Source: Cyanobacteria bacterium M_surface_10_m2_119 (GTDB lineage: Bacteria; Cyanobacteriota; Cyanobacteriia; PCC-6307; Cyanobiaceae). From it: DNA of 64,000 nt. Positions 1 through 64,000 of the stretch are shown piece by piece. The DNA is taken from assembly GCA_016882525.1 (NCBI GenBank), contig VGPU01000001.1, positions 1-64,000 of the forward strand, written 5' to 3'. The position numbers and the translations under genes are program-made. How positions within the stretch are numbered: position 1 is the first letter of the stretch; every line of letters begins with the position of its first letter. Under the pieces are notes generated by a model. The model ran no database searches and was not told where the DNA came from. It saw nothing but the letters and a program-made list of their open reading frames with translations.

Positions 1-42
1 GGGGGCCCCTCCAACCTCCACCGCCGGAGGCCCTCGGACTGG

Positions 43-1623
43 TCAGTGCCTCTGCGCCGGCGGTGGCTCCGGATCGCCGCCAGGTCGTGGTGGCAGTTCC
101 CGGCCCTTCCGCTGCAGTGGCTCCACAACCCGGCTGAGGGCCAGATCGAGAAATTGGCGCAGGGCGCCATCGCGGCGGTTGAGGTCGTAGTGGCGTTGCA
201 CCACTTCCTGGATGCCGCCATCGCCCCAGGACTGGTCGCGCTCGAAGTAGCTGATGAAACTCGCCCCGGCGATGCGGGTGAGCCAGGCCGCACTCACGGC
301 CTGCAGCGCCCGACTCACCAGCAGCGCCGGCAGGGTGGTGCTCAGGGCGGCGGCCACCAGTCCGACCCCGCCCTTCACCAGCCCCAGGCCCGCCAGGGTG
401 CGGCCCACCGAGAGGGCCAGCTCCTGGGCTGTCGCCCGGCCGAGCTGGATGTCGTAGACCTTGGCAACCTCTACCACCATCTGGGCATTCACCGCGGCGG
501 CGGCCAGCAGATCCACCCCGGGCAGCGGCGTGACCGCCAGCACCCCGGCGCTGATCCAGCCGTAGCGCTCCACCACGGCGGTGCTGTCCTGGCGGCGCTG
601 CTCCGCCAGCAGCCGCCGGCTGGCGTCCCCCAGGTGCCGACTCTGCAGCAGCAGGTTGTCGGCGATCAGTTCTTCCCCGTCGGCGTGGAGCACCGCCGCG
701 ATCCGCCGCAGCAGCGCGTCCACTTCCGGCCTGGGCTGGAGCGGTCGGCCGCCAGGCCGGGGAATGCTCTGGGGCGCGGCGCTGGCGGCCACCACATCCT
801 CGGGTTGGAGCAGCTCCCGGCAGCGGCTGCGCAGCCGCTGCAGCAGCCGCTCTTCTTCCTGTTCGCCCCGCAGGTCGCACTTGTTGAGCACCAGCAGCAG
901 GCGCTTGCCCAGGCTGGCGAGGGCCTGGTAGAGCTCGGCTTCGGTGGCCCTCAGATCGCCGTCCACCACCAGCAGGAGCAGGTCGGCGCGGCTGGCCTGC
1001 TCCCGCGCCCGCCGTCCGCGCTCGGCGCCGTCCACCCCCGCCTCCAGCAGGCCGGGGGTGTCGACCAGCCAGATCGCCCGCTGCAGGCCCCCCAGCCGCA
1101 GCCGATAGCGGCTGGAGACCGTCGTGGATCCCATGGCCGCCCCCACCTCCCCCACCAGCTCCTGCAGCAGGGCCCGGATCAGGCTGGTCTTGCCGGTGGA
1201 GCCCACCCCGAACACCACCACCACCAGGTCGCCCCTCTCCAGTTCAGCCGCCATGCGCTGCTGCTGTTGGCGAAGCGCTTCGCGGGCCACGCTGTCGCGG
1301 ATGCGCTCGAGGGTCTGGTCGATGGCCTCCAGTTGCTGGGCGGCAGCCTGGCGCCGGTTGCTGGGGGCCGCTGGGGCGGTGGCGTCCTCCGCGCCTTGGC
1401 GGCGGCGGCCGCTGATGGCCCGCAACCAGGGCCAGCCCAGCTGGGCCATCAGCAGGGCGGCCCCGAGCACCAGCAGCAGGGCCACCGGTCCCACCAGCCC
1501 GTAGGGCAGCACAGCACTGAGCTGCCAGATCAGCTGGTTGAAGGCCTGGAGCACCAGGCCCACCACCAGCAGTGCTGCCAGGCCCAGGGCGATGGCCAGC
1601 CAGAGGCGGGTGCGGGGGCTCAT
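43..1623 (-). CDS. Membrane-associated GTPase with C-terminal DUF697 domain
   Basis: 526 residues. Two hydrophobic segments (about residues 7-27 and 40-60) are followed by a Gln/Arg-rich helical stretch and then a GTPase core: P-loop GVGSTGKT at 139-146, DTPG at 188-191 and NKCD at 247-250. The last third is hydrophobic and resembles DUF697 (YcjF-type) domains of cyanobacterial Era-like GTPases. Such proteins are expected at the cytoplasmic or thylakoid membrane; the cellular role is not established. I chose the ATG at 1623 because it forms an ATGA overlap with the stop of the upstream penicillin-binding protein gene; an ATG nine codons earlier is also in frame. The overlap implies translational coupling with the cell-wall gene. 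Confidence 0.85.
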   Translation of the reverse strand: MSPRTRLWLAIALGLAALLVVGLVLQAFNQLIWQLSAVLPYGLVGPVALLLVLGAALLMAQLGWPWLRAISGRRRQGAEDATAPAAPSNRRQAAAQQLEAIDQTLERIRDSVAREALRQQQQRMAAELERGDLVVVVFGVGSTGKTSLIRALLQELVGEVGAAMGSTTVSSRYRLRLGGLQRAIWLVDTPGLLEAGVDGAERGRRAREQASRADLLLLVVDGDLRATEAELYQALASLGKRLLLVLNKCDLRGEQEEERLLQRLRSRCRELLQPEDVVAASAAPQSIPRPGGRPLQPRPEVDALLRRIAAVLHADGEELIADNLLLQSRHLGDASRRLLAEQRRQDSTAVVERYGWISAGVLAVTPLPGVDLLAAAAVNAQMVVEVAKVYDIQLGRATAQELALSVGRTLAGLGLVKGGVGLVAAALSTTLPALLVSRALQAVSAAWLTRIAGASFISYFERDQSWGDGGIQEVVQRHYDLNRRDGALRQFLDLALSRVVEPLQRKGRELPPRPGGDPEPPPAQRH

Positions 1624-3728
1624 GGGGAGCTGCGGATGATGGCGCTCCACAGCCCGGCGGCCAGGGCGCTGCTGGCCTGCGTGGGACTGTTGTCGTCGTT
1701 GCCCAGCCAGATGCCGATGACCCAGCGCCGCCTGGGCTCGAAGCCCACGAAGAGCAGGTCACGGTTCTCGTTCGTGGTGCCGGTCTTGCCACCTTCCTGA
1801 CCTCCGAGATAGGCAGCCTGCCCGGTGCCGCCGCGCACCACGGCCCGCAGCAGCTCCTGCATTCGCCCAGCGGTGGCTGCGGGCATCACCCGGCGGCCAG
1901 GGCTGGCGCCACCGCTTCCTCCGGGGCGGCGGCAGCTCTGGGGCGTCTCACTCGTGCAGGTCTCCCCATCCACCACGCGGCGAATGGTGGTGGGGGGATA
2001 CCAGGTGCCGCCATTGGCGACCGCGGCGTAGGCGGCCGTGAGCTCCAGCAAGGTGACCTCGCTCTGCCCGAGGGCCAGCCCAGGCACCTCCGCCAGTGGG
2101 CTGGTGATCCCCAGATCCCGGGCTTTCTGCACCACGGCCTCCAGCCCTACCTTCTGGGCCAGGCGCAGGGCAGAGGTGTTGCTGCTGCGGGCAAAGGCTC
2201 CGCTGAGGCTCAGGCTGCCGCCGCAGGCGCTGGTGAAGGTCTGGCCACGCCACTCCAGGGGGCCACAGGCCACGGGGTCGGTTGCCCGGCCGCCCCGTTC
2301 CAGAACCACCAGGTAGGGGAAGAGCTTGAACGTGCTGCCGGGCTGGCGCAGGGCCATGGTGGCGCGGTTGAACTGGCTCTGGCTGTAGTCCCGCCCCCCG
2401 GCCACCGCCAGGATGCCGCCGGTGCCGGCATCGAGCACCACCACCGCGCCTTCTGTGATCCCCAGGCTGCGACTGCTGGTCACCCGCTGGCGCAGCAAGC
2501 GCTCCACCGTGGCCTGCAGCACAGGGTCGTGGTGGGTGTCGATCAGGAAATTCCCTTCGCGGGCCACGGCTTCGCCCACCTTGGCTTCCAGATCCCGGCG
2601 CACCTGGTCGGTGTAGTAAGGGGCGCCGCGTCCCTGGGTTGCGCTTCGGCAGGCCTTTGGGCTGAGCTGCACCGGACTGCGACGGGCGCGGCGGCCTGCA
2701 TCGGCACGGATCCGCCCGCTGTCGACCATCTTGTTCAGCACGCGGTTGCGCGCATCCAGCGCGGCCTGGGGATCGAAGCAGGGGTCGTAGCCATTGGGTG
2801 ACGGCAGCAGACCCACCAGCAGGGCTGCTTCCTCCAGGCTGAGCCTGGCCGCCGGTTTGTCGAAGAAGTGGCGGCTCGCGTCTTCGAAGCCCCAGCCTGC
2901 CCCCAGGTACACCCGGTTGAGGTAGCTGAGCAGCAGGTCGCGCTTGCTGAAGCGGGCCTCCATCTGCAGGGACACCAGCAGCTCGCGCCACTTGCGCCCC
3001 AGGGTCTCCCCCTGGCCCACCTGCTCGGGATAGAGGCTGCGGGCCAGTTGCTGGGTGAGGGTGCTGCCACCTTCCAGCACCCGCCCGCCCATCAGGTTGG
3101 TCACGAGGGCCCGGGCCGTGCCGATCGGGTCCACGCCGGGGTGCCACCAGAACCGTCCGTCTTCACTGGCCAGCAGTGCATCGATCAGCACGGCCGGGTA
3201 GTCCTCCAGCGCGGCCAGCTCTCGGTGACGCTGGCCCTCCGCACTGGCGATCGTCTTGCCGTTGCGGTCGTAGAGGGCCAGGGGACCCCGCACCGGCGCC
3301 AGGCTGCCCCGGATCGGGGCCTGCACCAGGGCCAGCACCAGGGTGGCCAGGCCGGTGAGGGCCAGACCACCGAGGGCCAGGGTGACCCCCCGCATCAGGC
3401 GCCGTCGCCCGGGGTGGTGGGAACAGTGGAACTCCAGCTCCGGCACCGCGGCCTGCTGGGGGGGGCCGAAGCGCACCCGATCTCCATCCGCGAGCAGCAG
3501 CTCCTGGACCCGCTGGCCCTGCCACCAGAGCCCGTTGGTGGAGTTCTGATCGCGCAGAAGCCAGTAGCGGCCCTGCTGCTCGAGCAGGGCATGGGTGCGG
3601 CTCACGGCCGGATTGGCCAGGCTGATTTCGCAGTCGCCATCACGGCCCAGCCGGTACAGCCCCCCGTGGAGCGTGAGACGGCGGCTGGCTTCGCCAGGCA
3701 GATGCAGGAGCAGCTCGGCCTCAGCCAT
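1620..3728 (-). CDS. Class A penicillin-binding protein (transglycosylase/transpeptidase) with N-terminal FHA domain
   Basis: 702 residues. An FHA domain at about 20-90 (RLGRD 26-30, SRTHALL 43-49, NSTNG 62-66) precedes one membrane helix (113-137). A GT51 glycosyltransferase domain follows, with SEDGRF near 188 and GGSTLTQQLAR at 220-230. The transpeptidase domain carries STFK (465-468, nucleophile Ser465), SSN (515-517) and KTG (648-650). It should polymerise and crosslink peptidoglycan on the periplasmic side, with the FHA domain in the cytosol reading phosphothreonine. The ATG at 3728 overlaps the lspA stop by 8 bases and starts directly at the FHA domain; longer in-frame extensions are translated lspA in another frame. 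All catalytic motifs are intact. Confidence 0.93.
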   Translation of the reverse strand: MAEAELLLHLPGEASRRLTLHGGLYRLGRDGDCEISLANPAVSRTHALLEQQGRYWLLRDQNSTNGLWWQGQRVQELLLADGDRVRFGPPQQAAVPELEFHCSHHPGRRRLMRGVTLALGGLALTGLATLVLALVQAPIRGSLAPVRGPLALYDRNGKTIASAEGQRHRELAALEDYPAVLIDALLASEDGRFWWHPGVDPIGTARALVTNLMGGRVLEGGSTLTQQLARSLYPEQVGQGETLGRKWRELLVSLQMEARFSKRDLLLSYLNRVYLGAGWGFEDASRHFFDKPAARLSLEEAALLVGLLPSPNGYDPCFDPQAALDARNRVLNKMVDSGRIRADAGRRARRSPVQLSPKACRSATQGRGAPYYTDQVRRDLEAKVGEAVAREGNFLIDTHHDPVLQATVERLLRQRVTSSRSLGITEGAVVVLDAGTGGILAVAGGRDYSQSQFNRATMALRQPGSTFKLFPYLVVLERGGRATDPVACGPLEWRGQTFTSACGGSLSLSGAFARSSNTSALRLAQKVGLEAVVQKARDLGITSPLAEVPGLALGQSEVTLLELTAAYAAVANGGTWYPPTTIRRVVDGETCTSETPQSCRRPGGSGGASPGRRVMPAATAGRMQELLRAVVRGGTGQAAYLGGQEGGKTGTTNENRDLLFVGFEPRRRWVIGIWLGNDDNSPTQASSALAAGLWSAIIRSSP

Positions 3729-4218
3729 CACGGTGCTGCTCCGGCTGGAGCAGGTCGATGGCGAAGGCCAGCACCGCCAGATTGATGGCCACGTCGGCGA
3801 GGTTGAAGACCGGGAAGGAGATCGGCACCAGGGCCAGAAAGTCGACCACGGCGCCCAGCCGCCAGCGGTCGAGGCCATTGCCGATGGCCCCGCCCAGCAG
3901 AAAGCCAAGGGCCAGAGTGCGGCTCAAAGACACCCCTCGCCGGGTGGGCCAGGCGATCCAGATGGCCACGGCCAGCGCCACCAGCAGACTCACCAGCCCC
4001 AGCAGGCGCGTGGAGCCGGTGAACAGGCTGAAGGCGGCTCCGGTGTTGGTGGTGAACTGCAGCTCGAGCAGGCCGGGAAGGAAGGGGCGGCTGCCGATCG
4101 GGGCCAGCACCTCGACGGCCCAGAGCTTGCTGAGCTGATCGGCCAGCACCACGGCGGCCGCCAGTCCAAAGCTGAGGCGTCGGTGGCGCGATCCAGGGGC
4201 GTTGGCAGGGGGCCTCAT
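3721..4218 (-). CDS. lspA: Lipoprotein signal peptidase (signal peptidase II)
   Basis: 165 residues with four hydrophobic segments. Family signatures are visible: ADQLSK near the first helix, NTGAAF in the periplasmic loop, GNGLDR and FNLAD; the last two carry the two catalytic aspartates of A8 aspartic peptidases. It removes signal peptides from diacylglyceryl-modified prolipoproteins in the inner membrane. The ATG at 4218 gives the usual length of about 160 residues. It lies 28 bases downstream of bioY on the same strand and overlaps the next gene, so bioY-lspA-PBP-GTPase is probably one transcript. At least one likely substrate is in this window, the RND adaptor lipoprotein. Confidence 0.95.
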   Translation of the reverse strand: MRPPANAPGSRHRRLSFGLAAAVVLADQLSKLWAVEVLAPIGSRPFLPGLLELQFTTNTGAAFSLFTGSTRLLGLVSLLVALAVAIWIAWPTRRGVSLSRTLALGFLLGGAIGNGLDRWRLGAVVDFLALVPISFPVFNLADVAINLAVLAFAIDLLQPEQHRDG

Positions 4219-4246
4219 GCGTGCCGGGCAGCGGAGAGCTGGCGAT

Positions 4247-4864
4247 TCAGGGTTGCACGAGCAGCAGACGCCGCAGCGCCAGGGCCACGACTCCCACCGC
4301 ACAGCAGAGGAGGAGCAGGGAGGGCAGGGGGGCCACTGAGTAGCGCATCGCCAGCAGCGCGGGTTGGATTCCCCAGCGCCCCGCCAGCGCTCCCAGCCCC
4401 AGATTGAGCAGGCCACAGAGCTGGATCACCGCAAGGCCGATCACGGCGGTGCCGGTGAGCTTGAGCACGTCATTCATGCCGGGTTGGCGGGCGAGCTTGC
4501 CCGCCAGCCAACCCGCCGGCACGAACCCGGCCAGATAGCCGAAACCGGGGTCGAGCAGATAGGCGGTGCCGCCGCCGCCGTGAAACACCGGCAACTGGAA
4601 CAGCCCGAGGGTGAGATAGCCGACGGCGGCCAGCAGGGCGCTGCGCGGGCCGCACACCAGGGCCGTGAGCAGCAGGGCCGGCACCTGCAGGGTGATCGGC
4701 AGGGTGCTCAGCTCCCAGGCGCCCCCCTCGCTTCGCCAGGGCACGGCGGCCTGGATCAGGCCTCCCACCAGGATCAACAGCAGACCCGCCAGGGCCCCAC
4801 TCCAGTTGGCAAGCGCCCGCAACGCATCGGCTTCAAGCTCCCCGCAGTCTGAAGGGTCGGGCAA
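4247..4864 (-). CDS. bioY: BioY-family biotin transporter substrate-binding membrane component
   Basis: 205 residues, almost entirely hydrophobic with five or six predicted helices. The segment with LPITLQVPALLLTALVCGPR followed by GYLTLGLFQLPVF and a glycine-rich loop ending LLDPGFGYLAGFVPAGW is typical of BioY S components of ECF transporters. BioY captures biotin, alone or with an EcfAT energising module; no EcfA/EcfT genes are in the window. It is divergent from sipA across 65 bases that contain a TAGGGT hexamer on the bioY strand. Confidence 0.88.
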   Translation of the reverse strand: MPDPSDCGELEADALRALANWSGALAGLLLILVGGLIQAAVPWRSEGGAWELSTLPITLQVPALLLTALVCGPRSALLAAVGYLTLGLFQLPVFHGGGGTAYLLDPGFGYLAGFVPAGWLAGKLARQPGMNDVLKLTGTAVIGLAVIQLCGLLNLGLGALAGRWGIQPALLAMRYSVAPLPSLLLLCCAVGVVALALRRLLLVQP

Positions 4865-4896
4865 GCACCTGGATCCGGAGGGCCCTGCGGCGAGCG

Positions 4897-4902
4897 ACCC
4901 TA
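4897..4902 (-). promoter_or_regulatory. Candidate -10 element for bioY
   Basis: TAGGGT on the minus strand, 33 bases upstream of the bioY ATG, in the short divergent gap with sipA. It matches the TASRGT-like hexamer seen before several other genes here. No clear -35 is visible. This is inference from position and repetition. Confidence 0.35.
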
Positions 4903-4929
4903 ATTTGGCTCCCCCGGTTCTGCCTCTTC

Positions 4930-5226
4930 ATGGCCCCTGATGCGCCGGCTCCCGTCCCCCCTGCCGGAGAGCCCGAGGTCGCCGTTCCACCGTCCTGGAC
5001 GGTGGGCATGGCCGTCCGTCTGGTCCGCCGCCCCGCCTATCTCAAGACTGCCGATCCGATGCCCATGCTCAGGCCCCCGGATCTGATCGGTGTCGAGGAG
5101 ATCGGCCAGGTGGCGGAACTGAGGGCGCTTGGGCAGCTGGCGGTGCGCTTTCGCCGCGGCACATTTCTTCTGGCGGGCGAGAGCCTGGAACCGGTCCCTT
5201 CCGCATCAGGAGCTCCAGGCGCCTGA
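4930..5226 (+). CDS. sipA: SipA-type regulatory protein (DUF3148), NblS-interacting
   Basis: 98 residues. After a Pro/Ala-rich N-terminus comes the cyanobacterial SipA core: VGMAVRLVRRPAYLKTADPM, then PMLRPPDLI, an acidic EEIGQV step and VRFRRGTFLLAGE. In Synechococcus PCC 7942, SipA binds the sensor kinase NblS and modulates stress and high-light signalling; the match is to that family's small beta-rich domain. The ATG at 4930 is the first start. The 3' end overlaps the convergent M16 peptidase gene by 21 bases, so the two messages can form antisense contacts at their ends. Confidence 0.85.
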   Translation: MAPDAPAPVPPAGEPEVAVPPSWTVGMAVRLVRRPAYLKTADPMPMLRPPDLIGVEEIGQVAELRALGQLAVRFRRGTFLLAGESLEPVPSASGAPGA

Positions 5227-6468
5227 GGCAGCCTGGAGGGCGCCTGCCGGGCCGCAGAGGCTCAGATGGGGGTGGGACAGCCAGCGCTGGGCCGCCGCCA
5301 GCAGATCCTGCGGCTGCAGCTGCTCGGCCCGCTCCAGAGCACGCTCCACGTGGTCTTCTCCCAGGCCATAGCCCAGCAGCAGGGCCTGGCGGTCGGCGAC
5401 CTGGCCGCAGGTCTGACGGCCCATCGCATCCTGCCCACGAAACTTCGCCCGGGCCAGGCTGAGGTCCTCCTGGCTCAGGGGGTCGTTCAGCATCCGCTCC
5501 CACTCGTCCTGCAGGCAGCGGGTGGCTTCCTCAGCCCGATCCGCTGAGGTGGAGAGGTGCCACACGAAGGGAGTTGCCCCGCAGCGAGCGGGCATGTGCA
5601 CCCCCACGTCGTAGGCAAGGCCCCGCTCCTCGCGCAGCACCTGAAACAGCCGGCTGGACATGCCCACGCCCAGGTGGGCCTGCAGCAGCCTCAGGGGCAG
5701 GGCGTCGGGATGGCCTAGCGGCACCGTCACCACACCTTGCATCAACACCATCTGTTCGGTGGGCTGCTCCTGCAGCGCCAACCGTTCTCCCGCGATCGCC
5801 GATGCCCCGGCCCTGGCGATCGGCAGGCCGCTGGGCCAGGGGCGAGCGGCCAGCTCGTCCTGCAGCCTGGCCAGCGGGCTCGGTTCGAGATCGCCGCAGA
5901 GCACCAGCACCGCTCCCAGGCTCCCCAGCTGTTTCACCAGGGGTTTCAGCGCGCTGGCTGCCAGCTGCTGCAGATCCTCGGGATCGCCGAGGGGGTCATG
6001 CCCATAGGGGCCGTCCCCGTAGAGCTGCTGACGCAGGCGGTCGTGGGCCAGCTGGAAGGGATCCTCCTGTTGCCGCTGGAGGTTCTGCAGGTTGAGTTCC
6101 CGTTCCAGTTCCACCTGCTCGGCGGCAAGGCTGGGGGCGGCCGCCATGGTGAGCAGCAGGGGCACGAGCTCGCAGCTGTCCTCACTGGCGCACTTGAGGC
6201 TCAGCACCAGGCAGTCTTCGCTGGCCTCAGCTCGCAGGGCGGCCCCGCGCCCTTCCACCCGCTCCGCGAGGGCATCTGCATCCAGGTCGCCCGCCCCCCG
6301 CGTCATGGTGCCGGCCAGGAGCTGCATGGCGCCTCGCTGACCCGCCGGGTCGAGACTGCTGCCTCCCCGGATCCACAGGCGGGCTGCCAGCAGGCCGGCG
6401 CCCGGGCGCTGTTGCTGCACCAATGGCAGTCCCCCGGGCAGGGTGCTGTGGTGCCAGGGGTGGCTCAT
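5206..6468 (-). CDS. M16 peptidase-like protein lacking the zinc site (partner subunit)
   Basis: 420 residues with the two-lobed M16 (pitrilysin/processing peptidase) fold. At the position of the HxxEH zinc motif the protein reads MQLLAGTMTRGAG, so the metal ligands are absent. This is how the non-catalytic partner of two-gene bacterial M16 systems looks; the adjacent gene supplies the active HFLEH motif. The start ATG at 6468 overlaps the upstream gene's stop in an ATGA, giving coupled translation and probably 1:1 subunits. Family knowledge suggests cleavage of small peptides; substrates are unknown. Confidence 0.9.
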   Translation of the reverse strand: MSHPWHHSTLPGGLPLVQQQRPGAGLLAARLWIRGGSSLDPAGQRGAMQLLAGTMTRGAGDLDADALAERVEGRGAALRAEASEDCLVLSLKCASEDSCELVPLLLTMAAAPSLAAEQVELERELNLQNLQRQQEDPFQLAHDRLRQQLYGDGPYGHDPLGDPEDLQQLAASALKPLVKQLGSLGAVLVLCGDLEPSPLARLQDELAARPWPSGLPIARAGASAIAGERLALQEQPTEQMVLMQGVVTVPLGHPDALPLRLLQAHLGVGMSSRLFQVLREERGLAYDVGVHMPARCGATPFVWHLSTSADRAEEATRCLQDEWERMLNDPLSQEDLSLARAKFRGQDAMGRQTCGQVADRQALLLGYGLGEDHVERALERAEQLQPQDLLAAAQRWLSHPHLSLCGPAGALQAASGAWSS

Positions 6469-7775
6469 GCGGGCACCACCTCCAGCACGCAGGCCCGCTC
6501 CGGATTGAGTTGCGGAAGGCACTGCCGTTGCAGCCGGTCGGGATCCCAGTCGTCGAGAGCCAGGAGCGGCGCCTCCAGGTTGCGGTGGTGTTGCCAGAGG
6601 TGGTTGCTTGCCAAGGCTCCGGCAACACCCCCTGCCGATTCCAGACCGAAGCGGTAGCCATTGGCCACCAGCCGGCAGGTGCGCTGCCATTCTTCCGGCC
6701 CGATCTCACCGGAGGCCAGCTCGCGCAGCACCTCCTCCGTCGCTTCTCTTACGGAGGACAGATCCTCGGGGCTGCAGATCGCCTCCAGCAGAGCCAGGCT
6801 GCCGCATTCCATCACGTGCAGATCGAGGTCGATGCTCTCCACCAGCCGCAGCTCTTCACGAAGGCGGCGCACCAGCCGGCTGCGGCGGCCCTCGGCCAGC
6901 AGGCTCGTGAGCAGATCGGCGCCCATCACCGCGGTGAGGTCGTGGGCCGCCGGCAGGCACCAGGCCATCAGCAGTCGGGCGGACTCCAGCCGGGGCAGGG
7001 CGATGCGATGGCTGCCGGGGCGCACCTGCAACGGCGGGATCGGATTCGCGTCGCCGGAACGGGGCAGGTGGGCCAGGGGGCTGGCGGCGATCGCCGCCTG
7101 GATCGCCTGCGTGTGGGCCTGCTCGCCCTGGAGCGGCCCGCAGAGGCTGAGCACGCAGCGATCGCCGCGGTACAGCCGCTGCTGAAACGCAGCCATGCTT
7201 TCCGGGGTGTGGGCCAGAAGCAGGTCCCGGCGGCCGAGGATCGGTGCGCCGTAGGGGTGATCCCCGCAGGCGTCCGTCAGCAGCCGCTGCAGGGCCACCT
7301 CCTCCGGCTGGTCCTCGCTCTGGGCCAGTTCCTCGAGCACCACCTGGCGCTCCATCTGAAACGCATCCCGCTCCAGCCGCGGCTCGAGCACCAGCTCGAG
7401 CAGCAGCTCGACCGCCTCGGCGGCGGCAGCCGGCGGGATGAGCACGTGGTAGTGCACGTCGTCAAAGCCGGTGGCGGCGTTGCTGCTCCCCCCCAGGGCT
7501 TCGATCCGCCAGTCGAACTCGCCCGCTTCGAGGCGGGTGCTGCCCTTGAAGACCATGTGTTCGAGGAAGTGGGCGATCCCGCTTTCCTCGGGTTTTTCAA
7601 ACAGGCTGCCGGCCCGACACCAGAGGTCCACGCAGATCAGCGGACTGTCCGGCAGATCCAGGCTCACCACCTGGGCACCGCTGGCCAGCTCCGCAATCTG
7701 CGGGGCCTGGAGGCCTGGCAGCAGGGCAGGGGTGGGGGCCAGGGGCAAGGGGTCAGGACATGGCAGGATCCGCAT
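6465..7775 (-). CDS. M16 family zinc peptidase, catalytic subunit
   Basis: 436 residues. The inverted zinc motif HFLEH lies at 69-73, followed by MVFKGST and, about 75 residues later, the ERQVVLEEL helix that provides the third zinc ligand. It resembles insulinase-type processing peptidases of cyanobacteria. It forms an overlapping pair with the zinc-less homologue downstream. The ATG at 7775 is only 34 bases from the pcyA ATG on the other strand, so the two promoters must overlap or lie inside the coding regions. A slightly later start cannot be excluded because the first 30 residues are low-complexity. Confidence 0.92.
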
Positions 7776-7809
7776 TCTGCTGGCTGGTGCATCCGTGGTG
7801 AGAGCTCCC

Positions 7810-8538
7810 ATGCCCCAGGGACTTCCCCTGCACCCCCTCGTCGACCAGCTGGCGGAGCGGATCCGCCAGGCCTGGGCCCCCTTGCCCGCCCTGGCCGACC
7901 TGCCGGTGGATCCAGACCTCGAGGCCATCAGCGGCAGCCTCGATGGCGAGGCCCTGTTTATCCGCAACGAGCTCTTCTGCAGCCGTGGGTTGCGCAAAAT
8001 TCACCTGGAGACCGCACGGCTTGGTCTCGGTCTGCAGATCCTCCACTGCGTCTGGTTCCCCGATCCCCGCTTCGACCTGCCGGTGTTCGGCGCCGACATC
8101 GTCGCCAGCCCGGCCGGGGTGTCTGCCGCCGTCGTCGACCTCTCGCCGGTGGGTGACGCCCTGCCCCCCGCTGTGGTGGAGCGCCTGGAGGGCCTGCCGC
8201 CACGCCCCTTCAGCCAGGAGCGCCCCCTGCCGGAGTGGGGCACGATCTTTTCCCCCTTTGTGCGCTTCATGCGTCCGGCGGATGCGGGGGAGGAGCAGTC
8301 CTTCATCGCTCTGGTGAGTGACTACCTCACCGTGCTTGCCGAGGCCAGTGCCCAGGTGGAGCCGCAGCCGATCAGCCACCCCGATACGGTGAGACGGCAC
8401 GCAGGTCAGCTCTCCTATTGCCGGCAGCAGAAGCGCAACGACAAGACGCGACGAGTGCTGGAGAAGGCCTTCAACCCGGCCTGGGCGGAGCGGTACATCG
8501 AAGAGCTCCTCTTCGACGACCCCGTTCCCCTCGCCTGA
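7810..8538 (+). CDS. pcyA: Phycocyanobilin:ferredoxin oxidoreductase
   Basis: 242 residues, the normal size. PcyA reduces biliverdin IXalpha to phycocyanobilin with ferredoxin electrons, supplying the phycobilisome chromophore. The conserved stretch ILHCVWFP followed by LPVFGADIV is present; His79 and Asp96 have the same 17-residue spacing as catalytic His88/Asp105 of the Synechocystis enzyme. The start is ATG 7810; longer upstream frames are antisense of the M16 gene. Its TGA overlaps the devB ATG by one base (TGATG), so it may be co-transcribed with devBCA. Confidence 0.96.
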
Positions 8539-9467
8539 TGCCCCGTCGTTTGGCCAGTCTGTTGGCCAGGCCCTGGTTGCTGGCCGGCACGGTTCTGCTG
8601 GCGCTGCTTGTGCTGGTGCTCGCCAGCCGTCGGTGGATGCCGGCACCGGTTCCCGCCCCCGCGTCGACGCCATCCGAGCGGCCCGCGGCCGCGCCTGAGG
8701 CCGTCTCCGCCCTGGGCACCCTGCAGCCAGCCGGCGACATCCGCCGCCTGGCTCCCCCCAGCAGTGCCATGGGTGGCAGCCCGCGCCTGATCACCCTGCA
8801 CGTGCAGGAGGGGGATCGCGTGGACCGGGGTCAGCTGCTGGCCACCTTTGACAGCCGCCCCAGGCTGCTGGCCGATCTCTCTGCCGTCACCGCACGCATC
8901 GAGACTCTCCGGGTGCAGATCCGCATGCAGGAGCGGGAGGTGGCCCGCTACCAGAGTGCGGCCGATTCCGGAGCTGCCGCCATGGTGCTTCTGGAAGAAA
9001 AGAAAGACGAACTGGTGAGCCTGCAGGGGCAGCTGCGGGAGGCCACGGCCCAACGCCAGGCGTTGCAGGTCGACCTCGCGGACAGCGAACTGCGGGCTCC
9101 GATCGCAGGGGCCGTGCTCAAGATCCACAGCCGGCCGGGGGAACGGCCCGGTGACCAGGGGGTCCTGGAGCTGGGCGCCAGTGATCGCATGGAGGCCATT
9201 GCCGAGGTCTATGAAAGCGACATCAACCGGGTGAAGCTGGGCCAGCGCGTTCAGTTGGTGAGCGAGAACGGCGGTTTTGCCGGCACCCTCGGTGCTCGGG
9301 TGATCCGCATCTCCCCCCAGGTGCGGCAGCGCAGCGTGCTCTCCACCGACCCCACTGGCGACGCCGATGCCCGGGTGGTCGAGGTGAGGTTGGCCCTCGA
9401 TCCCGCGGCGGCAACAGCGGTGCGGGACCTGGCCGGTCTGAAGGTGATCGCCCGCTTCACGCCGTGA
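8538..9467 (+). CDS. devB: DevB-like membrane fusion protein of an ABC exporter
   Basis: 309 residues. One N-terminal membrane anchor (about 10-30) and a Pro/Ala linker precede a HlyD-type core: a biotinyl-lipoyl-like half motif, a coiled coil over about 110-190 rich in Glu/Gln/Arg, and a second half motif (SELRAPIAGAVLKI). It would bridge the inner-membrane ABC transporter to an outer-membrane channel. The start ATG shares a base with the pcyA stop. In Anabaena DevBCA exports heterocyst glycolipids; in unicellular species the substrate is not known. Confidence 0.88.
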   Translation: MPRRLASLLARPWLLAGTVLLALLVLVLASRRWMPAPVPAPASTPSERPAAAPEAVSALGTLQPAGDIRRLAPPSSAMGGSPRLITLHVQEGDRVDRGQLLATFDSRPRLLADLSAVTARIETLRVQIRMQEREVARYQSAADSGAAAMVLLEEKKDELVSLQGQLREATAQRQALQVDLADSELRAPIAGAVLKIHSRPGERPGDQGVLELGASDRMEAIAEVYESDINRVKLGQRVQLVSENGGFAGTLGARVIRISPQVRQRSVLSTDPTGDADARVVEVRLALDPAAATAVRDLAGLKVIARFTP

Positions 9468-10651
9468 ACCTGCCGACCCGGATCCTCGGCTTCTGGCAGG
9501 GCCGACGGATTCCTCTGGCGATCCTGCTGCTCACCCGTCAGCCGGTGCGTCTGGCGGTCGCCCTGGCGGGCATCAGTTTCGCTGGAATCCTGATGTTCAT
9601 GCAGCTGGGATTCCGCGATGGGCTGTTCGATGCCAGCGTCACCATTCACCGGCTGTTCGACACCGACCTCGTTCTGATCAGCCCCCGATCCACCAGTTCG
9701 GTGAGCATGGCGAGTTTCCCCCGGCGGCGCCTGGTGCAGGCGATGGCAGCCCCGGAGGTGGAGGGGATCACGCCGGTCAACTGGGGGCTGCTGCTGTGGC
9801 GCAATCCCGAGACCCGGGGCACGCGATCCATTCTCGCCCTCGGCTTTGAACCCAACGACCCCCTGTTCACCGATCCTGAGCTCGCCCCGAAGGCCCGCGT
9901 GCTCACCCAGAAGGGCCGCGTGCTCTTCGATGCCCAGTCGCGTCCTGAGTTCGGCCCCGTGGCGGAGTGGTTCCGCGCCGGTCGAACCGTGGAGAGTGAG
10001 ATCTCGGGCACACGGGTGCGGGTGGCCGGTCTCGTGGGTCTGGGCACCTCCTTCGGTGCCGATGGCAACCTGCTCACCAGCAGCGAGACTTACCGCGAGC
10101 TGGTGCCGAACACCCCCCCCGGCAGCATCGAGGTGGGGCTGATCCGCCTGCGGCCCGGCACTGACCCCGAGGCTGCCGCCCGCCGGCTGCAGGCACAGCT
10201 CCCCGACGATGTGACCGTGCTCACCAAGGAGGGCTTCATCGCCTTTGAGCAGAACTACTGGCGGACCAGCACCTCCATCGGCTTCATCTTCACCCTGGGA
10301 GCCGCCATGGGTTTTGTGGTCGGCTGCGTGATCGTCTACCAGGTCCTTTACTCCGATGTGAGTGACCATCTGCCCGAATACGCCACCCTGATGGCCATGG
10401 GCTACAAGCTCACCAGCCTGCTGGGGATTGTCGCCCGGGAGGGGCTGCTGCTTGCAGCCTTCGGCTATCTGCCGGCCTACGCCGCCGGCCAGGGGCTCTA
10501 CCTGCTGGTGCGCAACGCCACCCAGCTCCCTGTGTACATGGACACCACCCGGGCCATGACGGTGTTCACGATGATTCTGGTGATGTGCATGGCTTCCGCG
10601 TTCCTGGCGATGCGTCGCCTCGCCGATGCCGATCCGGCCGAGATCTTCTGA
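9464..10651 (+). CDS. devC: DevC-like ABC exporter permease (FtsX/MacB type)
   Basis: 395 residues. An N-terminal helix (RLAVALAGISFAGILMFMQL) is followed by a large extracytoplasmic domain and three C-terminal helices (about 270-370), the usual FtsX-like topology. It begins with GTG at 9464 in a GTGA overlap with the devB stop, which fixes the start. It forms the membrane part of the DevBCA exporter with the ATPase encoded next. Confidence 0.92.
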   Translation: MNLPTRILGFWQGRRIPLAILLLTRQPVRLAVALAGISFAGILMFMQLGFRDGLFDASVTIHRLFDTDLVLISPRSTSSVSMASFPRRRLVQAMAAPEVEGITPVNWGLLLWRNPETRGTRSILALGFEPNDPLFTDPELAPKARVLTQKGRVLFDAQSRPEFGPVAEWFRAGRTVESEISGTRVRVAGLVGLGTSFGADGNLLTSSETYRELVPNTPPGSIEVGLIRLRPGTDPEAAARRLQAQLPDDVTVLTKEGFIAFEQNYWRTSTSIGFIFTLGAAMGFVVGCVIVYQVLYSDVSDHLPEYATLMAMGYKLTSLLGIVAREGLLLAAFGYLPAYAAGQGLYLLVRNATQLPVYMDTTRAMTVFTMILVMCMASAFLAMRRLADADPAEIF

Positions 10652-10653
10652 CC

Positions 10654-11379
10654 ATGGGCAGCCCGGCCGCGATTCATCTGGAGGGTCTCAGTCACTGGTT
10701 TGGCAGTGGTGGCATGCGCAGGCAGGTGCTCCAGGGTGTGGATCTCACCGTGGCACCAGGGGAGGTGGTCCTGCTCACCGGGCCCTCCGGCTGTGGCAAG
10801 ACCACCCTGCTCACCCTGGTGGGGGCCCTGCGTCAGGTGCAGGCAGGCTCGGTGCAGGTGCTCGGGTGCCAACTCGCCGGGGCCAGCCGGCGCGATCGCC
10901 AGCGGCTGCGGCGCTCCATCGGCATGATCTTCCAGGGCCACAACCTGCTGCGCTGTCTCACCGCTGAGCAGAACGTGCAGATGGGGTCTGACCTGCTGCC
11001 CGCGCTGGGGTACCGGGCCCGCCGGGATCAGGCCCGAGAGTGGCTGCGGGCCGTAGGCCTGGGCGATCAGCTCCACAAGCTTCCCCACGACCTCTCGGGA
11101 GGACAGAAGCAGCGGGTGGCCATCGCCCGTGCTCTCGCCGCCCATCCCCGCCTGCTGCTGGCGGATGAGCCCACGGCGGCCCTCGACTCACGGTCAGGCC
11201 GGGAGGTCGCCGAACTGCTGCGCCGGCTGGCTCGCGACAACGGCTGTGCGGTGCTGATGGTCACCCACGATCCGCGCATCCTGGACGTGGCGGATCGGCT
11301 GCTGCGGATGGAGGATGGCCACCTCGAAGAGGGTGGTGCACCTGCGGTGCAGCCCCTGGCGACTCTGGCAGTTGAGTAG
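10654..11379 (+). CDS. devA: DevA-like ABC exporter ATPase
   Basis: 241 residues. Walker A GPSGCGKT at 43-50, signature LSGGQ at 147-151 and Walker B ending DEPT at 171-174 are all intact. It belongs to the MacB/LolD-like ATPases that energise FtsX-type permeases. The ATG at 10654 is two bases after the devC stop; the longer frame upstream is devC out of frame. Its stop codon TAG lies inside a TAGGGT hexamer that may be the promoter of the next small gene. Confidence 0.93.
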   Translation: MGSPAAIHLEGLSHWFGSGGMRRQVLQGVDLTVAPGEVVLLTGPSGCGKTTLLTLVGALRQVQAGSVQVLGCQLAGASRRDRQRLRRSIGMIFQGHNLLRCLTAEQNVQMGSDLLPALGYRARRDQAREWLRAVGLGDQLHKLPHDLSGGQKQRVAIARALAAHPRLLLADEPTAALDSRSGREVAELLRRLARDNGCAVLMVTHDPRILDVADRLLRMEDGHLEEGGAPAVQPLATLAVE

Positions 11380-11382
11380 GGT
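11377..11382 (+). promoter_or_regulatory. Candidate -10 element for the 51-residue basic protein gene
   Basis: TAGGGT overlapping the devA stop codon, 32 bases before the next ATG. Same hexamer family as in front of rpsB and bioY. Inferred from position only. Confidence 0.3.
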
Positions 11383-11414
11383 GAGCCCTTGACACCATCC
11401 CGGAACGCCGCTGC

Positions 11415-11570
11415 ATGGCCAAGCGCAGGAATCTGAAGAAGGAAAAGCAGGAGCGCAATCGCGCCTACGCCCGCAAGTTCAAGAAGCGCAAGCTGCGCAA
11501 TGACGGTCGCGGTGAAGGCGCCGGCAACGGCGTGACCGGCACGGCCAACAACGGCGGGGCCGCCGACTGA
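11415..11570 (+). CDS. Small, very basic conserved-looking protein (51 residues)
   Basis: The first 31 residues are almost continuous Lys/Arg/Asn with a few Gln/Glu (begins MAKRRNLKKEKQERNRAYAR); the tail is Gly/Asn/Ala-rich and ends AAD. It has an ATG, a stop and an independent terminator hairpin 28 bases downstream, so it looks like a real single-gene unit. I believe similar short basic proteins occur in other picocyanobacteria, but I cannot name a family. The composition suggests RNA, DNA or ribosome binding; that is inference. Confidence 0.65.
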   Translation: MAKRRNLKKEKQERNRAYARKFKKRKLRNDGRGEGAGNGVTGTANNGGAAD

Positions 11571-11597
11571 GCCTCCGCACGCTTGCGCCGGGCCCTT

Positions 11598-11620
11598 GGG
11601 GATCCTGCGGGATCCCCTTT
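11598..11620 (+). terminator. Rho-independent terminator after the small basic protein gene
   Basis: Stem GGGGATCC (11598-11605) pairs with GGATCCCC (11610-11617) across a TGCG loop and is followed by TTT. An eight-base GC-rich perfect stem makes this the clearest plus-strand terminator in the window. Confidence 0.7.
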
Positions 11621-11655
11621 GTCGTTTGCGCGCTCGTGCTTCGGCAGCTGTATCC

Positions 11656-12600
11656 ATGTTTTTCAGCGTCGTCATCCCCACCTACGACCGCCTGCCCATC
11701 CTTCGTCAGTGCCTGTTGGCGCTGGAGGGCCAGCAGCTCGCCACACCGCTCACGGGCTACGAGGTGGTGGTGGTGGATGACGGCTCCACCGACGCCACGG
11801 TCTCCTGGATTGAAGCCGAGCAGCGTGCTGGCGCCCTCCCCCATGTACGTCTGATCTGCCAGGACCACGGCGGTCCGGCGAGGGGCCGCAACCGCGGGGT
11901 GGAGGCCGCCCGCGGCGATGTGGTCGTCTTCATCGACAGCGACCTCGTCGTCACGGAGTCCTTTCTGCTCAGCCATGCCCGTGCGCTGGAGGCCGACTGG
12001 CAACGCCAGGGCAATCGTCTGAGCTTCACCTACGGCGCGGTGATCAACACCGCCAACTTCGAGCGGCCCACTGCCGAGCGGCACAAGCTGCGTGACCTCT
12101 CCTGGGCCTACTTCGCCACGGGCAACGTGGGAATCGACCGTGCGCTGCTCCTGCGGGCCGGTCTCTTCGATCCCACCTTCCATCTCTATGGCTGGGAGGA
12201 TCTCGAACTTGGGGAGCGGCTGCGGCGTCTGGGGGTACGACTGGTGCGCTGCCCTGAGGCCGTGGGCTATCACTGGCATCCACCCCTGAGTCTGGAGCAG
12301 ATTCCACGGCTGATCGCCGTGGAGCAGGAGCGGGCGCGGATGGGCCTGGTCTTCTACCGCAAGCACCCGACCTGGCGGGTGAGGCTGATCATTCAATACA
12401 CCTGGCTACATCGCCTCCTCTGGGAGCTCCTTACCCTGGGAGGGCTGCTGACCCCCTCCAGCCTGCGGCCCCTGCTGGCCTGGCTCATCCGCCGCGGCCA
12501 TGCCGGGCTGGCCATGGAGATCCTGCGGCTTCCCCTCAATCGCATCGGCGTGCGCACCCTGTTCCGCCTGGCGCGGCAGGGGGGCTCGGCCACCGTTTGA
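11656..12600 (+). CDS. Family 2 glycosyltransferase
   Basis: 314 residues. GT-A fold motifs: FSVVIPTYDR at the N-terminus, VVVDDGSTD, a GPARGRNRG stretch and FIDSD (the DxD-like metal/nucleotide site). The segment GWEDLELGERLRRLG carries the conserved ED acceptor-side motif of inverting GT2 enzymes. No long membrane helices are present, so it probably works at the cytosolic face on a polysaccharide or lipid-linked acceptor; donor and acceptor cannot be read from sequence. The ATG at 11656 directly precedes the first beta strand; the in-frame extension reaches back into the upstream terminator and is unlikely. Confidence 0.85.
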   Translation: MFFSVVIPTYDRLPILRQCLLALEGQQLATPLTGYEVVVVDDGSTDATVSWIEAEQRAGALPHVRLICQDHGGPARGRNRGVEAARGDVVVFIDSDLVVTESFLLSHARALEADWQRQGNRLSFTYGAVINTANFERPTAERHKLRDLSWAYFATGNVGIDRALLLRAGLFDPTFHLYGWEDLELGERLRRLGVRLVRCPEAVGYHWHPPLSLEQIPRLIAVEQERARMGLVFYRKHPTWRVRLIIQYTWLHRLLWELLTLGGLLTPSSLRPLLAWLIRRGHAGLAMEILRLPLNRIGVRTLFRLARQGGSATV

Positions 12601-12606
12601 TAGGGT
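12601..12606 (+). promoter_or_regulatory. Candidate -10 element for rpsB
   Basis: TAGGGT immediately after the glycosyltransferase stop, giving rpsB a leader of about 130 bases. Within the leader, 12620-12641 can fold into a small bulged hairpin (AAACCGCA with TGCGTGTTT). An S2-type autoregulatory role for the leader is possible but unproven. Confidence 0.35.
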
Positions 12607-12744
12607 TCACGGGTCCCTAAAACCGCACACCTGCGTGTTTCGGGTGATCTGAGCTGATCCGTTGTCGGCCCCCTCCTCGCCGAGGTCTTCCGTTCCGGTC
12701 CCAGGTCCCTGGCAGGTGGAGGCAAACCCGAAACCCCAATCACC

Positions 12745-13458
12745 ATGGCCGTTGTCACCCTCGCGGAAATGATGGAGGCTGGCGCCCACTTTGGGCACCA
12801 GACCCGCCGCTGGAATCCCAAGATGTCGCGCTACATCTATTGCGCGCGCAACGGGGTTCACATCATCGACCTCGTGCAGACCGCCGTCTGCATGAACAAC
12901 GCTTACAAGTGGGTGCGCAGTGCTGCTCGCAGCGGCAAGCGTTTCCTGTTCGTGGGCACCAAGAAGCAGGCCTCCGAGGTGATCGCCCAGGAGGCGACCC
13001 GCTGCGGCGCCGCCTACGTGAACCAGCGCTGGCTGGGCGGCATGCTCACCAACTGGACCACCATGCGGGCCCGCATTGAGCGTCTCAAGGACCTCGAGCG
13101 GATGGAGAGCTCCGGCGCCATCGCCATGCGTCCCAAGAAGGAGGCCGCCGTGCTCCGCCGGGAACTCGACCGTCTGCAGAAGTATCTGGGTGGCCTGAAG
13201 AACATGCGTCGCTTGCCCGACGTGGTGGTGCTGGTGGATCAACGCCGCGAGACCAACGCCGTGCTCGAGGCCCGCAAGCTGGACATTTCCCTGGTGTCGA
13301 TGCTCGACACCAACTGCGACCCCGATCTCTGCGACGTGCCCATCCCCTGCAACGACGACGCTGTGCGTTCGGTGCACCTGGTGCTGAGCCGTCTGGCCGA
13401 CGCCATCAACGAAGGTCGCCATGGTGCCGGTGACCAGGGCCAGGCCGATCAGGGCTGA
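12745..13458 (+). CDS. rpsB: 30S ribosomal protein S2
   Basis: 237 residues, full length. Diagnostic runs include [37 protein letters not shown] and [10 protein letters not shown]. It binds the body-head junction of the 30S subunit. The start ATG follows a 144-base gap. tsf lies 57 bases downstream, the classic rpsB-tsf operon. The Gly/Gln-rich C-terminal tail is not part of the conserved core. Confidence 0.98.
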
Positions 13459-13515
13459 TCACCAGAGCGCTGCGCGTTTCCCATCCCGTTTCCGACCCAT
13501 TCCCTGAACTGACCC

Positions 13516-14175
<660 letters not shown>

Positions 14176-14205
14176 GCCCGGCCCCTTGCTGCCGGCCAGG
14201 TCGCG

Positions 14206-15336
14206 GTGACATCCCTCCAGGATGTGCGTCAACAGCTCGACCGCTTCGGCGAGCAGTTGCAGGGCACGAATCCGGACCTCTATCGCGACCTGGCGCTGTA
14301 TCTCCAGGTGCTGCGGGATGGCCTTCTGAACAGCGTTCAGCAGGCCTGTTTTCATCTGGCCACCCGGTTTTATCCCGATCGCTACTGCGGTCTTGAGGCC
14401 GAGCAACGCCAATCCCTGCACGCCGAACTGCAGGAGCTCGTGCGACGGGCCTCCAGCCTGCTCACGGTGGAGCAGGTGGCCCAGCTCGCCGGCCAGGGTG
14501 CCAGGGAACGCCAGTTGCGCCGCCGGCAGCGGCAGCAGGAGTGGTTGGCCCAGCTGCGCAAGGTGAGCGAGGAGGAGGACGGCTCCCCTCCGTCTGAACC
14601 GGATGGCTCGATTCATCTCCAGGGGGGCCTGCCCATTAGCCTCCCCCACTGGCCGGTCATGCCTTCCCTGCACCTGGAGAGCGCCGGGGAGGGGCATGCC
14701 GATGGCGAGCCAGGCCCCATCCGGGAGTCACCATTCTCTGGTGATGCACCCATCGGTGCCGATCCCGCGGAGACGCCACAGGCGGACTCCCTGCTCGATG
14801 AGAACGGTGATTCCCTGCTCGATGCTTTCTTCGAGGAGGCTCCCGGCAGCACCTTGCCACCGCCCTGGAATGAGGCGGGCCTTCCCCGGGATCCGGTGGG
14901 TCTGCTCGTTTGGTTGGATGGCTTCGAGCAGGCTCTTGCCCGCCGGCTTCGCAATCTCTCCCATGCCACCAATGTGGAGCTGCTGCGGGCCGGGCTCTGC
15001 CCCAGTCTGCTGCCCCTAAGCCTGCTGCAGGCGGCGCTGGAGGGCCAGCTGGAGCCCCTGCCTGCCCCGGCCAATCTGTTGCGCCTTCAGGTGCCCCTGG
15101 CGCCCGAGGCGGGTGGCCAGTTGGAGAGCGTGGCTGTCCTGCTGCGCCTTGCGGATCTCGAGCTGGAGCAACCGAGGCTTCGCACCTGCCGCAGTCGCTG
15201 GCAACGGCATCGCCAGGAGGTGCGCAGAATGGCCGAGCAGCATCGCCGGCTGCAACGCCGACTGCAGATGCTCGAGGCCGAACGGTTGTGGCACCAGGAC
15301 ATCCCCAGCCTGCCCCTGAGCGACACCCCCCCCTAG
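14206..15336 (+). CDS. Uncharacterised protein between tsf and recG
   Basis: 376 residues starting at GTG 14206, 30 bases after tsf. The N-terminal 115 residues are helical with heptad-like Leu and many Gln/Arg, ending in RQLRRRQRQQ. The middle (about 125-225) is acidic, Pro/Ser-rich and probably disordered. The C-terminal 150 residues are helical again and end in a strongly basic coiled-coil-like stretch (RQEVRRMAEQHRRLQRRLQ). No signal peptide, membrane helix or enzyme motif is visible. I do not recognise a family. Its position in a translation/recombination cluster suggests a cytosolic protein. Confidence 0.75.
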   Translation: MTSLQDVRQQLDRFGEQLQGTNPDLYRDLALYLQVLRDGLLNSVQQACFHLATRFYPDRYCGLEAEQRQSLHAELQELVRRASSLLTVEQVAQLAGQGARERQLRRRQRQQEWLAQLRKVSEEEDGSPPSEPDGSIHLQGGLPISLPHWPVMPSLHLESAGEGHADGEPGPIRESPFSGDAPIGADPAETPQADSLLDENGDSLLDAFFEEAPGSTLPPPWNEAGLPRDPVGLLVWLDGFEQALARRLRNLSHATNVELLRAGLCPSLLPLSLLQAALEGQLEPLPAPANLLRLQVPLAPEAGGQLESVAVLLRLADLELEQPRLRTCRSRWQRHRQEVRRMAEQHRRLQRRLQMLEAERLWHQDIPSLPLSDTPP

Positions 15337-17822
15337 GGCTGGCCGAACCCCACGGGCCCTGGTTCCGCACCCTCCACCAGGCCCTGCAGCTGGAGGTTGA
15401 CCGTGGTTTTCAGAACCTGATGGGTCGCCGGGAGCGGTTCGCAGACTTTCTGGGCCGCAGCCTGGAGCATCCAGATCCCAGCGTGGAGGTGCCGGCGGCG
15501 GTGGCCCAGCTGGCGCGTCGGTTTCAGGCCTACGCGGAGCTGAGTGCCCCCCAGCGCCAGGTGCTCGTCGCCCAGTGCCGTCAGCAGTTGCAGCGCTGGC
15601 GAGAGGATCTTCGTCCCCGGCTGCCCCCTTCCCCACCTCGGTTGAAGGTGGCCGATCCGCCAGCGGGTGGCGATGACATCGCCGCCACCCTCGCGGCCCG
15701 GGCATGGCGACCCGATACCCCGCTGGCGGAGGTGCGCGGAGTCGGCCCGAAGACGGCCATCCGTCTGGCCCAGCTCGGCCTGCTGGTGGTGCGGGATCTG
15801 ATTCACCACTATCCCCGCGACTATCTCGACTACGCCAATCTGGTGCGCATCAGTGGCCTGGAGCCTGGCCGCACGGCCACCATCGTCGCCACCGTGCAGC
15901 GCAGCCACGCCTTCACCAGTCCCCGCAACCCCCAGCTCTCGATTCTCGAACTGCAGCTGACCGATCCGACCGGTCGACTGCGCGTCAGCCGCTTTTTCGC
16001 CGGTCGCCGCTTTGCCTCGCCGGCCTGGCTTCGCAGCCAGCAGCGCCAGTTTCCCCCTGGCGCCACGGTTGCCGTCAGTGGACTGGTGAAGGATGGGCCC
16101 TACGGCCCCCAGTTTCAGGATCCGCTGATTGAAGTGCTCGAGAGCGCCCATGCGCCCGTGCGCTCCCGGGAGATCGGCCGCCTTGTTCCTGTCTATGCCC
16201 TCACCGAGGGTCTTGGGGCCGATCGCATGCGCCAGACCGTGGCGGCGGTGCTGCCGGTGGTGGCACGCTGGCCCGATCCCCTTCCCGCCAATCTCCGCCA
16301 GCGGGAGGGCCTGCTGGAGCGGTCCGACGCCCTGGCCCAGATCCATGCCCCCGCCAGTCAGGAGCAGCTCCGGGCCAGCCGTCATCGCCTGGTTTTCGAT
16401 GAGTTTCTGCTGATGCAGCTCGGGCTGCTGCAGCGTCGCCGCCAGTTTCAACAGCGTTCATCCCTGGCCCTGGTCCCGCCGGCCCTGGACGGTGAGGCGT
16501 CAGGGCTGATGGAGCGCTTTCTGCGGTTGCTGCCCTTTTCGCTCACCTCTGCGCAGCAGCGGGTCCTCGCCGAGATCCGTGCCGACCTGGCCCGGGACCA
16601 GCCCATGGCCCGGCTGGTGCAGGGGGACGTGGGCAGCGGCAAGACCGTGGTGGCAATCGCTGCCCTGCTCATCGCCCTGGATGCCGGCTGCCAGGGGGCC
16701 CTGATGGCCCCGACGGAGGTGCTTGCCGAGCAGCACTACACCACGTTGTGCGGCTGGATGCCCCATCTGCAGGTGCGTTGTGCCCTGCTCACCGGTGCCA
16801 CCCCCCTGCGGCGTCGGCGCGAGCTCCTGGCCGATCTGGCCAACGGTCAGCTGCAGTTGCTGGTGGGCACCCATGCCCTGCTGGAGGATCCGGTGCAGTT
16901 CGCCCGCCTCGGGCTGGTGGTGGTGGATGAGCAGCACCGCTTCGGGGTGCGGCAGCGCGATCGATTGCTGCACAAGGGATTGCAGCCCCACCTTCTCACC
17001 ATGACGGCGACGCCCATTCCCCGCACCCTGGCCCTCTCCATTCATGGCGACCTGGAGGTGAGCCAGATTGATGCTCTCCCCCCGGGGCGCACCCCCATTC
17101 GCACGCGCCTTCTGGGCGCCGGGGAGCGCCACCAGGCCTATGCCCTGATCCGCGAGGAAGTGGCGCTCGGCCAGCGGGCCTATGTTGTGCTCCCCCTGGT
17201 GGAGGAGTCGGAGAGCAGCGATCTGCGCTCGGCCGTGCAGGTGCATGGTGAACTCAGCGCCGGGGAACTGGCCGACCTGCGGGTGGGACTGCTGCATGGC
17301 CGCATGGCCAGTGCCGAGAAGCAGGCGGCGATCCGGGCCTTTGCCAGTGGCCAGACCCAGGTGCTCGTGAGCACCACGGTGGTGGAGGTGGGGGTGGATG
17401 TGCCCGAGGCCAGCGTGATGGTCATCGAGCACGCCGAGCGCTTTGGCCTGGCCCAGCTCCACCAGCTGCGGGGACGGGTGGGGCGTGGTGCTGCGGCGTC
17501 CCATTGCCTGCTGATCAACGAGGGTCGCAACGCCCAGGCACGCCAGCGCCTGGAGGTGCTTGTGCGCTCCACCGATGGCTTTGAGATCGCCGAGATGGAT
17601 TTGCGCCTGCGCGGCCCGGGGCAGGTGCTCGGCACCCGCCAGAGCGGTCTGCCGGATCTGGCCCTGGCGAGCCTCAGCGACGACGGTGCCGTGCTGGAGC
17701 AGGCCCGCCGTGTGGCCCAGGAGCTGCTGGCCGCCGATCCCGAGCTGCTGGAGCTCCCCCATCTGCGTCGGCTGCTCGAGGAGCAGCGTCAGCGCCTGAG
17801 TGAGGCTGTGCGTCTGAACTGA
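15288..17822 (+). CDS. recG: ATP-dependent DNA helicase RecG
   Basis: 844 residues with this start. A helical N-terminal extension is followed by a helix-hairpin-helix-like GVGPKTAIRL, the wedge OB domain, and two helicase lobes: Walker A GDVGSGKT, DEQH box with HRFGV, TATPIPRTL, and the C-terminal STTVVEVGVDVPEA and QLRGRVGRG motifs. RecG remodels stalled forks and Holliday junctions. GTG at 15288 overlaps the upstream gene by 49 bases; no ATG gives a full N-terminus (ATG 15420 would remove part of a conserved-looking helix), so the start is uncertain. Confidence 0.93.
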   Translation: MAPGHPQPAPERHPPLGLAEPHGPWFRTLHQALQLEVDRGFQNLMGRRERFADFLGRSLEHPDPSVEVPAAVAQLARRFQAYAELSAPQRQVLVAQCRQQLQRWREDLRPRLPPSPPRLKVADPPAGGDDIAATLAARAWRPDTPLAEVRGVGPKTAIRLAQLGLLVVRDLIHHYPRDYLDYANLVRISGLEPGRTATIVATVQRSHAFTSPRNPQLSILELQLTDPTGRLRVSRFFAGRRFASPAWLRSQQRQFPPGATVAVSGLVKDGPYGPQFQDPLIEVLESAHAPVRSREIGRLVPVYALTEGLGADRMRQTVAAVLPVVARWPDPLPANLRQREGLLERSDALAQIHAPASQEQLRASRHRLVFDEFLLMQLGLLQRRRQFQQRSSLALVPPALDGEASGLMERFLRLLPFSLTSAQQRVLAEIRADLARDQPMARLVQGDVGSGKTVVAIAALLIALDAGCQGALMAPTEVLAEQHYTTLCGWMPHLQVRCALLTGATPLRRRRELLADLANGQLQLLVGTHALLEDPVQFARLGLVVVDEQHRFGVRQRDRLLHKGLQPHLLTMTATPIPRTLALSIHGDLEVSQIDALPPGRTPIRTRLLGAGERHQAYALIREEVALGQRAYVVLPLVEESESSDLRSAVQVHGELSAGELADLRVGLLHGRMASAEKQAAIRAFASGQTQVLVSTTVVEVGVDVPEASVMVIEHAERFGLAQLHQLRGRVGRGAAASHCLLINEGRNAQARQRLEVLVRSTDGFEIAEMDLRLRGPGQVLGTRQSGLPDLALASLSDDGAVLEQARRVAQELLAADPELLELPHLRRLLEEQRQRLSEAVRLN

Positions 17823-17882
17823 TGGCCCCTGCTGCGTCCCCGCTGGTGCAGGAGCAGAGTGGGGGCCTGATCTGCCGCAGCG

Positions 17883-18626
17883 ATGGCCCTGCGCCCCTGG
17901 AACCAGCTGCCGATCCGCGACTGCGCCGAGCCTCTGGTGTCCCTTCCCGCCAGCCTTCACCGTCTGGAACCCCATCCCTATCAGGCGTTGGGGGCTCCCT
18001 ACGGCCCCGGAGCCAGCCCGTTTCAGTTGCGCCACGGGGTGCTGGAGCGCCTGCTGGCCGCCCAGACGGCCTTGCAGCAGCGGCATCCCCACTGGTGCCT
18101 GGCGATCTTCGATGGCTGGCGGCCCCTGGCCGTGCAGGCGTTCATGGTTGAGCACACCACCGCCACCCTCTGCCGGGAGCAGGGGGTCGACGCGGCTGTG
18201 CCCAGCGAAGCCCTGGCTGAGATCCAGGCTGCCGTTGGGCGATTCTGGGCCCCGCCCAATGCCGATCCCGCTGCCCCACCGCCCCACAGCACCGGCGCCG
18301 CCGTGGATCTCACCCTGGCCGAGTGCTCCGGCGACGGCCCCCCTTGCCCCCTCGGCATGGGCTCGGAGATCGATGCCATTGGATCGGTCTCCGAGCCTGA
18401 CCATTTCGCTGACCTGGCGGAAGCCTGCACGGATCCGGAGCAGGCGAATCGCTATCGCCGCTGGCATGACTGCCGACTCGCCCTGCGGGCAGCGATGGAA
18501 TCCCAGGGATTTGCCCAGCACCCCAACGAATGGTGGCACTTCAGCTGGGGCGATCAGCTCTGGGCCTGGACCCAGGGCGCACCTGAGGCGCGCTACGGCC
18601 GCGTGGATGGGCCAGCGCCGCCCTGA
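17883..18626 (+). CDS. D-alanyl-D-alanine dipeptidase (VanX/DdpX-like, M15D)
   Basis: 247 residues. VanX-family elements: FDGWRPLAVQ, the zinc site HSTGAAVDLTL (SxHxxGxAxD type) and near the C-terminus NEWWHFSWGD, supplying the catalytic Glu and third zinc-binding His. There is no obvious signal peptide, so it is probably cytosolic and may recycle D-Ala-D-Ala. It starts 60 bases after recG. The 3' end overlaps a convergent gene by 34 bases. There is no D-lactate ligase or VanS/R nearby, so it is not a vancomycin cassette. Confidence 0.87.
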   Translation: MALRPWNQLPIRDCAEPLVSLPASLHRLEPHPYQALGAPYGPGASPFQLRHGVLERLLAAQTALQQRHPHWCLAIFDGWRPLAVQAFMVEHTTATLCREQGVDAAVPSEALAEIQAAVGRFWAPPNADPAAPPPHSTGAAVDLTLAECSGDGPPCPLGMGSEIDAIGSVSEPDHFADLAEACTDPEQANRYRRWHDCRLALRAAMESQGFAQHPNEWWHFSWGDQLWAWTQGAPEARYGRVDGPAPP

Positions 18627-19018
18627 GCCGCTCCGGTGGCTGCAGGGGCGATCAGCCCCAGCTCCCGTCCAAGGCCCAGGGCCTCCTGCTCGGACATCAA
18701 CCCCCGCCGCACGCATCGCCGCAGGCTGGAAAGGGTCATCTCGGCCTGCACTGCCTTCAACCGCTGAACGACAGCCGCCCCCTGGTCGGCGTAGGGCTCC
18801 AGCTGCCGCTGGAACGCCGCCCGTATGGTCTCGGGCCGGCAGGTGGCTGGGTCGGGGTCAAAGAGCTGGGGCTTTGATTCCGGAGCCTGGGGCATGGCCC
18901 GTCCCTGGGCCCTGGTGGGTTGGCCTGCCGAGTGAAGGCCCACGACGAGCGCCAGGCCAGCCACAAGCCACCGGTCCCACCGCCGGATGGCTGGATTGGG
19001 GCGCGCAGCAGGGGGCAT
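18593..19018 (-). CDS. Small secreted protein of unknown function
   Basis: 141 residues. A basic N-terminus (to RRWDR) and hydrophobic run (WLVAGLALVVGLHSAG) followed by TRAQG look like a Sec signal peptide. The mature part has two cysteines (in ATCRPE and RRCVRR) and predicted helices with a repeated acidic-helical pattern, and ends in a Gly/Ala/Pro tail. I recognise no family. It is downstream of sir on the same strand (17 bases), so it may be co-transcribed. Confidence 0.65.
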   Translation of the reverse strand: MPPAARPNPAIRRWDRWLVAGLALVVGLHSAGQPTRAQGRAMPQAPESKPQLFDPDPATCRPETIRAAFQRQLEPYADQGAAVVQRLKAVQAEMTLSSLRRCVRRGLMSEQEALGLGRELGLIAPAATGAAQGGAGPSTRP

Positions 19019-19035
19019 CAGGGCGTCTCGGGTGC

Positions 19036-20784
19036 TCAGGCGACCGCCAGGAGGCGCTGCACCTCATCGCGGCCGCTCGAGACCACGAAATCGCCGAAGC
19101 TGCGTCGCATCCCGGTCTGGCGCCAGGCCTGGAGCAGGGGCTCGAGGGTGGCCTCCAGCGCATCGAGCGGCATTTTCTCGAGATACGGCTCCGCCAGGCG
19201 GCTGAGCTGGTTGCTGCCCCCGAGCCAGAGCTGGTACTGATCCACCCCACTGCCCACTAGGCCGATCTCCGCCATGTAGGGGCGGGCACAGCCATTCGGA
19301 CAGCCCGTCATCCGCACCAGGATCGGCTTGGCGATCTCCAGCCTGTCCAACAGGGTCTCCAGCCGGGCGAGCACGGCAGGGAAGATGCGTTCGGCCTCGG
19401 TGACTGCGAGGCCGCAGAGGGGCAGAGCCGGGCAGGCGATGCCGTGGCGGCTGAGCAGGCTGGTCTCCTCCGGCTTCTCCCAGCCCAGGGCCGCCAGCTC
19501 CTGGCGCAGGGTGGTGCGCTGGGCCGTGCCGATGTTGCAGAGGAGCAGGTCCTGGTTGGGGGTGAGCCGCACCTCGAGCTTGTAGGTGTCGACAAGACGG
19601 CGCAGACCTCGCTTCTGCTCGCCGCTGAGGCGTCCGCACAGCAGCGGCAGACCCACAAACCAGAGGCCGGCGCTCTGGCGATGCCAGCCGAGATAGTCCT
19701 CCAGCTTGCGGCGGGGTTCCTCCCGCAGCGCCTTCAGTGGCTGGTGGAAGTAGCGGCCGCAGAGTTCATCGCGGAACCAGGCCACACCCCGATCGTGCAG
19801 CAGGTACTTCATGCGGGCGTGGCGTCGTTGCTGGCGATCGCCGTGGTCGCGCTGCAGGGCCACGATCGCCTGCACGAGATCCAGCACGTGCTCGTGGGCC
19901 ACGTAACCCAGGGGATCCGCCGTGCGGGCGAAGGTTTCCTCCTTGTTGTGGGTGCGGCCCATGCCGCCGCCCACGTAGACATTGCAACCCTGGGGACGCC
20001 CCTGGGGGTCGCAGAACAGCACCAGGCCGATGTCCTGGGTGAGCAGATCGACCGAGTTGTCACCGGGAACGGTGACAGCCACCTTGAACTTGCGGGGCAT
20101 GTAGGTGTCCCCGTACAGGGGCTCCGCAGCTGTGCCACTGAAGACAGCCCCTTCGCTCTGGCGTTCCTTGACCTTGCGGGCCGCAGCGCTCGGCTTGATC
20201 CGGTAGCTCAGGTCCCCATCCACCCAGATGTCGAGGTAGGAGCCCTCGGCCGCCTGCGGTGCGAGCAGGTCGGCCACGTCATCAGCCAGCTGGCGGGCGG
20301 CGGGGTAGCCCCCCTTGGCGTAGGGCGCCGCCGGCGCCATCACGTTGCGGTTGATGTCGCCGCAGGCGGCCAGGGTGGAGCCGAGGTGGCGCACGATCGT
20401 GCCGATCACCTCCTTGAGGTTTTCCTTGCGCACCCCGTGCATCTGGAAGGCCTGGCGCGTTGTGACGCGCAGGGTGCCATTGCCCAGGCGATCCGCTAAC
20501 GCATCAATCGCCAGATACAGGGAGCCGGGGACGCGTCCGCCGGGGTTGCGCAGGCGCAGCATCATCTGCCAGTCCTTCTCGCGTCCCTTCTGGCGGTTGT
20601 CGCGGTTGTCCTGCTGGTAGCTGCCGTGGAACTTCAGGATCTGAACCGCGTTCTCACTGAAGTTGGGCAGCGCATTGCCCAGCTCGGTCATCAACGGTTC
20701 CCGCAGATGGCCGCTCGCTGCCTTCAGCTGCTCGAACTTCGTGGGCCCAGCAGACACCCCGGCAGACACGGCCACATGCACCAT
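19036..20784 (-). CDS. sir: Ferredoxin-sulfite reductase
   Basis: 582 residues. Sulfite is reduced to sulfide with six electrons from ferredoxin using siroheme and a 4Fe-4S cluster. The four cluster/siroheme cysteines are present as CPALPLC (about 19415-19437) and TGCPNGC (about 19290-19312). N-terminal features include KFHGSYQQDNRD. ATG 20784 was chosen since it lies just before the conserved start region; a longer frame runs into the divergent promoter. Divergent from glyS across 119 bases. Confidence 0.95.
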   Translation of the reverse strand: MVHVAVSAGVSAGPTKFEQLKAASGHLREPLMTELGNALPNFSENAVQILKFHGSYQQDNRDNRQKGREKDWQMMLRLRNPGGRVPGSLYLAIDALADRLGNGTLRVTTRQAFQMHGVRKENLKEVIGTIVRHLGSTLAACGDINRNVMAPAAPYAKGGYPAARQLADDVADLLAPQAAEGSYLDIWVDGDLSYRIKPSAAARKVKERQSEGAVFSGTAAEPLYGDTYMPRKFKVAVTVPGDNSVDLLTQDIGLVLFCDPQGRPQGCNVYVGGGMGRTHNKEETFARTADPLGYVAHEHVLDLVQAIVALQRDHGDRQQRRHARMKYLLHDRGVAWFRDELCGRYFHQPLKALREEPRRKLEDYLGWHRQSAGLWFVGLPLLCGRLSGEQKRGLRRLVDTYKLEVRLTPNQDLLLCNIGTAQRTTLRQELAALGWEKPEETSLLSRHGIACPALPLCGLAVTEAERIFPAVLARLETLLDRLEIAKPILVRMTGCPNGCARPYMAEIGLVGSGVDQYQLWLGGSNQLSRLAEPYLEKMPLDALEATLEPLLQAWRQTGMRRSFGDFVVSSGRDEVQRLLAVA

Positions 20785-20798
20785 CCATGGACCCCCCG

Positions 20799-20804
20799 AC
20801 CGTA
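20799..20804 (-). promoter_or_regulatory. Candidate -10 element for sir
   Basis: TACGGT on the minus strand within CTACGGTCGG, 15 bases before the sir ATG, which would give a leader of only a few bases. The same CTACGGTCG sequence precedes glgC. Inference. Confidence 0.3.
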
Positions 20805-20903
20805 GCGAACAGAGAGCGGCAGGGGTTGTCCTGCGGCTGGCACGGGCTGGCCGGTATCCCGTTATCAATTCATAGAGTTGGCGTCCACCCCTGGCCCGCT
20901 GGC

Positions 20904-23069
20904 GTGTCGACGTTTCTGCTCGAGATCGGAACTGAAGAGCTGCCTGCGGATTTTGCGCGGCTAGCCCTGCCCCAGCTCGAAGCGCTGGCGCGCCGCGATC
21001 TCCTCGAGCAGCGCCTGGGCTTTGGCGCCCTTGCTGTCACCAGCACCCCCAGGCGCCTGGTGCTCACCGTGGAGGCGCTGCCGGAGGCCCAGCCCGATCG
21101 CCGGGAGGAGCGTAAGGGCCCCCCGGCCGCCCAGGCCCTGCGCGATGGGGTGCCGACGGATGCCGCCATCGGCTTTGCCCGCCGCTGCGGCGTGGAGCCC
21201 TCCGCCCTGGAGGTGCGTGACACCCCCAAGGGGCCCTTCGTCTTCGCCGAGGTGCTGGAGCGGGGCCAATCCACGGCGGCGGTGCTGGCAGGCCTGGTGC
21301 CCAGTTGGGTGGAGAGCTTGCAGGGCCGCCGATTCATGCGCTGGGGTGCGGGCGAGCGACGCTTCTCCCGCCCCATCCGTTGGCTGGTGGCCCTGCTCGA
21401 CAGTGCGGTGCTGCCGGTCGCCCTCGAGGGCTGCGACCCGCCGATCCAGGCGGATCGCCACAGCCGTGGCCACCGTTTGGGCACGGCCCATGTGCCGATC
21501 ACCTCGGCCTCCAGCTATCGCCAGGACCTGGCTGCTGCCGGGGTGGTGGTGGACCGCCAGGAGCGGAGCCGCCTGATCCAGTCTGCCGTGCAAGATGCCG
21601 CCGCCGAGCACACGGCTACACCCGATCTGCCGGAAGCTCTGTTTGAGGAGCTCGTTGATCTGGTGGAGGCCCCCCTGCCCCTGCAGGGCACCATTGCAGA
21701 CCGTTATCTCGACCTGCCCCCGGAGGTGCTCAGCACGGTGATGCGCTCCCACCAGCGCTACGTGCCGCTGCTGGATCGCGACGCCCCGCATGATCCGCTG
21801 GCCCTCGACGCCCGTGCCGCCCTGCGGCCCCAGTTCCTGTGCATCGGCAATGGCTTGCCGGCGGCCAGCGCCACGGTGCGGCGGGGCAATGAGCGGGTGC
21901 TGAAGGCCCGCCTGGCCGATGCCGAGTTCTTCCTGCAGGCCGACCGCTCCGTGGCCAGCATCGACCGGCGCGATCAGCTCGCCCGGGTCACGTTCGCCGC
22001 CGGCCTCGGCTCCCTCCGCGATCGCGTGGAGCGGCTGGAGTGGTGCACCGACGTGCTGCTTGACCAGTTGGCGCTCCCGGCCACGGATGCCGCCCATGCA
22101 CGTCGGGCGGCCCATCTCTGCAAGCACGATCTCGTGAGCCAGATGGTGGGTGAATTCCCCGAGCTGCAGGGCGTGATGGGCGCCAAGTATCTGCTGGCGG
22201 AAGGGGAGCCGCGGCCGGTGGCCCTGGCCGTGCTGGAGCACTATCTGCCCCGGGGCGCCGGCGATGCCCTGCCGGCCTCCTCGGCTGGCGCTGTGGTGGC
22301 GCTGGCTGAACGGCTGGAGCTTCTGCTCTCGATCTTCGCCAAGGGGGAGCGCCCTTCCGGCTCCTCCGACCCCTATGCCCTGCGCCGTGCCGGCAACGGC
22401 GTGCTCCAGATCCTCTGGGCGCAGCACTGGCAGCTCGATCTGCTCGCCTTCCTGGAGCGGGCATGCATCCACTGGGCGGAGTCCCTCCCCCAGTTCGCCG
22501 TTGAGACCTCCGCCCTCCTTGCCGACCTGTCAGAACTTCTGCGGCAGCGTCTCGTGAGCCTGCTGGAGGAGCAGGGAGTGGCCGCCGATCTCGTGCAGGC
22601 CGTGGCTGGGGAGGGCGTTCCGCTTGCCCGGCTGCTCAGCGACCCCGCTGATGCCCGCGAGCGGGCGGCTCTGCTGGTGCACCTGCGGCAGGAGGGCCGT
22701 CTTGCGGAGGTGCAGGCGGTTGTCACCCGGGCTGCCCGCCTTGCCGAGAAAGGGGAGTTGGCTCTGGATGTGCTGGATCCGTCCGGCCATGTGGACCCCG
22801 CTCTTTTTGAGAAGGCCAGTGAGCGGGCGATGCTGGCTGTGCTCGAGACCCTCAAGCCAATCGCCACGGCCCAGGTATCCGGGCGTTACGCCCGGCTCGC
22901 AGAGGCGCTTGCATCCAGCGCCGACACCTTAGCCGCCTTCTTCGATGGCGCCGAGAGCGTGATGGTGATGGCTGAGGATCCGGACGTACGCCGCAACCGC
23001 CTCAATCTGCTGGCGGTGCTGCGCAATCAGGCTGGGGTTCTGGCCGACTTCAGCCGCCTCAACGGCTGA
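20904..23069 (+). CDS. glyS: Glycyl-tRNA synthetase beta subunit
   Basis: 721 residues. It opens with STFLLEIGTEELPADF, the near-invariant N-terminus of GlyS, which supports GTG 20904; about 39 codons of longer open frame upstream lack similarity. GVEPSALEVRDTPKGPF, FSRPIRWLVAL and the HD-domain-like centre are typical. It pairs with the alpha subunit (glyQ, not in the window) to charge tRNA-Gly. It converges with chlP across 42 bases holding a strong inverted repeat. Confidence 0.96.
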   Translation: MSTFLLEIGTEELPADFARLALPQLEALARRDLLEQRLGFGALAVTSTPRRLVLTVEALPEAQPDRREERKGPPAAQALRDGVPTDAAIGFARRCGVEPSALEVRDTPKGPFVFAEVLERGQSTAAVLAGLVPSWVESLQGRRFMRWGAGERRFSRPIRWLVALLDSAVLPVALEGCDPPIQADRHSRGHRLGTAHVPITSASSYRQDLAAAGVVVDRQERSRLIQSAVQDAAAEHTATPDLPEALFEELVDLVEAPLPLQGTIADRYLDLPPEVLSTVMRSHQRYVPLLDRDAPHDPLALDARAALRPQFLCIGNGLPAASATVRRGNERVLKARLADAEFFLQADRSVASIDRRDQLARVTFAAGLGSLRDRVERLEWCTDVLLDQLALPATDAAHARRAAHLCKHDLVSQMVGEFPELQGVMGAKYLLAEGEPRPVALAVLEHYLPRGAGDALPASSAGAVVALAERLELLLSIFAKGERPSGSSDPYALRRAGNGVLQILWAQHWQLDLLAFLERACIHWAESLPQFAVETSALLADLSELLRQRLVSLLEEQGVAADLVQAVAGEGVPLARLLSDPADARERAALLVHLRQEGRLAEVQAVVTRAARLAEKGELALDVLDPSGHVDPALFEKASERAMLAVLETLKPIATAQVSGRYARLAEALASSADTLAAFFDGAESVMVMAEDPDVRRNRLNLLAVLRNQAGVLADFSRLNG

Positions 23070-23075
23070 CGTCGG

Positions 23076-23105
23076 CCAGGCCTTCGGAGAAGGGCTGAGG
23101 CCTGG
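23076..23105. terminator. Inverted repeat between convergent glyS and chlP, possible bidirectional terminator
   Basis: CCAGGCCT (23076-23083) pairs perfectly with AGGCCTGG (23098-23105) across a 14-base loop, exactly in the gap between the two convergent genes. There is no T-run on either strand, so termination efficiency is uncertain. Confidence 0.45.
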
Positions 23106-23111
23106 GGCGGC

Positions 23112-24521
23112 TCAGGCCACCCCGGCGGGTTCGCGGCTCTCGCTCTCAGCCGTCTTGGAGCCAACTGCCACGGCAGTTTCCGATGACTCCGCAGCTGCCT
23201 TCTTCTCGCGGGAGGCGTTGATGCCGCCCTTGATGGTGCTCACGGCGAGCATGGCGTTCACCTCGTCGTCACTGCGCACGGTGCTGGGCACGGGCTTGTA
23301 GCTCTGGGGGGCCAGGGCATTGCCGCGCAGCACCGCCCCGAGAGTGAGGAAGGTGAGCTTGAGCTGCTGCCAGGGGTTCATCGCCACCACCCGCTTGTAG
23401 AGGTAGCTGTCGAAGGTGAGGCGCTGCACATCCTTGTCATCGCACATCTCCACGAACGCCTCACGAGCCGCGTCGTTGCGGTAGAAGATGTTCTGGAGGA
23501 TCTCCAGCACCTTGTAGGTGGCGCCGTACTGGCGATCCCACTTCTTCAGGTATTTCTTGAGGTCGGCCTCGCTGGGGATCGTCGTGCCGCCCTTGCTGGC
23601 CGTCACGATTTCCTCGGCACACATCCGACCGCTCTTGGCGGCGAAGTAGATGCCTTCGCCGGAACTCTTGGTCACGTAGCCGGCGGCATCACCCACCAGG
23701 GCCATGCGTCCCACCACCCGGCGCGGGCGGGGATGTTCGGGAATCGGGTGGGCTTCCACCTTGATCACCTCACCGTTCACCAGGCGCTTGCGGGCCCGCT
23801 CACGAATGCCCACCTGCAGGCTCTTGATCAGGGACTGGTTCTCCTGCATCGTGCCCGTGCCCACGGCCACGTGGTCGTACTTGGGAAACACCCAGGCGTA
23901 GAAATCGGGGGACACATCGGTGCCCACATACATCTCGGCCAGATCCTCGTAATACTTCATCTCTTCCGGCGGCAGCTTGATGCGCTCCTGGAAGGCGATG
24001 GCCACGTTGTAGTCGCCGGCATCCATGGCCTTGGCCACGCGGCTGTTGGCGCCGTCGGCACCGATGATCAGATCCACCTCCAGGGTCTTGGTGACGCCGG
24101 TGGCCTCACCCTCGCTGTAGTCGGAGTAGGTGAGGGTGTAAGGGCCCTGGCGGTTGCTCCCGGTGTTGATCTTGGTGACCAGCCCATTCACCAGATGGGC
24201 GCCCAGGTCGGCGGCCCGGTTGCGCAGGAAGGCGTCCATCACCTCCCGGCGACACATGCCGATGTATTCCTCTTCGTTATCCAGATGGATATCCACCTCC
24301 CGGTTGGAGGGGGAGATCATCCGCATGTTCCGTACCTTGCGGTCAATGATCGATTCGGGCAGATCAAACTCCGCAACCATGCAGAGGGGGATGGCTCCTC
24401 CGCAGGGCTTCGCGTTGTCGAGTTTGCGCTCGAAGATCCAGGTCTCAATGCCGGCCTTGGCCAGCACCTCAGCGGCGCACGAACCGCTGGGGCCTCCCCC
24501 CACCACTGCCACACGCAACAT
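23112..24521 (-). CDS. chlP: Geranylgeranyl diphosphate/chlorophyll reductase
   Basis: 469 residues. The N-terminal dinucleotide-binding motif VVGGGPSGS at 6-14 is followed by WIFERK and PCGGAIP; DGANSRVAKAM and GDAAGYVTKSSGEGI are the other FAD-binding signatures. ChlP reduces the geranylgeranyl side chain to phytyl for chlorophyll a, tocopherol and phylloquinone. The Ala/Glu/Ser-rich C-terminal 45 residues are outside the usual core and probably disordered. The gap upstream is shared with the divergent carboxypeptidase gene. Confidence 0.96.
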   Translation of the reverse strand: MLRVAVVGGGPSGSCAAEVLAKAGIETWIFERKLDNAKPCGGAIPLCMVAEFDLPESIIDRKVRNMRMISPSNREVDIHLDNEEEYIGMCRREVMDAFLRNRAADLGAHLVNGLVTKINTGSNRQGPYTLTYSDYSEGEATGVTKTLEVDLIIGADGANSRVAKAMDAGDYNVAIAFQERIKLPPEEMKYYEDLAEMYVGTDVSPDFYAWVFPKYDHVAVGTGTMQENQSLIKSLQVGIRERARKRLVNGEVIKVEAHPIPEHPRPRRVVGRMALVGDAAGYVTKSSGEGIYFAAKSGRMCAEEIVTASKGGTTIPSEADLKKYLKKWDRQYGATYKVLEILQNIFYRNDAAREAFVEMCDDKDVQRLTFDSYLYKRVVAMNPWQQLKLTFLTLGAVLRGNALAPQSYKPVPSTVRSDDEVNAMLAVSTIKGGINASREKKAAAESSETAVAVGSKTAESESREPAGVA

Positions 24522-24607
24522 CGAGGAAACGCTCCGCCCGGATTGAGAAGTGGCTGGAAGCTAACACCGTTGCAGTGCCGTCTGGGGGCGCTTCTGCTGG
24601 CCCCACC

Positions 24608-24613
24608 TAGGAT
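24608..24613 (+). promoter_or_regulatory. Candidate -10 element for the VanY-like gene (CCTAGG core)
   Basis: TAGGAT inside CCTAGGAT, in the 239-base divergent gap between chlP and the carboxypeptidase gene. The palindrome CCTAGG also gives a TAGGTG on the minus strand toward chlP, so it may serve both directions. The plus-strand leader would be about 140 bases; the rest of the gap shows no further gene or clear structure. Confidence 0.3.
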
Positions 24614-24760
24614 CGTCACGGGCTCCTTTTCTGGATCATCGGCTTCCGTTCCTCCCCCTCTCCGGATCCCTCCGGGGCACTCGGTTCCGGCCCCAGGCGG
24701 CTGCGCGTCGTCGGCGGTGGCGCCGGCCGGGGAGGATCCGCCTCGGAGCGGCGAGCAGCC

Positions 24761-25465
24761 GTGGACGACATTCCCCTGGCCCGACGCTCCACGGTGCTTC
24801 CCCGGCGGGCGCCAGGACCGTTGGGCATCCTCGGCCTCGCCCTGCCGATCGGTGCCCTGGTGGTGCTGGCCCTCGCCCTGGCCTTTCCCGGTCCTCTGCG
24901 GCGTTGGCTCGTCCCTGGCCCCGTGGCTGGGCTGGACGCCCGCCTGAGCATTGATGGTCGTCTGCTGGGGCACTTCCCCTACCCCGAGGTGGCCGAGACC
25001 CAGTTGCTCGAGGTCGCTCCGGGCCAACAGCTCCAGCGTGATGCCGCCCAGGCGCTTCTGGCCATGCAGCGGGCCGCTGCCGCCGATGGCGTCAATCTGG
25101 TGGTGCTGAGCGCTTTCAGACCGATCGCCCTGCAGAAGCAGCTGTTCTTCGATGTGAAGTCGGAACGCAACCAAAGTGCCCTGGAGCGTGCCCAGGTGAG
25201 TGCTCCGCCCGGCTTCTCAGAACACAGCACCGGCTATGCGGTCGATTTTGGTGACGGCAGCCGACCCCAGGCCCACCTCAGTGAAGCCTTCGCCCAGACC
25301 CCGGCCTTTCGCTGGCTCCAGGATCACGCTGCCCGCCATCACTTCATCCTCTCCTTCCCCCGTGACAACGCCCAGGGTGTGAGCTACGAGCCATGGCACT
25401 GGCGCTTTGAGGGCACGGCCGAGGCCCTCAAACTGTTCGAGCCGGCCCAGCGCCTGGCCCGTTGA
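24761..25465 (+). CDS. D-alanyl-D-alanine carboxypeptidase (VanY-like, M15B)
   Basis: 234 residues, one N-terminal membrane anchor (GILGLALPIGALVVLALALAF region, about 21-42). The M15B zinc site is present: SEHSTGYAVDFGD (SxHxxGxAxD) and PWHWRF near the C-terminus, with SAFRP upstream as in VanY. It should trim the terminal D-Ala from peptidoglycan stems in the periplasm. GTG 24761 is the only plausible start in the open frame. The stop overlaps the next ATG by one base (TGATG). Confidence 0.87.
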   Translation: MDDIPLARRSTVLPRRAPGPLGILGLALPIGALVVLALALAFPGPLRRWLVPGPVAGLDARLSIDGRLLGHFPYPEVAETQLLEVAPGQQLQRDAAQALLAMQRAAAADGVNLVVLSAFRPIALQKQLFFDVKSERNQSALERAQVSAPPGFSEHSTGYAVDFGDGSRPQAHLSEAFAQTPAFRWLQDHAARHHFILSFPRDNAQGVSYEPWHWRFEGTAEALKLFEPAQRLAR

Positions 25466-28056
25466 TGGCCACCCCCATTCCCGAGCTGCTGGCCCCCGCC
25501 GGCCACTGGGAGGCCCTCAGGGCCGCCGTGGCCAATGGTGCAGACGCCGTGTATTTCGGCGTGGATGTCTTCAACGCCCGCATGCGGGCCGCCAATTTCA
25601 GCCGCCAGGAGCTGCCGGAGCTGATGGCCTGGCTGCACGAGCGGGGGGTGAAGGGGTATCTCACCCTGAACGTGCTGGTGTTCAGCGAGGAACTGCCCGA
25701 GGCCGCCGCCCTGATCCTCGAGGCCGCTGCCGTCGGCGTGGATGCGCTGATCGTGCAGGACGTGGGCCTGGCCCGCCTCAGCCGACTGCTGGCCCCAGAC
25801 CTGGCGGTGCATGCCTCTACCCAGATGTCGATCACCAGCGCCGCGGGGGTGGCCCAGGCGGTTGCCCTCGGCTGCCGCCAGGTGGTGCTGGCGCGCGAGC
25901 TGACCCTGCGGGATCTGCAGCGCCTGCAGACCCAGCTCTCGGCCCGCGGGCTGACTGTGCCCCTGGAGGTCTTCGTGCATGGGGCGCTCTGCGTGGCCTA
26001 TTCGGGCCAGTGCCTCACCAGCGAGGCTCTGGGCCAGCGCAGCGCCAACCGGGGGGAGTGCGCCCAGGCCTGCCGGCTTCCCTATCAATTGATCGTCGAT
26101 GGCGAGTCGTGCGACCTGGGGGAGCAGCGGTATCTCCTTTCTCCCCAGGACCTGGCCGCCTGGGAGCTGCTGCCACAGCTCACCGAACTCGGCATCGCCA
26201 GCCTGAAGATCGAAGGGCGGCTGAAGGATGCCCACTACGTGGCCGCCGTTACCGACGCCTATCGCCAGGGCCTGGATCGCCTGGCCGCGGATGACGAGCC
26301 AGGCCCCCTCAGCGCCGCCCAACGCCGCAGCCTGGAGCTCAGCTTCTCCCGCGGACTCTCCACCGGCTGGCTGGAGGGCATCGACCACCGGCAGTTGGTG
26401 CACGGGCGCTGGAGCAAAAAGCGCGGCCCGGAACTCGGCACCCTGGAAGCGGTGGAGCGGGGCGGCTGGTGGGTGCTGCGCTGCCAAGAGCCGCTGAAGC
26501 CTGGCGATGGGCTGGTGTTCGAGGCGCCACCGGCCCCCGACCCCCTGGAGCCCCCCTTCGAGGTGGGCGGCCGGGTGATGGCGGTGGAACGCCGTGCCCC
26601 CGGGGTGGTGGCGCTGCGCCTCGGTCCGGGCCGTTTAGCCCGGACCGCCCTGCCCGCCGGCAGCCGCTGCTGGCTCACCAGCGACCCTGCTCTGGAAAAA
26701 CAATGGCAGCAGCTGGCCCAGCGGCCCGCCCCCCAGCGCCGCCGCCGGCTCAGCCTGGCGGTGAGCGGCCGGGCCGGTGAGCCCCTGCAGGTTTCGGTGG
26801 TGGCGGCCGAGGGGATACCGGAAGGCCAGCTGTCGGCACTCCAGGTGTCCAGCCTCCCCCTGCTGCAGCCAGCCCAGTCTGAGGCCCTCAGTGACGATCG
26901 CCTGCGCGCCCAGCTGGGGCGCCTGGGGGGCACCCCCTGGGAGCTGGAGGGGCTCCAGCTCGCCCTTGAGGGCGATCTCTTCCTGCCCGTGGCTGAACTC
27001 AACCGTCTGCGGCGGGCGCTGGTGGATCAGCTGGCTGCGCAGGCGGCGGCTCTCCCGCCAACGGCTGATCCGGCCGGTGATCTGGCTGATGGACCCTCCG
27101 CCCCAATGAGCCCGGCTTCAGCTTTGGCGACGATCCTGCACCAGCTCGCCCCCGCGGGGGAGGGCGGCGCTGCTCCGGCCTCCCCCCAGCTGGTGGTGCT
27201 GGTGCGCAGCCTGGAGCAGCTGCAGGCCCTGCGTGGGCTACCGCTCCACAGCGTGATCGCCGATCTCGAGCATCCCCGCGACCTGCGGGAGGCCGTGGCC
27301 ATGGGCCGGGGCTGCTGGCGGGGCGGAATCTGGCTGGCGGGCGCCCGGATCACCCGCCCCGATGAGGCCTGGAGCCTCGATCCCCTCCTGCGGGCCGCGC
27401 CGGACGGCTATCTGGTGCGGAACGCCGACCAGCTCGAGCGCTGCAGCGGCCTGGCCCCCTGCGCCGGTGACTTCAGCCTCAATGTGGCCAACCCCCTCAG
27501 CCTGGCTTGGTTCCTCGAGCACTGGGGCCTGGAGCGGGTGTGTGCCAGCTACGACCTCGACCTCGCCCAGCTCGAGCCCCTGCTCCAGGCGGCACCGGCC
27601 GGTCGCCTGGAGGTGACCGTGCACCAGCACATGCCCCTGTTCCACATGGAGCACTGCCTGTTCTGTGCCTTTCTTTCCGAGGGGCACGACCACACCGATT
27701 GCGGCCGCCCCTGTGAGCAGCACACCGTGGTGCTGCGCGACCGCTCCGGCGCCGAGCACCCGCTGCGGGCCGATCTCGGCTGTCGCAACACCCTGTTCAA
27801 TGGGCGTGCCCAGAGCGCGGCGGAGGCGATCCCCCACCTGCTCAGCAGTGGCGCCAGCATCCTGCGGGCCGAATTGCTCGACGAGAGCGCGGCCCAGGCC
27901 CGTCATCGGGTGGAGCTCTACCTGGAGGTGCTTGCCGGCCACCTCGATGGCCGCCAGCTGTGGCAGCGGGAGCGGCTCGACAGCCGGCTCGGGGTAACCC
28001 GCGGCACCCTCAAGCCCCGCGCTGGGGGGGGCAGGTCCCATCCTGGAATCGGGTGA
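25465..28056 (+). CDS. U32 family peptidase/RNA-modification protein (with DUF3656-like C-terminus)
   Basis: 863 residues. The N-terminal half matches the U32 family: LLAPAGHWEAL, ADAVYFG, and the signature EVFVHGALCVAYSGQCLTS followed by NRGECAQACR, with cysteines that ligate an iron-sulfur cluster in studied relatives. SLKIEGRLKDAHYVA is another hallmark. The C-terminal part has a second Cys cluster, CLFCAF and DCGRPC. E. coli relatives RlhA and TrhP hydroxylate rRNA or tRNA, so an RNA-modifying role is more likely than proteolysis. ATG 25465 overlaps the upstream stop. Confidence 0.88.
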   Translation: MATPIPELLAPAGHWEALRAAVANGADAVYFGVDVFNARMRAANFSRQELPELMAWLHERGVKGYLTLNVLVFSEELPEAAALILEAAAVGVDALIVQDVGLARLSRLLAPDLAVHASTQMSITSAAGVAQAVALGCRQVVLARELTLRDLQRLQTQLSARGLTVPLEVFVHGALCVAYSGQCLTSEALGQRSANRGECAQACRLPYQLIVDGESCDLGEQRYLLSPQDLAAWELLPQLTELGIASLKIEGRLKDAHYVAAVTDAYRQGLDRLAADDEPGPLSAAQRRSLELSFSRGLSTGWLEGIDHRQLVHGRWSKKRGPELGTLEAVERGGWWVLRCQEPLKPGDGLVFEAPPAPDPLEPPFEVGGRVMAVERRAPGVVALRLGPGRLARTALPAGSRCWLTSDPALEKQWQQLAQRPAPQRRRRLSLAVSGRAGEPLQVSVVAAEGIPEGQLSALQVSSLPLLQPAQSEALSDDRLRAQLGRLGGTPWELEGLQLALEGDLFLPVAELNRLRRALVDQLAAQAAALPPTADPAGDLADGPSAPMSPASALATILHQLAPAGEGGAAPASPQLVVLVRSLEQLQALRGLPLHSVIADLEHPRDLREAVAMGRGCWRGGIWLAGARITRPDEAWSLDPLLRAAPDGYLVRNADQLERCSGLAPCAGDFSLNVANPLSLAWFLEHWGLERVCASYDLDLAQLEPLLQAAPAGRLEVTVHQHMPLFHMEHCLFCAFLSEGHDHTDCGRPCEQHTVVLRDRSGAEHPLRADLGCRNTLFNGRAQSAAEAIPHLLSSGASILRAELLDESAAQARHRVELYLEVLAGHLDGRQLWQRERLDSRLGVTRGTLKPRAGGGRSHPGIG

Positions 28057-28506
28057 GATAGACTCGACTTTCACGCTTGAGTTGCCGGTCAGATTCCCCG
28101 GGTTCCAGGCCTCCGGTTTCCCGGCACCTTCTGCCCATCAGCAGAGGTTGCCGTCGACCGCACCGCTGGTCTGAGCCCTCTCCCGATCCCATTGCTGGTG
28201 TCGGGACACTTTTCTGCTCCCTGGTTTCTGGACCCCCATGTCCGGAAGCCATGGCGACGTCTCCGATGAGGCAGTCCTGCCCCAGGGTCTGGATCCTCTC
28301 CATCGGTTCACTGGCCAGGCAGGACGGGACCTGTGCATCGGCGGGATTCATCCTGTTCATTCCCCGCATCAATCCTGAATCGCAATCACTGGGACTGCCT
28401 TCTCCGGCACGCCCCTCACTGGTTCTCGATTCCATTCATGATCATCACTTGATCAGAAGCGCGGCCTTCAACTCACTGCCTGCCTGTTTCCTCGGATTTT
28501 CTGTAC
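28057..28506 (+). other. 450-base gap upstream of typA, probable long leader
   Basis: No gene is supported here. The base composition is visibly less GC-rich than its neighbours and reading frames lack codon structure. A TAGACT hexamer near the U32 stop could be the promoter, which would make the typA leader about 435 bases. Small inverted repeats are visible, for example TGATCA copies around 28438-28456 (ATGATCATCACTTGATCAG). A short RNA gene cannot be excluded; I recognise none. Confidence 0.5.
28059..28064 (+). promoter_or_regulatory. Candidate distal -10 element for typA
   Basis: TAGACT in GAGATAGACTCGAC right after the U32 gene stop. It resembles the other -10-like hexamers in this window; a start point near 28071 is inferred. 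Confidence 0.3.
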
Positions 28507-30315
28507 ATGAGCGCCGCCCATCCCGGCACGCCGATTCGCAATATCGCGATCATCGCCCACGTTGACCACGGCAAGACCACCCTGGTGGACGCGCTGCTGG
28601 CCCAGTCCGGCATCTTCCGCGACAACGAGGCGGTGCCCACCTGCGTGATGGACTCCAATGACCTGGAGCGGGAGCGCGGCATCACCATTCTCTCCAAGAA
28701 CACGGCGGTTGACTACGAAGGGATCCGCATCAACATCGTCGACACCCCAGGCCACGCCGATTTCGGCGGCGAAGTGGAACGGGTGCTCGGCATGGTGGAT
28801 GGCTGCCTGTTGATCGTGGACGCCAATGAGGGGCCCATGCCTCAGACGCGTTTCGTGCTCAAGAAGGCACTGGAAAAGGGTCTGCGCCCGATTGTGTTCG
28901 TCAACAAGATTGACCGGGCCCGCGTCGATCCTGAGGTGGCGGTCGACAAGGTGCTGGATCTGTTCCTGGAGCTGGGCGCCGACGACGACCAGTGTGATTT
29001 CCCCTACCTCTTCGGCAGCGGCATGGGCGGCTACGCCAAGCCGGACATGAAGACCGAGAGCGACAACATGCGGCCGCTGTTCGACGCGATCCTCCGCCAC
29101 GTCCCGCCCCCGGTGGGTGATCCGACCAAGCCTCTTCAGCTCCAGGTCACCACCCTCGATTACAGCGATTTTCTCGGCCGTATCATGATCGGCCGCATCC
29201 ACAACGGCACGATCAAGGCCAACCAGCCGGTTTCCCTGCTCCGCGATGACGGCAGTGTCAAGCGTGGCCGCATCAGCAAGCTGCTCGGTTTCCAGGGTCT
29301 CCAACGCGTTGAGATCGAAGAGGCCAGAGCCGGTGACCTGGTTGCCGTTGCCGGATTTGATGAGGTGAACATCGGCGAGACGATCGCCTGCCCTGACAAC
29401 CCGGCGGCCCTGCCGCTGATCAAGGTGGACGAACCCACCCTGCAGATGACCTTCGTGGTCAACGATTCCCCCTTTGCGGGCAAGGAAGGCAAGTTCGTCA
29501 CCAGCCGCCAGGTGCGCGATCGCCTGCAGAAGGAGCTGCTCACCAACGTGGCCCTGCGGGTGGAAGACACCGATTCACCCGATCGCTGGGCTGTGAGCGG
29601 CCGGGGTGAGCTGCATCTGGGCATCCTGATCGAGACGATGCGCCGCGAGGGGTATGAGTTCCAGGTGAGCCAGCCCCAGGTGATCTTCCGCACCATTGAC
29701 GGCACCCCTTCCGAGCCCTTCGAGACCCTGGTGCTTGACGTGCCAGAGGAATCGGTTGGGGCGTGCATCGAAAAGCTGGGCATTCGCAAAGCCGAGATGC
29801 AGAACATGGAGAACACCAACGACGGCCGCACCCAGCTGGAGTTCGTGGTGCCCTCGCGAGGCCTGATCGGCTTCCGTGGTGAGTTCATCCGCGCCACCCG
29901 CGGAGAGGGAATCATGAGCCACTCCTTCCTTGACTACCGGCCGATGCAGGGGGATTTCGATGCCCGTCGCAATGGTGTTCTGATCGCCTTCGAGGAGGGC
30001 ACCGCCACCTTCTATGCGCTCAAGAACGCCGAAGATCGCGGCCAGTTCTTCATTACCCCTGGCACCAAGGTGTACAAGGGCATGATCATTGGTGAGAACA
30101 ACCGGCCCCAGGATCTGGAGATCAACGTCTGCAAGACCAAGCAGCTCACCAACATGCGCTCCGCAGGCGCTGAGGAGCTCGATACCCTGCAGGCGCCGAT
30201 GCAGATGACCCTGGAGCGGGCCCTGGAATACATCGGCCCCGACGAGATGCTTGAGGTCACCCCTGAGTCGATCCGTCTGCGCAAGCTGCCGGCCAAGAAA
30301 CCGGCCAAGCGCTGA
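28507..30315 (+). CDS. typA: Translational GTPase TypA/BipA
   Basis: 602 residues. G domain: [38 protein letters not shown] and NKIDR; then the EF-G-like domains and the BipA-specific C-terminal domain (PTEPFETL-like [13 protein letters not shown] and [12 protein letters not shown]). TypA binds ribosomes and supports subunit assembly and stress adaptation. ATG 28507 precedes the P-loop by the usual short distance. The long upstream gap is unusual for this compact window. Confidence 0.97.
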
Positions 30316-30375
30316 ACCCCCGGGGGCTCAGGGCGTTCCGCGTTCCCAGCCCCGTCCAATCCTGTCCTGGCGGAG

Positions 30376-30771
30376 TTGAACCAGTCCGTGGATGAGCTGG
30401 AAACCAGCCTGATGGCCGACGCCCGTCTCGGGGAGGCCATCAGGCTTTTCAATGCGGGCGAGTGGTATGCCTGCCATGACGGCCTCGAGGAGCTCTGGCA
30501 CGAGACGGCCGGCCCCCTGCGGCCCGTGCTTCAGGGGCTGTTGCAGCTGGCCGTAGGCCAGCTGCATCTCGAGCGTGGCAACCGCCGTGGGGCCACGATC
30601 CTCACAGGCGAAGGGCTGGGCCGGCTGCAACGCTTCGGGGCCCCCTGTCTGGGTCTGGACCTGCCTGACCTCTGCCGCCAGGCCCGTTGCTGGTTGATCA
30701 CGCTGCAGGGGGATGGGCCTCCAGAGGCTCTGCAACCCCTGCGGCTGCTGGCGCGACCGGGGCATCTGTAG
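30376..30771 (+). CDS. DUF309 family protein
   Basis: 131 residues from TTG 30376; GTG 30388 or ATG 30412 are equally possible starts. The family hallmark is the helix FNAGEWYACHDGLEELWH with its Cys-His-Asp/Glu arrangement, then PVLQGLLQLAVGQLHLERGN. DUF309 proteins are small helical proteins of unknown function, common in cyanobacteria and plastids. It sits between typA and the lpt operon. Confidence 0.8.
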   Translation: MNQSVDELETSLMADARLGEAIRLFNAGEWYACHDGLEELWHETAGPLRPVLQGLLQLAVGQLHLERGNRRGATILTGEGLGRLQRFGAPCLGLDLPDLCRQARCWLITLQGDGPPEALQPLRLLARPGHL

Positions 30772-30799
30772 ATTCCAGATCAGCCTTTTGGCAGGCGGC

Positions 30800-31291
30800 T
30801 TGCTGACCCTTCTGATCCGCTCGCTTCGTGCCGGGACGGCGGCCTCCGTGGTGTCGCTGGCCTTTCTGGGGTTCATCCTCGACGCTGGCTGGCGGCCTCT
30901 CCCTGCCCAGCCCTCATCCGCTCAGGCCCCCCCTGTCCAGACCCCCACCACGGGGCAGGTCACCATCGAGTCAGACCGGCAGATGGCCGACAACAGCACC
31001 GGGGTGGTGACGGCTGTGGGCAACGTGCGCATCGTCTATCCGGACCGTCGGGTCGTGGCCACCGCGCGCCAGGCCCAATACTTCAGTCGTGAAGGGCGGG
31101 TGGTGCTCAGCGGCGATGTGGAGGTGCTGCAGGCCGACGGCAACAGCATCCGCGCCGAGCAGCTGGTCTACCTGGTGGAGCAGGAGCGCCTTGAAGCGAG
31201 GCCGGCGGTCGGTGAACAGGTCTTCAGTCGCTTCAACCTCAGCCAGCCGTTGCAACCGGCAGGCCCACCACCCACTGGAGCCGCTCCATGA
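30800..31291 (+). CDS. lptA: LptA/OstA-like lipopolysaccharide transport protein
   Basis: About 163 residues. A hydrophobic N-terminus (SVVSLAFLGFILDAGW) serves as signal peptide or anchor; the mature part has the OstA-like beta repeat: VTIESDRQMADNSTGVVTAVGNV, then YPDRRVVATARQAQYF and VVLSGDVEVLQADGN. LptA forms the periplasmic bridge for LPS. TTG 30800 is a guess; no ATG is well placed, and TTG 30788 is also in frame. It overlaps lptB by 4 bases, which supports the assignment. Confidence 0.8.
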   Translation: MLTLLIRSLRAGTAASVVSLAFLGFILDAGWRPLPAQPSSAQAPPVQTPTTGQVTIESDRQMADNSTGVVTAVGNVRIVYPDRRVVATARQAQYFSREGRVVLSGDVEVLQADGNSIRAEQLVYLVEQERLEARPAVGEQVFSRFNLSQPLQPAGPPPTGAAP

Positions 31292-32016
31292 GCCTGGCGC
31301 TCACGGACGTCGTGCTGGCCATTGGCGGGCGCGTTCTGGTGAACCATGTCTCCCTGGAGCTCAACCCCGGGGAGGTGGTGGGTTTGCTTGGCCCCAATGG
31401 CGCCGGCAAGACCACCACCTTTGGTTTGATCACCGGTCTGCTGAGGGCTGATCGCGGCACGGTGTTGCTGGATGGCCAAGAGATCGGCGGGCTCTCAATG
31501 CCCAAGAGAGCCCGCCGGGGAGTGGGCTACCTGCCTCAGGAGGCGAGTGTGTTCCGGCAGCTCACCGTGCGCGAGAACCTGGCCCTGGCACTGCAGGCGA
31601 GCGGCACCCCACCGCAGCAGCGCCGCGAGCGCCTCAACACCCTGATCGAGGAGTTCCACCTGGGCAGCTTTCAGGGGCGCAAGGGGTATCAGCTCTCCGG
31701 CGGCGAACGCCGCCGCTGTGAGGTGGCCCGTGCGCTGGCGGTGGGGCTCAGGGGTCCCCGCTATCTCCTCCTCGACGAGCCCTTTGCCGGGGTGGATCCG
31801 ATTGCCGTCTCCGATCTGCAGGAGTTGATCGACCAGTTGCGCCAGCGGGGCATGGGCCTGCTGATCACGGATCACAACGTGCGGGAGACCCTGGCGATCA
31901 CCGACCGGGCCTACATCCTCTCGGAGGGGGCCATCCTGGCGGCTGGCCCCTCCACAGAGGTGGCCAACGACCCCCTGGTGCGTCGCCACTACCTCGGTGA
32001 GGGCTTCCGTCTGTGA
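31288..32016 (+). CDS. lptB: LPS export ABC transporter ATPase LptB
   Basis: 242 residues. Walker A GPNGAGKTTT, signature LSGGERRR, Walker B LLLDEPFAGVDP and the LptB-type VGYLPQEASVFRQLTV are present. It powers LPS extraction from the inner membrane with LptF/LptG. ATG 31288 overlaps the lptA-like stop in an ATGA. Confidence 0.95.
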   Translation: MSLALTDVVLAIGGRVLVNHVSLELNPGEVVGLLGPNGAGKTTTFGLITGLLRADRGTVLLDGQEIGGLSMPKRARRGVGYLPQEASVFRQLTVRENLALALQASGTPPQQRRERLNTLIEEFHLGSFQGRKGYQLSGGERRRCEVARALAVGLRGPRYLLLDEPFAGVDPIAVSDLQELIDQLRQRGMGLLITDHNVRETLAITDRAYILSEGAILAAGPSTEVANDPLVRRHYLGEGFRL

Positions 32017-33215
32017 CCCGGTCTGTGACTCGACCCCTGCCCTGGACTGGCCGCCTGGCCCAACCCTGGCTGCTGCTCTGGCGCCGCCTGCCCCTGCTCG
32101 ATCGCTGGCTGGTTCAGGAGCTGATCGGCCCGTTGATCTTCGGTGTGGCGGCCTTCACGGCCGTCTCGCTCTCGGTCGGTGCCGTCTTCGAGCTGGTACG
32201 CCGGGTGGCGGAATCCGGCCTGCCCATCGATGTGGCCCTTCAGGTTCTGCTGCTGGAGCTGCCCTCCTTTCTGGTGCTCTCCTTCCCGATGGCCACCCTG
32301 ATGGCCACCCTGCTCAGCTACAGCAAGCTCTCGGGTAACAGTGAGCTCACGGCTCTGCGCAGCGTGGGCGTGCCCACCTGGCGCATGGTGGTGCCGGCCC
32401 TGGTGATCGCCCTGGTGATGACCGTGCTCACCTTCAGCTTCAACGAAGCCATCGTGCCGCGCACCATGGTGCAGGCGAAGGCCACCTTGAACCGGGCCAT
32501 TGGACGGGCCGTTGCCGGCGAGGAGAAGGACAACGTTCTGTACTCCAAGTTCGGCACGATCACCGCCCAGGATGGGTCGGAACGCAAGGGCCTCACCCAC
32601 TTTTTCTATGCCCAGCGCTTCAACAAAGGGGTGATGGAGGACGTGACCCTGCTGGACCTCTCCCGGGCCAATCAACGGGTGCTTCTGCGGGCCGACCGTG
32701 CCATCTGGAGCGAGGAGGAGGCCGAGTGGGAGTTCCAGGATGGGCAGGTGTTCGTGGTGCCCAGCGACGAGGATTCCCCGGCAACGGCGGCCGACTTCCA
32801 GCGCTACCAATACCCCCTGGGGGCCGAACCGTTGCGGGCTGCCAAGTTGCCCAAGGACTCCACCTCCCTCACCATCGGTCAGGCCCGAACGGCCGAACGC
32901 CTGTTGCGGGAATCCGGAGATGAGCAGGGCGCCCGCAAGATGCGCGTGCGCATCCAGGAGAAAGTGTCGTTCCCTGCGGTCTGCCTGGTGTTCGGCCTGA
33001 TGGGAAGCAGCCTGGGGGCCAGGCCTCAGTCACGCCATAGCCGCAGCCAGGGTTTCGGCCTGACCGTGCTGCTCATCTTCGGCTACTACGTGCTCGCCTT
33101 CACCTTCAGCTCCCTCGGCGTGAAGGGCACCCTGCCACCCCTGGTCACCGCCTGGCTGCCCGTGCTGATCGGTCTCGGCGTTGGCGGTGCCCTCCTGCGT
33201 CAGGCCAGCCGCTGA
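32013..33215 (+). CDS. LptF/LptG (YjgP/YjgQ) family LPS export permease
   Basis: 400 residues. Six helices split by a large periplasmic domain (about 130-310). [20 protein letters not shown] at the start, [20 protein letters not shown] and TALRSVGV are family signatures. It is the only such permease in the window, and cyanobacteria often carry a single LptF/G-type protein that could act as a homodimer. GTG 32013 overlaps the lptB stop by 4 bases. Confidence 0.92.
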
Positions 33216-33280
33216 CCCTCGGCACCGCCTCAGCGTCCAGCGACTTGTGCCCCTCTCAGGTCAGACTGGCCCCACTCCTT

Positions 33281-34225
33281 ATGCCCCCTGTGCTGCCTCT
33301 GCTCTCCGACCCGGTGACCGGCCTCGGTCTTGCCGCCTTTGCCCTGCTGCTGCTGGTTCTCCCCGTGGCGTTCTGGTCGTTGAGTGGCGGCCGCTCCAGT
33401 GGGGCGGTACGGCTGCTGGTGGCCGCTGCCAACCTCTGTCTCACGGCCCAGCTGGTGCTGCGCTGGCTGGATTCGGGCCACTTCCCCATCAGCAATCTCT
33501 ACGAGTCGCTCTGCTTCCTGGCCTGGGGCTGCACGCTCACCCAGCTGCTCGTGGAACGGGCCTGGCCGTCGCCGCTGGTGCCGGCGGCCGCCACGCCAAT
33601 GGCCCTCGGATGCGTGGCCTTCGCCAGCTTTGCGCTCCCCGACAGGCTGCAGGAGGCCTCGCCCCTGGTGCCGGCCCTGCGCTCCAGCTGGCTGGTGATG
33701 CACGTGAGCGTGATCATGCTCAGCTACGCGGCCCTGTTGGTCGGCTCCCTGCTGTCGGTGGCCGTGCTGTTCACCGATCGCGGCCAGGAGCTGGAACTGC
33801 GCAGCAGTTCGATCGGGAGTGGTGGCTACCGCCAGGCGGCCCTGGCCAGTGATGGCCCCGGAGCGATGGCCGCTCCCCTGCGCCTCAGCAGCGTCACCAT
33901 GTCGATGGCCGAGCAGCTTGATTCCCTCAGTTACCGCACGATCACCGTCGGTTTTCTTCTGCTCTCGGTGGGTCTGGTCAGTGGGGCTGTCTGGGCCAAT
34001 GAGGCCTGGGGCAGCTGGTGGAGCTGGGATCCCAAGGAGACCTGGGCGCTGATCTGCTGGCTGGTCTATGCCGCCTATCTGCATACCCGCCTGATCCGGG
34101 GCTGGCAAGGCCGCCGTCCTGCCCTTGTGGCCACGGCCGGGCTGGTGGTGATCGCCGTTTGCTACATCGGTGTGAACCTTCTGGGGATCGGTCTCCACAG
34201 CTACGGCTGGTTCTTCGACAGCTGA
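33281..34225 (+). CDS. ccsA: Cytochrome c biogenesis protein CcsA
   Basis: 314 residues with eight predicted helices. The haem-binding tryptophan-rich loop [19 protein letters not shown] and the conserved NLYESL motif identify CcsA. With CcsB/Ccs1 it exports haem and attaches it to apocytochromes c (c6, cytochrome f) in the lumen. Start ATG 33281 follows the lptF/G gene by 65 bases. Confidence 0.93.
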
Positions 34226-34288
34226 GCGGTCGCCCAGCGCTCGCACAAGTCAGTGTCTGCGCCACCCCACGCCCAGCACCACGTTGAC

Positions 34289-34312
34289 AAAAAAAGGGGG
34301 CCAGAGGCCCCC
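34289..34312 (-). terminator. Rho-independent terminator for rpe
   Basis: Read on the minus strand, GGGGGCC TCT GGCCCCC is followed by seven T. It lies 27 bases after the rpe stop and also faces the end of ccsA. This is the strongest terminator in the window. Confidence 0.9.
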
Positions 34313-34338
34313 TTGGCGTGATCCAGAACCCCAGGACC

Positions 34339-35010
34339 TCAGGCCGGCCGCTTGCTGTCGCGGATGCCCTGGATGGCGGTGGCGTAGTCGCTGGCACCGA
34401 ACACCCCGGAACCGCTCACGATCGCGTTGGCACCGGCTTCGATCACCTGCCAGGCATTGGCAGGCTTGATGCCGCCGTCGACTTCGATCCAGGGATCAAG
34501 ACCCTTCTCATCGCATAGGCGACGCAGGTCACGGATCTTCTGCACCTGGTTCTCGATGAAGCTCTGGCCACCAAAGCCGGGGTTCACGCTCATGATCAGC
34601 ACCAGATCGCAGAGCTCCAGGCAGTACTCGAGGGTGTCCAGCGGGGTGCTGGGGTTGAGCACGGCGCCTGCCATCTTGCCGAGATCCTTGATCTGGGCCA
34701 GGTTGCGGTGCAGGTGCGGACAGGCCTCGACCTGAACGGAGATGATGTCCGCACCGGCCTTGGCGAAGTCGGGCACGTACCGCTCCGGCTCCACGATCAT
34801 CAGGTGCACGTCGAGGGGCTTCTGGGTCACAGGCCGCAGGGCCTCGACGATCAGGGGGCCGATGGTGATGTTCGGCACGAAGCGCCCATCCATCACATCG
34901 ACGTGAATCCAGTCGGCGCCGGCCTGATCCACGGCCCGCACGTCCTCGCCGAGGCGAGAGAAATCGGCGGAAAGGATCGAGGGCGAGACCACCAGCGACT
35001 TGGTGCTCAT
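34339..35010 (-). CDS. rpe: Ribulose-phosphate 3-epimerase
   Basis: 223 residues, full length. [42 protein letters not shown] and EVDGGI cover the metal and phosphate sites of the TIM barrel. It interconverts xylulose-5-P and ribulose-5-P in the Calvin cycle and pentose phosphate pathway. ATG 35010 starts just before VVSPSIL. It is divergent from the bisphosphatase gene, also a Calvin-cycle enzyme. Confidence 0.97.
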
Positions 35011-35038
35011 GGGGGGCGCGGGCGCAAGGGGGTCCGGC

Positions 35039-35044
35039 ATTGTA
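35039..35044 (-). promoter_or_regulatory. Candidate -10 element for rpe
   Basis: TACAAT on the minus strand, 29 bases before the rpe ATG, with a plausible start point near 35032. Confidence 0.45.
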
Positions 35045-35111
35045 AGGAGCGGTCCCGGACCCCATCTCCCGCTGCAGGCCGCTTCCGAGGGAGAGCTCCG
35101 GGCACCACTGA

Positions 35112-35117
35112 TACAGT
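35112..35117 (+). promoter_or_regulatory. Candidate -10 element for glpX
   Basis: TACAGT in GATACAGTGTGG, 138 bases before the GTG start, in the divergent gap with rpe. The same hexamer precedes the cobalamin riboswitch. Confidence 0.35.
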
Positions 35118-35254
35118 GTGGCCGCTTCTGGCCCGCGAGGCCGCGCATCGACTGGCATCTGCGTGAGTCGGGATCCGGCGGTCCCACTGGCCTGATCCAG
35201 GTGTCTGTGCCACCGGCTCCCGCGCCATTTCCCTCTCCCTTAGCCGGCATCACC

Positions 35255-36259
35255 GTGGATCGCACCCTCATCCAGGAAATTCTCGAGGTCGTTGAGCAGG
35301 CAGGCATCGCCTCCGCCAAGCTCACCGGCATGGGCCTCAAGAACGAGGCTGATGCCGCCGCGGTGGAAGCCATGCGCGAGCGGATGTACAAGATCCAGAT
35401 GCAGGGCCGCATCGTGATCGGTGAGGGCGAGCGCGACGAGGCGCCGATGCTTTATATCGGTGAAGAGGTGGGCAGCGGCACCGGCCCCGGCGTTGACTTC
35501 GCCGTGGACCCCTGCGAAGGCACCAACCTCTGCGCCAACAGCCAGCGCGGCTCGATGGCGGTGCTCGCCGCCTCCGATCGCGGTGGTCTGTTCAACGCCC
35601 CCGACTTCTACATGAAGAAGCTGGCCGCTCCCCCGGCCGCCAAGGGCAAGGTGGACATCCGCAAGTCGGCCACCGAGAACATCAAGATCCTCAGCGAGTG
35701 CCTCGGCCTGCCCGCCGATGAGCTGGTGATCGTGGTGATGGACCGCGCTCGCCACAAGGACCTGATCAAGGAGATCCGCGCCACCGGCGCCCGTGTGCAG
35801 CCCATCTCCGATGGCGACGTGCAGGCCGCGATCGCCTGCGGCTTCGCCGGCACCGGCACCCACTGCCTGATGGGCATCGGCGCCGCCCCCGAGGGTGTGA
35901 TCTCCGCCGCTGCCCTGCGCGCCCTGGGCGGTCACTTCCAGGGTCAGCTGGTGTACGACCCTGCCGTGGCCCAGACCTCCGAGTGGGAAGGCCTCACCAA
36001 GGAGGGCAACCTGGCCCGTCTCGCCGAAATGGGCATCACCGATCCCGACCGCGTCTATGAAGCGGAGGAGCTGGCCTGCGGCGAGAACGTGGTGTTTGCT
36101 GCCACCGGCATTACCGATGGCCTGCTGTTCGACGGTGTGAAGTTCGAGAAGGACTGCACCCGCACCAGCTCCCTGGTGATCAGCACCCTGGACAACACCG
36201 CCCGCTTCACCACCACCGTTCACATCAAAGACGGCGCCCAGAGCATCGCTCTGCGCTGA
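35255..36259 (+). CDS. glpX: Class II fructose-1,6-/sedoheptulose-1,7-bisphosphatase
   Basis: 334 residues, the typical cyanobacterial length. The N-terminus [20 protein letters not shown] supports GTG 35255; further GTG codons upstream are in frame. [16 protein letters not shown] and [14 protein letters not shown] are the metal-binding signatures of the GlpX fold. It removes the C1 phosphate of fructose-1,6-bisphosphate and sedoheptulose-1,7-bisphosphate, and is probably the only Calvin-cycle bisphosphatase in this lineage. Followed at 46 bases by hemA. Confidence 0.96.
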
Positions 36260-36305
36260 TTCCCCCTGGGTCACCGATCGCGCGCAGCCCTTCCCTGATC
36301 CTTCC

Positions 36306-37616
36306 ATGCACATTGCGGTCGTCGGTCTGAGCCATCGCACAGCCCCGGTGGAAATCCGGGAGCGGCTCAGCATCCCCGAGCAGACCATGGAGGCCTCCCT
36401 CCAGCAGCTGCGCCACGATGACCAGGTGCTGGAGGCTTCGATCCTCAGCACCTGCAATCGCCTGGAGATCTACACCCTGCTCCGCCATCCGGAGCAGGGT
36501 ATTGAGGCGGTCGGTCAGTTTCTCAGCCAGCACTCCGGTCTGGCGGTGGATGAGCTGGCGCCACACCTCTTCACCTACCACCACGAAGAGGCGGTCGGTC
36601 ACCTGCTGCGGGTGGCCGCGGGGTTGGATTCCCTGGTGCTGGGGGAGGGACAGATCCTCTCCCAGGTGAAGAAGATGGTTCGCCTGGGCCAGGAGCATCG
36701 CTCCGTGGGCCCGATCCTGAACCGGCTGCTTAACCAGGCGGTGAGCACCGGCAAGAGAGTGCGCACCGAGACCAATCTCGGCACTGGTGCGGTCTCCATC
36801 AGTTCGGCTGCCGTGGAACTGGCCCAGCTCAAGGTGGGCCAGAACCGTGGCATGGATGAGCTCGTTCCCCTCGATCAGGAGCAGGTGGCGGTGGTGGGGG
36901 CCGGTCGCATGGCCCGCCTGCTGCTCCAGCATCTCGCCGCCAAGGGCTGCCGTGGGGTGGTGCTGCTCAACCGCACCGTGAGTAAGGCCGAGTTGCTCGC
37001 CGCCGATTTCCCGGCCCTGCCGGTGCAGAGCCGTCCCCTCGCGGACCTCGACCACTGCCTCAGCACCTGCTCGCTGGTTTTCACGAGCACGGCCGCGGAA
37101 GAACCGATCATCACCGCTGAGCGACTCAACGGCCTCAACCGCCGCAGCTCGCTGATGTTGATCGACATCGGCGTGCCCCGGAACATCGCGGCCGATGCCG
37201 CCGCCGTGACCGGCGTGCAGTCGTACGACGTGGACGACCTGCAGGAGGTGGTGGCCCGCAATCAGGAGGCCCGGCGTGAGATCGCCGCTGAGGCCGAGGG
37301 GATGCTGGCCCAGGAGGCGCGCCTCTTCCTCGAGTGGTGGGATGGTCTCGAGGCGGTGCCGGTGGTGAACCGCCTCCGGCGCCAGCTCGAGGACATCCGT
37401 GAGCAGGAGCTGCAGAAGGCCCTCAGCCGCATGGGTCCCGATCTCTCGGCTCGGGAGCGCAAGGTGGTGGAGGCCCTCACCAAGGGCATCATCAACAAGA
37501 TCCTGCACACGCCGGTCACCAACATCCGCGCACCCCAGCCCCGGCTGCAGCGCCATCAGGCGATGCGGGTGCTGGAGGAGCTGTTCGAGCTGCGCGACGG
37601 CGACCAGGAGGGCTGA
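36306..37616 (+). CDS. hemA: Glutamyl-tRNA reductase
   Basis: 436 residues. The catalytic cysteine is Cys50 in STCNRLEIY; HRTAPVEIRE near the N-terminus, the NADPH site (VAVVGAGRMARLL) and the C-terminal dimerisation helices are present. It makes glutamate-1-semialdehyde, the first committed step to chlorophyll, haem and bilins, linking it with pcyA and chlP in this window. Confidence 0.97.
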   Translation: MHIAVVGLSHRTAPVEIRERLSIPEQTMEASLQQLRHDDQVLEASILSTCNRLEIYTLLRHPEQGIEAVGQFLSQHSGLAVDELAPHLFTYHHEEAVGHLLRVAAGLDSLVLGEGQILSQVKKMVRLGQEHRSVGPILNRLLNQAVSTGKRVRTETNLGTGAVSISSAAVELAQLKVGQNRGMDELVPLDQEQVAVVGAGRMARLLLQHLAAKGCRGVVLLNRTVSKAELLAADFPALPVQSRPLADLDHCLSTCSLVFTSTAAEEPIITAERLNGLNRRSSLMLIDIGVPRNIAADAAAVTGVQSYDVDDLQEVVARNQEARREIAAEAEGMLAQEARLFLEWWDGLEAVPVVNRLRRQLEDIREQELQKALSRMGPDLSARERKVVEALTKGIINKILHTPVTNIRAPQPRLQRHQAMRVLEELFELRDGDQEG

Positions 37617-37705
37617 GCCGTGCAGCCCCTGCCCCCAGGCCTGATCACTGCAACAGTTCGTGCCGGCGGTGATCGGGCGGCTCGCCTGAAGGCCTGTCGC
37701 TCCCC

Positions 37706-37711
37706 TACGGT
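37706..37711 (+). promoter_or_regulatory. Candidate -10 element for glgC
   Basis: TACGGT in CTACGGTCG, 31 bases before the glgC ATG. The same 9-mer occurs before sir on the other strand. Confidence 0.4.
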
Positions 37712-37741
37712 CGCCCCAACCCACGGATGGGACCTGGTTGT

Positions 37742-39037
37742 ATGAAGCGTGTACTGGCAATCATCCTGGGTGGAGGCGCGGGAACCCGGCTCTATCCCCT
37801 CACCAAGATGCGGGCGAAACCGGCTGTGCCCCTGGCTGGCAAATATCGTCTGATCGATATCCCGATCAGCAACTGCATCAATTCAGAGATCAACAAGATC
37901 TATGTGCTGACGCAGTTCAACAGTGCCTCGCTCAATCGCCACCTGACGATGAGCTACAACCTCTCCGCCGGTTTCGGCCAGGGTTTCGTGGAGGTTCTCG
38001 CGGCCCAGCAGACCCCCGACAGCCCCAGCTGGTTCGAGGGCACGGCCGATGCCGTGCGCAAGTACCAGTGGCTGTTCCAGGAGTGCGATGTCGACCACTA
38101 TCTGATTCTCTCCGGCGACCAGCTCTACCGGATGGACTACAGCCGCTTCGTGCAGCACCACATCGACACTGGAGCCGATCTGTCGGTGGGTGCCCTGCCG
38201 GTCGACCCGGTCCAGGCCGAAGGCTTTGGCCTGATGCGCACCGATGGCGATGGTCGCATCCGGGAGTTCCGGGAGAAGCCGAAGGGCGATTCCCTTGCGG
38301 CCATGCGCGTGGACACCCAGGGCCTGGGCCTCTCGGCGGAGGAGGCGGCCAAGCGCCCCTACCTGGCGTCGATGGGGATCTACGTCTTCAGTCGCGCCAC
38401 CCTCTTCGACCTGCTGGCCGGCAACCCCACCGCCACCGACTTCGGCAAGGAGCTCATTCCCGCCTCCCTGGCCCGGGGAGATCGCCTTCAGAGCTATCTG
38501 TTTGACGACTACTGGGAGGATATCGGGACCATTGGCGCCTTCTATGAGGCCAATCTCGGCCTGACGGAGCAGCCCAATCCACCTTTTTCCTTCTACGACG
38601 AAAAATTCCCGATCTACACCCGCCCGCGCTACCTGCCGCCGAGCAAGTTGCAGGATGCCCAGGTCACTGAATCGATCGTGGGTGAAGGTTCTCTGCTCAA
38701 GGCTTGCAGCATTCACCACTGTGTGCTGGGTGTGCGCTCCCGTGTGGAGAACGAAGTGGTGCTCCAGGACACCCTGGTGATGGGAGCCGATTACTTCGAA
38801 TCATCCGAAGAAAGGGCCCAGCTCAGGGAGCGTGGGGGTATCCCGATTGGAATCGGCCAGGGAACCACGATCAAAGGGGCGATCATCGACAAGAACGTGC
38901 GCATCGGCAGCAACGTCACGATCATCAACAAGGATCGGGTCGAGGAGGCGGATCGCCCCGAGCTCAACTTCTACATCCGCAACGGCATTGTGGTCGTGGT
39001 CAAGAACGGCACCATTGCCGATGGAACCGTGATCTGA
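37742..39037 (+). CDS. glgC: Glucose-1-phosphate adenylyltransferase
   Basis: 431 residues. [34 protein letters not shown] and the C-terminal left-handed beta-helix ([18 protein letters not shown]) identify ADP-glucose pyrophosphorylase of the cyanobacterial/plant type, allosterically controlled by 3-PGA and phosphate. It commits carbon to glycogen. ATG 37742 gives the conserved [11 protein letters not shown] start; five codons of upstream open frame are unlikely to be used. Confidence 0.97.
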
Positions 39038-39050
39038 GAGGGGTCTCTCC

Positions 39051-39085
39051 GGGGGGCCAGGCCAGCACTTCCTGACATGGCCCCC
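39051..39085 (+). terminator. Inverted repeat after glgC, possible terminator
   Basis: GGGGGCCA (39052-39059) can pair with TGGCCCCC (39078-39085) across an 18-base loop that itself has GGCCAG-like sequence. No T-run follows, so this could be a pause or mRNA-end structure between glgC and gnd. Confidence 0.35.
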
Positions 39086-39158
39086 GCAGGATGTGAAAGA
39101 TCTAGACCCAGAGCGGTGACGGCGGTCACACTGAGGGCCAAGCCTCCAGATCAACTCC

Positions 39159-40577
39159 ATGGGCAAGGCACACTTCGGCCTGATCGGATTGGGCGTGATG
39201 GGCGAAAACCTTGTGCTCAATGCTGAGCGCAATGGTTTTTCCAGCGTGGTCTACAACCGCACCTGGGCCAAGACCGAGGCCTTCCTGGCCGGTCGGGGTG
39301 CGGGGAAGGAGATCACCGGTGCCCGTTCCCTCGAAGACTTCGTCGCTGCTCTGGAGCGTCCCCGTCGCATCCTGATGATGGTGAAGGCGGGTGAACCGGT
39401 CGATGCCACCATCGCCTCGCTCGCTCCGTTGCTGGAGGAGGGCGATCTGCTGATCGATGGAGGCAACAGCCTCTACACCGACACCGAACGCCGTGTGGCG
39501 GAGCTGGAGAGCAAGAGCTTCGGCTTCATCGGCATGGGTGTTTCCGGAGGCGCCAAAGGAGCCCTGGAGGGTCCGAGCATGATGCCCGGTGGTACCCGGG
39601 CCGCCTATGACGCCATCGAGCCCCTGGTGCGCAAGATGGCGGCCCAGGTGGAGGACGGCCCCTGTGTGACCTACATCGGTCCCGGAGGGGCCGGCCACTT
39701 CGTCAAGACCGTGCACAACGGCATCGAGTATGGGATCGAGCAGATCCTTGCCGAGGCCTATGACCTCATGAAGCGGGTCTCCGGTCTCACTGGTGATCAG
39801 ATGGCCGAGGTGCTGGGCCAGTGGAACCAGACCGAGGAACTGGCATCCTTCCTGGTGGAGATAACGGAGGTGTGCCTGCGCACCAAGGATCCGGAAAGCG
39901 GTCAGGACCTGGTGGAGCTGATCGTGGATGCCGCCGGCCAGAAAGGCACCGGCCTCTGGACCGTGGTCAGTGCCCTGGAGATGGGGGTGCCCGTGCCCAC
40001 CATCTACGCGGCCCTGAATGCGCGGGTGCTCAGTTCCCTGCGTTCCGAGCGTCTGGTAGCTGGCTCCCTGCTCCCACCGCCTCCGGCCCACCCCTTCGAT
40101 CTGGGTTCACCCGCCGATGCCATGGGCCCCCTGCGTGATGCCTGCACGGCAGCCTGCATCGTGAGTTACGGCCAGGGCATGGCCCTGTTGCAGGAAGCCT
40201 CCGCCCTGCACGACTACAACCTCGATTTCGCCGCGATCGGCCAGATCTGGAAGGGGGGGTGCATCATCCGTGCCCGGCTGCTGCAGCGCATCCAGAACGC
40301 TTACACCGCCAATCCCACCCTGGCCAACCTGATGCTCGACCCCTGGTTCGCCGAGCAGATCAACCGGTGTCTCCCCGGCCTGCGCCAGGTGGTGGCGGGG
40401 GCTGCCCTGGCCGGTGTTCCCGTGCCCTGCCTCTCCAGCAGCCTGGACTACATCGACAGCTACCGCTCCGGTCGCCTGCCCCAGAATCTGGTGCAGGCGA
40501 TGCGGGACTGCTTCGGCTCCCATACCTATGAGCGCCTGGACCGACCGGGGAGTTTCCACACCGAGTGGATCGCCTGA
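39159..40577 (+). CDS. gnd: 6-phosphogluconate dehydrogenase (decarboxylating)
   Basis: 472 residues. GLIGLGVMGENL (NADP site), the substrate loop GVSGGAKGALEGPSMMPGG and GPGGAGHFVKTVHNGIEYG are diagnostic. It produces ribulose-5-P and NADPH in the oxidative pentose phosphate pathway, the main night-time carbon route. It is followed by pgl, the preceding enzyme of the same pathway, 8 bases downstream. Confidence 0.97.
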   Translation: MGKAHFGLIGLGVMGENLVLNAERNGFSSVVYNRTWAKTEAFLAGRGAGKEITGARSLEDFVAALERPRRILMMVKAGEPVDATIASLAPLLEEGDLLIDGGNSLYTDTERRVAELESKSFGFIGMGVSGGAKGALEGPSMMPGGTRAAYDAIEPLVRKMAAQVEDGPCVTYIGPGGAGHFVKTVHNGIEYGIEQILAEAYDLMKRVSGLTGDQMAEVLGQWNQTEELASFLVEITEVCLRTKDPESGQDLVELIVDAAGQKGTGLWTVVSALEMGVPVPTIYAALNARVLSSLRSERLVAGSLLPPPPAHPFDLGSPADAMGPLRDACTAACIVSYGQGMALLQEASALHDYNLDFAAIGQIWKGGCIIRARLLQRIQNAYTANPTLANLMLDPWFAEQINRCLPGLRQVVAGAALAGVPVPCLSSSLDYIDSYRSGRLPQNLVQAMRDCFGSHTYERLDRPGSFHTEWIA

Positions 40578-40585
40578 GGCCGTTG

Positions 40586-41308
40586 ATGTCCGACTCCCTT
40601 CCCCCAATCCCCTCCCTGCTCGACTGCGGCAGCGCCGACGACCTGGCCCGCCGCTGTGCCGAGACCCTGGCGACCGCGATCGACCTGGCCCTGGCCGAGC
40701 GTGATCGCTGCCAGATCGCCTTGGCCGGAGGTTCCACCCCGGCGGTGACCTATCGCCTCCTCGGCCAGCTCCATCTCCCCTGGGAGCGGGTGGATCTGAT
40801 TCTTGGCGACGAGCGCTGGGTGCCCGCCGATGACGCCGCCAGCAATGCCCGTCTGCTCCGGGAGACCCTGATGGCCGAGGGGCCCGGGTCCGCCGCCTGC
40901 CTGCATCCGGTGCCCACCGATCTGCCCACCCCGGAGCAGGGGGCACAGGCCTATGCCCAAACCCTGGCCACCCTCTGTGGTGGGTCTCCCCCCGTGCTGG
41001 ATGTGGTGCTGCTCGGCCTGGGGGAGGACGGCCACACCGCCTCCCTGTTCCCGGGAACTGACGCCGTTCTCGAGCGGGAGCGCACGGTCACCATCGGCGA
41101 CGGCAAGGGCCTGCCCCGCATCACCCTCACCGCGCCGGTGCTCTCGGCCGCCCGCCAGGTGGTGTTCCTGGTGAGCGGTAAAGGCAAGCGTCAGGCCCTT
41201 GGCCGCCTGCTTGATCCCGAGGAGCCGATCGCCCGCACCCCGGCCCGCGCCGTGCAGCCGCGCACGCCACCCCTGGTGCTGGCCGACAATGCGGCGGTGT
41301 CGGGTTGA
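40586..41308 (+). CDS. pgl: 6-phosphogluconolactonase
   Basis: 240 residues. IALAGGSTPAVTYRLL, LGDERWVP and LGLGEDGHTASLFPG are the sugar-phosphate lactonase motifs. It hydrolyses 6-phosphogluconolactone before Gnd. ATG 40586 lies 8 bases after gnd, so the two are co-transcribed. Sometimes named devB in databases, but unrelated to the exporter gene in this window. Confidence 0.94.
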   Translation: MSDSLPPIPSLLDCGSADDLARRCAETLATAIDLALAERDRCQIALAGGSTPAVTYRLLGQLHLPWERVDLILGDERWVPADDAASNARLLRETLMAEGPGSAACLHPVPTDLPTPEQGAQAYAQTLATLCGGSPPVLDVVLLGLGEDGHTASLFPGTDAVLERERTVTIGDGKGLPRITLTAPVLSAARQVVFLVSGKGKRQALGRLLDPEEPIARTPARAVQPRTPPLVLADNAAVSG

Positions 41309-41312
41309 TCGG

Positions 41313-41858
41313 GTGCTGTCTGTTCTGTCTGGCGTCGGCTTCAGTGGCTGGCACGCCCTCAACGACCGGATCATGGGGGGCAGCAGCTCGGGGGAGTGCC
41401 AGGCAGGGCCCGAGGGGTTGACGTTCAGCGGCGCGGTCGTCGAGGCTTGCGGTGGTTTCATCAGCTGCCGCTCCCCCCTCTTCTCCCCGCCGCTCAATCT
41501 CAGCGATCACGAGGGGCTTGAGCTCGAAATCAGTGGTGGAGGACGGCGGTTCAAGCTGGCCGTGGCCTGCGCCGATGGCATTGCCGGCCTCACGGAATTG
41601 ATCCCCGGCGGCCTGCGCTGGGTGTGTGAATTCAGCACTGACCCCGATGGGGGCACCGTGGTGCGCTTACCTTTCTCCGGCCTGAAGCCCTCGGTGCGCG
41701 CCCAGCCTGTGGGCCTGCCCCTGCTTCGCTTCGATCCATCCAGGATCACCCGCCTGCAGCTGCTGCATTCCCGCTTCGGGGATGATGGGCGGCCGAACGT
41801 CGGTTTCCGCGCCGGCGCGATCAGCTTCTGTTTCCACGCCATCCGGGCCTACCCCTGA
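41313..41858 (+). CDS. CIA30/NDUFAF1-family protein
   Basis: 181 residues from GTG 41313, four bases after pgl. WHALNDRIMGGSSSGE followed by a beta-rich galactose-binding-like domain ending FRAGAISFCFHAIRAY resembles complex I intermediate-associated protein 30. Cyanobacterial members are short single-domain proteins without targeting signals; a role in assembly of NDH-1 or another photosynthetic complex is inference from mitochondrial relatives. Confidence 0.78.
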   Translation: MLSVLSGVGFSGWHALNDRIMGGSSSGECQAGPEGLTFSGAVVEACGGFISCRSPLFSPPLNLSDHEGLELEISGGGRRFKLAVACADGIAGLTELIPGGLRWVCEFSTDPDGGTVVRLPFSGLKPSVRAQPVGLPLLRFDPSRITRLQLLHSRFGDDGRPNVGFRAGAISFCFHAIRAYP

Positions 41859-41860
41859 AC

Positions 41861-42253
41861 GTGGCACGGTCTGACTACCCCCTGGAGGGAGAGCTTCCCC
41901 AGGACCTCTGCCAGCTTGTGGCTGCGGCGGCTGATGTCTGCCGCAAACCCCTCCGCCATGCGGTGCGAGCTACGCCGATGGCTGATGGGGCGGACGACTG
42001 CACCCTGCTGCTGGAGGTGCGTGATGCCGAGGGTTCCCGCTGCCCGGCCGCTGATCTGGAGCTCGAGCTCTACCGCAGCGGCGGAGCCTTGAATCTCACG
42101 CTTGCCTGGATGCAGGATGCCGATCGGCCCATGCTCTGGCACGGCAGCCATCCGGTGTGGATGGCTGCCACAACAGGTTGCCGTTGTGAGCGGCCCCAGG
42201 ATGGTGCCCCTCTGGAAGCCCTGGCCCGCCGTCTGCGGGCCCTGCTCGCCTGA
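41861..42253 (+). CDS. Uncharacterised cyanobacterial protein
   Basis: 130 residues from GTG 41861, two bases after the CIA30-family stop and so probably translated with it. No signal peptide or membrane helix. The sequence alternates acidic strands (LLLEVRDAEG, LELELYRSG) with a conserved-looking LAWMQDADRPMLWHG segment and ends in a basic helix (ALARRLRALL). I recognise no characterised family. It converges with ilvD 6 bases away. Confidence 0.7.
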   Translation: MARSDYPLEGELPQDLCQLVAAAADVCRKPLRHAVRATPMADGADDCTLLLEVRDAEGSRCPAADLELELYRSGGALNLTLAWMQDADRPMLWHGSHPVWMAATTGCRCERPQDGAPLEALARRLRALLA

Positions 42254-42258
42254 TCTGA

Positions 42259-43947
42259 TCAGCGGCTGGCGGTGAGGTCGGCCTGGTCGGTCACGGCTCC
42301 CTTGCTGCTGCTGCTCACCAACCGTGCGTACTTGCCCAGCACGCCCGTGCGGTAGCGGGGCTCGGGCTTCACCCAGGAGGCGCGGCGCAGGGCGATCTCG
42401 GTCTCAGGCACATTCAGCTGGATCAGCAGCTGGTTGGCATCCACCGTGATGCTGTCACCCTCCTGCACGAGGCCGATGGTGCCGCCCACGGCGGCCTCGG
42501 GTGCCACATGGCCCACCACCAGACCGAAGGACCCGCCGGAGAAGCGGCCGTCGGTGATCAGGGCCACCGAATCGAGCAACCCCTGGCCCACGATCGCGGC
42601 GGTGGGGCTGAGCATTTCGCGCATGCCGGGTCCGCCGACGGGGCCCTCCTGGCGCACCACCACCACATCGCCGGGCTTGATCTGCTTGTCGAGGATCGCG
42701 GCCAGGCAGGTCTCCTCGCTCTCAAACACCCGTGCCGGGCCAGTGATCACCGGGTTCTTCACCCCGCTGATCTTGGCCACGGCCCCCTCCTCAGCCAGGT
42801 TGCCCTTGAGGATGGCCAGGTGCCCCTTGGAATAGAGCGGGTTGGAGAGCGGGCGGATCACATCCTGGTCAGCGGGGGGCTCGGAGGGCACAGCGGCGAG
42901 CACCTCCCGCAGGGTCTTGCCCTCAATGGTTTTGCAATCGCCGTGCAGCAGACCGGCATCCAGCAGCAGCTTCATCACCTGGGGGATGCCGCCGGCCCGG
43001 TGCAGATCCACCGTCACGTAGCGCCCGCTCGGCTTGAGATCACAGATCACCGGCACCCGCTGGCGGATCGCCTCGAAATCCTCGATCGCCAGATCCACTC
43101 CGGCGGTGCGGGCCACGGCCAGCAGATGGAGCACCGAGTTGGTGGAGCCGCCTACCGCCATGATCACGGCGATGGCGTTTTCAAAGGCCTCCCGCGTCAT
43201 CAGGTCGCGGGGGCGAATGTCGGTCTCGATCGCCTGGGCGAGCACCTCGGCACTGCGGGCGGCGCTGTCGGCCTTCTCCGCATCCTCGGCCGCCATGGTG
43301 GAGCTGTAGGGCAGGCTCAGCCCCATCGTTTCGAAGGCGGCGCTCATCGTGTTGGCCGTGAACATGCCGCCACAGCTGCCCGCCCCGGGACAGGCGTTCT
43401 TCTCAATGGCGGTGAGCTGCTGCTCGTCGATCTGGCCGCCACTGAACTGACCCACCGCCTCAAAGGCGCTCACCACCGTGAGATCGCAGGCCCCCAGCTT
43501 GCCGGGCTTGATCGTTCCCCCATACACGAAGATCGAGGGAATGTTCATGCGGGCCATGGCGAGCATGGCTCCCGGCATGTTCTTGTCGCAGCCGCCGATG
43601 GCCAGCAGGCCATCCATGCTCTGGCCGTTGCAGGCGGTCTCGATCGAGTCGGCGATCACCTCCCGGCTCACCAGGGAGTATTTCATCCCCTCCGTGCCCA
43701 TCGAGATGCCATCGCTCACAGTGATGGTGCCGAACATCTGCGGCATGGCACCCGCCTGGTGCGCCGCCTCTTCGGCTCGCCGGGCGAGGTCGTTCAGCCC
43801 CAGGTTGCAAGGCGTGATGGTGCTGTAGGCATTGGCGATGCCGATGATCGGCTTGCTGAAGTCGCCATCGCCGAAACCCACAGCCCGCAGCATGGCGCGG
43901 TTGGGGGAACGCTGAACCCCCTGGGTGATGGCGGTGGAGCGGAGCAT
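42259..43947 (-). CDS. ilvD: Dihydroxy-acid dehydratase
   Basis: 562 residues. The iron-sulfur cluster cysteines lie in GGCDKNMPG and [36 protein letters not shown] is the C-terminal signature. It makes the 2-oxo acid precursors of valine, leucine and isoleucine. ATG 43947 ([10 protein letters not shown]) matches the usual cyanobacterial start; an ATG nine codons earlier is in frame. Confidence 0.97.
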
Positions 43948-43972
43948 GGGCAAGCGAACGGGCGCAGGTTTC

Positions 43973-43978
43973 AACCTA
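43973..43978 (-). promoter_or_regulatory. Candidate -10 element for ilvD
   Basis: TAGGTT on the minus strand, 26 bases before the chosen ilvD ATG. If used, the start point falls near 43966 and the longer ATG at 43974 would be excluded, supporting the shorter start. Confidence 0.35.
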
Positions 43979-44002
43979 CCGAGGCGCCGAGGAGCTCAGG
44001 CA

Positions 44003-44302
44003 TCAGCCCTGGGGTTGCAGCTGCTCCAGCTGGCGCCGCACCGCCTCGATCTGCTGGTTGAGTTCATGCACTTTCTGGTGCAGTTGGCGCTCCTGCTGCG
44101 GTCCGCTGGCATCGGTGCCATCCAGCGGGTCGCCGCCGCTCTGGAGGCGTGAAAGACGCAGCCTTCGCTGCTGCTGCTCAAGGGTGCGCCGGCGTTCCGC
44201 CTCGGCCAACAACCACCAGGCCAGACCAGCAGCCCCGATCACGGCACCGGCCAGCAAACTGCCGAGCGCGCCGCTGCCATCGGATCCGGATCGCTCAGCC
44301 AT
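44003..44302 (-). CDS. Small membrane-anchored coiled-coil protein of unknown function
   Basis: 99 residues. A Gly/Ser-rich start is followed by one membrane helix (LLAGAVIGAAGLAWWLLAEA, about 16-35) and then two Glu/Gln/Arg-rich helices with heptad-like Leu (QKVHELNQQIEAVRRQLEQL). Topology suggests a short single-pass protein with a cytosolic or lumenal coiled coil. I recognise no family. It lies between upp and ilvD on the same strand. Confidence 0.6.
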   Translation of the reverse strand: MAERSGSDGSGALGSLLAGAVIGAAGLAWWLLAEAERRRTLEQQQRRLRLSRLQSGGDPLDGTDASGPQQERQLHQKVHELNQQIEAVRRQLEQLQPQG

Positions 44303-44338
44303 GGAAACGCCGCTCAGAGGTTGCTGGAGGTCTCGAGC

Positions 44339-44995
44339 CTAGGCAGGGCCGGAGCCGGCTTCCACACCAGTTCCCCCGAACAGACGCTCGCCCACGGCAC
44401 CGATACCAGGGGAGATGCGCCCGGTCTCGGTGAGATCGGCATCGATGCAGGCGGTGTGCAGGGTGAGATCGGGGAACGACTCCCCCAGCTGGTGCAGGCC
44501 CGGACTGGCCACCAGGGTGGTGATCACCCGCACGCGCTCGCCGCTCAGTCCCCGATCAGCCAGGGCATGCAGCAGGCGACGCAGGCTGGTGCCGCTCGCC
44601 ACCTCCGGGGCAAAGACGAGCACACCACTGCGGGCGTCGAGCTGCTCCGGTAACCGGGGATCGCTGGGCTCCAGGTGCAGCACCCGCGTGTTCGGCAACA
44701 CCGGGCGTGCGCCGTTCCAGAGGCCAAGAGCGGAAACGCCCAGCACGCAGGCCAGGATCGGCACACTGCCGTCCACCACCTGGCCGTTGCTGCGGCCCAG
44801 GTCGGTCTCGAGCTCCACGGAGCGATGGGGCAGCCACTGACGCAGGGCCTCGTAGGTGAGCCAGCGGCCCAGTTCCTCGGTGGCGGTGGCATACAACGGG
44901 ACTGGCGTATGGCGGTCGCGCAGCACGCTCAGCCAGTGCCCGATCAGGGGATGGGGGGGAACCACCACCCGCAGGGTCATCGCCATGGTTGCCAT
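44339..44995 (-). CDS. upp: Uracil phosphoribosyltransferase
   Basis: 218 residues. HPLIGHWLSVLRD at the start and the PRPP-binding segment VLVFAPEVASGTSLRRLL replace the textbook DPMLATGGS loop in a divergent form; GIGAVGERLFG at the C-terminus is the conserved uracil-binding tail. It salvages uracil to UMP. ATG 44995, 44986 and 44980 are all in frame. It is divergent from the pentapeptide-repeat gene with only 30 bases between starts. Confidence 0.88.
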   Translation of the reverse strand: MATMAMTLRVVVPPHPLIGHWLSVLRDRHTPVPLYATATEELGRWLTYEALRQWLPHRSVELETDLGRSNGQVVDGSVPILACVLGVSALGLWNGARPVLPNTRVLHLEPSDPRLPEQLDARSGVLVFAPEVASGTSLRRLLHALADRGLSGERVRVITTLVASPGLHQLGESFPDLTLHTACIDADLTETGRISPGIGAVGERLFGGTGVEAGSGPA

Positions 44996-45008
44996 AACTT
45001 GTCAGACC

Positions 45009-45018
45009 AACCTAGGGC
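45009..45018. promoter_or_regulatory. Overlapping divergent -10-like hexamers between upp and the pentapeptide gene
   Basis: AACCTAGGGC contains TAGGTT on the minus strand (45009-45014) and TAGGGC on the plus strand (45013-45018), sharing the CCTAGG palindrome. With 30 bases between the two start codons, both mRNAs would be nearly leaderless. Inference from position. Confidence 0.35.
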
Positions 45019-45025
45019 TGTACCC

Positions 45026-45550
45026 ATGGCCGGACTGTTGCGCCGTCTGCTTCTCCACGGCATGACGATCGCCCTGATGACGGCCCTGCTGGGGCTGCCC
45101 TTGCCGGGATGGCAGGACCCTGCGCTGGCCATCACCGCGCCCGAACTGCGCGGGCAGCGGGCCCTGCAGGAGCTCCAGCCCGACATGCACGGCCGGAAGC
45201 TCCAGCAGGCTGAATTTCTCAAGGCATCCCTCGCGGGCTACGACTTCAGCGGTGCCGATCTGCGCGGTGCCGTGTTCAACGGCAGTGATCTCTCCGGCGC
45301 CAATCTCGCCGCCGCCGACCTGGGCGATGTGGTCGCCTACGCCACCCGCTTTGACGACACCGATTTGCGCGGGGCGATCCTGCGCAACGGCATGTTGATG
45401 CAGAGCCACTTCAAGGGCGCACAGATTGAGGGGGCTGATTTCACCGATGCTGTGCTGGACCTTCCAGAGCAGAAAGCCCTCTGCAAGCGGGCCTCAGGGG
45501 CCAATCCAATCACCGGGGTAACGACCCGGGACAGCCTTGCCTGTCGCTGA
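45026..45550 (+). CDS. Exported pentapeptide-repeat protein
   Basis: 174 residues. A twin-arginine-like basic start (GLLRRLLLHGMT) and hydrophobic run ending DPALA look like a thylakoid-lumen or periplasmic signal peptide. The mature protein has A(D/N)LxX repeats from about 73 to 145 (GADLRGAVFNGSDLSGANLA and so on), forming a right-handed quadrilateral helix, and ends with two cysteines (ALCKRA and LACR). Lumenal pentapeptide proteins are common in cyanobacteria; function unknown. Confidence 0.87.
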   Translation: MAGLLRRLLLHGMTIALMTALLGLPLPGWQDPALAITAPELRGQRALQELQPDMHGRKLQQAEFLKASLAGYDFSGADLRGAVFNGSDLSGANLAAADLGDVVAYATRFDDTDLRGAILRNGMLMQSHFKGAQIEGADFTDAVLDLPEQKALCKRASGANPITGVTTRDSLACR

Positions 45551-45576
45551 CGGCGGCAGCATCCCGGCGGCTGGCT

Positions 45577-45582
45577 TACAGT
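45577..45582 (+). promoter_or_regulatory. Candidate -10 element for the riboswitch-hupE transcript
   Basis: TACAGT located about 8 bases before the inferred 5' end of the cobalamin riboswitch. Spacing to the riboswitch makes it one of the better-supported promoter guesses here. Confidence 0.45.
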
Positions 45583-45587
45583 CTATT

Positions 45588-45713
45588 TGCGGTTCTGGGG
45601 GGGATCAGCCTCCAGAGGAAACGGGGAAAGACCGGCGGACATCCGGCGCTGTCCCGCAGCTGTGAAGAGTCGACCCCCGGGGTGGCTCCAGTCAGAACGC
45701 CCGCCGCCTGTCA
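45588..45713 (+). ncRNA. Cobalamin (adenosylcobalamin) riboswitch upstream of hupE
   Basis: The conserved landmarks are in order: GGTTCT at the 5' side, GCCTCCAGAGGAAACGGGGAA, CCGGCGGACATCCGGCGCTG, the B12-box core CCCGCAGCTGTGAAGAG, and the closing GTCAGAACGCCCGCC. It should fold as the standard aptamer and, when B12 is abundant, lower expression of hupE and probably cobW. The aptamer's end is about 23 bases before the hupE start, so control of ribosome access is plausible. Confidence 0.93.
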
Positions 45714-45735
45714 CTCCCTTCGACGAGGATCGATA

Positions 45736-46374
45736 TTGAGATCACGTTTCGCTGCCGCTCCGCTTGCTGCGGCGGTGGCCAAGGCTGCTCTGCCTGTGCT
45801 GGCCCTTGGTCTGTTCCACCCCCCGGTGCTGGCGCACCATCCCTTCGGCATGGGTGAAGGTGCCGAGCTCAACGGCTGGCAGGGCGTGCTCAGCGGCATC
45901 GGTCACCCGCTCCTTGGGCCTGACCACCTGCTCTTCCTGGTGGCCCTGACGTTCGTGGGGCTGAACCGCCCGCGGACCTGGGTGCTGCCCCTGCTGGCTG
46001 CAGGGCTGGCTGGCAGTGCCCTCTCCCTGCTTCTCCCCCTCGCCCCTGCCACCGCCCCCTGGGCCGAGGCGCTGGTGGCGTTGAGCCTGGCGGCGGCCGG
46101 CCTGATGACGCTCTCGGCCCTGCCGGCAGCCTGGCTGCTGCCCCTGTTCGGCCTGCACGGCTATCTCCTGGGGGGCACCATCGTCGGCGCCGAGCCCACC
46201 CCCCTGGCGACGTACTTCCTCGGCTTGCTGCTGGGCCAGGGGGCTGTGCTCCTTGCGGTCACCGGGCTGTCCCAATCGGTGGTGAAGGCCCTGGGCCGCG
46301 ATGGCCGGCGCCTGGCGGCCGGAATCTGGATCGGTCTGGGCTGCGCGTTTGCCTGGATGGCCCTGGTCGCCTGA
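45736..46374 (+). CDS. hupE: HupE/UreJ family metal transporter, probable cobalt uptake
   Basis: 212 residues. A signal-peptide-like helix ending VLAHHPFGMG is followed by the family motif HPLLGPDHLLFLVAL and five further helices. In HupE/UreJ proteins the His/Asp residues of this motif contact nickel or cobalt. TTG 45736 is chosen because GAGGA lies 7 bases upstream and it starts directly at the signal peptide. Control by a B12 riboswitch and a CobW gene 19 bases downstream point to cobalt rather than nickel. Confidence 0.9.
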   Translation: MRSRFAAAPLAAAVAKAALPVLALGLFHPPVLAHHPFGMGEGAELNGWQGVLSGIGHPLLGPDHLLFLVALTFVGLNRPRTWVLPLLAAGLAGSALSLLLPLAPATAPWAEALVALSLAAAGLMTLSALPAAWLLPLFGLHGYLLGGTIVGAEPTPLATYFLGLLLGQGAVLLAVTGLSQSVVKALGRDGRRLAAGIWIGLGCAFAWMALVA

Positions 46375-46393
46375 TCTGCATCAGTCCCCTCCC

Positions 46394-47506
46394 ATGACCC
46401 CAAATCTGAACAGGCCCGCGGGCCGCTTGCCCGTCACGGTGGTGACGGGCTTCCTCGGAGCTGGCAAGACCACCCTGCTGCGTCACCTCCTGCTTCAGAG
46501 CGGTCAGCGGCTGGCTGTGCTGGTCAATGAGTTTGGTGAGGTGGGCATCGACGGTGATCTGCTGCGCAGCTGTGGTTTCTGCCCGGAGGAGGAGCTGGAA
46601 GGCCGGCTGGTGGAGCTGGCCAATGGCTGCCTGTGCTGCACCGTGCAGGACGAGTTTCTGCCAACGATGCAGGCCCTCCTTGAACGGGCTGACCAGCTCG
46701 ACGGCATCGTGGTCGAGACCAGCGGCCTCGCCCTCCCGGAACCCCTGCTGGCCGCCTTCCGCTGGCCGGAGATCCGGAGCCGGACCTGGGTAAACGGCGT
46801 CGTCACGGTGGTTGATGGCGAGGCCCTGGCAGCCGGTGCAGTGGTCTCAGATCCCGAGGCTCTGGAGGCCCAGCGCCAGGCCGACCCAAGCCTTGACCAT
46901 GCCGCTGCCATTGATGCCCTGTTCGCGGAACAGCTCGGCTGCGCTGATCTGGTGCTGGTGAGTCGGGCAGACCGGCTGGAGCCCGACGCTCTGGAGGGTG
47001 TGGCCGTGAGCCTGCGGGAGAGCGTGAGGGCCGGTACACCCGTTCTGCCCATGGCTCGCGGTGCCATTGACCCCCAGCTGGTGATCGGTCTGGCCACCAA
47101 CCCAGCCACGGAGGACCCGGGCCGACGCGATTCGCACGAGGCCGATCACCATCATCACGACCACGACCACGACCACGATCACCACGACCACACCCACGTG
47201 GAGATGGAGTCGGTTGTGCTGCGCGTCCCTGGGGTCTTTGCCCGCCAGCAGCTGGAACAGGCCCTGCCTGACCTCGTGCGTCGCCATGGCCTGATCCGGG
47301 TCAAGGGGCGTCTCTGGCTACCTGGAAAGGCCAGACCGTTGGAAATCCAGGCCGTCGGTCCTCGACTGGACAGCTGGTTTGCCGATCAGGGAGCAGAACG
47401 GGTGGCTGCCCCTGGCCTTGAGCTTGTGCTCCTGGGCTTTTCCCTCGATCCCGAAGCCCTGCGCACGGCTTTCACGGCGCTGCTGCTGGATCCCGTATCC
47501 CCTTGA
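46394..47506 (+). CDS. cobW: CobW-type GTPase, metal chaperone
   Basis: 370 residues. P-loop GFLGAGKTT (18-26), the metal site GCLCC (78-82), ETSGL and a divergent SRAD guanine motif mark the COG0523 G3E GTPases. A His/Asp-rich linker (248-268, eleven His) precedes the C-terminal CobW domain. These chaperones bind Zn, Co or other divalent metals; here the riboswitch-hupE context argues for cobalt delivery to corrin synthesis. ATG 46394 follows hupE by 19 bases; the longer open frame upstream is hupE out of frame. Confidence 0.93.
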   Translation: MTPNLNRPAGRLPVTVVTGFLGAGKTTLLRHLLLQSGQRLAVLVNEFGEVGIDGDLLRSCGFCPEEELEGRLVELANGCLCCTVQDEFLPTMQALLERADQLDGIVVETSGLALPEPLLAAFRWPEIRSRTWVNGVVTVVDGEALAAGAVVSDPEALEAQRQADPSLDHAAAIDALFAEQLGCADLVLVSRADRLEPDALEGVAVSLRESVRAGTPVLPMARGAIDPQLVIGLATNPATEDPGRRDSHEADHHHHDHDHDHDHHDHTHVEMESVVLRVPGVFARQQLEQALPDLVRRHGLIRVKGRLWLPGKARPLEIQAVGPRLDSWFADQGAERVAAPGLELVLLGFSLDPEALRTAFTALLLDPVSP

Positions 47507-47513
47507 TGCACGA

Positions 47514-47843
47514 TTAATCGAGGGGGATCTCCCCCTGGGCACACACGCCATCCCAACAGAGCGTCGTCTCCTCCCGCCAGCGGGGTTGCACCGGCACCCA
47601 GTTGGTCCTTGCTGTGCGCATGCGAATGCTGCCCTTCCCATCGTGCTGGAAAGCGAATTCCTCTTGGCCCACCACCAGGGTCCAGCGTTCCCCCAGGCTC
47701 TGCACCCGCATCTGGCAGTTCAGCCAAGGGCCCCCCTGCACCTGGCAGCGCAGGGGCGGCGGATCCGCCAGGGACTGTGCCATCGCCGATGCCGGCATAG
47801 CCAGGCTCAGCAAGGCCAGGCCTGAGAGGAACGCGACAGCCAT
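47514..47843 (-). CDS. Small secreted protein of unknown function
   Basis: 109 residues. A clear signal peptide (MAVAFLSGLALLSLAMPASAMAQ) has a likely AxA cleavage site. The mature part has cysteines in LRCQVQ, LNCQMRV and LCWDGVCAQG and an alternating beta-strand pattern, probably a small disulfide-containing beta domain in the periplasm or lumen. No known family recognised. It converges with cobW, only 7 bases apart. Confidence 0.65.
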   Translation of the reverse strand: MAVAFLSGLALLSLAMPASAMAQSLADPPPLRCQVQGGPWLNCQMRVQSLGERWTLVVGQEEFAFQHDGKGSIRMRTARTNWVPVQPRWREETTLCWDGVCAQGEIPLD

Positions 47844-47935
47844 GGCTGGTCGGCAGGGCTCCTCTTCAACCTGACCAGGCCGCCGGGTCGTGGACCTGTG
47901 GGCTGCCAAGATTTAACAAGCCTCCCCCTGCCCAG

Positions 47936-48208
47936 GTGCCTCTTTTCCAAGCTCGCGTCCAGGTCTCCCTGCGACCGTCGGTCCTTGATCCAGCCGGTGA
48001 GGCCACCCGCGCTGCTGCGGCCCGCCTCGGTGTTTCCGGTGTGAAAACCCTCCGGATCGGCAAGGCGATCGAGCTGGAGCTGGAGGCTCCCGATCAGGCC
48101 ACGGCCCAAGCCCAGGTGGAGCTGCTCAGCGACCGGCTGCTGGCCAACCCGGTGATCGAGGACTGGTCGCTGCAGATCAGCGAAGCCTCGGCTGAGGGGC
48201 AGGCATGA
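47936..48208 (+). CDS. purS: Phosphoribosylformylglycinamidine synthase subunit PurS
   Basis: 90 residues from GTG 47936. [20 protein letters not shown] and [16 protein letters not shown] are the PurS core. PurS bridges PurL and PurQ in the three-protein FGAM synthase. It overlaps purQ by 4 bases. Confidence 0.92.
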
Positions 48209-48858
48209 CGGTTGGCGTGGTGGTGTTCCCCGGCTCCAACTGCGACCGGGACGTGCGCTGGGCTCTGGAGGGTTGCCTCGACATCCCTGTGCGTTTCCTC
48301 TGGCACGAGGAGCGTGATCTCAGCGGACTCGACGCCGTGGTGATTCCCGGGGGCTTCAGCTACGGGGATTATCTGCGTTGCGGCGCCATTGCCCGCTTCT
48401 CCCCGGTGCTGGAGAGTGTGCGCACCTTTGCCGAGGGCGGCGGCCCGGTGCTGGGCGTCTGCAACGGCTTCCAGGTGCTCACGGAAATGGGCCTGCTGCC
48501 AGGCGCCCTCACCCGCAATGCCAGGCTTCATTTCCTCTGCGAGGGGGCGGCCCTCACCGTTCAGCCGGCCCACTGCCACTGGTTGCAGGGTTATGGGCCC
48601 GGCGAATCGATCACCCTGCCCATTGCCCACGGGGAAGGCCGCTACCAGTGCAGTCCCGACCTGCTGGCTGAGCTGGAACTGGGTGGCCAGGTCGTGTTGC
48701 GCTACCAGGCCAATCCCAATGGATCGGTGGGTGACGTGGCGGGCCTCACGAATGCCGCGGGCAACGTGCTCGGGCTGATGCCCCATCCCGAACGGGCCTG
48801 CGATCCGGCCACGGGTGGTCTGGATGGTCGTCGCCTGCTGGCCTCGATCCTCGGCTGA
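48205..48858 (+). CDS. purQ: Phosphoribosylformylglycinamidine synthase subunit PurQ
   Basis: 217 residues. Class I glutamine amidotransferase: GSNCDRD near the N-terminus, [12 protein letters not shown], the nucleophile in VLGVCNGFQ and the His-Glu pair in MPHPER. It supplies ammonia for FGAM synthesis in purine biosynthesis. ATG 48205 overlaps the purS stop. Confidence 0.97.
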
Positions 48859-48884
48859 GATCCCTCCTCCACCGTTGCTGTTCT

Positions 48885-49181
48885 TCAGCGCTTGAGGCGG
48901 CTGCGGCGGTGGTAGGCGGGATCAGGGTTCGCTGCCTGCAACTGGCGGATGGCCTCGATTGCGAGGCCAGCGAGGCCTCCGGCCGCACCCACCAGCCGGC
49001 GAAGCCAGCGCAACTCCTGAGGGTCGATGGTGTTGGGGGTGTTGGCGACGATCGACTCCAGAAACAGACCGACGCACCAGCCGATCGCCACGCCCACCAG
49101 CAGGGCGGTCACCACCTTCCGGCCGCTCATGGGCCGGGGCCGGAGTGGCGGTGGGTTCTGCTGGGAGCCCGGCACGGTCAT
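48885..49181 (-). CDS. Small membrane protein of unknown function
   Basis: 98 residues. A Pro-rich start is followed by one or two hydrophobic segments (VVTALLVGVAIGWCVGLFLE and a Gly/Ala-rich RRLVGAAGGLAGLAIEA) and a basic C-terminus (YHRRSRLKR). Probably a short membrane protein with a cytosolic tail. It lies 68 bases after the interrupted RND gene on the same strand, but nothing ties it functionally to it. Confidence 0.6.
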   Translation of the reverse strand: MTVPGSQQNPPPLRPRPMSGRKVVTALLVGVAIGWCVGLFLESIVANTPNTIDPQELRWLRRLVGAAGGLAGLAIEAIRQLQAANPDPAYHRRSRLKR

Positions 49182-49248
49182 GGGAGAGGACGAGGGAGCA
49201 TCCGAGGCATGCAGTGGGTCGCATGAAAGCCTTGCATGGGGCCTCTGT

Positions 49249-52200
49249 TCAGCCCCCCGTCGATTCGGAGCCGGAGAGCGGCACTTCCGGATTGCCACCC
49301 ACCAGGGTCTTGACCACCACGTAGAAGACGGGCACCACCAGCAGCGAGAGCACGGTGGCCACCAGCAGTCCCCCGAAGACCACCGTGCCGAGGGAGGCCT
49401 GACTGCGGGCACCTGCTCCGCTGGCCAGCACCAGGGGCAGGAAGCCGAACAGGGAAGAGATGGCGGTCATGATGATCGGCCGCAGGCGGGATCGCGCCGC
49501 ATCCCGGGCGGCTTCGATGGCAGTGGCACCTGCGGCCATGCGTTGGTTGGCCAGGTCGACGATCAGAATCCCGTTTTTGGCGGCTAGGCCGATCAACATC
49601 ACCAGACCCACCTGGGCGTAGATGTTCAGCACCTCTCCGCGGACAGCCAGGAAGATCAAGGCCCCCAGCATTGCGGTGGGCACCGTCATCAGGATGATCA
49701 GGGGGTCTGCATAGCTCTCGTACTGAGCGGCTAGCACCACATACACCACCAGGATGCCCAGGGCGAAGATCACAATGGCCAGGGAGCCGGCCTTCACCTC
49801 TTCACGAGAGATTCCCGTCCAGTCGAACCCAAGGCCCTGCAGCGATTGGGAGTCAAAGATCCTGCGCATGGCGTTGATCGCCTGGCCGGAGCTGTTGCCT
49901 GCTGCCGGTTCGCCCTCGATCTTGATCGAGCGGTAGAGGTTGAAGTGGGGGATCACGTTGGGCCCTTCAATGGGACGCACACGGAAGAACTCCGAGAGCT
50001 GGATCTGTTCCCCCTTGTTGTTGCTGACATAGAGCGTCTTGAGACGCTCTGGGGTGGCACGGCTGGCGTCGTCGGCCTGCACAAACACCCGCCGCACCTT
50101 GCCATCCTGGAAGGTGTCATTGACATAGAGACCCCCGAAGTTCACGCTGAATGAGCGCATGGCGCTGCCAAAGTCCACGCCCAGGGAAGCCAGGCGATCG
50201 CGATCCACGTCGATGGCCAGCTGCGGTGCCGAGGGTGAAAACTGGGTACGCACCGGCGGTGTGCGGCTGAAGGTCGGGTCGCCATTGGCAGCCCGGATGA
50301 GCTGGCCGGAGGCCTCAGAGAATTCCGGCAGGTCGTAGCGCCCTCCACTGCGATCGAGGAGCTGGAATTCGAAACCTCCTGACTAGCCGTAGCCGGGAAT
50401 GGCGGGAGGCTCGATCACCACAACCCGTGCATCCTGGATCTCGGCTGCAAATCTGCGGTTCAGGCGCTGGGTGATGGCACCCACGGCCTGGTCTCGGGAG
50501 GCACGGTCATCCCAGTGCCGGGTGCCGAAGAAAAAGAGGCCTTTGTTGGGAGCATTGCCATCAAAGCTGGCTCCGCTGAACAGGGAGGCGGCCGTGATGT
50601 CCTCTTCATCCCGCAGAATGGCGCCGACCTGGTCGTTGATGCGCTGTGTGACCTGAATTGATCCGCCATCGGGAGCCTGCACGATGCCGAGGGCATAGCC
50701 TTGATCTTCGATGGGAACAAAGCCACTGGGGATGGCGCGGAAGGCCACTCCAGTGAGCAGGATTCCCCCCGCGAGCACTGTCATGACGAGCCCTCGCCGG
50801 TGCAGAACCCACTCCAGAAGGCCGTGATACCCACCCTCCAGTTGGCCATACAGGGCATTGAATCGCCGGAAAATGGATGGAGTGAACCATCCCGCCGCAA
50901 TCCCGAGGGCTGTGAAGAGGAGCACGGGAATGGGCCGTTCCACCCCGGCCAGCAGCAGGCCACTCACGGCACCGCCGACCACGCAGGGCAGACGCAGGGG
51001 GAGACCGGTGATCAATTTGGCGAGATAGCCCACCAGAAGTCCGATGCCCACAGCCATCAGGGTTCCCAGTACTCCAGTCCAGCCCGCCATCAAGCCATAG
51101 ATGAAGCCAATCGCACCACCTGCAATGGCATAGGTGCGACGTGAAGGAGGCTCACCGGGATTGGCCAGAAGCAGGGCCGAAAGCATCGGAGAGAAGGTGA
51201 GTGCGTTGAAGGTGGAGATGGCGACTGAAAAGATGATTGTTGCTGCAAACTGTTTGTAGATGGTGCCCGTGGCACCCGGGAAAAACAGCACCGGTAGGAA
51301 CACTGCAAACAGCACAACTGACGTCGCGATGACAGCACTGAACAGCTCCTCCATCGTGCCCATGGCAGCCTGTACGGCGCTGACACCCCCCTGGGCTTTT
51401 TTGGTTGAGGTGTCTTCAATCACTGTGATGGCGTCATCCACGACAAGGCCTGTGGCCAGAATCAGTCCGAACAGGGTGAGCTGGTTCAGCGAGAAGCCAA
51501 GAGCGTTGACGAGAGCGAAGGTGCCTACGAGGGCGACGGGAATGGCGATGCCGGGAACCAGGGTTGCTTTCCAGTTCTGCAGAAACAGAAACAGGATAAG
51601 CACTACGAGCATCACGGCATCACGCAGGGAACCAAGCACCCCCTTGATCGATGCGTTGATGAAGTCGGTGCTGTCATAGATCTTTTCCATCTTCAGTCCT
51701 ACCGGCATCACCGACTGGAAGTCGTCCAGCACTTTCTTGATGCCCGCCGAGGTGCGCAGAGCGTTGGTGCCACTCAGCTGGTAAACCGCCATCCCAACGG
51801 AAGGAACCCCTCGGATATCCGTGGCCGTGAGGGCGTAATTCTCACCACCCAGTGAGGCTCTGCCCACATCGCGTAAACGCAGAATGCCGCCATCAGGCGT
51901 AGTACGAATGATAAGGTCGTTGAATTCCTCTTCGCTGACCAATCGACCTTTCAGCTGAACGGTAAACGTGAATTCCTGACCCTTCAGCGCAGGCTCTCCT
52001 CCCACTTGTCCGGCCGGCACCAGGCGGTTCTGACTGCTCAGGGCTTCAACCACATCGTTGGAGGTGAGACCAAAGGCGGTGAGCTTGTCGGGATCGAGCC
52101 AGAGACGGAACGCCAGCTTTCTCTCGCCGAAGTAGGTGAGGTCTCCAACGCCGGGGATTCTGCGGATTGCATCGGTCAGGTTCTGGTCGAGCAAGCCGCT

Positions 52201-52677
52201 GATGGTCTCGGCGGAATATGTGAACTTCTCGGGATCCTCGCTGACAAAGTTGTATACGAGTAGGATGTTATTGGAGGCCTTGTTGACAACAACACCTGAC
52301 TGCCTCACCTCGTCCGGCAGGGACGGGTTTGCCAGAGAAACCCTGTTCTGAACATTGACCTGGTTGATATCACCGTTGGTGCCGCTGGCGAAGGAGACGG
52401 TGATTTCACTCCGTCCGTCAGCTGAGCTGCTGGACGTGATGTAATCCATGTTCTCGACGCCATTGATCTGCTGCTCCAGCACATTGGTAACGCCCTGCTC
52501 CACGGTGACTGCATCAGCCCCGCCGTAGAGTGCACTGACATTGACCGTTGATGGTGCAATATCCGGCAGGTTCTCAACAGGGAGTAGCGGGATTGAGATC
52601 AGCCCTGCAATCACGATGATCAGGCTGCACACAGTGGTGAGGACAGGCCTGACGATGAAATTATTCGAAGGAGACAC
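49249..52677 (-). pseudogene. RND multidrug efflux permease (AcrB/HAE1 type) interrupted by one in-frame amber codon
   Basis: A single reading frame of 1143 codons with one TAG at 50383-50385 (codon 765). The first part has TM1 (TTVCSLIIVIAGLISIPLL), periplasmic porter domains and the proton-relay motif GLVVDDAI (410-417). The part after TAG begins SGGFEFQLLDR, the normal continuation of the conserved PPAIPGYG segment, and holds the second porter half and the last helices. Residues 508-603, between the two halves, carry extra hydrophobic segments. The gene follows its adaptor by 51 bases. It may be a pseudogene, a strain-specific mutation, a sequencing error or a readthrough case; the C-terminal piece alone is unlikely to work. 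Confidence 0.9.
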
Positions 52678-52728
52678 AGGTGCTGTTGGGTGATCCTTGC
52701 GGAGTGTGATGCGGAGTGCGAATGAATT

Positions 52729-53850
52729 TCAATTCGCTTTCACAGGCATGCCGTGCCGGAGATTGATCAGATTGGATGTGATCACCCTGGCATCGGGATC
52801 GAGGCCTCCCAGCACGGGGTAGCGCTGGTTCTGGAGCGCACCGAGCTTCAACGGGGTCTGCAGCGCCAACGGCGTTTCGCCGGGCATGCGGGCGAGAGGC
52901 TCGAGGTTGACCCGTCCCGGATTGCGGCGCAGCTCCGCCAGGGTGCCCAGACGGAACACAAAGGTCTGACCAGACTGCTGCGTGACCGCGGCAAAGGGCA
53001 CCGACGGCTGCACCCTCTCATCAAGGATCAGCTGGGTCCGGGTGCGCAGTCCCGTGCGCAGCATCTTCTCCGCGTTGTCGAACTCGGCTTTGACGAGGAG
53101 GGTCTGGGTATTGCTGCTCACTCCAGGATCAATGGAGCGCACGGGTGCCTGGGCCATCGGACGGCCATTCGCCGGATCCATCAGCACCACGGTCTGTCCA
53201 GGGCGCAAGCGCCCGGTGAAGACAGCAGGTACCTCCACCCGGGCCAGCAGGCGGTTGTTGCGGATGATGCTGGTGAATGGCTGGCCGGCCGTGATCACGT
53301 CGCCCACCTTCACGGACACGTCGCCGACTGTTCCGCTGATCGGTGCCCTCAGGTCTCGGAAGCCCAGGTCAGCTTCGCTGGCGATCAGTTGCTGGCGGGA
53401 CGCCACATACCGTTGTCTGAGCTCATCCCGCTGGATCGCGCTGGCGGCCCCCTGCTTCACCAGGAATTCGTAGCGCTGATAGTTGAGGCGATTGGTTTCG
53501 ACCTCAGCCTTGAGCCGTGCCACGTCAGCCCTGGCCTGGGTTTGGTCGAGCACCAGCAGCAACTGCCCCGCCTGCACCGGATCACCCTGGCGAACGCGCA
53601 ACTGCTCGATGCGTCCGCCCGCCTGGGCAGCCAGAGAGACCTCATCTAGCGCTTCGAGAGTGCTGACGGTCTCCACGACGTCCCGGAAGATTCCAGTCTG
53701 GACCGGTTGGGTCTGCACCGGCAATGGACCTCGAGCCGAGCCAGCGCCGGAGTCTGCGCCCTTGCACGCCGCCAGGGGCAGGGTCAGGGCGAGGGCAAGC
53801 GGACCAACGAACCGGTACCGCGAAGACCGGGGGTCGACAGGGGAAGCCAT
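52729..53850 (-). CDS. RND efflux periplasmic adaptor (AcrA-like lipoprotein)
   Basis: 373 residues. A signal peptide ends in lipobox LAAC (cysteine about 28), so LspA would process it. Then the membrane-fusion core: EVSLAAQAGGRIEQLRVRQGD, the helical hairpin (about 100-155), the second lipoyl half (DLRAPISGTVGDV) and the beta barrel. It links the inner-membrane RND pump to an outer-membrane TolC-like channel, which is not encoded here. It is intact although its pump gene is interrupted. Confidence 0.92.
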   Translation of the reverse strand: MASPVDPRSSRYRFVGPLALALTLPLAACKGADSGAGSARGPLPVQTQPVQTGIFRDVVETVSTLEALDEVSLAAQAGGRIEQLRVRQGDPVQAGQLLLVLDQTQARADVARLKAEVETNRLNYQRYEFLVKQGAASAIQRDELRQRYVASRQQLIASEADLGFRDLRAPISGTVGDVSVKVGDVITAGQPFTSIIRNNRLLARVEVPAVFTGRLRPGQTVVLMDPANGRPMAQAPVRSIDPGVSSNTQTLLVKAEFDNAEKMLRTGLRTRTQLILDERVQPSVPFAAVTQQSGQTFVFRLGTLAELRRNPGRVNLEPLARMPGETPLALQTPLKLGALQNQRYPVLGGLDPDARVITSNLINLRHGMPVKAN

Positions 53851-53982
53851 GGCGTGATCAGACCTGAAGGCAGGAGGGAGCGGTCACGGACCAGGCAGCC
53901 GGAACTGGACGGGCAACCATAGCCAGAGCAGGCAAGGGCGCACTGCAGCGGGAACCTCCCGTCGCGCCCCCTGACGGCCATG

Positions 53983-54006
53983 AAAAATGGGGGGCGCATG
54001 CCCCCC
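53983..54006 (-). terminator. Rho-independent terminator for the peroxiredoxin gene
   Basis: On the minus strand GGGGGG, a six-base loop and CCCCCC are followed by ATTTTT. It lies 33 bases after the peroxiredoxin stop. Confidence 0.8.
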
Positions 54007-54038
54007 GGTTCCCTGGTGGTGTGGGCCTGGGTCCAGGC

Positions 54039-54629
54039 TCAGTTCACGGCGGCGAAGAAGTCCTTCGACTTCACCGGATCCGGGTTCATGGTCTTGTCGC
54101 CGGGCTGCCAGTTGGCGGGGCACACCTCATCGGGATGGCTCTGCACATATTGGAAGGCTTGCAGCAGACGCAGGGTCTCGTCGACGCTGCGGCCCACGGG
54201 CAGGTTGTTGATCGTGCTCTGCATGATCACCCCCTCGGGATCGATAATGAACAGGCCGCGCAGGGCAACGCCGGCTTCCTCATCGAGCACTTCGTAAGCA
54301 CGTGCGATCTCCTTCTTGAGATCGGCCACGAGCGGGTAGGCGATGTCACCGAGACCGCCGTTCTTGCGCTCGGTCTGCACCCAGGCGAGGTGAGAGAACT
54401 GGCTGTCCACCGACACGCCCAGCACTTCGCAGTTGCGGCTGGTGAACTCGCTGATGCGGTCGGAGAAGGCGGTGATCTCCGTGGGGCACACGAAGGTGAA
54501 GTCGAGCGGATAGAAGAACAGCACCACGTACTTGCCGCGGTACTGGCTCAGCGAAACCGTTTTGAACTCCTGATCCACCACGGCGGTGGCGGTGAAATCG
54601 GGGGCCTGCAGACCGACGAGGCGGGACAT
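54039..54629 (-). CDS. Typical 2-Cys peroxiredoxin
   Basis: 196 residues. Peroxidatic Cys48 in FTFVCPTE and resolving Cys170 in DEVCPANW are present, with the C-terminal YF-like tail region ([10 protein letters not shown]) of sensitive 2-Cys enzymes. It reduces H2O2 and organic peroxides using thioredoxin; in cyanobacteria it protects photosynthesis. ATG 54629 begins [12 protein letters not shown], as in relatives; a longer open frame exists upstream. Confidence 0.96.
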
Positions 54630-54984
54630 GCTCGGGGGAAGTGGGTGGACTGGACGACCGGTATCGGCTGGGGGAGGCAGGTCGATGGGCCTTGCGGGCA
54701 GCACCTGACGGGTTCAGGCGGGCAGACGGTGGAGAACATCCGAACCTTCCGCACCGTTGGGGCCTATGGGAACCCAGGGACCCTGACCCTGCAGGCTGAC
54801 CGAGCCGATCGAGGCGACTCGGCAGCTCAAACTCGGACCGACTACCAGTTGACGGTGACAACTTATCACGGGTGCTTGCTTCCTGAGGGCTGCCCCTGCC
54901 TCCAGGTCTGGGCAGGGTGGAGGATGGGGTGGTTGCAGGGATGCGGACGTGCGTCAGAACTGGCACCGCGGGCTCGACCGACAC
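54630..54984. other. 355-base gap between the peroxiredoxin and a small plus-strand gene
   Basis: No gene is supported. It contains a TTGACGGTGACAACTTATCAC stretch (54851-54871) that reads like a promoter or operator on either strand, and several TAGGCC/TAGTCG-type hexamers on the minus strand that could drive the peroxiredoxin. No long inverted repeat was seen. Confidence 0.4.
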
Positions 54985-55206
54985 ATGGGCGAGGGGCGAC
55001 GGGAAACCGCCTGGGATCCGGCAGTGCTGCGCAAGTACAACACCACCAGCCATTTTCGCCTGCTCAATCAGCTGCGCACCGAACTGCGTGACAAGCCTCT
55101 CGTCCGCCCGGGGGAAGGCGAGCGGATTGGCGATGTCAATCGCAGCAAGGGCCTGATTCGTGCCATGGAGGCCCGCCAGGGGCGCAGTCGAGCAGCCTCG
55201 TCCTGA
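54985..55206 (+). CDS. Small conserved-looking protein of unknown function
   Basis: 73 residues from ATG 54985; GTG 54949 would add 12. The centre RKYNTTSHFRLLNQLRTELR followed by PLVR looks like short basic helical proteins I associate with picocyanobacteria. No membrane or export signal. Its stop is 13 bases before the epimerase gene, so the two may be co-transcribed. Function unknown. Confidence 0.6.
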   Translation: MGEGRRETAWDPAVLRKYNTTSHFRLLNQLRTELRDKPLVRPGEGERIGDVNRSKGLIRAMEARQGRSRAASS

Positions 55207-55219
55207 CCGTTTCCCATCC

Positions 55220-56050
55220 ATGCTCCGCCAGCGCGCGACCCCCTACCCCCACTGGGAGTTCACCCATCCCACGCTTGGCGACCAGCTGAGGCTCCTGCCG
55301 GAGCGGGGAGGCCTGGTGAGTGGTTGGCGCTGTGCCGGTCGTGAAGTCCTCTATCTGGACGTCGAGCGGCTGGCCGACCCGGCGCTCTCGGTGCGTGGTG
55401 GCATCCCCGTGCTCTTCCCCATCTGCGGAGGCCTTCCACCAGAGCGTTCAGGCTTGGCGCAGCACGGATTCGCCAGGGACCAGGCCTGGAGCCTCACAGC
55501 CCTTGATGAAGAGGATGGCGTGTTGCTGGAGCTCGCCGACAGCCCCGAAACCCTGGCGGTCTATCCCCATCCGTTCCGTCTGCGGATGGCAGTGCAGCTC
55601 CAGCCAGGCGCGCTGGCGATTGCCTTGCAGGTGCTGAATCCTGGATCCGCTCCCCTGCCCTTCTGCTTCGGGCTCCACCCCTACTTTGCGGTGAGCTCCC
55701 TGGATGCGGTGCATCTGGAGGGCCTTCCCCCGCAGGTGATCGACCAGACCACGCTGGCCCCCGCAGAGCGTGACAGCCTTCTTAATGCCCTGCCGCAGGG
55801 CATCGACCTGCTGGCGGAGCCCAGGGACTGCGTGCGGCTCCAGGACCGGGGCTGGGGTACCGAAGTCAGTCTCGAGACCACGGCTCCCCTCGATCTGGCT
55901 GTCCTGTGGACTGATCCTCCCCGCCCGATGGTCTGCCTCGAGCCCTGGACGGCGCCCCGCGGAGCCCTTCTCAGCGGTGAGCGACTCCTGGTGGTGGAGG
56001 CAGGCGCCAGCCTCACGCTGCGGACCCGCTTTGGCGTGCACACCCGCTGA
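55220..56050 (+). CDS. Aldose 1-epimerase family protein (possible hexose-6-phosphate mutarotase)
   Basis: 276 residues with the galactose mutarotase fold: RGGIPVLFPICGGLP, AQHGFARDQAW (catalytic His region), FCFGLHPYF and PRPMVCLEPWTAP with the catalytic Glu. The sequence is closer to the YeaD-type D-hexose-6-phosphate mutarotases than to GalM. It would speed up anomer exchange of sugar phosphates in carbon metabolism. ATG 55220 directly follows the small upstream gene. Confidence 0.88.
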   Translation: MLRQRATPYPHWEFTHPTLGDQLRLLPERGGLVSGWRCAGREVLYLDVERLADPALSVRGGIPVLFPICGGLPPERSGLAQHGFARDQAWSLTALDEEDGVLLELADSPETLAVYPHPFRLRMAVQLQPGALAIALQVLNPGSAPLPFCFGLHPYFAVSSLDAVHLEGLPPQVIDQTTLAPAERDSLLNALPQGIDLLAEPRDCVRLQDRGWGTEVSLETTAPLDLAVLWTDPPRPMVCLEPWTAPRGALLSGERLLVVEAGASLTLRTRFGVHTR

Positions 56051-56093
56051 CACAGAGACCTGCTACTGAGAATCGCTTGCAAAAGGCTCGCGG

Positions 56094-56744
56094 GTGGCCT
56101 ACGTTGAGAGCAATTCGCAACAAGCACGCGAGATCGGGATGGGCTTCCGTTTCCTGCCAGACGATTCCGTCGCAGCCGTTCGTGTGCCAGCGGGGCAGAC
56201 CGTGCTCCTCGACTCCGGCCTGCGCAGCAGCCAGGGTGCGGTGGCGGCCTCCGTTGAGGTGCTTGAAGGGGTGGCCCGGGTCTACTGCCCCTGTGAGGAG
56301 ACCGAGGGGATGACCATCGCCTTCCTCCAGGCAGGTGACCACCTCCGCACCGATCGGCTCTGCAGCGACGGCGTCTGCGTGGAGGCGCTCACCCCCCTGT
56401 GTTTCCGCACCTCCACCACTGTTCAGGAGGGCGAAGGGTTTGATGCCGTCAATGAGTGGACCCTCCAGCTGTTGCGCATTCGCCACCTCGGCAGTGCGGA
56501 GCAACGGTTGCACGCCCTGTTTGCACTGTTGGCGACCCGTCTGGGGCGGCGTTGCGGCGAGTGGTGCGACCTTCCCTTCCGTCTCACCCATGAACGGATC
56601 GGGGAGCTGATCGGCACCACCAGAGTGACCACCACCCGGTTGATCTCCCGCTTCAGGGCGGCGGAGATGATTCGGGTGCCCAGTGGTGAACCTGGGCTCC
56701 ATCTCGCCCCAGCCCTTGTGGATTCAGCCCCCCTTGCGGCCTGA
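56094..56744 (+). CDS. Crp/Fnr-family transcription regulator
   Basis: 216 residues from GTG 56094 (ATG 56139 is an alternative). A degraded cyclic-nucleotide-like beta domain (about 20-115) is followed by a dimer helix and a winged HTH: FRLTHERIGELIGTTRVTTTRLISRFR. The effector pocket lacks the canonical cAMP Arg-Ser pair, so the ligand is unclear. The short upstream region has an AT-richer CTGAGAATCGCTTGCAAAAG stretch that might be an operator. Overlaps the convergent CDF gene by 21 bases. Confidence 0.85.
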   Translation: MAYVESNSQQAREIGMGFRFLPDDSVAAVRVPAGQTVLLDSGLRSSQGAVAASVEVLEGVARVYCPCEETEGMTIAFLQAGDHLRTDRLCSDGVCVEALTPLCFRTSTTVQEGEGFDAVNEWTLQLLRIRHLGSAEQRLHALFALLATRLGRRCGEWCDLPFRLTHERIGELIGTTRVTTTRLISRFRAAEMIRVPSGEPGLHLAPALVDSAPLAA

Positions 56745-57689
56745 TGGGTCCGCTGCCGGCCGTTCCCACGCCAACCGCTCATCACGCCAACTGGCCGGAT
56801 CCTCGATGGGTTCGAGATGCGTGATCACATCGGTGCGCGGCAAGATCAGTTCGATCTCCTGTTCCAGTTGGTCGCAGATCCGATGTCCATCGGCTACTGA
56901 CCAGTCCCCCGGCACCAACACGTGCAGGGACACAAAGCGCCGGGAGCCCGCCACTCTGCCCTTGACGGCATGAAAGGCCAGGCCTGCGTTGCGATGGCGA
57001 TCCAGGACGTGCTCCAGCCGCGCCTGTTCCTCCGCCGGCAGGGCCCGATCCAGCAGCCCTGAGGCCGTTTCCCGCAACAGGCCCCAACCGGTGCCCACGA
57101 TGTTCAGGGCCACGGCGATGGCGATCAGCGGGTCGAGGATCTGCAGCCCAGTGATCTGCACGAGGGCCAGGCCAGCCACCACGCCCACGGAGGTCCAGAC
57201 GTCGGTGAGCAGGTGGTGGGCATCAGCCCTGAGGCCGATGGAGTCAAAGCGGCGGGAGGCCCTGAGCAGGGTCCAGGCCACCAGGGCGTTGATGGCTGTG
57301 GCCAGCAGGGTGAGCGCCATGCCGGATCCCAGGTCCGCCAGAGGTTCCGGCTGGGCCAGTCGGCCGGCTGCGGCCTGAATGATGGCCACGGCCGCCACCA
57401 GGATCAGACCGCTCTCCACCCCGCTGGAGAAGTACTCGGCCTTGGAGTGGCCGAAAGGATGTTCCGCGTCAGCAGGCTTGGCCGCCAGGGAGAGGGCCCA
57501 GAACGCCATGCACGCTGCCGCCAGATTCACCGTGGACTCCAGGGCATCGGAGAGCAGACCCACCGAACCGGTTGCCGACCAAGCGGCAAGCTTCAGCAGG
57601 GCGGTGAGCACCGCCGCGCTGATCGAGAGCAAGGCGTAGGCACGCGGGGTGCGAAAGGCGAGCTGGAGCACGGGCTGAATGGGCAGCAT
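56724..57689 (-). CDS. Cation diffusion facilitator (Zn/Fe/Co exporter family)
   Basis: 321 residues. Six helices: the metal-site helix SVGLLSDALESTVNL, HPFGHSKAEYFSS and the second site ADAHHLLTDVWTSVG (HxxxD) are intact. The C-terminal cytosolic domain (from about 205) has FVSLHVLVPG and THLEP, typical of FieF-like dimers. It exports divalent cations with proton antiport. ATG 57689 was chosen since the next 48 codons upstream in the open frame are low-complexity. Confidence 0.92.
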   Translation of the reverse strand: MLPIQPVLQLAFRTPRAYALLSISAAVLTALLKLAAWSATGSVGLLSDALESTVNLAAACMAFWALSLAAKPADAEHPFGHSKAEYFSSGVESGLILVAAVAIIQAAAGRLAQPEPLADLGSGMALTLLATAINALVAWTLLRASRRFDSIGLRADAHHLLTDVWTSVGVVAGLALVQITGLQILDPLIAIAVALNIVGTGWGLLRETASGLLDRALPAEEQARLEHVLDRHRNAGLAFHAVKGRVAGSRRFVSLHVLVPGDWSVADGHRICDQLEQEIELILPRTDVITHLEPIEDPASWRDERLAWERPAADPSGRKGG

Positions 57690-57738
57690 CTGAAGCCTGA
57701 GGGCTCCGGGGCCCAGTCTCGCCAGCCAAGGCCAGCAC

Positions 57739-57999
57739 TCAACGCAAACCCAGGAGTTCTTCCCAGCTGGGCTTGTTCGGTAGCGCGATGGTGAAGGTGA
57801 GGGGCAGTGCTGGGGCGCTGGGGCAGGTCCCATCGGGCGATGCCGTCCTGGCCTCCCCCTCGACGCGGGGCGGCGCGTCCATCACCACCACCGGCATCGG
57901 GCCTGAGGGTTGGGCTGGCATCAGTGCCATCGCTCCGCAATGGGCGTGGGTGCAGTGAGCGTGCTGCAGATACGGCTGCGCGGCTGTCGTCCACCTCAC
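57739..57999 (-). CDS. Possible small His/Cys-rich protein upstream of the CDF exporter
   Basis: 86 residues from GTG 57999. The N-terminal third has a dense HAHCTHAHCG metal-binding-like motif; the C-terminus ends in a structured-looking strand-helix (PLTFTIALPNKPSWEELLGL). It lies 49 bases before the CDF exporter on the same strand. The start is uncertain and there is no good ribosome site, so the gene itself is doubtful. If it is not a gene, 57690-58129 is an empty gap. Confidence 0.4.
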   Translation of the reverse strand: MRWTTAAQPYLQHAHCTHAHCGAMALMPAQPSGPMPVVVMDAPPRVEGEARTASPDGTCPSAPALPLTFTIALPNKPSWEELLGLR

Positions 58000-58129
58000 A
58001 TCAACGTGGTGCCCTCTGCGACGCCGGTGCCCGCGTGCTCTGTGAAGGAGTGCTGCGCGGCCTGAACCCAAAAGCGAATTTGAATGGAAGCCCGTTGTCA
58101 GCGGATCCTGGCGGTTCCATGGTGTGGGC

Positions 58130-58444
58130 ATGCACACATCCGACAGACCGATCGGCCTCAGTCTCGCGGCGCCGCCTGTGGGGTTGCGCAGCGTTCAGCA
58201 GCAGGTGCTCGTGATGACCCCACGGTCTCTGGGGGATGCCCGTCTGGTGCTCCAGGCCATCCGTGAACAGCAGACCGTCGTGGTGAATGCGGCCTGGTTG
58301 GAGGATGCCCCTGGGCAGCGCTTGATTGATTTCGTCTGTGGTGGCCTGGAGGCTCTCGACGGCCAGGTGCTGCGCATCGATGAAGAGGTCTTCCTCTTCG
58401 CTCCCCGCACCGCGCGATTGGCGGCTCCTGCTCCGGAGGGATGA
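58130..58444 (+). CDS. sepF: Short SepF-like (DUF552) protein
   Basis: 104 residues. The SepF domain fills about residues 28-95: PRSLGDARLVLQAIREQQTV, VVNAAWLED, GQRLIDFVCGGLEALDGQVL and RIDEEVFLFAP, aligning with the FtsZ-binding core of SepF. It lacks the long acidic linker and amphipathic membrane-targeting helix of normal cyanobacterial SepF/Cdv2 (roughly twice as long), so it may be a second, stand-alone paralogue. ATG 58130; a GTG two codons earlier is in frame. Confidence 0.8.
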   Translation: MHTSDRPIGLSLAAPPVGLRSVQQQVLVMTPRSLGDARLVLQAIREQQTVVVNAAWLEDAPGQRLIDFVCGGLEALDGQVLRIDEEVFLFAPRTARLAAPAPEG

Positions 58445-58665
58445 GCCGGATCGGCAACCCGAACGATCGGGGTGCGCGGGGTTTTTCTGTTACCCCTGGA
58501 TGGCGTGAACAGGTCTGGCATCAAGGATGGTGGGTGAGCACCGCCTGAACGCCCTGTTGCCATGAGCGCTTGGTTGTTCAAAGCAGGTGACCAGGAGCAC
58601 GTGAGTTGCTCCGGGAGTGGGAAAAGATCGAAACCACTGCAGGTGATTTCTGTCTCACATCACAA

Positions 58666-58739
58666 TGGCTCGGGGGAGACTTGAACTCCCGACCTTGGGG
58701 TTATGAATCCCACGCTCTAACCAGCTGAGCTACCGAGCC
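58666..58739 (-). tRNA. tRNA-Met(CAU), elongator type
   Basis: A 74-nt cloverleaf can be drawn: acceptor GGCTCGG pairs with CCGAGCC, D arm TAGCTCAGCTGGTTAGA, anticodon stem-loop GTGGGATTCATAACCC with CAU at 58704-58706 (minus strand), T arm GGGAGTTCAAGTCTCCC. No CCA is encoded. The G1-C72 pair and the A at the discriminator fit elongator tRNA-Met; a CAU-reading tRNA-Ile is less likely from the overall sequence. Confidence 0.93.
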
Positions 58740-58756
58740 GCGGCAAATGGAGTGTA

Positions 58757-59800
58757 TCAGGCGCGGGGAGGGAGGAAATTCAGGGGATTGGCCGCCCCAT
58801 TGCCGGCGGGATGGATTTCGAAGTGCAGGTGCGGGCCCGTGCTGCGACCCGTGCTGCCCATCAGGGCGATCACGCTGCCCTGGAGCACTTCCTGGCCGGC
58901 ACTAACCATCAGGCGGCTGTTGTGGGCGTAGAGCGAACGGCTGCCATCGGGATGCTGGAGGGTGACCAGGTAGCCGAAGCCGCCGTCGTGCCAGCCGGAG
59001 AACACCACCCGACCCGTGCGCGCCGCCAGGATCGGAGTGCCGACATTGTTGGCGACGTCGATGCCGCGATGCATCCGGCCCCAGCGCCAGCCGTAGCCGG
59101 AGGTGAACACCCCACGGGTTGGCCAGATCCAGGTCTGGCTGTCATTGCTGCCGAAGTCTCCCTGGCCGAAGCCCGGTTGGTCTGGCCAGCTGAGACCGCC
59201 ACTGGTGCTGGGACGGAGACCCAGCACGGCACGCTGCCGGGGGGGCGCTGACTGCACCAGCTGGATCTCGGTGCCCGCCACCAGGCGAGCGGTGTCCAGA
59301 CCGGGATTGAGACGCAGGATCTCCTGCATGGTGGTGCCGTAGCGCTGGGCGATCTTCAGGAGGGTGTCGCCCAGTCGTACGACGCCCATGGTCTGAACCG
59401 GCGGGGGAGCCTGGAGCGGTGGCGGGGTGCGACGCAGCTGGGTGGTGTCGAGGGCAGCCAGCTGCTTGGCGTAGCGGCTCTGCTGGCTGGGCAGCACAAG
59501 CCAGTCCCCCTGGCGGAACCGGTGCTGGTCCTCCACATCGTTAAGAGAGGCAAGGGTGCTGCCGCTGAGGCGGAGTTGCCGAGCTAGATCAGGAAGCGCC
59601 ACGGGCTGACGGACGCGTACCCACATCCGATCTGCACTGGGGGCTGGCAGGGAAGCAAGTTGAACCTCCTCCTCAAGAGGCGGGAGTTCGGGGGCCTGAA
59701 AGCCGTTCGAGAAGCCAACCGCCGGTATCGCCGCCGCCAGGGGCAGGGCCAGAGCCAGACCGATTCGCAGAGATTGGCTGGGAGTCAGGCGCGGCTTCAT
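58757..59800 (-). CDS. LysM-M23 peptidase (peptidoglycan endopeptidase or NlpD/EnvC-like activator)
   Basis: 347 residues. A signal peptide (about 11-30) is followed by a degenerate LysM-like segment (60-104), a better LysM (138-182, VRLGDTLLKIAQRYGTT) and an M23 domain with HRGID (H244, D248) and HLHFE (H324, H326). The zinc ligands are intact, so it should cut peptidoglycan cross-bridges in the periplasm. Located next to the tRNA and close to the SepF-like gene; involvement in division is inference. Confidence 0.92.
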   Translation of the reverse strand: MKPRLTPSQSLRIGLALALPLAAAIPAVGFSNGFQAPELPPLEEEVQLASLPAPSADRMWVRVRQPVALPDLARQLRLSGSTLASLNDVEDQHRFRQGDWLVLPSQQSRYAKQLAALDTTQLRRTPPPLQAPPPVQTMGVVRLGDTLLKIAQRYGTTMQEILRLNPGLDTARLVAGTEIQLVQSAPPRQRAVLGLRPSTSGGLSWPDQPGFGQGDFGSNDSQTWIWPTRGVFTSGYGWRWGRMHRGIDVANNVGTPILAARTGRVVFSGWHDGGFGYLVTLQHPDGSRSLYAHNSRLMVSAGQEVLQGSVIALMGSTGRSTGPHLHFEIHPAGNGAANPLNFLPPRA

Positions 59801-59888
59801 GCAGTGTCCTCAAACAACAGAGCCCGGAGGAGAAGCCCACATCCCCGGACCGCGCAGACAGTAGCGGACTGAACCTGGGGCAGCAAGT

Positions 59889-60404
59889 TCAGGAGGCACC
59901 ACCTGTGGTGTGCAACTGTGCTGGGCCGGCTGTCTGGCCCAGTTGCCGCAGGGCTTCGAAGAGCACCACAGCTGCTGCCGACGCCAGATTCAGGCTGCGC
60001 ACTCCCCCCTCGGGATGGTGCCTGGATCGGGCCATGGGGATTGTGAGTCCCACATCTGCGGTCGCCAGCACCTCCTCGGGCAGGCCATCGGTCTCGCGGC
60101 CGAACAGCAGCCAGTCGTCCTCCTGGAAGGCGAAGTCGGTGTAGTCCAGGGGGCTGTGGGCCGAAAGGGCGACCAGGCGTCCCCCCCGCCGGCGGCGCTC
60201 CTGCACAAAGACCTCCCAGCTGGCGTGTTCGCTCAGAGGTACGAAAGGCCAGTAGTCGAGGCCTGCACGGCGGAGCTGGCGGTCAGTGATCTCAAACCCA
60301 AGCGGGCCGATCAGATGGAGCTCCTGGGCTGTGGCCGCGCAGGTACGAGCGACATTGCCCGTGTTCGGCGGGATCTGGGGCTGAAACAGCACAACGCGGG
60401 GCAT
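59889..60404 (-). CDS. trmL: tRNA (cytidine(34)-2'-O)-methyltransferase
   Basis: 171 residues. SPOUT fold with FQPQIPPNTGNVARTCAATA, LLFGRETDGLP, the knot motif IPMARSRHHPEGGVRSLNLASAAAVVLFEA (family-typical PM..R..SLNLS). It methylates the wobble base of tRNA-Leu. It is last in the run psb32-pxcA-cobU-trmL, 15 bases after cobU. Confidence 0.94.
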   Translation of the reverse strand: MPRVVLFQPQIPPNTGNVARTCAATAQELHLIGPLGFEITDRQLRRAGLDYWPFVPLSEHASWEVFVQERRRRGGRLVALSAHSPLDYTDFAFQEDDWLLFGRETDGLPEEVLATADVGLTIPMARSRHHPEGGVRSLNLASAAAVVLFEALRQLGQTAGPAQLHTTGGAS

Positions 60405-60419
60405 GGGTGCGGCTTGGCG

Positions 60420-61016
60420 TCAGGACAGCGGGCCGGAGCCCAGCCCCTCCGGCGCTTCATCCGGCTGGGCGGGTACGGGCTGACTGAGTGTCAGCAGATC
60501 AAGGGCGCGACCAGCCACCACGAGCCAAAGGTGTGCGCAGCGACCTCCAATCGCCTCTTCCAGCAGACCGAGACGGTCGCGAAACAGGCCACCGACGGCC
60601 GTTGCCGGCACCACGCCCCAGCCCACCTGCTCGCTCACAAGAAGCACCCGGCAGGGGGGTCGCTCAAGGATGTGGAGCAGGGAAGCGCTGGCCTTGGCCC
60701 AGCTCTCGCGATCGAGGTGCAGCGCCTGGCTCACCCAGGTCCCGAGGGAGTCGACCAGGGCCAGGTCCCCCGGGCCCAGTCGCTCCAGGGCCCCTGGCAG
60801 CTCCAGACCCACCTCATCGCACCGCCAGCTTTTCGGCCGACGTTCGCGGTGGAGTCGCAACCTCTCCTGCCAACTGGGATCGTCTGGCAGAAGCGGACCT
60901 GTGGCCAGGTAATGCACCACTGCCGAGGGCTGCCGTGCTGCCAGCTCCGTGATGCGGTGCTCGGCCCAGCGGCTCTTTCCGCTGCGGGCTGGGCCGGTGA
61001 TCAGCTCCACGGGCAT
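60420..61016 (-). CDS. cobU: Adenosylcobinamide kinase/adenosylcobinamide-phosphate guanylyltransferase
   Basis: 198 residues. P-loop GPARSGKSRWAE, then VHYLATG, HRERRPKSW (the GTP-binding histidine region) and VSEQVGWGVVPATAVGG are the CobU/CobP family motifs. It activates cobinamide for the nucleotide loop of B12. Its presence agrees with the B12 riboswitch and hupE-cobW elsewhere in the window: this organism makes or completes its own corrinoid. ATG 61016; an ATG 7 codons upstream is in frame. Confidence 0.93.
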   Translation of the reverse strand: MPVELITGPARSGKSRWAEHRITELAARQPSAVVHYLATGPLLPDDPSWQERLRLHRERRPKSWRCDEVGLELPGALERLGPGDLALVDSLGTWVSQALHLDRESWAKASASLLHILERPPCRVLLVSEQVGWGVVPATAVGGLFRDRLGLLEEAIGGRCAHLWLVVAGRALDLLTLSQPVPAQPDEAPEGLGSGPLS

Positions 61017-61023
61017 GGGGGCC

Positions 61024-62172
61024 TCAGCCGCCCCCATTCATGTTGCGGAGGGTGGCCACCGAGGATGGAGACACGCGGTTGAGGTAGCGGAAGATCCAGT
61101 ATTTGAAGATGGTTGCCAGAACCACCGGGAAGGTGGCAATAAACAACATGATGAAGTTTTCCCTGGCTGGCAGGCCTAGGTGGTGGGCGACCCCATCAAG
61201 AAGCACTGTCCAGCCTTCGGGGCTGTGGAAGCCAACAAATATATCCGTGAAGAGAATGATTGTGAAGGCTTTTGCGCTATCACTCAGGCCGTAAACCAGC
61301 TCGTCAATGAAGCCGCGAAGCACCTGAATGTCGCGTTTGCCAAGCAGGCACACCAGAACGAATCCAGCCAGTCCAGCCAGATCCGCCAACACATTCTTGA
61401 TGGCTTCGGTGCTGTCGCCATCGGCCTCGTCCTTCAACTCCCGTGCGCGCTGGGCGAGCTGGGCCTGCAGCTCCTCAGCCGTGGGCAGGGCCTTGCCCTC
61501 GAGCAGGGCTGCGAATTCCACTTCGGCCTTGTAGACCCTCAGTTTCTCCACCGCCCGCTCCTCCAGATGGGGCTTTGGATAGCTGATGAAGGCGCTCACA
61601 GGGGCATACCGATCCACCAGGGGGCCCATCACGTAGGTGCGGCTGATCTGCTGCACCAGCACCGGCACCAGGATCATCAACAGCAGGATGCGCAGCGACA
61701 CCAGGGTGGAGTCGCGGCGGCGCCGGAATCCGGCGAGCACATTGGCTTCCGCTTCGGGATCCAGCTGCCGTCGCACCTGGTCCACCACGCCGATCAGGCT
61801 GCGGGGAAGAACCTCGGGGCTGCGGCTGATGGCCGGGAGGGTCTGGCGCTTGCTCTTGTCGTAGCGGGCGACCACCGCCTCCACGAGCTGCAACTGACGG
61901 CGCTCCTGGCTCGACAGTTCGCCGCGGTGCCCCTCCACCGATTCCAGGCACAGCTGGCAGAGCTCCAGGGCTGCCCGGAACCGACGCAGGAGCTGGGCCT
62001 GGCTGGCGCGGGGAATGGCCAGCTCGAGTTCGGGGCGGACCGGCCGGTCGTTGTAGTGCTCGAGCTCGATGCTCTGGATCAGCAGCGCTGCCTCATAGCC
62101 CCGCTCCAGATCGTGGCTGATCTGCAGGTCCTGGGCGCGGCCGAAGGCCCCCATCCAATCGCTCAGGCCCAT
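61024..62172 (-). CDS. pxcA: Proton extrusion protein PxcA/CemA
   Basis: 382 residues. The long N-terminal helical region with SLIGVVDQVRRQLDPEAE leads to four C-terminal helices, including the conserved FTDIFVGFHSPEGWTVLL and LFIATFPVVLATIFKYWIFRYLNR, the hallmark of plastid CemA. PxcA supports light-induced proton extrusion at the plasma membrane. It lies 6-7 bases from its neighbours, so translation is probably coupled. Local GC is lower in the 3' third. Confidence 0.94.
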   Translation of the reverse strand: MGLSDWMGAFGRAQDLQISHDLERGYEAALLIQSIELEHYNDRPVRPELELAIPRASQAQLLRRFRAALELCQLCLESVEGHRGELSSQERRQLQLVEAVVARYDKSKRQTLPAISRSPEVLPRSLIGVVDQVRRQLDPEAEANVLAGFRRRRDSTLVSLRILLLMILVPVLVQQISRTYVMGPLVDRYAPVSAFISYPKPHLEERAVEKLRVYKAEVEFAALLEGKALPTAEELQAQLAQRARELKDEADGDSTEAIKNVLADLAGLAGFVLVCLLGKRDIQVLRGFIDELVYGLSDSAKAFTIILFTDIFVGFHSPEGWTVLLDGVAHHLGLPARENFIMLFIATFPVVLATIFKYWIFRYLNRVSPSSVATLRNMNGGG

Positions 62173-62178
62173 CGGTGC

Positions 62179-62919
62179 TCAGCGCGAAAAGATCCACCAG
62201 GTGGCCATGGGCACGATGGTGCCCGCCACCAGCAGCACCACGACCCAGGTGAGGGCGTTGCTCGACGCCGTTTCCTCCCGGGTGGGCACATTCGTGGGTT
62301 GGCTCACCACCTGGGCCACGACCGGTTCGCCCGGATCATCCCCGCCCTGGAGCACGGTGAGCACCCGCTGGATGCCATCGAGGCTGGCCTGGCGGAAGCG
62401 GGCCCCCTCGCGAATCGGCAGGGCCATGGTGGTGCGAGCGGTGCTGCGCAGCAGCTCGGGGCTCAGCTGGCCGTCCAGGGAGGGGGTTGCCACCACGGCG
62501 GCGGAGTTGGTTTGGCTGTCGATCAGGAAGAGCACCTGGCCCGCCTGATCGGCGGCCGCGGGCCATTGCTGCAGCAGCTGCTCGCCGAGCTGGGGAAGGC
62601 TCAGGCCGTAGTCGAGCTGGCTCACCGTCACCAGCCGGGCCTCAATGCGCTCGGCTGAGAAGGCGTCGAGCTGGTGGGACACATCGCTGACGGCGGCCCT
62701 GCTCAGAATGCCCGCCTGGTCAATCACCCGTTCCCCGTTGACGGGCTCGGGAAAACTGCTGGCGGAGAGCGCCAGGGCGGGAGCCGCCAGGGAGATCCCG
62801 ATCAGCAGGGCCATCGTCAGCGACAACAGGCCAGCCGTGCAGGCGCAGGCCCAGCGCTGGAGGAGGAGCTGACGTGACGGAACGGAAGCGCGGGACGGCT
62901 TCAAGGGGCTTGGGCACAC
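62179..62919 (-). CDS. psb32: Psb32-like TPM-domain protein
   Basis: 246 residues from GTG 62919; the start is uncertain because no alternative gives a full signal peptide. The signal-peptide-like helix ends AAPALALS; the TPM domain (FPEPVNGERVIDQAGILS, ARLVTVSQLDYGLSL, GQVLFLIDSQTN, LSPELLRSTAR) is followed by a C-terminal membrane helix. Psb32/TLP18.3 proteins protect and repair photosystem II. Confidence 0.9.
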   Translation of the reverse strand: MCPSPLKPSRASVPSRQLLLQRWACACTAGLLSLTMALLIGISLAAPALALSASSFPEPVNGERVIDQAGILSRAAVSDVSHQLDAFSAERIEARLVTVSQLDYGLSLPQLGEQLLQQWPAAADQAGQVLFLIDSQTNSAAVVATPSLDGQLSPELLRSTARTTMALPIREGARFRQASLDGIQRVLTVLQGGDDPGEPVVAQVVSQPTNVPTREETASSNALTWVVVLLVAGTIVPMATWWIFSR

Positions 62920-62926
62920 CTACGCC

Positions 62927-62932
62927 TAGTTT
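62927..62932 (+). promoter_or_regulatory. Candidate -10 element for the CCB2/CCB4-type gene
   Basis: TAGTTT on the plus strand, 31 bases before the ATG at 62963, in the 43-base divergent gap with psb32. Inference from position. Confidence 0.3.
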
Positions 62933-62962
62933 GCCGCCTGTTGGTGCTGCTGTCGTCCTGCC

Positions 62963-63637
62963 ATGGCCCTTCCGCCACCAGCCCGGGTCTGCCTGGGGGT
63001 CGGGGTCGCCGGTCTCGCACTGGCCGTGGCCAACCAGCTCTCCAGTTCGGGGACCGAGCCTGCCCTGACGCGAGCCGGGGTGCTGGCGTCCTTGCTGGCC
63101 GTGGGCTTGATGCTCGTTGCCATCCTCTGGACCCGAGCGGTGCCGGAAGCGGCTGCACGGGCTTCCCTCAACGGGGATGAGGGCTTGCAGCTGGCGGAGG
63201 GGCTCCCGGAGGGGCTCCGCCTGGAGCTTGGCTGGGGCAGCCAGATGTTGCTCACGGCCAGCCCGGCGGCGGTGGTGCTGGTGCATTGGCGCCACCGCGC
63301 GCTGCTGCGCCGGGGCCTGCTCGCCGACACGGATTTTTCCCCCGGGCCGATCTGCCAGCGGGCCATGGAGCGGGGCCAGGCGATTTCCCTGGTGAACTTG
63401 GCCCTCTATCCGGGCCGCGCCGAATTCGAGAGCTTGCTTCCCCAGCTGCCAGCTGTGCTGATCCAACCCCTCGGCTCGGAGGGGGTGGTGGTGCTCGGGG
63501 GCTGGTCGCCGCGCTGCTTCAGCCGCAGTGATCTGGTGTGGGTGGAGGGCTGGGCCCAGCGGCTCAGCGCTGAACTCAGCGCGGCGCTGCCGCTTACAGC
63601 TGAAACGGGGGAGACTTCGGGGCCGATTTCGGCCTAG
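62963..63637 (+). CDS. Cytochrome b6f cofactor assembly protein CCB2/CCB4-like
   Basis: 224 residues. Two N-terminal helices (about 10-25 and 40-58) are followed by a soluble domain with EGLPEGLRLELGWGSQMLLTASPAA and VLGGWSPRCFSR. This arrangement matches cyanobacterial 'cofactor assembly of complex C subunit B' proteins, relatives of Chlamydomonas CCB2/CCB4, which attach the c(i) haem to cytochrome b6. Assignment is from motif memory. Its 3' end overlaps the LptC-like gene by 44 bases. Confidence 0.78.
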   Translation: MALPPPARVCLGVGVAGLALAVANQLSSSGTEPALTRAGVLASLLAVGLMLVAILWTRAVPEAAARASLNGDEGLQLAEGLPEGLRLELGWGSQMLLTASPAAVVLVHWRHRALLRRGLLADTDFSPGPICQRAMERGQAISLVNLALYPGRAEFESLLPQLPAVLIQPLGSEGVVVLGGWSPRCFSRSDLVWVEGWAQRLSAELSAALPLTAETGETSGPISA

Positions 63638-64000
63638 AGCCCACTCGTTCGGGCCCGGCAGGCAGCTGGAGCTGGGTGGTGACCCGCCCCCCGGGGGTCT
63701 GGAACGCGACGCGGCCGTTGCGGCCGATCACCCCCTCCAGCCGGGCCGCCCGGGTGCTGAGGCCATTGGCCTGGCGCCGCAGGTTCACCCCGCCGCTGGC
63801 GGCCACCGCGCCCGTGCGCCAATTCCAGAAGCATTGGCTGGCGGTCAGGCTGTCACCCGGTTGGCGCAGGTCGCAGCCCTCGCGCACCAGCACGGTGTTG
63901 GCGTTGCCGTTCAGCACGAAACTGCCCCCCCGGATCGTGCTGCGGCCATAGGCCCCCTGAAAGGGCAGGGCGCTGCTGGCGGTGCGCTGAGCCAGATCGA
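63594..64000 (-). CDS. LptC-like LPS export protein, 3' part (runs off the window)
   Basis: The frame is open to the window edge; only the C-terminal 134 residues are visible. Repeated beta strands (STIRGGSFVLNGNANTVLV, SQCFWNWRTGAVAASGGVNLRR, RAARLEGVIGRNGRVAF) resemble LptC/OstA-type domains, with a Ser/Pro tail. Together with lptA-like, lptB and lptF/G genes near 31-33 kb it would complete the periplasmic part of LPS transport. The start is outside the window. Confidence 0.65.
   Translation of the reverse strand, partial: DLAQRTASSALPFQGAYGRSTIRGGSFVLNGNANTVLVREGCDLRQPGDSLTASQCFWNWRTGAVAASGGVNLRRQANGLSTRAARLEGVIGRNGRVAFQTPGGRVTTQLQLPAGPERVGSRPKSAPKSPPFQL

Follow-up and report, generated by a model that had tools for sequence, protein, structure and literature searches.

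Cobalamin (B12) riboswitches ahead of hupE genes have been reported for cyanobacteria, and the HupE transporters under their control have already been assigned to cobalt (PMC4284471, PMC7689651). In these papers, the cobalt role was deduced from the B12 control itself and from a Synechocystis hupE mutant that was rescued by cobalt or methionine. A sequence-only reading of the locus described here had treated HupE under B12 control as known, in agreement with those reports. A larger arrangement is described for Novosphingobium aromaticivorans, where a B12 riboswitch is followed by a TonB receptor, a NiCoT permease and a CobW (PMC7689651). In proteobacteria, 54 of 65 CobW orthologues belong to B12-regulated cob clusters and cobW mostly adjoins cobN; for cyanobacteria the same source, Haas et al. 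2009, states that cobW lies outside clusters of B12 genes and is not controlled by a B12 riboswitch (PMC2770081).

The window analyzed here, a stretch of 64,000 nucleotides, holds a unit built from the same aptamer family and the same transporter family as the riboswitch-hupE pairs known from cyanobacteria. It differs from them in that cobW follows hupE in the same direction, the two genes almost touching in most of the loci where they are linked. With the proteobacterial systems it shares a CobW equivalog predicted to be under a B12 riboswitch, but this cobW lies ~43 kb from cobN. With the Novosphingobium unit it shares a proposed cobalt importer and a CobW behind one B12 riboswitch; that unit differs in its importer family, in the outer-membrane receptor in front and in belonging to a proteobacterium. 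All parts of the unit belong to known families.

A search of the open-licence literature returned no report of a cyanobacterial hupE-cobW unit; the early comparative papers (Rodionov and colleagues) and subscription papers fall outside that scope. The sequence-only reading had drawn from the pairing a metal-specificity prediction for both proteins. For HupE this is not new (PMC4284471, PMC7689651), and what is new against the literature searched is the place of cobW inside the riboswitch-hupE unit. We read the whole as a B12-riboswitch-controlled cobalt-acquisition operon that would serve both import and delivery, with a probability of about 0.78. In such an operon a single riboswitch could govern the import of cobalt as well as its delivery, which is a concrete and testable route.

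Layout of the unit and its recurrence in the family

The unit is preceded by upp and a pentapeptide-repeat gene and followed by an unnamed reverse gene, purS and purQ (Table 1). As far as seen, the pentapeptide-repeat gene is a conserved neighbor outside the cobalt unit. The sequence-only reading had placed a full cobalamin aptamer 5' of hupE and cobW 19 bases after it, and both placements hold: the aptamer match covers the full RF00174 model above the gathering threshold of 31.5 bits (E 2.3e-8 within the 64-kb window), and the gap has that length. HupE exceeds the gathering cut-off of 23 bits for PF04955 (HupE_UreJ), and CobW, read from an ATG, scored 364.7 bits against the TIGR02475 equivalog cut-off of 332.1. 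All three elements exceed the cut-offs of their families, and the sequence is best read as a unit for cobalt uptake and delivery under cobamide control, as the earlier reading had also proposed.

Table 1. Features of the hupE-cobW unit and its upstream neighbor, in window positions
Feature	Position	Strand	Basis or remark
Pentapeptide-repeat gene, upstream	45026..45550	+	PF00805
Cobalamin riboswitch aptamer	45573..45722	+	RF00174, 46.0 bits, model 1-189
-10-like element TACAGT	45577..45582	+	13 nt 5' of CGG, first aptamer helix
L5 loop segment CCCGCA	45653..45658	+	Proposed kissing partner of platform hairpin loop
Proposed expression platform, hairpin TCGA-CGAGGA-TCGA	45720..45733	+	Loop holds Shine-Dalgarno GAGGA
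hupE1, HupE/UreJ-type metal importer (predicted)	45736..46374	+	PF04955, 53.9 bits
hupE-cobW gap, 19 nt, without recognizable Shine-Dalgarno	46375..46393	+	Sequence
cobW, G3E GTPase, proposed Co(II) chaperone	46394..47506	+	TIGR02475, PF02492, PF07683
Second Cys pair C60-G-F-C63 of CobW	46571..46582	+	Cys comparison, CobW1 versus CobW2 rows
CxCC metal motif C79-L-C-C82 of CobW	46628..46639	+	Sequence
His-rich linker of CobW	47135..47197	+	12 His in 21 residues

To follow the occurrence of the unit, 121 genomes were drawn evenly from the window's family, its own among them. A cobalamin riboswitch match was found in 88 of them, a window-like hupE in 104, a TIGR02475 match at E <= 0.001 in 116 (over the cut-off in 73) and a cobN match in 117 (over the cut-off in 104). 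All 111 window-like hupE matches were kept, weak ones included; an Rfam cobalamin match lay within 400 nt upstream of 84, 41 were followed by a high-scoring cobW at no more than 400 nt, and 37 had both. The synteny survey in relatives, which the sequence-only reading had proposed as a check, thus showed the order riboswitch-hupE-cobW to recur more than by chance, in 36 of the 121 genomes and 15 genera. These 36 genomes contradict the riboswitch half of the statement by Haas et al. (PMC2770081), the riboswitch standing 5' of hupE and hupE 5' of cobW. For this one family of photosynthetic bacteria, which are abundant, they correct the published view of cobW and B12 control. When named genomes were scanned for hupE, only 6 loci came out; Synechococcus sp. 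RCC307 has a hupE of the window type. Trees and gap counts used 40 of the 41 linked loci, the window included, one of the two copies in genome G119 being omitted.

The surroundings of cobW are conserved whether or not hupE is there. The upp and pentapeptide genes precede hupE-cobW in 39 of 39 linked loci examined, and they precede cobW, hupE being absent between, in 20 of the 21 loci examined among 66 unlinked cobW, so that the slot is conserved and only the presence of hupE in it varies. These 66 stand without an adjacent hupE and without a riboswitch within 1,000 nt upstream, out of a CobW-type set of 107 rows (E <= 2.4e-83) from which weaker COG0523 rows, at ~150 bits and less among the matches listed, were omitted. 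Moreover, the hupE-cobW pairs of one genus, g9 (L069, L070, L078, L080), had no Rfam riboswitch at E <= 1 in any of the four loci and are under another kind of control or none. Together with the cobW genes that stand alone, these pairs indicate that cobW does not need riboswitch control.

Proposed promoter, expression platform and coupling of cobW to hupE

A simple scan of positions 44800-48400 detected neither a sigma-70 consensus promoter nor an intrinsic terminator. The -10-like element is nevertheless conserved: in 37 of 39 anchored hupE1 leaders a TAnnnT starts 20 to 11 nt 5' of the CGG anchor of the aptamer, compared with 0, 0, 1, 0 and 0 of 39 in five control windows. The count covers 46 hupE1 leaders less 7 that lack the CGG anchor, and in these 7 a TAnnnT-like stretch is visible by eye. 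The pentapeptide gene ends only 22 nt 5' of the Rfam aptamer start, and placement of the riboswitch inside a pentapeptide operon was considered; given the fixed distance between TAnnnT and aptamer, an own promoter is preferred, though not proven. A class II aptamer is not supported, as a search of the window's genome with the AdoCbl-II variant RF01689 (E <= 0.001) came back empty. The variant matched in four of the five genomes searched, over its cut-off in one, and the absence of a match in the window's genome led us to assign no aptamer class.

Directly 5' of the start codon, a hairpin loop CGNGGA was found in 111 of 117 distinct aptamers (CGCGGA in 64, CGAGGA in 40, CGTGGA in 7). All four base pairs of its stem are present in 92 of the 111, three in 16 and fewer in 3, whereas 29 of 1,317 occurrences of this loop motif at other places in the loci had a perfect stem; since the aptamers are mutually related, these counts are not independent events. 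The stem also varies in a compensatory manner (TCGA/TCGA, CCGG/CCGG, TCGG/CCGA, CTGG/CCAG), as where its first pair changes from GC to AT. The L5 segment CCCGCA, or the same letters, is present in 117 of 117 distinct aptamers, a count for which the search pattern itself demanded C[CT]NGCA.

In the window, the most likely hupE start is the TTG at 45736, with the loop CGAGGA (45724-45729) and its GAGGA (45725-45729) ending 6 nt 5' of it. The calculated pairing of this loop is -5.9 kcal/mol with the anti-Shine-Dalgarno and -3.6 kcal/mol with L5, compared with -8.0 kcal/mol for the commoner CGCGGA; the window loop has a mismatch to L5, and the loop-loop contact is weaker than with the commoner loop. 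The lowest-energy single-strand structure calculated for the window leader did not contain the proposed hairpin. Control by transcription termination was rejected and translational control preferred because no terminator-like site occurs in 44800-48400. With the Shine-Dalgarno in a conserved hairpin loop, the platform looks like a translational switch in which L5 would kiss that loop.

The btuB and env8 cobalamin riboswitches control translation through a loop-loop contact. Like the platform proposed here, they combine L5 with a downstream hairpin loop that carries the ribosome-binding site. The general mechanism has been described (PMC7689651). Unlike in btuB and env8, the window platform is proposed from sequence alone, and its loop is mismatched to L5.

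Picocyanobacteria are reported to make pseudocobalamin (PMC9361551, PMC8123684), so the ligand of the riboswitch is probably a pseudocobalamin form. A promoter just upstream, suggested by the conserved TAnnnT, would start the RNA near the 5' end of the aptamer. With cobamide scarce, the Shine-Dalgarno GAGGA of the hairpin would be free and HupE would be made, carrying cobalt across the inner membrane. Ribosomes finishing at the hupE stop could then reinitiate on cobW, and CobW with GTP would load Co(II) and pass it to a CobN-type cobaltochelatase. With cobamide bound, L5 would kiss the hairpin loop and hide the Shine-Dalgarno, and translation of hupE would stop. In this way cobamide probably blocks hupE translation and, via coupling, most translation of cobW.

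If the platform acts on translation, the switch can reach cobW only by polarity or by coupled translation, and a shared transcript would not be enough. In 28 of the 40 linked loci scored by script, cobW starts no more than 4 nt after the hupE stop or overlaps it; in three more, unreadable to the script, cobW starts at -1, -1 and +1, which gives 28 to 31 of 40 in all. One of the 28, L069 of genus g9, depends on a doubtful GTG start. The exceptions include the window, with 19 nt, and genome G087, with 17 nt. The window gap is longer than in most linked loci, and coupling may therefore be weak there. Within the 20 nt before the cobW ATG, the best anti-Shine-Dalgarno pairing is +0.9 kcal/mol. The coupling of hupE and cobW is thus the step of the proposed mechanism that the window sequence makes least secure.

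Alternatively, the riboswitch might govern hupE alone, with cobW lying on the same RNA or behind its own promoter and being made regardless of cobamide. This alternative, which we consider unlikely, draws on a platform that seems to act on hupE translation, on the window gap, on the 66 of 107 cobW that stand without a riboswitch and on the terminator that the scan did not detect. The near contact of the two genes in most linked loci and the want of a Shine-Dalgarno before the window cobW argue against it, as both fit coupling.

Predicted metal of HupE and CobW

HupE1 begins with a signal-like segment and carries the motifs HHPFG and HPLLGPDH, the latter matching HPxxGxDH, the signature of the HupE/UreJ family (PMC7689651). 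The HH pair and residues H60, D66, H67 and H144 (row numbering) are invariant in 63 of 63 hupE1 rows. In CobW, the Walker A motif, CxCC, the His stretch and a second Cys pair are all present. The sequence-only reading had described eleven histidines in a 21-residue linker; the linker is His-rich as claimed, and the count is corrected to 11 histidines within 17 residues, while the richest run of 21 has 12. Since a His stretch is present in all the CobW proteins analyzed by Haas et al. (PMC2770081), it is nothing special here.

The second Cys pair lies between the switch region and CxCC and was found in all 61 CobW1 rows, 54 of them read by a script and 7 by eye, while the same stretch holds no Cys in 15 of 15 CobW2 rows. 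An extra conserved pair, C56/C61, is reported for CobWs and is absent from the Zn-preferring homologues considered in that source (PMC7895991). The spacing differs, being 3 in the window CobW and 5 in the published one.

Within its own genome, the window cobW does not stand next to cobN, a position that is usual for CobW and not required; cobN lies at 90717-94443 of the same contig (C1), downstream of the unit. That cobN consists of two frames meeting at an 18-C run (C1 92528-92545; L186) in a draft assembly, which may reflect an assembly error, a slippery tract or a broken gene. The genome also has metH, and a search of it for CbiM gave no match. Proteins resembling the nickel GTPases UreG and HypB, so named from reading of their sequences, are encoded as well and indicate a demand for nickel. 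A search for nickel superoxide dismutase gave no match, but control genomes were likewise without one, so that this negative carries no weight.

Demand does not speak against a nickel role, and nickel importers are found within the HupE/UreJ family (PMC7689651, PMC2667541). HupE could thus import nickel, or nickel and cobalt, with cobamide control merely reflecting competition between the metals. Three observations make this improbable: the B12 riboswitch precedes 84 of 111 window-like hupE, the Synechocystis mutant responds to cobalt or methionine as described above, and the adjacent CobW exceeds its equivalog cut-off. That the window CobW is, despite its name, a zinc-type COG0523 chaperone, as relatives with the same CxCC that prefer Zn might suggest (PMC7895991), is very improbable, since it scores only 130.9 bits to ZigA (cut-off 600) and has the second Cys pair, which its zinc-type paralogue in this genome lacks. 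By homology, the reading of the unit as one for cobalt is well supported.

Possible exchange of the riboswitch-hupE module and the second locus

In the hupE tree, the window copy falls within a 31-row set (SH-aLRT 99) composed of 20 solo and 11 cobW-linked hupE. The hupE of the same-genus genome G072, 41% identical to that of the window, groups with other linked hupE. A single origin of all cobW-linked hupE was rejected by the AU test (p 4e-5), as was the grouping of the window hupE with 29 linked hupE of other groups (p 9e-6), both groupings having been named after the tree was seen. Among 36 linked leaders, only those of the window and G087 have the TCGA-CGAGGA-TCGA form, and 10 of 10 solo leaders examined, that of the same-genus G030 included, are of the CGACGAGGATCGA type. 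The CobW tree places the window next to members of its own genus, with support of 81 and 87, which is not strong (no starred set). The trees, the leader type and the syntenic slot suggest that an older riboswitch-hupE module beside cobW gave way to one of the solo type, the direction not being proven.

A second locus with a cobalamin riboswitch was found in the same genome (contig C12, L092, 3784-6318), where a Fur-family gene, the zinc-type cobW2, the riboswitch and hupE2 stand in a row. Here the riboswitch, placed before hupE2, lies 20 nt 3' of the stop of cobW2, a COG0523 gene. HupE2 differs from HupE1 and matched PF04955 with 58.5 bits. CobW2 gave its best scores to the ZigA and YjiA models, under their cut-offs, and reached 158 bits with the CobW model, below the cut-off of 332. 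Upstream of cobW2 lie the Fur-family gene, an efflux-like permease and a gene for a metal-binding ABC lipoprotein. Of the 48 riboswitches in the sample that do not precede a window-like hupE, 39 precede a second hupE, and the order cobW2-riboswitch-hupE2 recurs at 14 of these 39 places, in 7 genera.

These arrangements allow a tentative proposal, whose correctness we regard as doubtful: the riboswitch-hupE pair may be a portable module that is inserted, exchanged or lost beside COG0523 chaperones and so puts different ones under cobamide control. One would be CobW, in the fixed slot between the pentapeptide gene and cobW, and another the zinc-type CobW2 of the Fur-family locus, where zinc-short cells would draw cobalt only when their cobamide need is unsatisfied. 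If so, cobalt uptake would be tied to zinc homeostasis in picocyanobacteria. In Cupriavidus metallidurans, cobalt can replace zinc under the control of CobW-type proteins, as the published account has it (PMC11340326).

Other neighbors of the riboswitches were recorded. A porin gene adjoins riboswitch-hupE1 in 5 genomes; its G047 copy, the one tested for domains, has SLH and OprB. The porin gene follows hupE1 in L191 (G061), L192 (G089), L193 (G112) and L200 (G030, a contig-end fragment) and precedes the riboswitch in L187 (G047), where cobW2 follows hupE1. In five other loci the genes behind the riboswitch are presumably four cbiM and one CbiX-like chelatase (L096, G054; L097, G083; L104, G099; L132, G044; L130, G030). 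A cobalamin riboswitch also lies 5' of a gene that we take to be a fatty-acid desaturase in L105 (G099) and L110 (G083). A desaturase under a cobalamin riboswitch has been reported from metagenomes (PMC2211319). At three loci (L109, G113; L114, G090; L169, G005), two cobalamin riboswitches stand back to back, ~50 nt apart, with hupE1 and hupE2 running divergently from them.

Follow-up and report, generated by a model that had tools for sequence, protein, structure and literature searches.

The window, a stretch of 64,000 nucleotides of contig VGPU01000001.1, carries on its minus strand an AcrB-type frame of 1143 codons (52677..49249) in which codon 765 is TAG, the plus strand reading CTA at 50383-50385 (Table 1). 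Past the TAG the frame stays open for another 377 codons and then ends in TGA. Apart from this single inner stop it encodes a complete HAE1-type RND permease (1142 residues), and when read through it matches the AcrB-type profile TIGR00915 over its full length (1064 bits, cut-off 940) and PF00873 with 1000 bits. The TAG is aligned with Thr 676 of AcrB, counted from the alignment, within the second periplasmic (porter) loop. The TAG is not a matter of chance, because the residues flanking it align without a gap with 20 orthologues. The initial annotation had described an in-frame TAG splitting an AcrB-type frame that is open on either side, and this was confirmed. With its frame broken at codon 765, the gene would be an interrupted member of the HAE1 RND permeases and not a working one. 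An AGGAGG at 50374-50382 lies almost directly 3' of the TAG; there is no usual start codon at the right spacing, and the motif was taken as a coincidence of Ser-Gly-Gly codons.

Table 1 Features of the pump locus (window coordinates) and inner stops of the source genome (contig:position)
Feature	Position	Strand	Stop	Remarks
Upstream part of RND permease frame	50386..52677	-		764 codons from GTG; first pump half, TM7 and part of second porter loop; topology by AcrB homology
Premature stop, codon 765 of RND permease frame	50383..50385	-	TAG	AcrB residue 676 by alignment
Downstream part of RND permease frame	49249..50382	-		377 codons and TGA; remainder of second porter loop, then TM8-TM12; conservation retained in orthologue alignment
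First in-frame start past the TAG (GTG)	49249..50253	-		334 aa ORF; lacks TM7; no Shine-Dalgarno just upstream
RND periplasmic adaptor (MFP)	52729..53850	-		373 aa, intact; TIGR01730
Small gene 3' of pump	48885..49181	-		Also 3' of pump in relatives (conserved neighbour)
RND pump	C1:50383		TAG	
PAS-GGDEF-EAL region, counted as one gene	C1:125612 and C1:127258		TAG, TAG	Frameshift near 126065
Outer-membrane efflux protein (OEP/TolC)	C3:31864		TAG	Relatives' residue Gln
4Fe-4S/cNMP membrane protein	C4:5665		TAG	Relatives' residue Glu or others
ZnuA	C12:30184		TAG	Relatives' residue Glu or others
Formylglycine-generating-enzyme-like (FGE-like)	C12:44808		TAG	
YCII	C18:4192		TAG	
Sulfotransferase	C18:15376		TAG	
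HypE	C23:24157		TAG	Relatives' residue Glu or others
Rhodanese	C18:6425		TAA	
GGDEF-EAL	C18:38956		TAA	
Amino acid permease	C13:18148		TAA	
ClC channel	C16:22529		TGA	Relatives' residue Trp

The adaptor gene, regarded as intact from the beginning, is indeed open and adjoins the pump as the membrane-fusion adaptor of an HAE1 RND permease does. Its identity to the adaptors next to the orthologues is only 50-62 %, though those pumps are 81-86 % identical; either adaptor and pump differ greatly in their rate of divergence or an exchange of the adaptor has taken place. In relatives the pump and the small neighbour gene are followed by a second adaptor-RND pair, instead of which purQ, a purS-like gene and a CobW-type gene come after the pump in the window (46301-49181). 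A homologue of this second RND pump is located on contig C28 of the source genome. The genome has two more RND pumps with open full-length frames (contigs C28 and C15), i.e. three HAE1-type RND pumps in all.

The host is a picocyanobacterium of a Cyanobium/Synechococcus group; among named organisms, Synechococcus sp. CS-1328 was the closest found (81 %). A pump orthologue was detected in 94 of 251 family genomes, and twelve of the thirteen genomes of the genus carry it. In the inner-stop check an inner TAG was present only in the window's copy; a TGA flagged in the orthologue of genome G007 is the end of the frame and not an inner stop. The comparison with close relatives proposed in the initial annotation showed open frames in the closest copies (83-86 % identity) and sense codons at the TAG position in the aligned orthologues; the alignment of both flanks with orthologues of 81-86 % identity is free of gaps. 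Among the aligned orthologues this column holds Thr (29) and, in most others, Ile (5), Ala (4), Gln (2) or Met (2), and it is thus variable in the family, with no conserved residue. The flanking sequences PPAIPGYG and SGGFEFQLLDR had been taken for normal family sequence; the correction to be made is that the stop column itself varies, Thr being the most frequent residue. Gln (CAG) was found in two of the three closest relatives (83 and 86 % identical), and the suggested single transition from CAG to TAG is therefore plausible, but it is not the only possible history. As in a nonsense pseudogene, the orthologues lack the stop and have a sense codon from which it differs by one base. The pump shares with its cyanobacterial orthologues an extra hydrophobic stretch at approximately residues 508-600. 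The orthologous pump (L017:1-1520) of the single-contig genome G006 has a frameshift in a G run close to residue 346, which reflects either independent loss or an error in the homopolymer; as an independent frameshift it makes the pump seem dispensable in the genus.

The age of the stop was assessed from single-base changes unique to the branch of the window's copy, in comparison with three close relatives. There were 105 synonymous and 19 nonsynonymous changes before the stop, and 41 and 4, respectively, after it, where the changes were mostly silent. Decay after the stop was no greater than before it (Fisher p 0.32). The ratio for the whole gene was slightly above that of the relatives (p 0.04), a weak difference, the window's sequence being the deepest of the four. 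Because the downstream frame shows no decay, the mutation would be recent; it is also conceivable that something protects this frame, but a recent origin is the simpler explanation. The earlier impression of a recent break was thus upheld, and the strain mutation that had been listed among its possible causes gained support from the undecayed downstream frame together with the restriction of the TAG to the window's copy.

To count inner stops in the source genome, 1.58 Mb of its 2.62 Mb were scanned for stops flanked on both sides by in-frame coding sequence, as judged by a three-periodic coding model; gene junctions were separated from inner stops by eye, with Pfam and with relatives. Codon-usage scoring by itself missed the pump. 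At least 14 inner stops (10 TAG, 3 TAA and 1 TGA) were found in 13 otherwise open genes, and the pump stop is one of these single-base stops in accessory genes. Six genes (those for the pump, the outer-membrane protein, HypE, ZnuA, the 4Fe-4S protein and the ClC channel) were checked directly against relatives and two (GGDEF region, rhodanese) partially, while the remaining ones rest on Pfam domains spanning the stop. Since the sensitivity of the scan was ~68 % for random inner codons, the 14 stops detected in coding frames totalling 1.34 Mb would correspond to perhaps ~20 in the sampled part. The large PAS-GGDEF-EAL-PAS-GGDEF region (L193:511-4055; C1:124511-128055), with two TAGs and a frameshift near C1:126065, probably represents one or two cyclic-di-GMP genes in decay.

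In the first scan nearly all inner stops were TAG, which pointed to amber suppression, but the excess disappeared after candidates with a close start codon had added TAA cases and the TGA of the ClC channel had been confirmed. From the codon usage at 69 % G+C, random single-base changes to stops are expected to give 65 % TAG, 16 % TAA and 19 % TGA. The observed distribution fits this expectation (chi-square p 0.50; p 0.43 for 10 or more TAG); therefore, the amber majority is compositional and there is no amber signal.

Considering all the evidence, we think that an ordinary nonsense point mutation, strain- or lineage-specific and recent, has probably inactivated one of the three HAE1-type RND pumps. 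A single-base change in this strain or lineage would have created TAG at codon 765, where RF1 would end translation and leave a product of 764 residues. By analogy with AcrB, this product would lack TM8-TM12 and the remainder of the porter domain; a working trimer would not be expected to form, and pump function would be lost. The two remaining full-length RND pumps may make the loss tolerable through redundancy.

The stop could also be a consensus or assembly error, resulting from low coverage or mixed strains, in a living cell with an intact pump; we consider this possible but rather doubtful. The assembly is a draft of 118 contigs in which contamination amounts to 2.66 % and the tRNA-Tyr/Thr loci are duplicated, and the TAG is known from this one assembly of the species only. 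Two copies of the tRNA-Tyr/tRNA-Thr pair are present (L118 and L119, on contigs C42 and C71), in flanks of ~79-84 % identical DNA, and a third tRNA-Tyr lies at a contig end (L178, C69); these contigs are likely foreign or of mixed-strain origin. The frequency of inner stops in the draft is in favour of errors, as is their absence from the coding frames scanned in the single-contig relative G011 (0.30 Mb), where 3.1 were expected (p 0.04). Although this control is small, the inner-stop rate of the source genome looks raised compared to the relative. A tblastn search with 255 G011 genes as queries recovered few orthologues from the contigs sampled. The types of the stops fit random single-base errors equally well as mutations, and there is a precedent in the old sequence of PCC 6301, which contained many false nonsense changes, recognised because essential genes were affected (PMC9239245). 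None of the 13 stop-bearing genes, however, looks essential: all are accessory, as sorted by family and not by measured essentiality. The essential genes of S. elongatus number 718 of 2723 (PMC10217888), and at the corresponding share of 26 % the probability of finding no essential gene among 13 is ~0.02. Random errors would strike essential genes too, and the accessory nature of all 13 genes thus favours real mutations filtered by selection. Furthermore, frame switches were barely commoner than in the relative (0.22 compared to 0.20 per kb with a seven-state frame model, a count dominated by overlapping genes), and the pump itself deviates at only 4 columns otherwise invariant in 43 sequences.

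Partial readthrough of the amber codon by a suppressor or near-cognate tRNA, giving low levels of full-length pump, or a stop that is programmed, appears very unlikely. The TAG majority among the inner stops and the constraint still acting on the downstream frame would be compatible with it, and bacterial examples of conserved in-frame stops under purifying selection have been described (PMC7918605). However, no tRNA with a CUA anticodon was present among the 43 RF00005 tRNA matches in the draft assembly, although an unassembled gene is conceivable; ARAGORN named all matches but one weak partial one. The latter (L186; C39:18018-18182; 30 bits) has a UAC anticodon loop, contains no complete gene by ARAGORN and is perhaps a tRNA-Val remnant. 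RF1 is present with its PAT and GGQ motifs, and TAG ends 147 of 1188 genes (12.4 %) compared to 32 of 255 (12.5 %) in G011. TAG is kept as a terminator and has not been reassigned by an altered genetic code. The pump TAG is shared by no orthologue, TAA and TGA also occur as inner stops, and the TAG share is not above random. The replaced residues vary, with Gln or Glu at TAGs and Trp at the TGA, which speaks against one suppressor. The programmed amber readthrough raised in the initial annotation thus found no support, either in a suppressor tRNA or in an excess of amber among the other in-frame stops. A related proposal, that low-level misreading by ordinary tRNAs lets the lineage tolerate stops in accessory genes, so that several 'broken' genes including the pump yield some full-length protein, seems more improbable still. 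That the pump now consists of two functional polypeptides, the second made by re-initiation at the in-frame GTG 44 codons past the stop, is extremely improbable, as this piece without TM7 and the intervening residues is no complete second half, the GTG has no Shine-Dalgarno, and the cut is inside the second porter loop and not between the pump halves.

With the nonsense mutation as the preferred explanation, the pump gene should be flagged in annotation as interrupted and not recoded. The source genome seems richer in inner stops than its relative, and its gene losses need to be checked from reads before comparative use. In a genome of 69 % G+C most random nonsense changes give TAG; a series of amber codons is thus by itself no sign of suppression, and the comparison of stop types with codon usage provides a simple guard against false suppression claims.

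Our literature search revealed no paper linking nonsense mutation, pseudogene, RND efflux and cyanobacteria together. The pump resembles the HAE1 RND permeases AcrB and MexB (TIGR00915, PF00873) in its full-length read-through frame, RND layout and adjoining adaptor gene, but differs from them in the premature TAG at the position of AcrB residue 676 and in the extra hydrophobic stretch. With the conserved in-frame stops of suspected readthrough described by Belinky et al. (2021; PMC7918605), whose example is TAG compared to CAG, it has in common an in-frame TAG with both sides conserved; that study, however, accepted only stops shared by at least two genomes, whereas the pump TAG occurs in one only. 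Recent bacterial nonsense pseudogenes have the same features as the pump gene, i.e. a single-base stop, an otherwise intact frame, open copies in relatives and redundancy of the gene, and no difference from them was seen in the pump stop as it is known from the assembly sequence alone. The stop is best read as an ordinary gene loss, with no sign of cellular readthrough.
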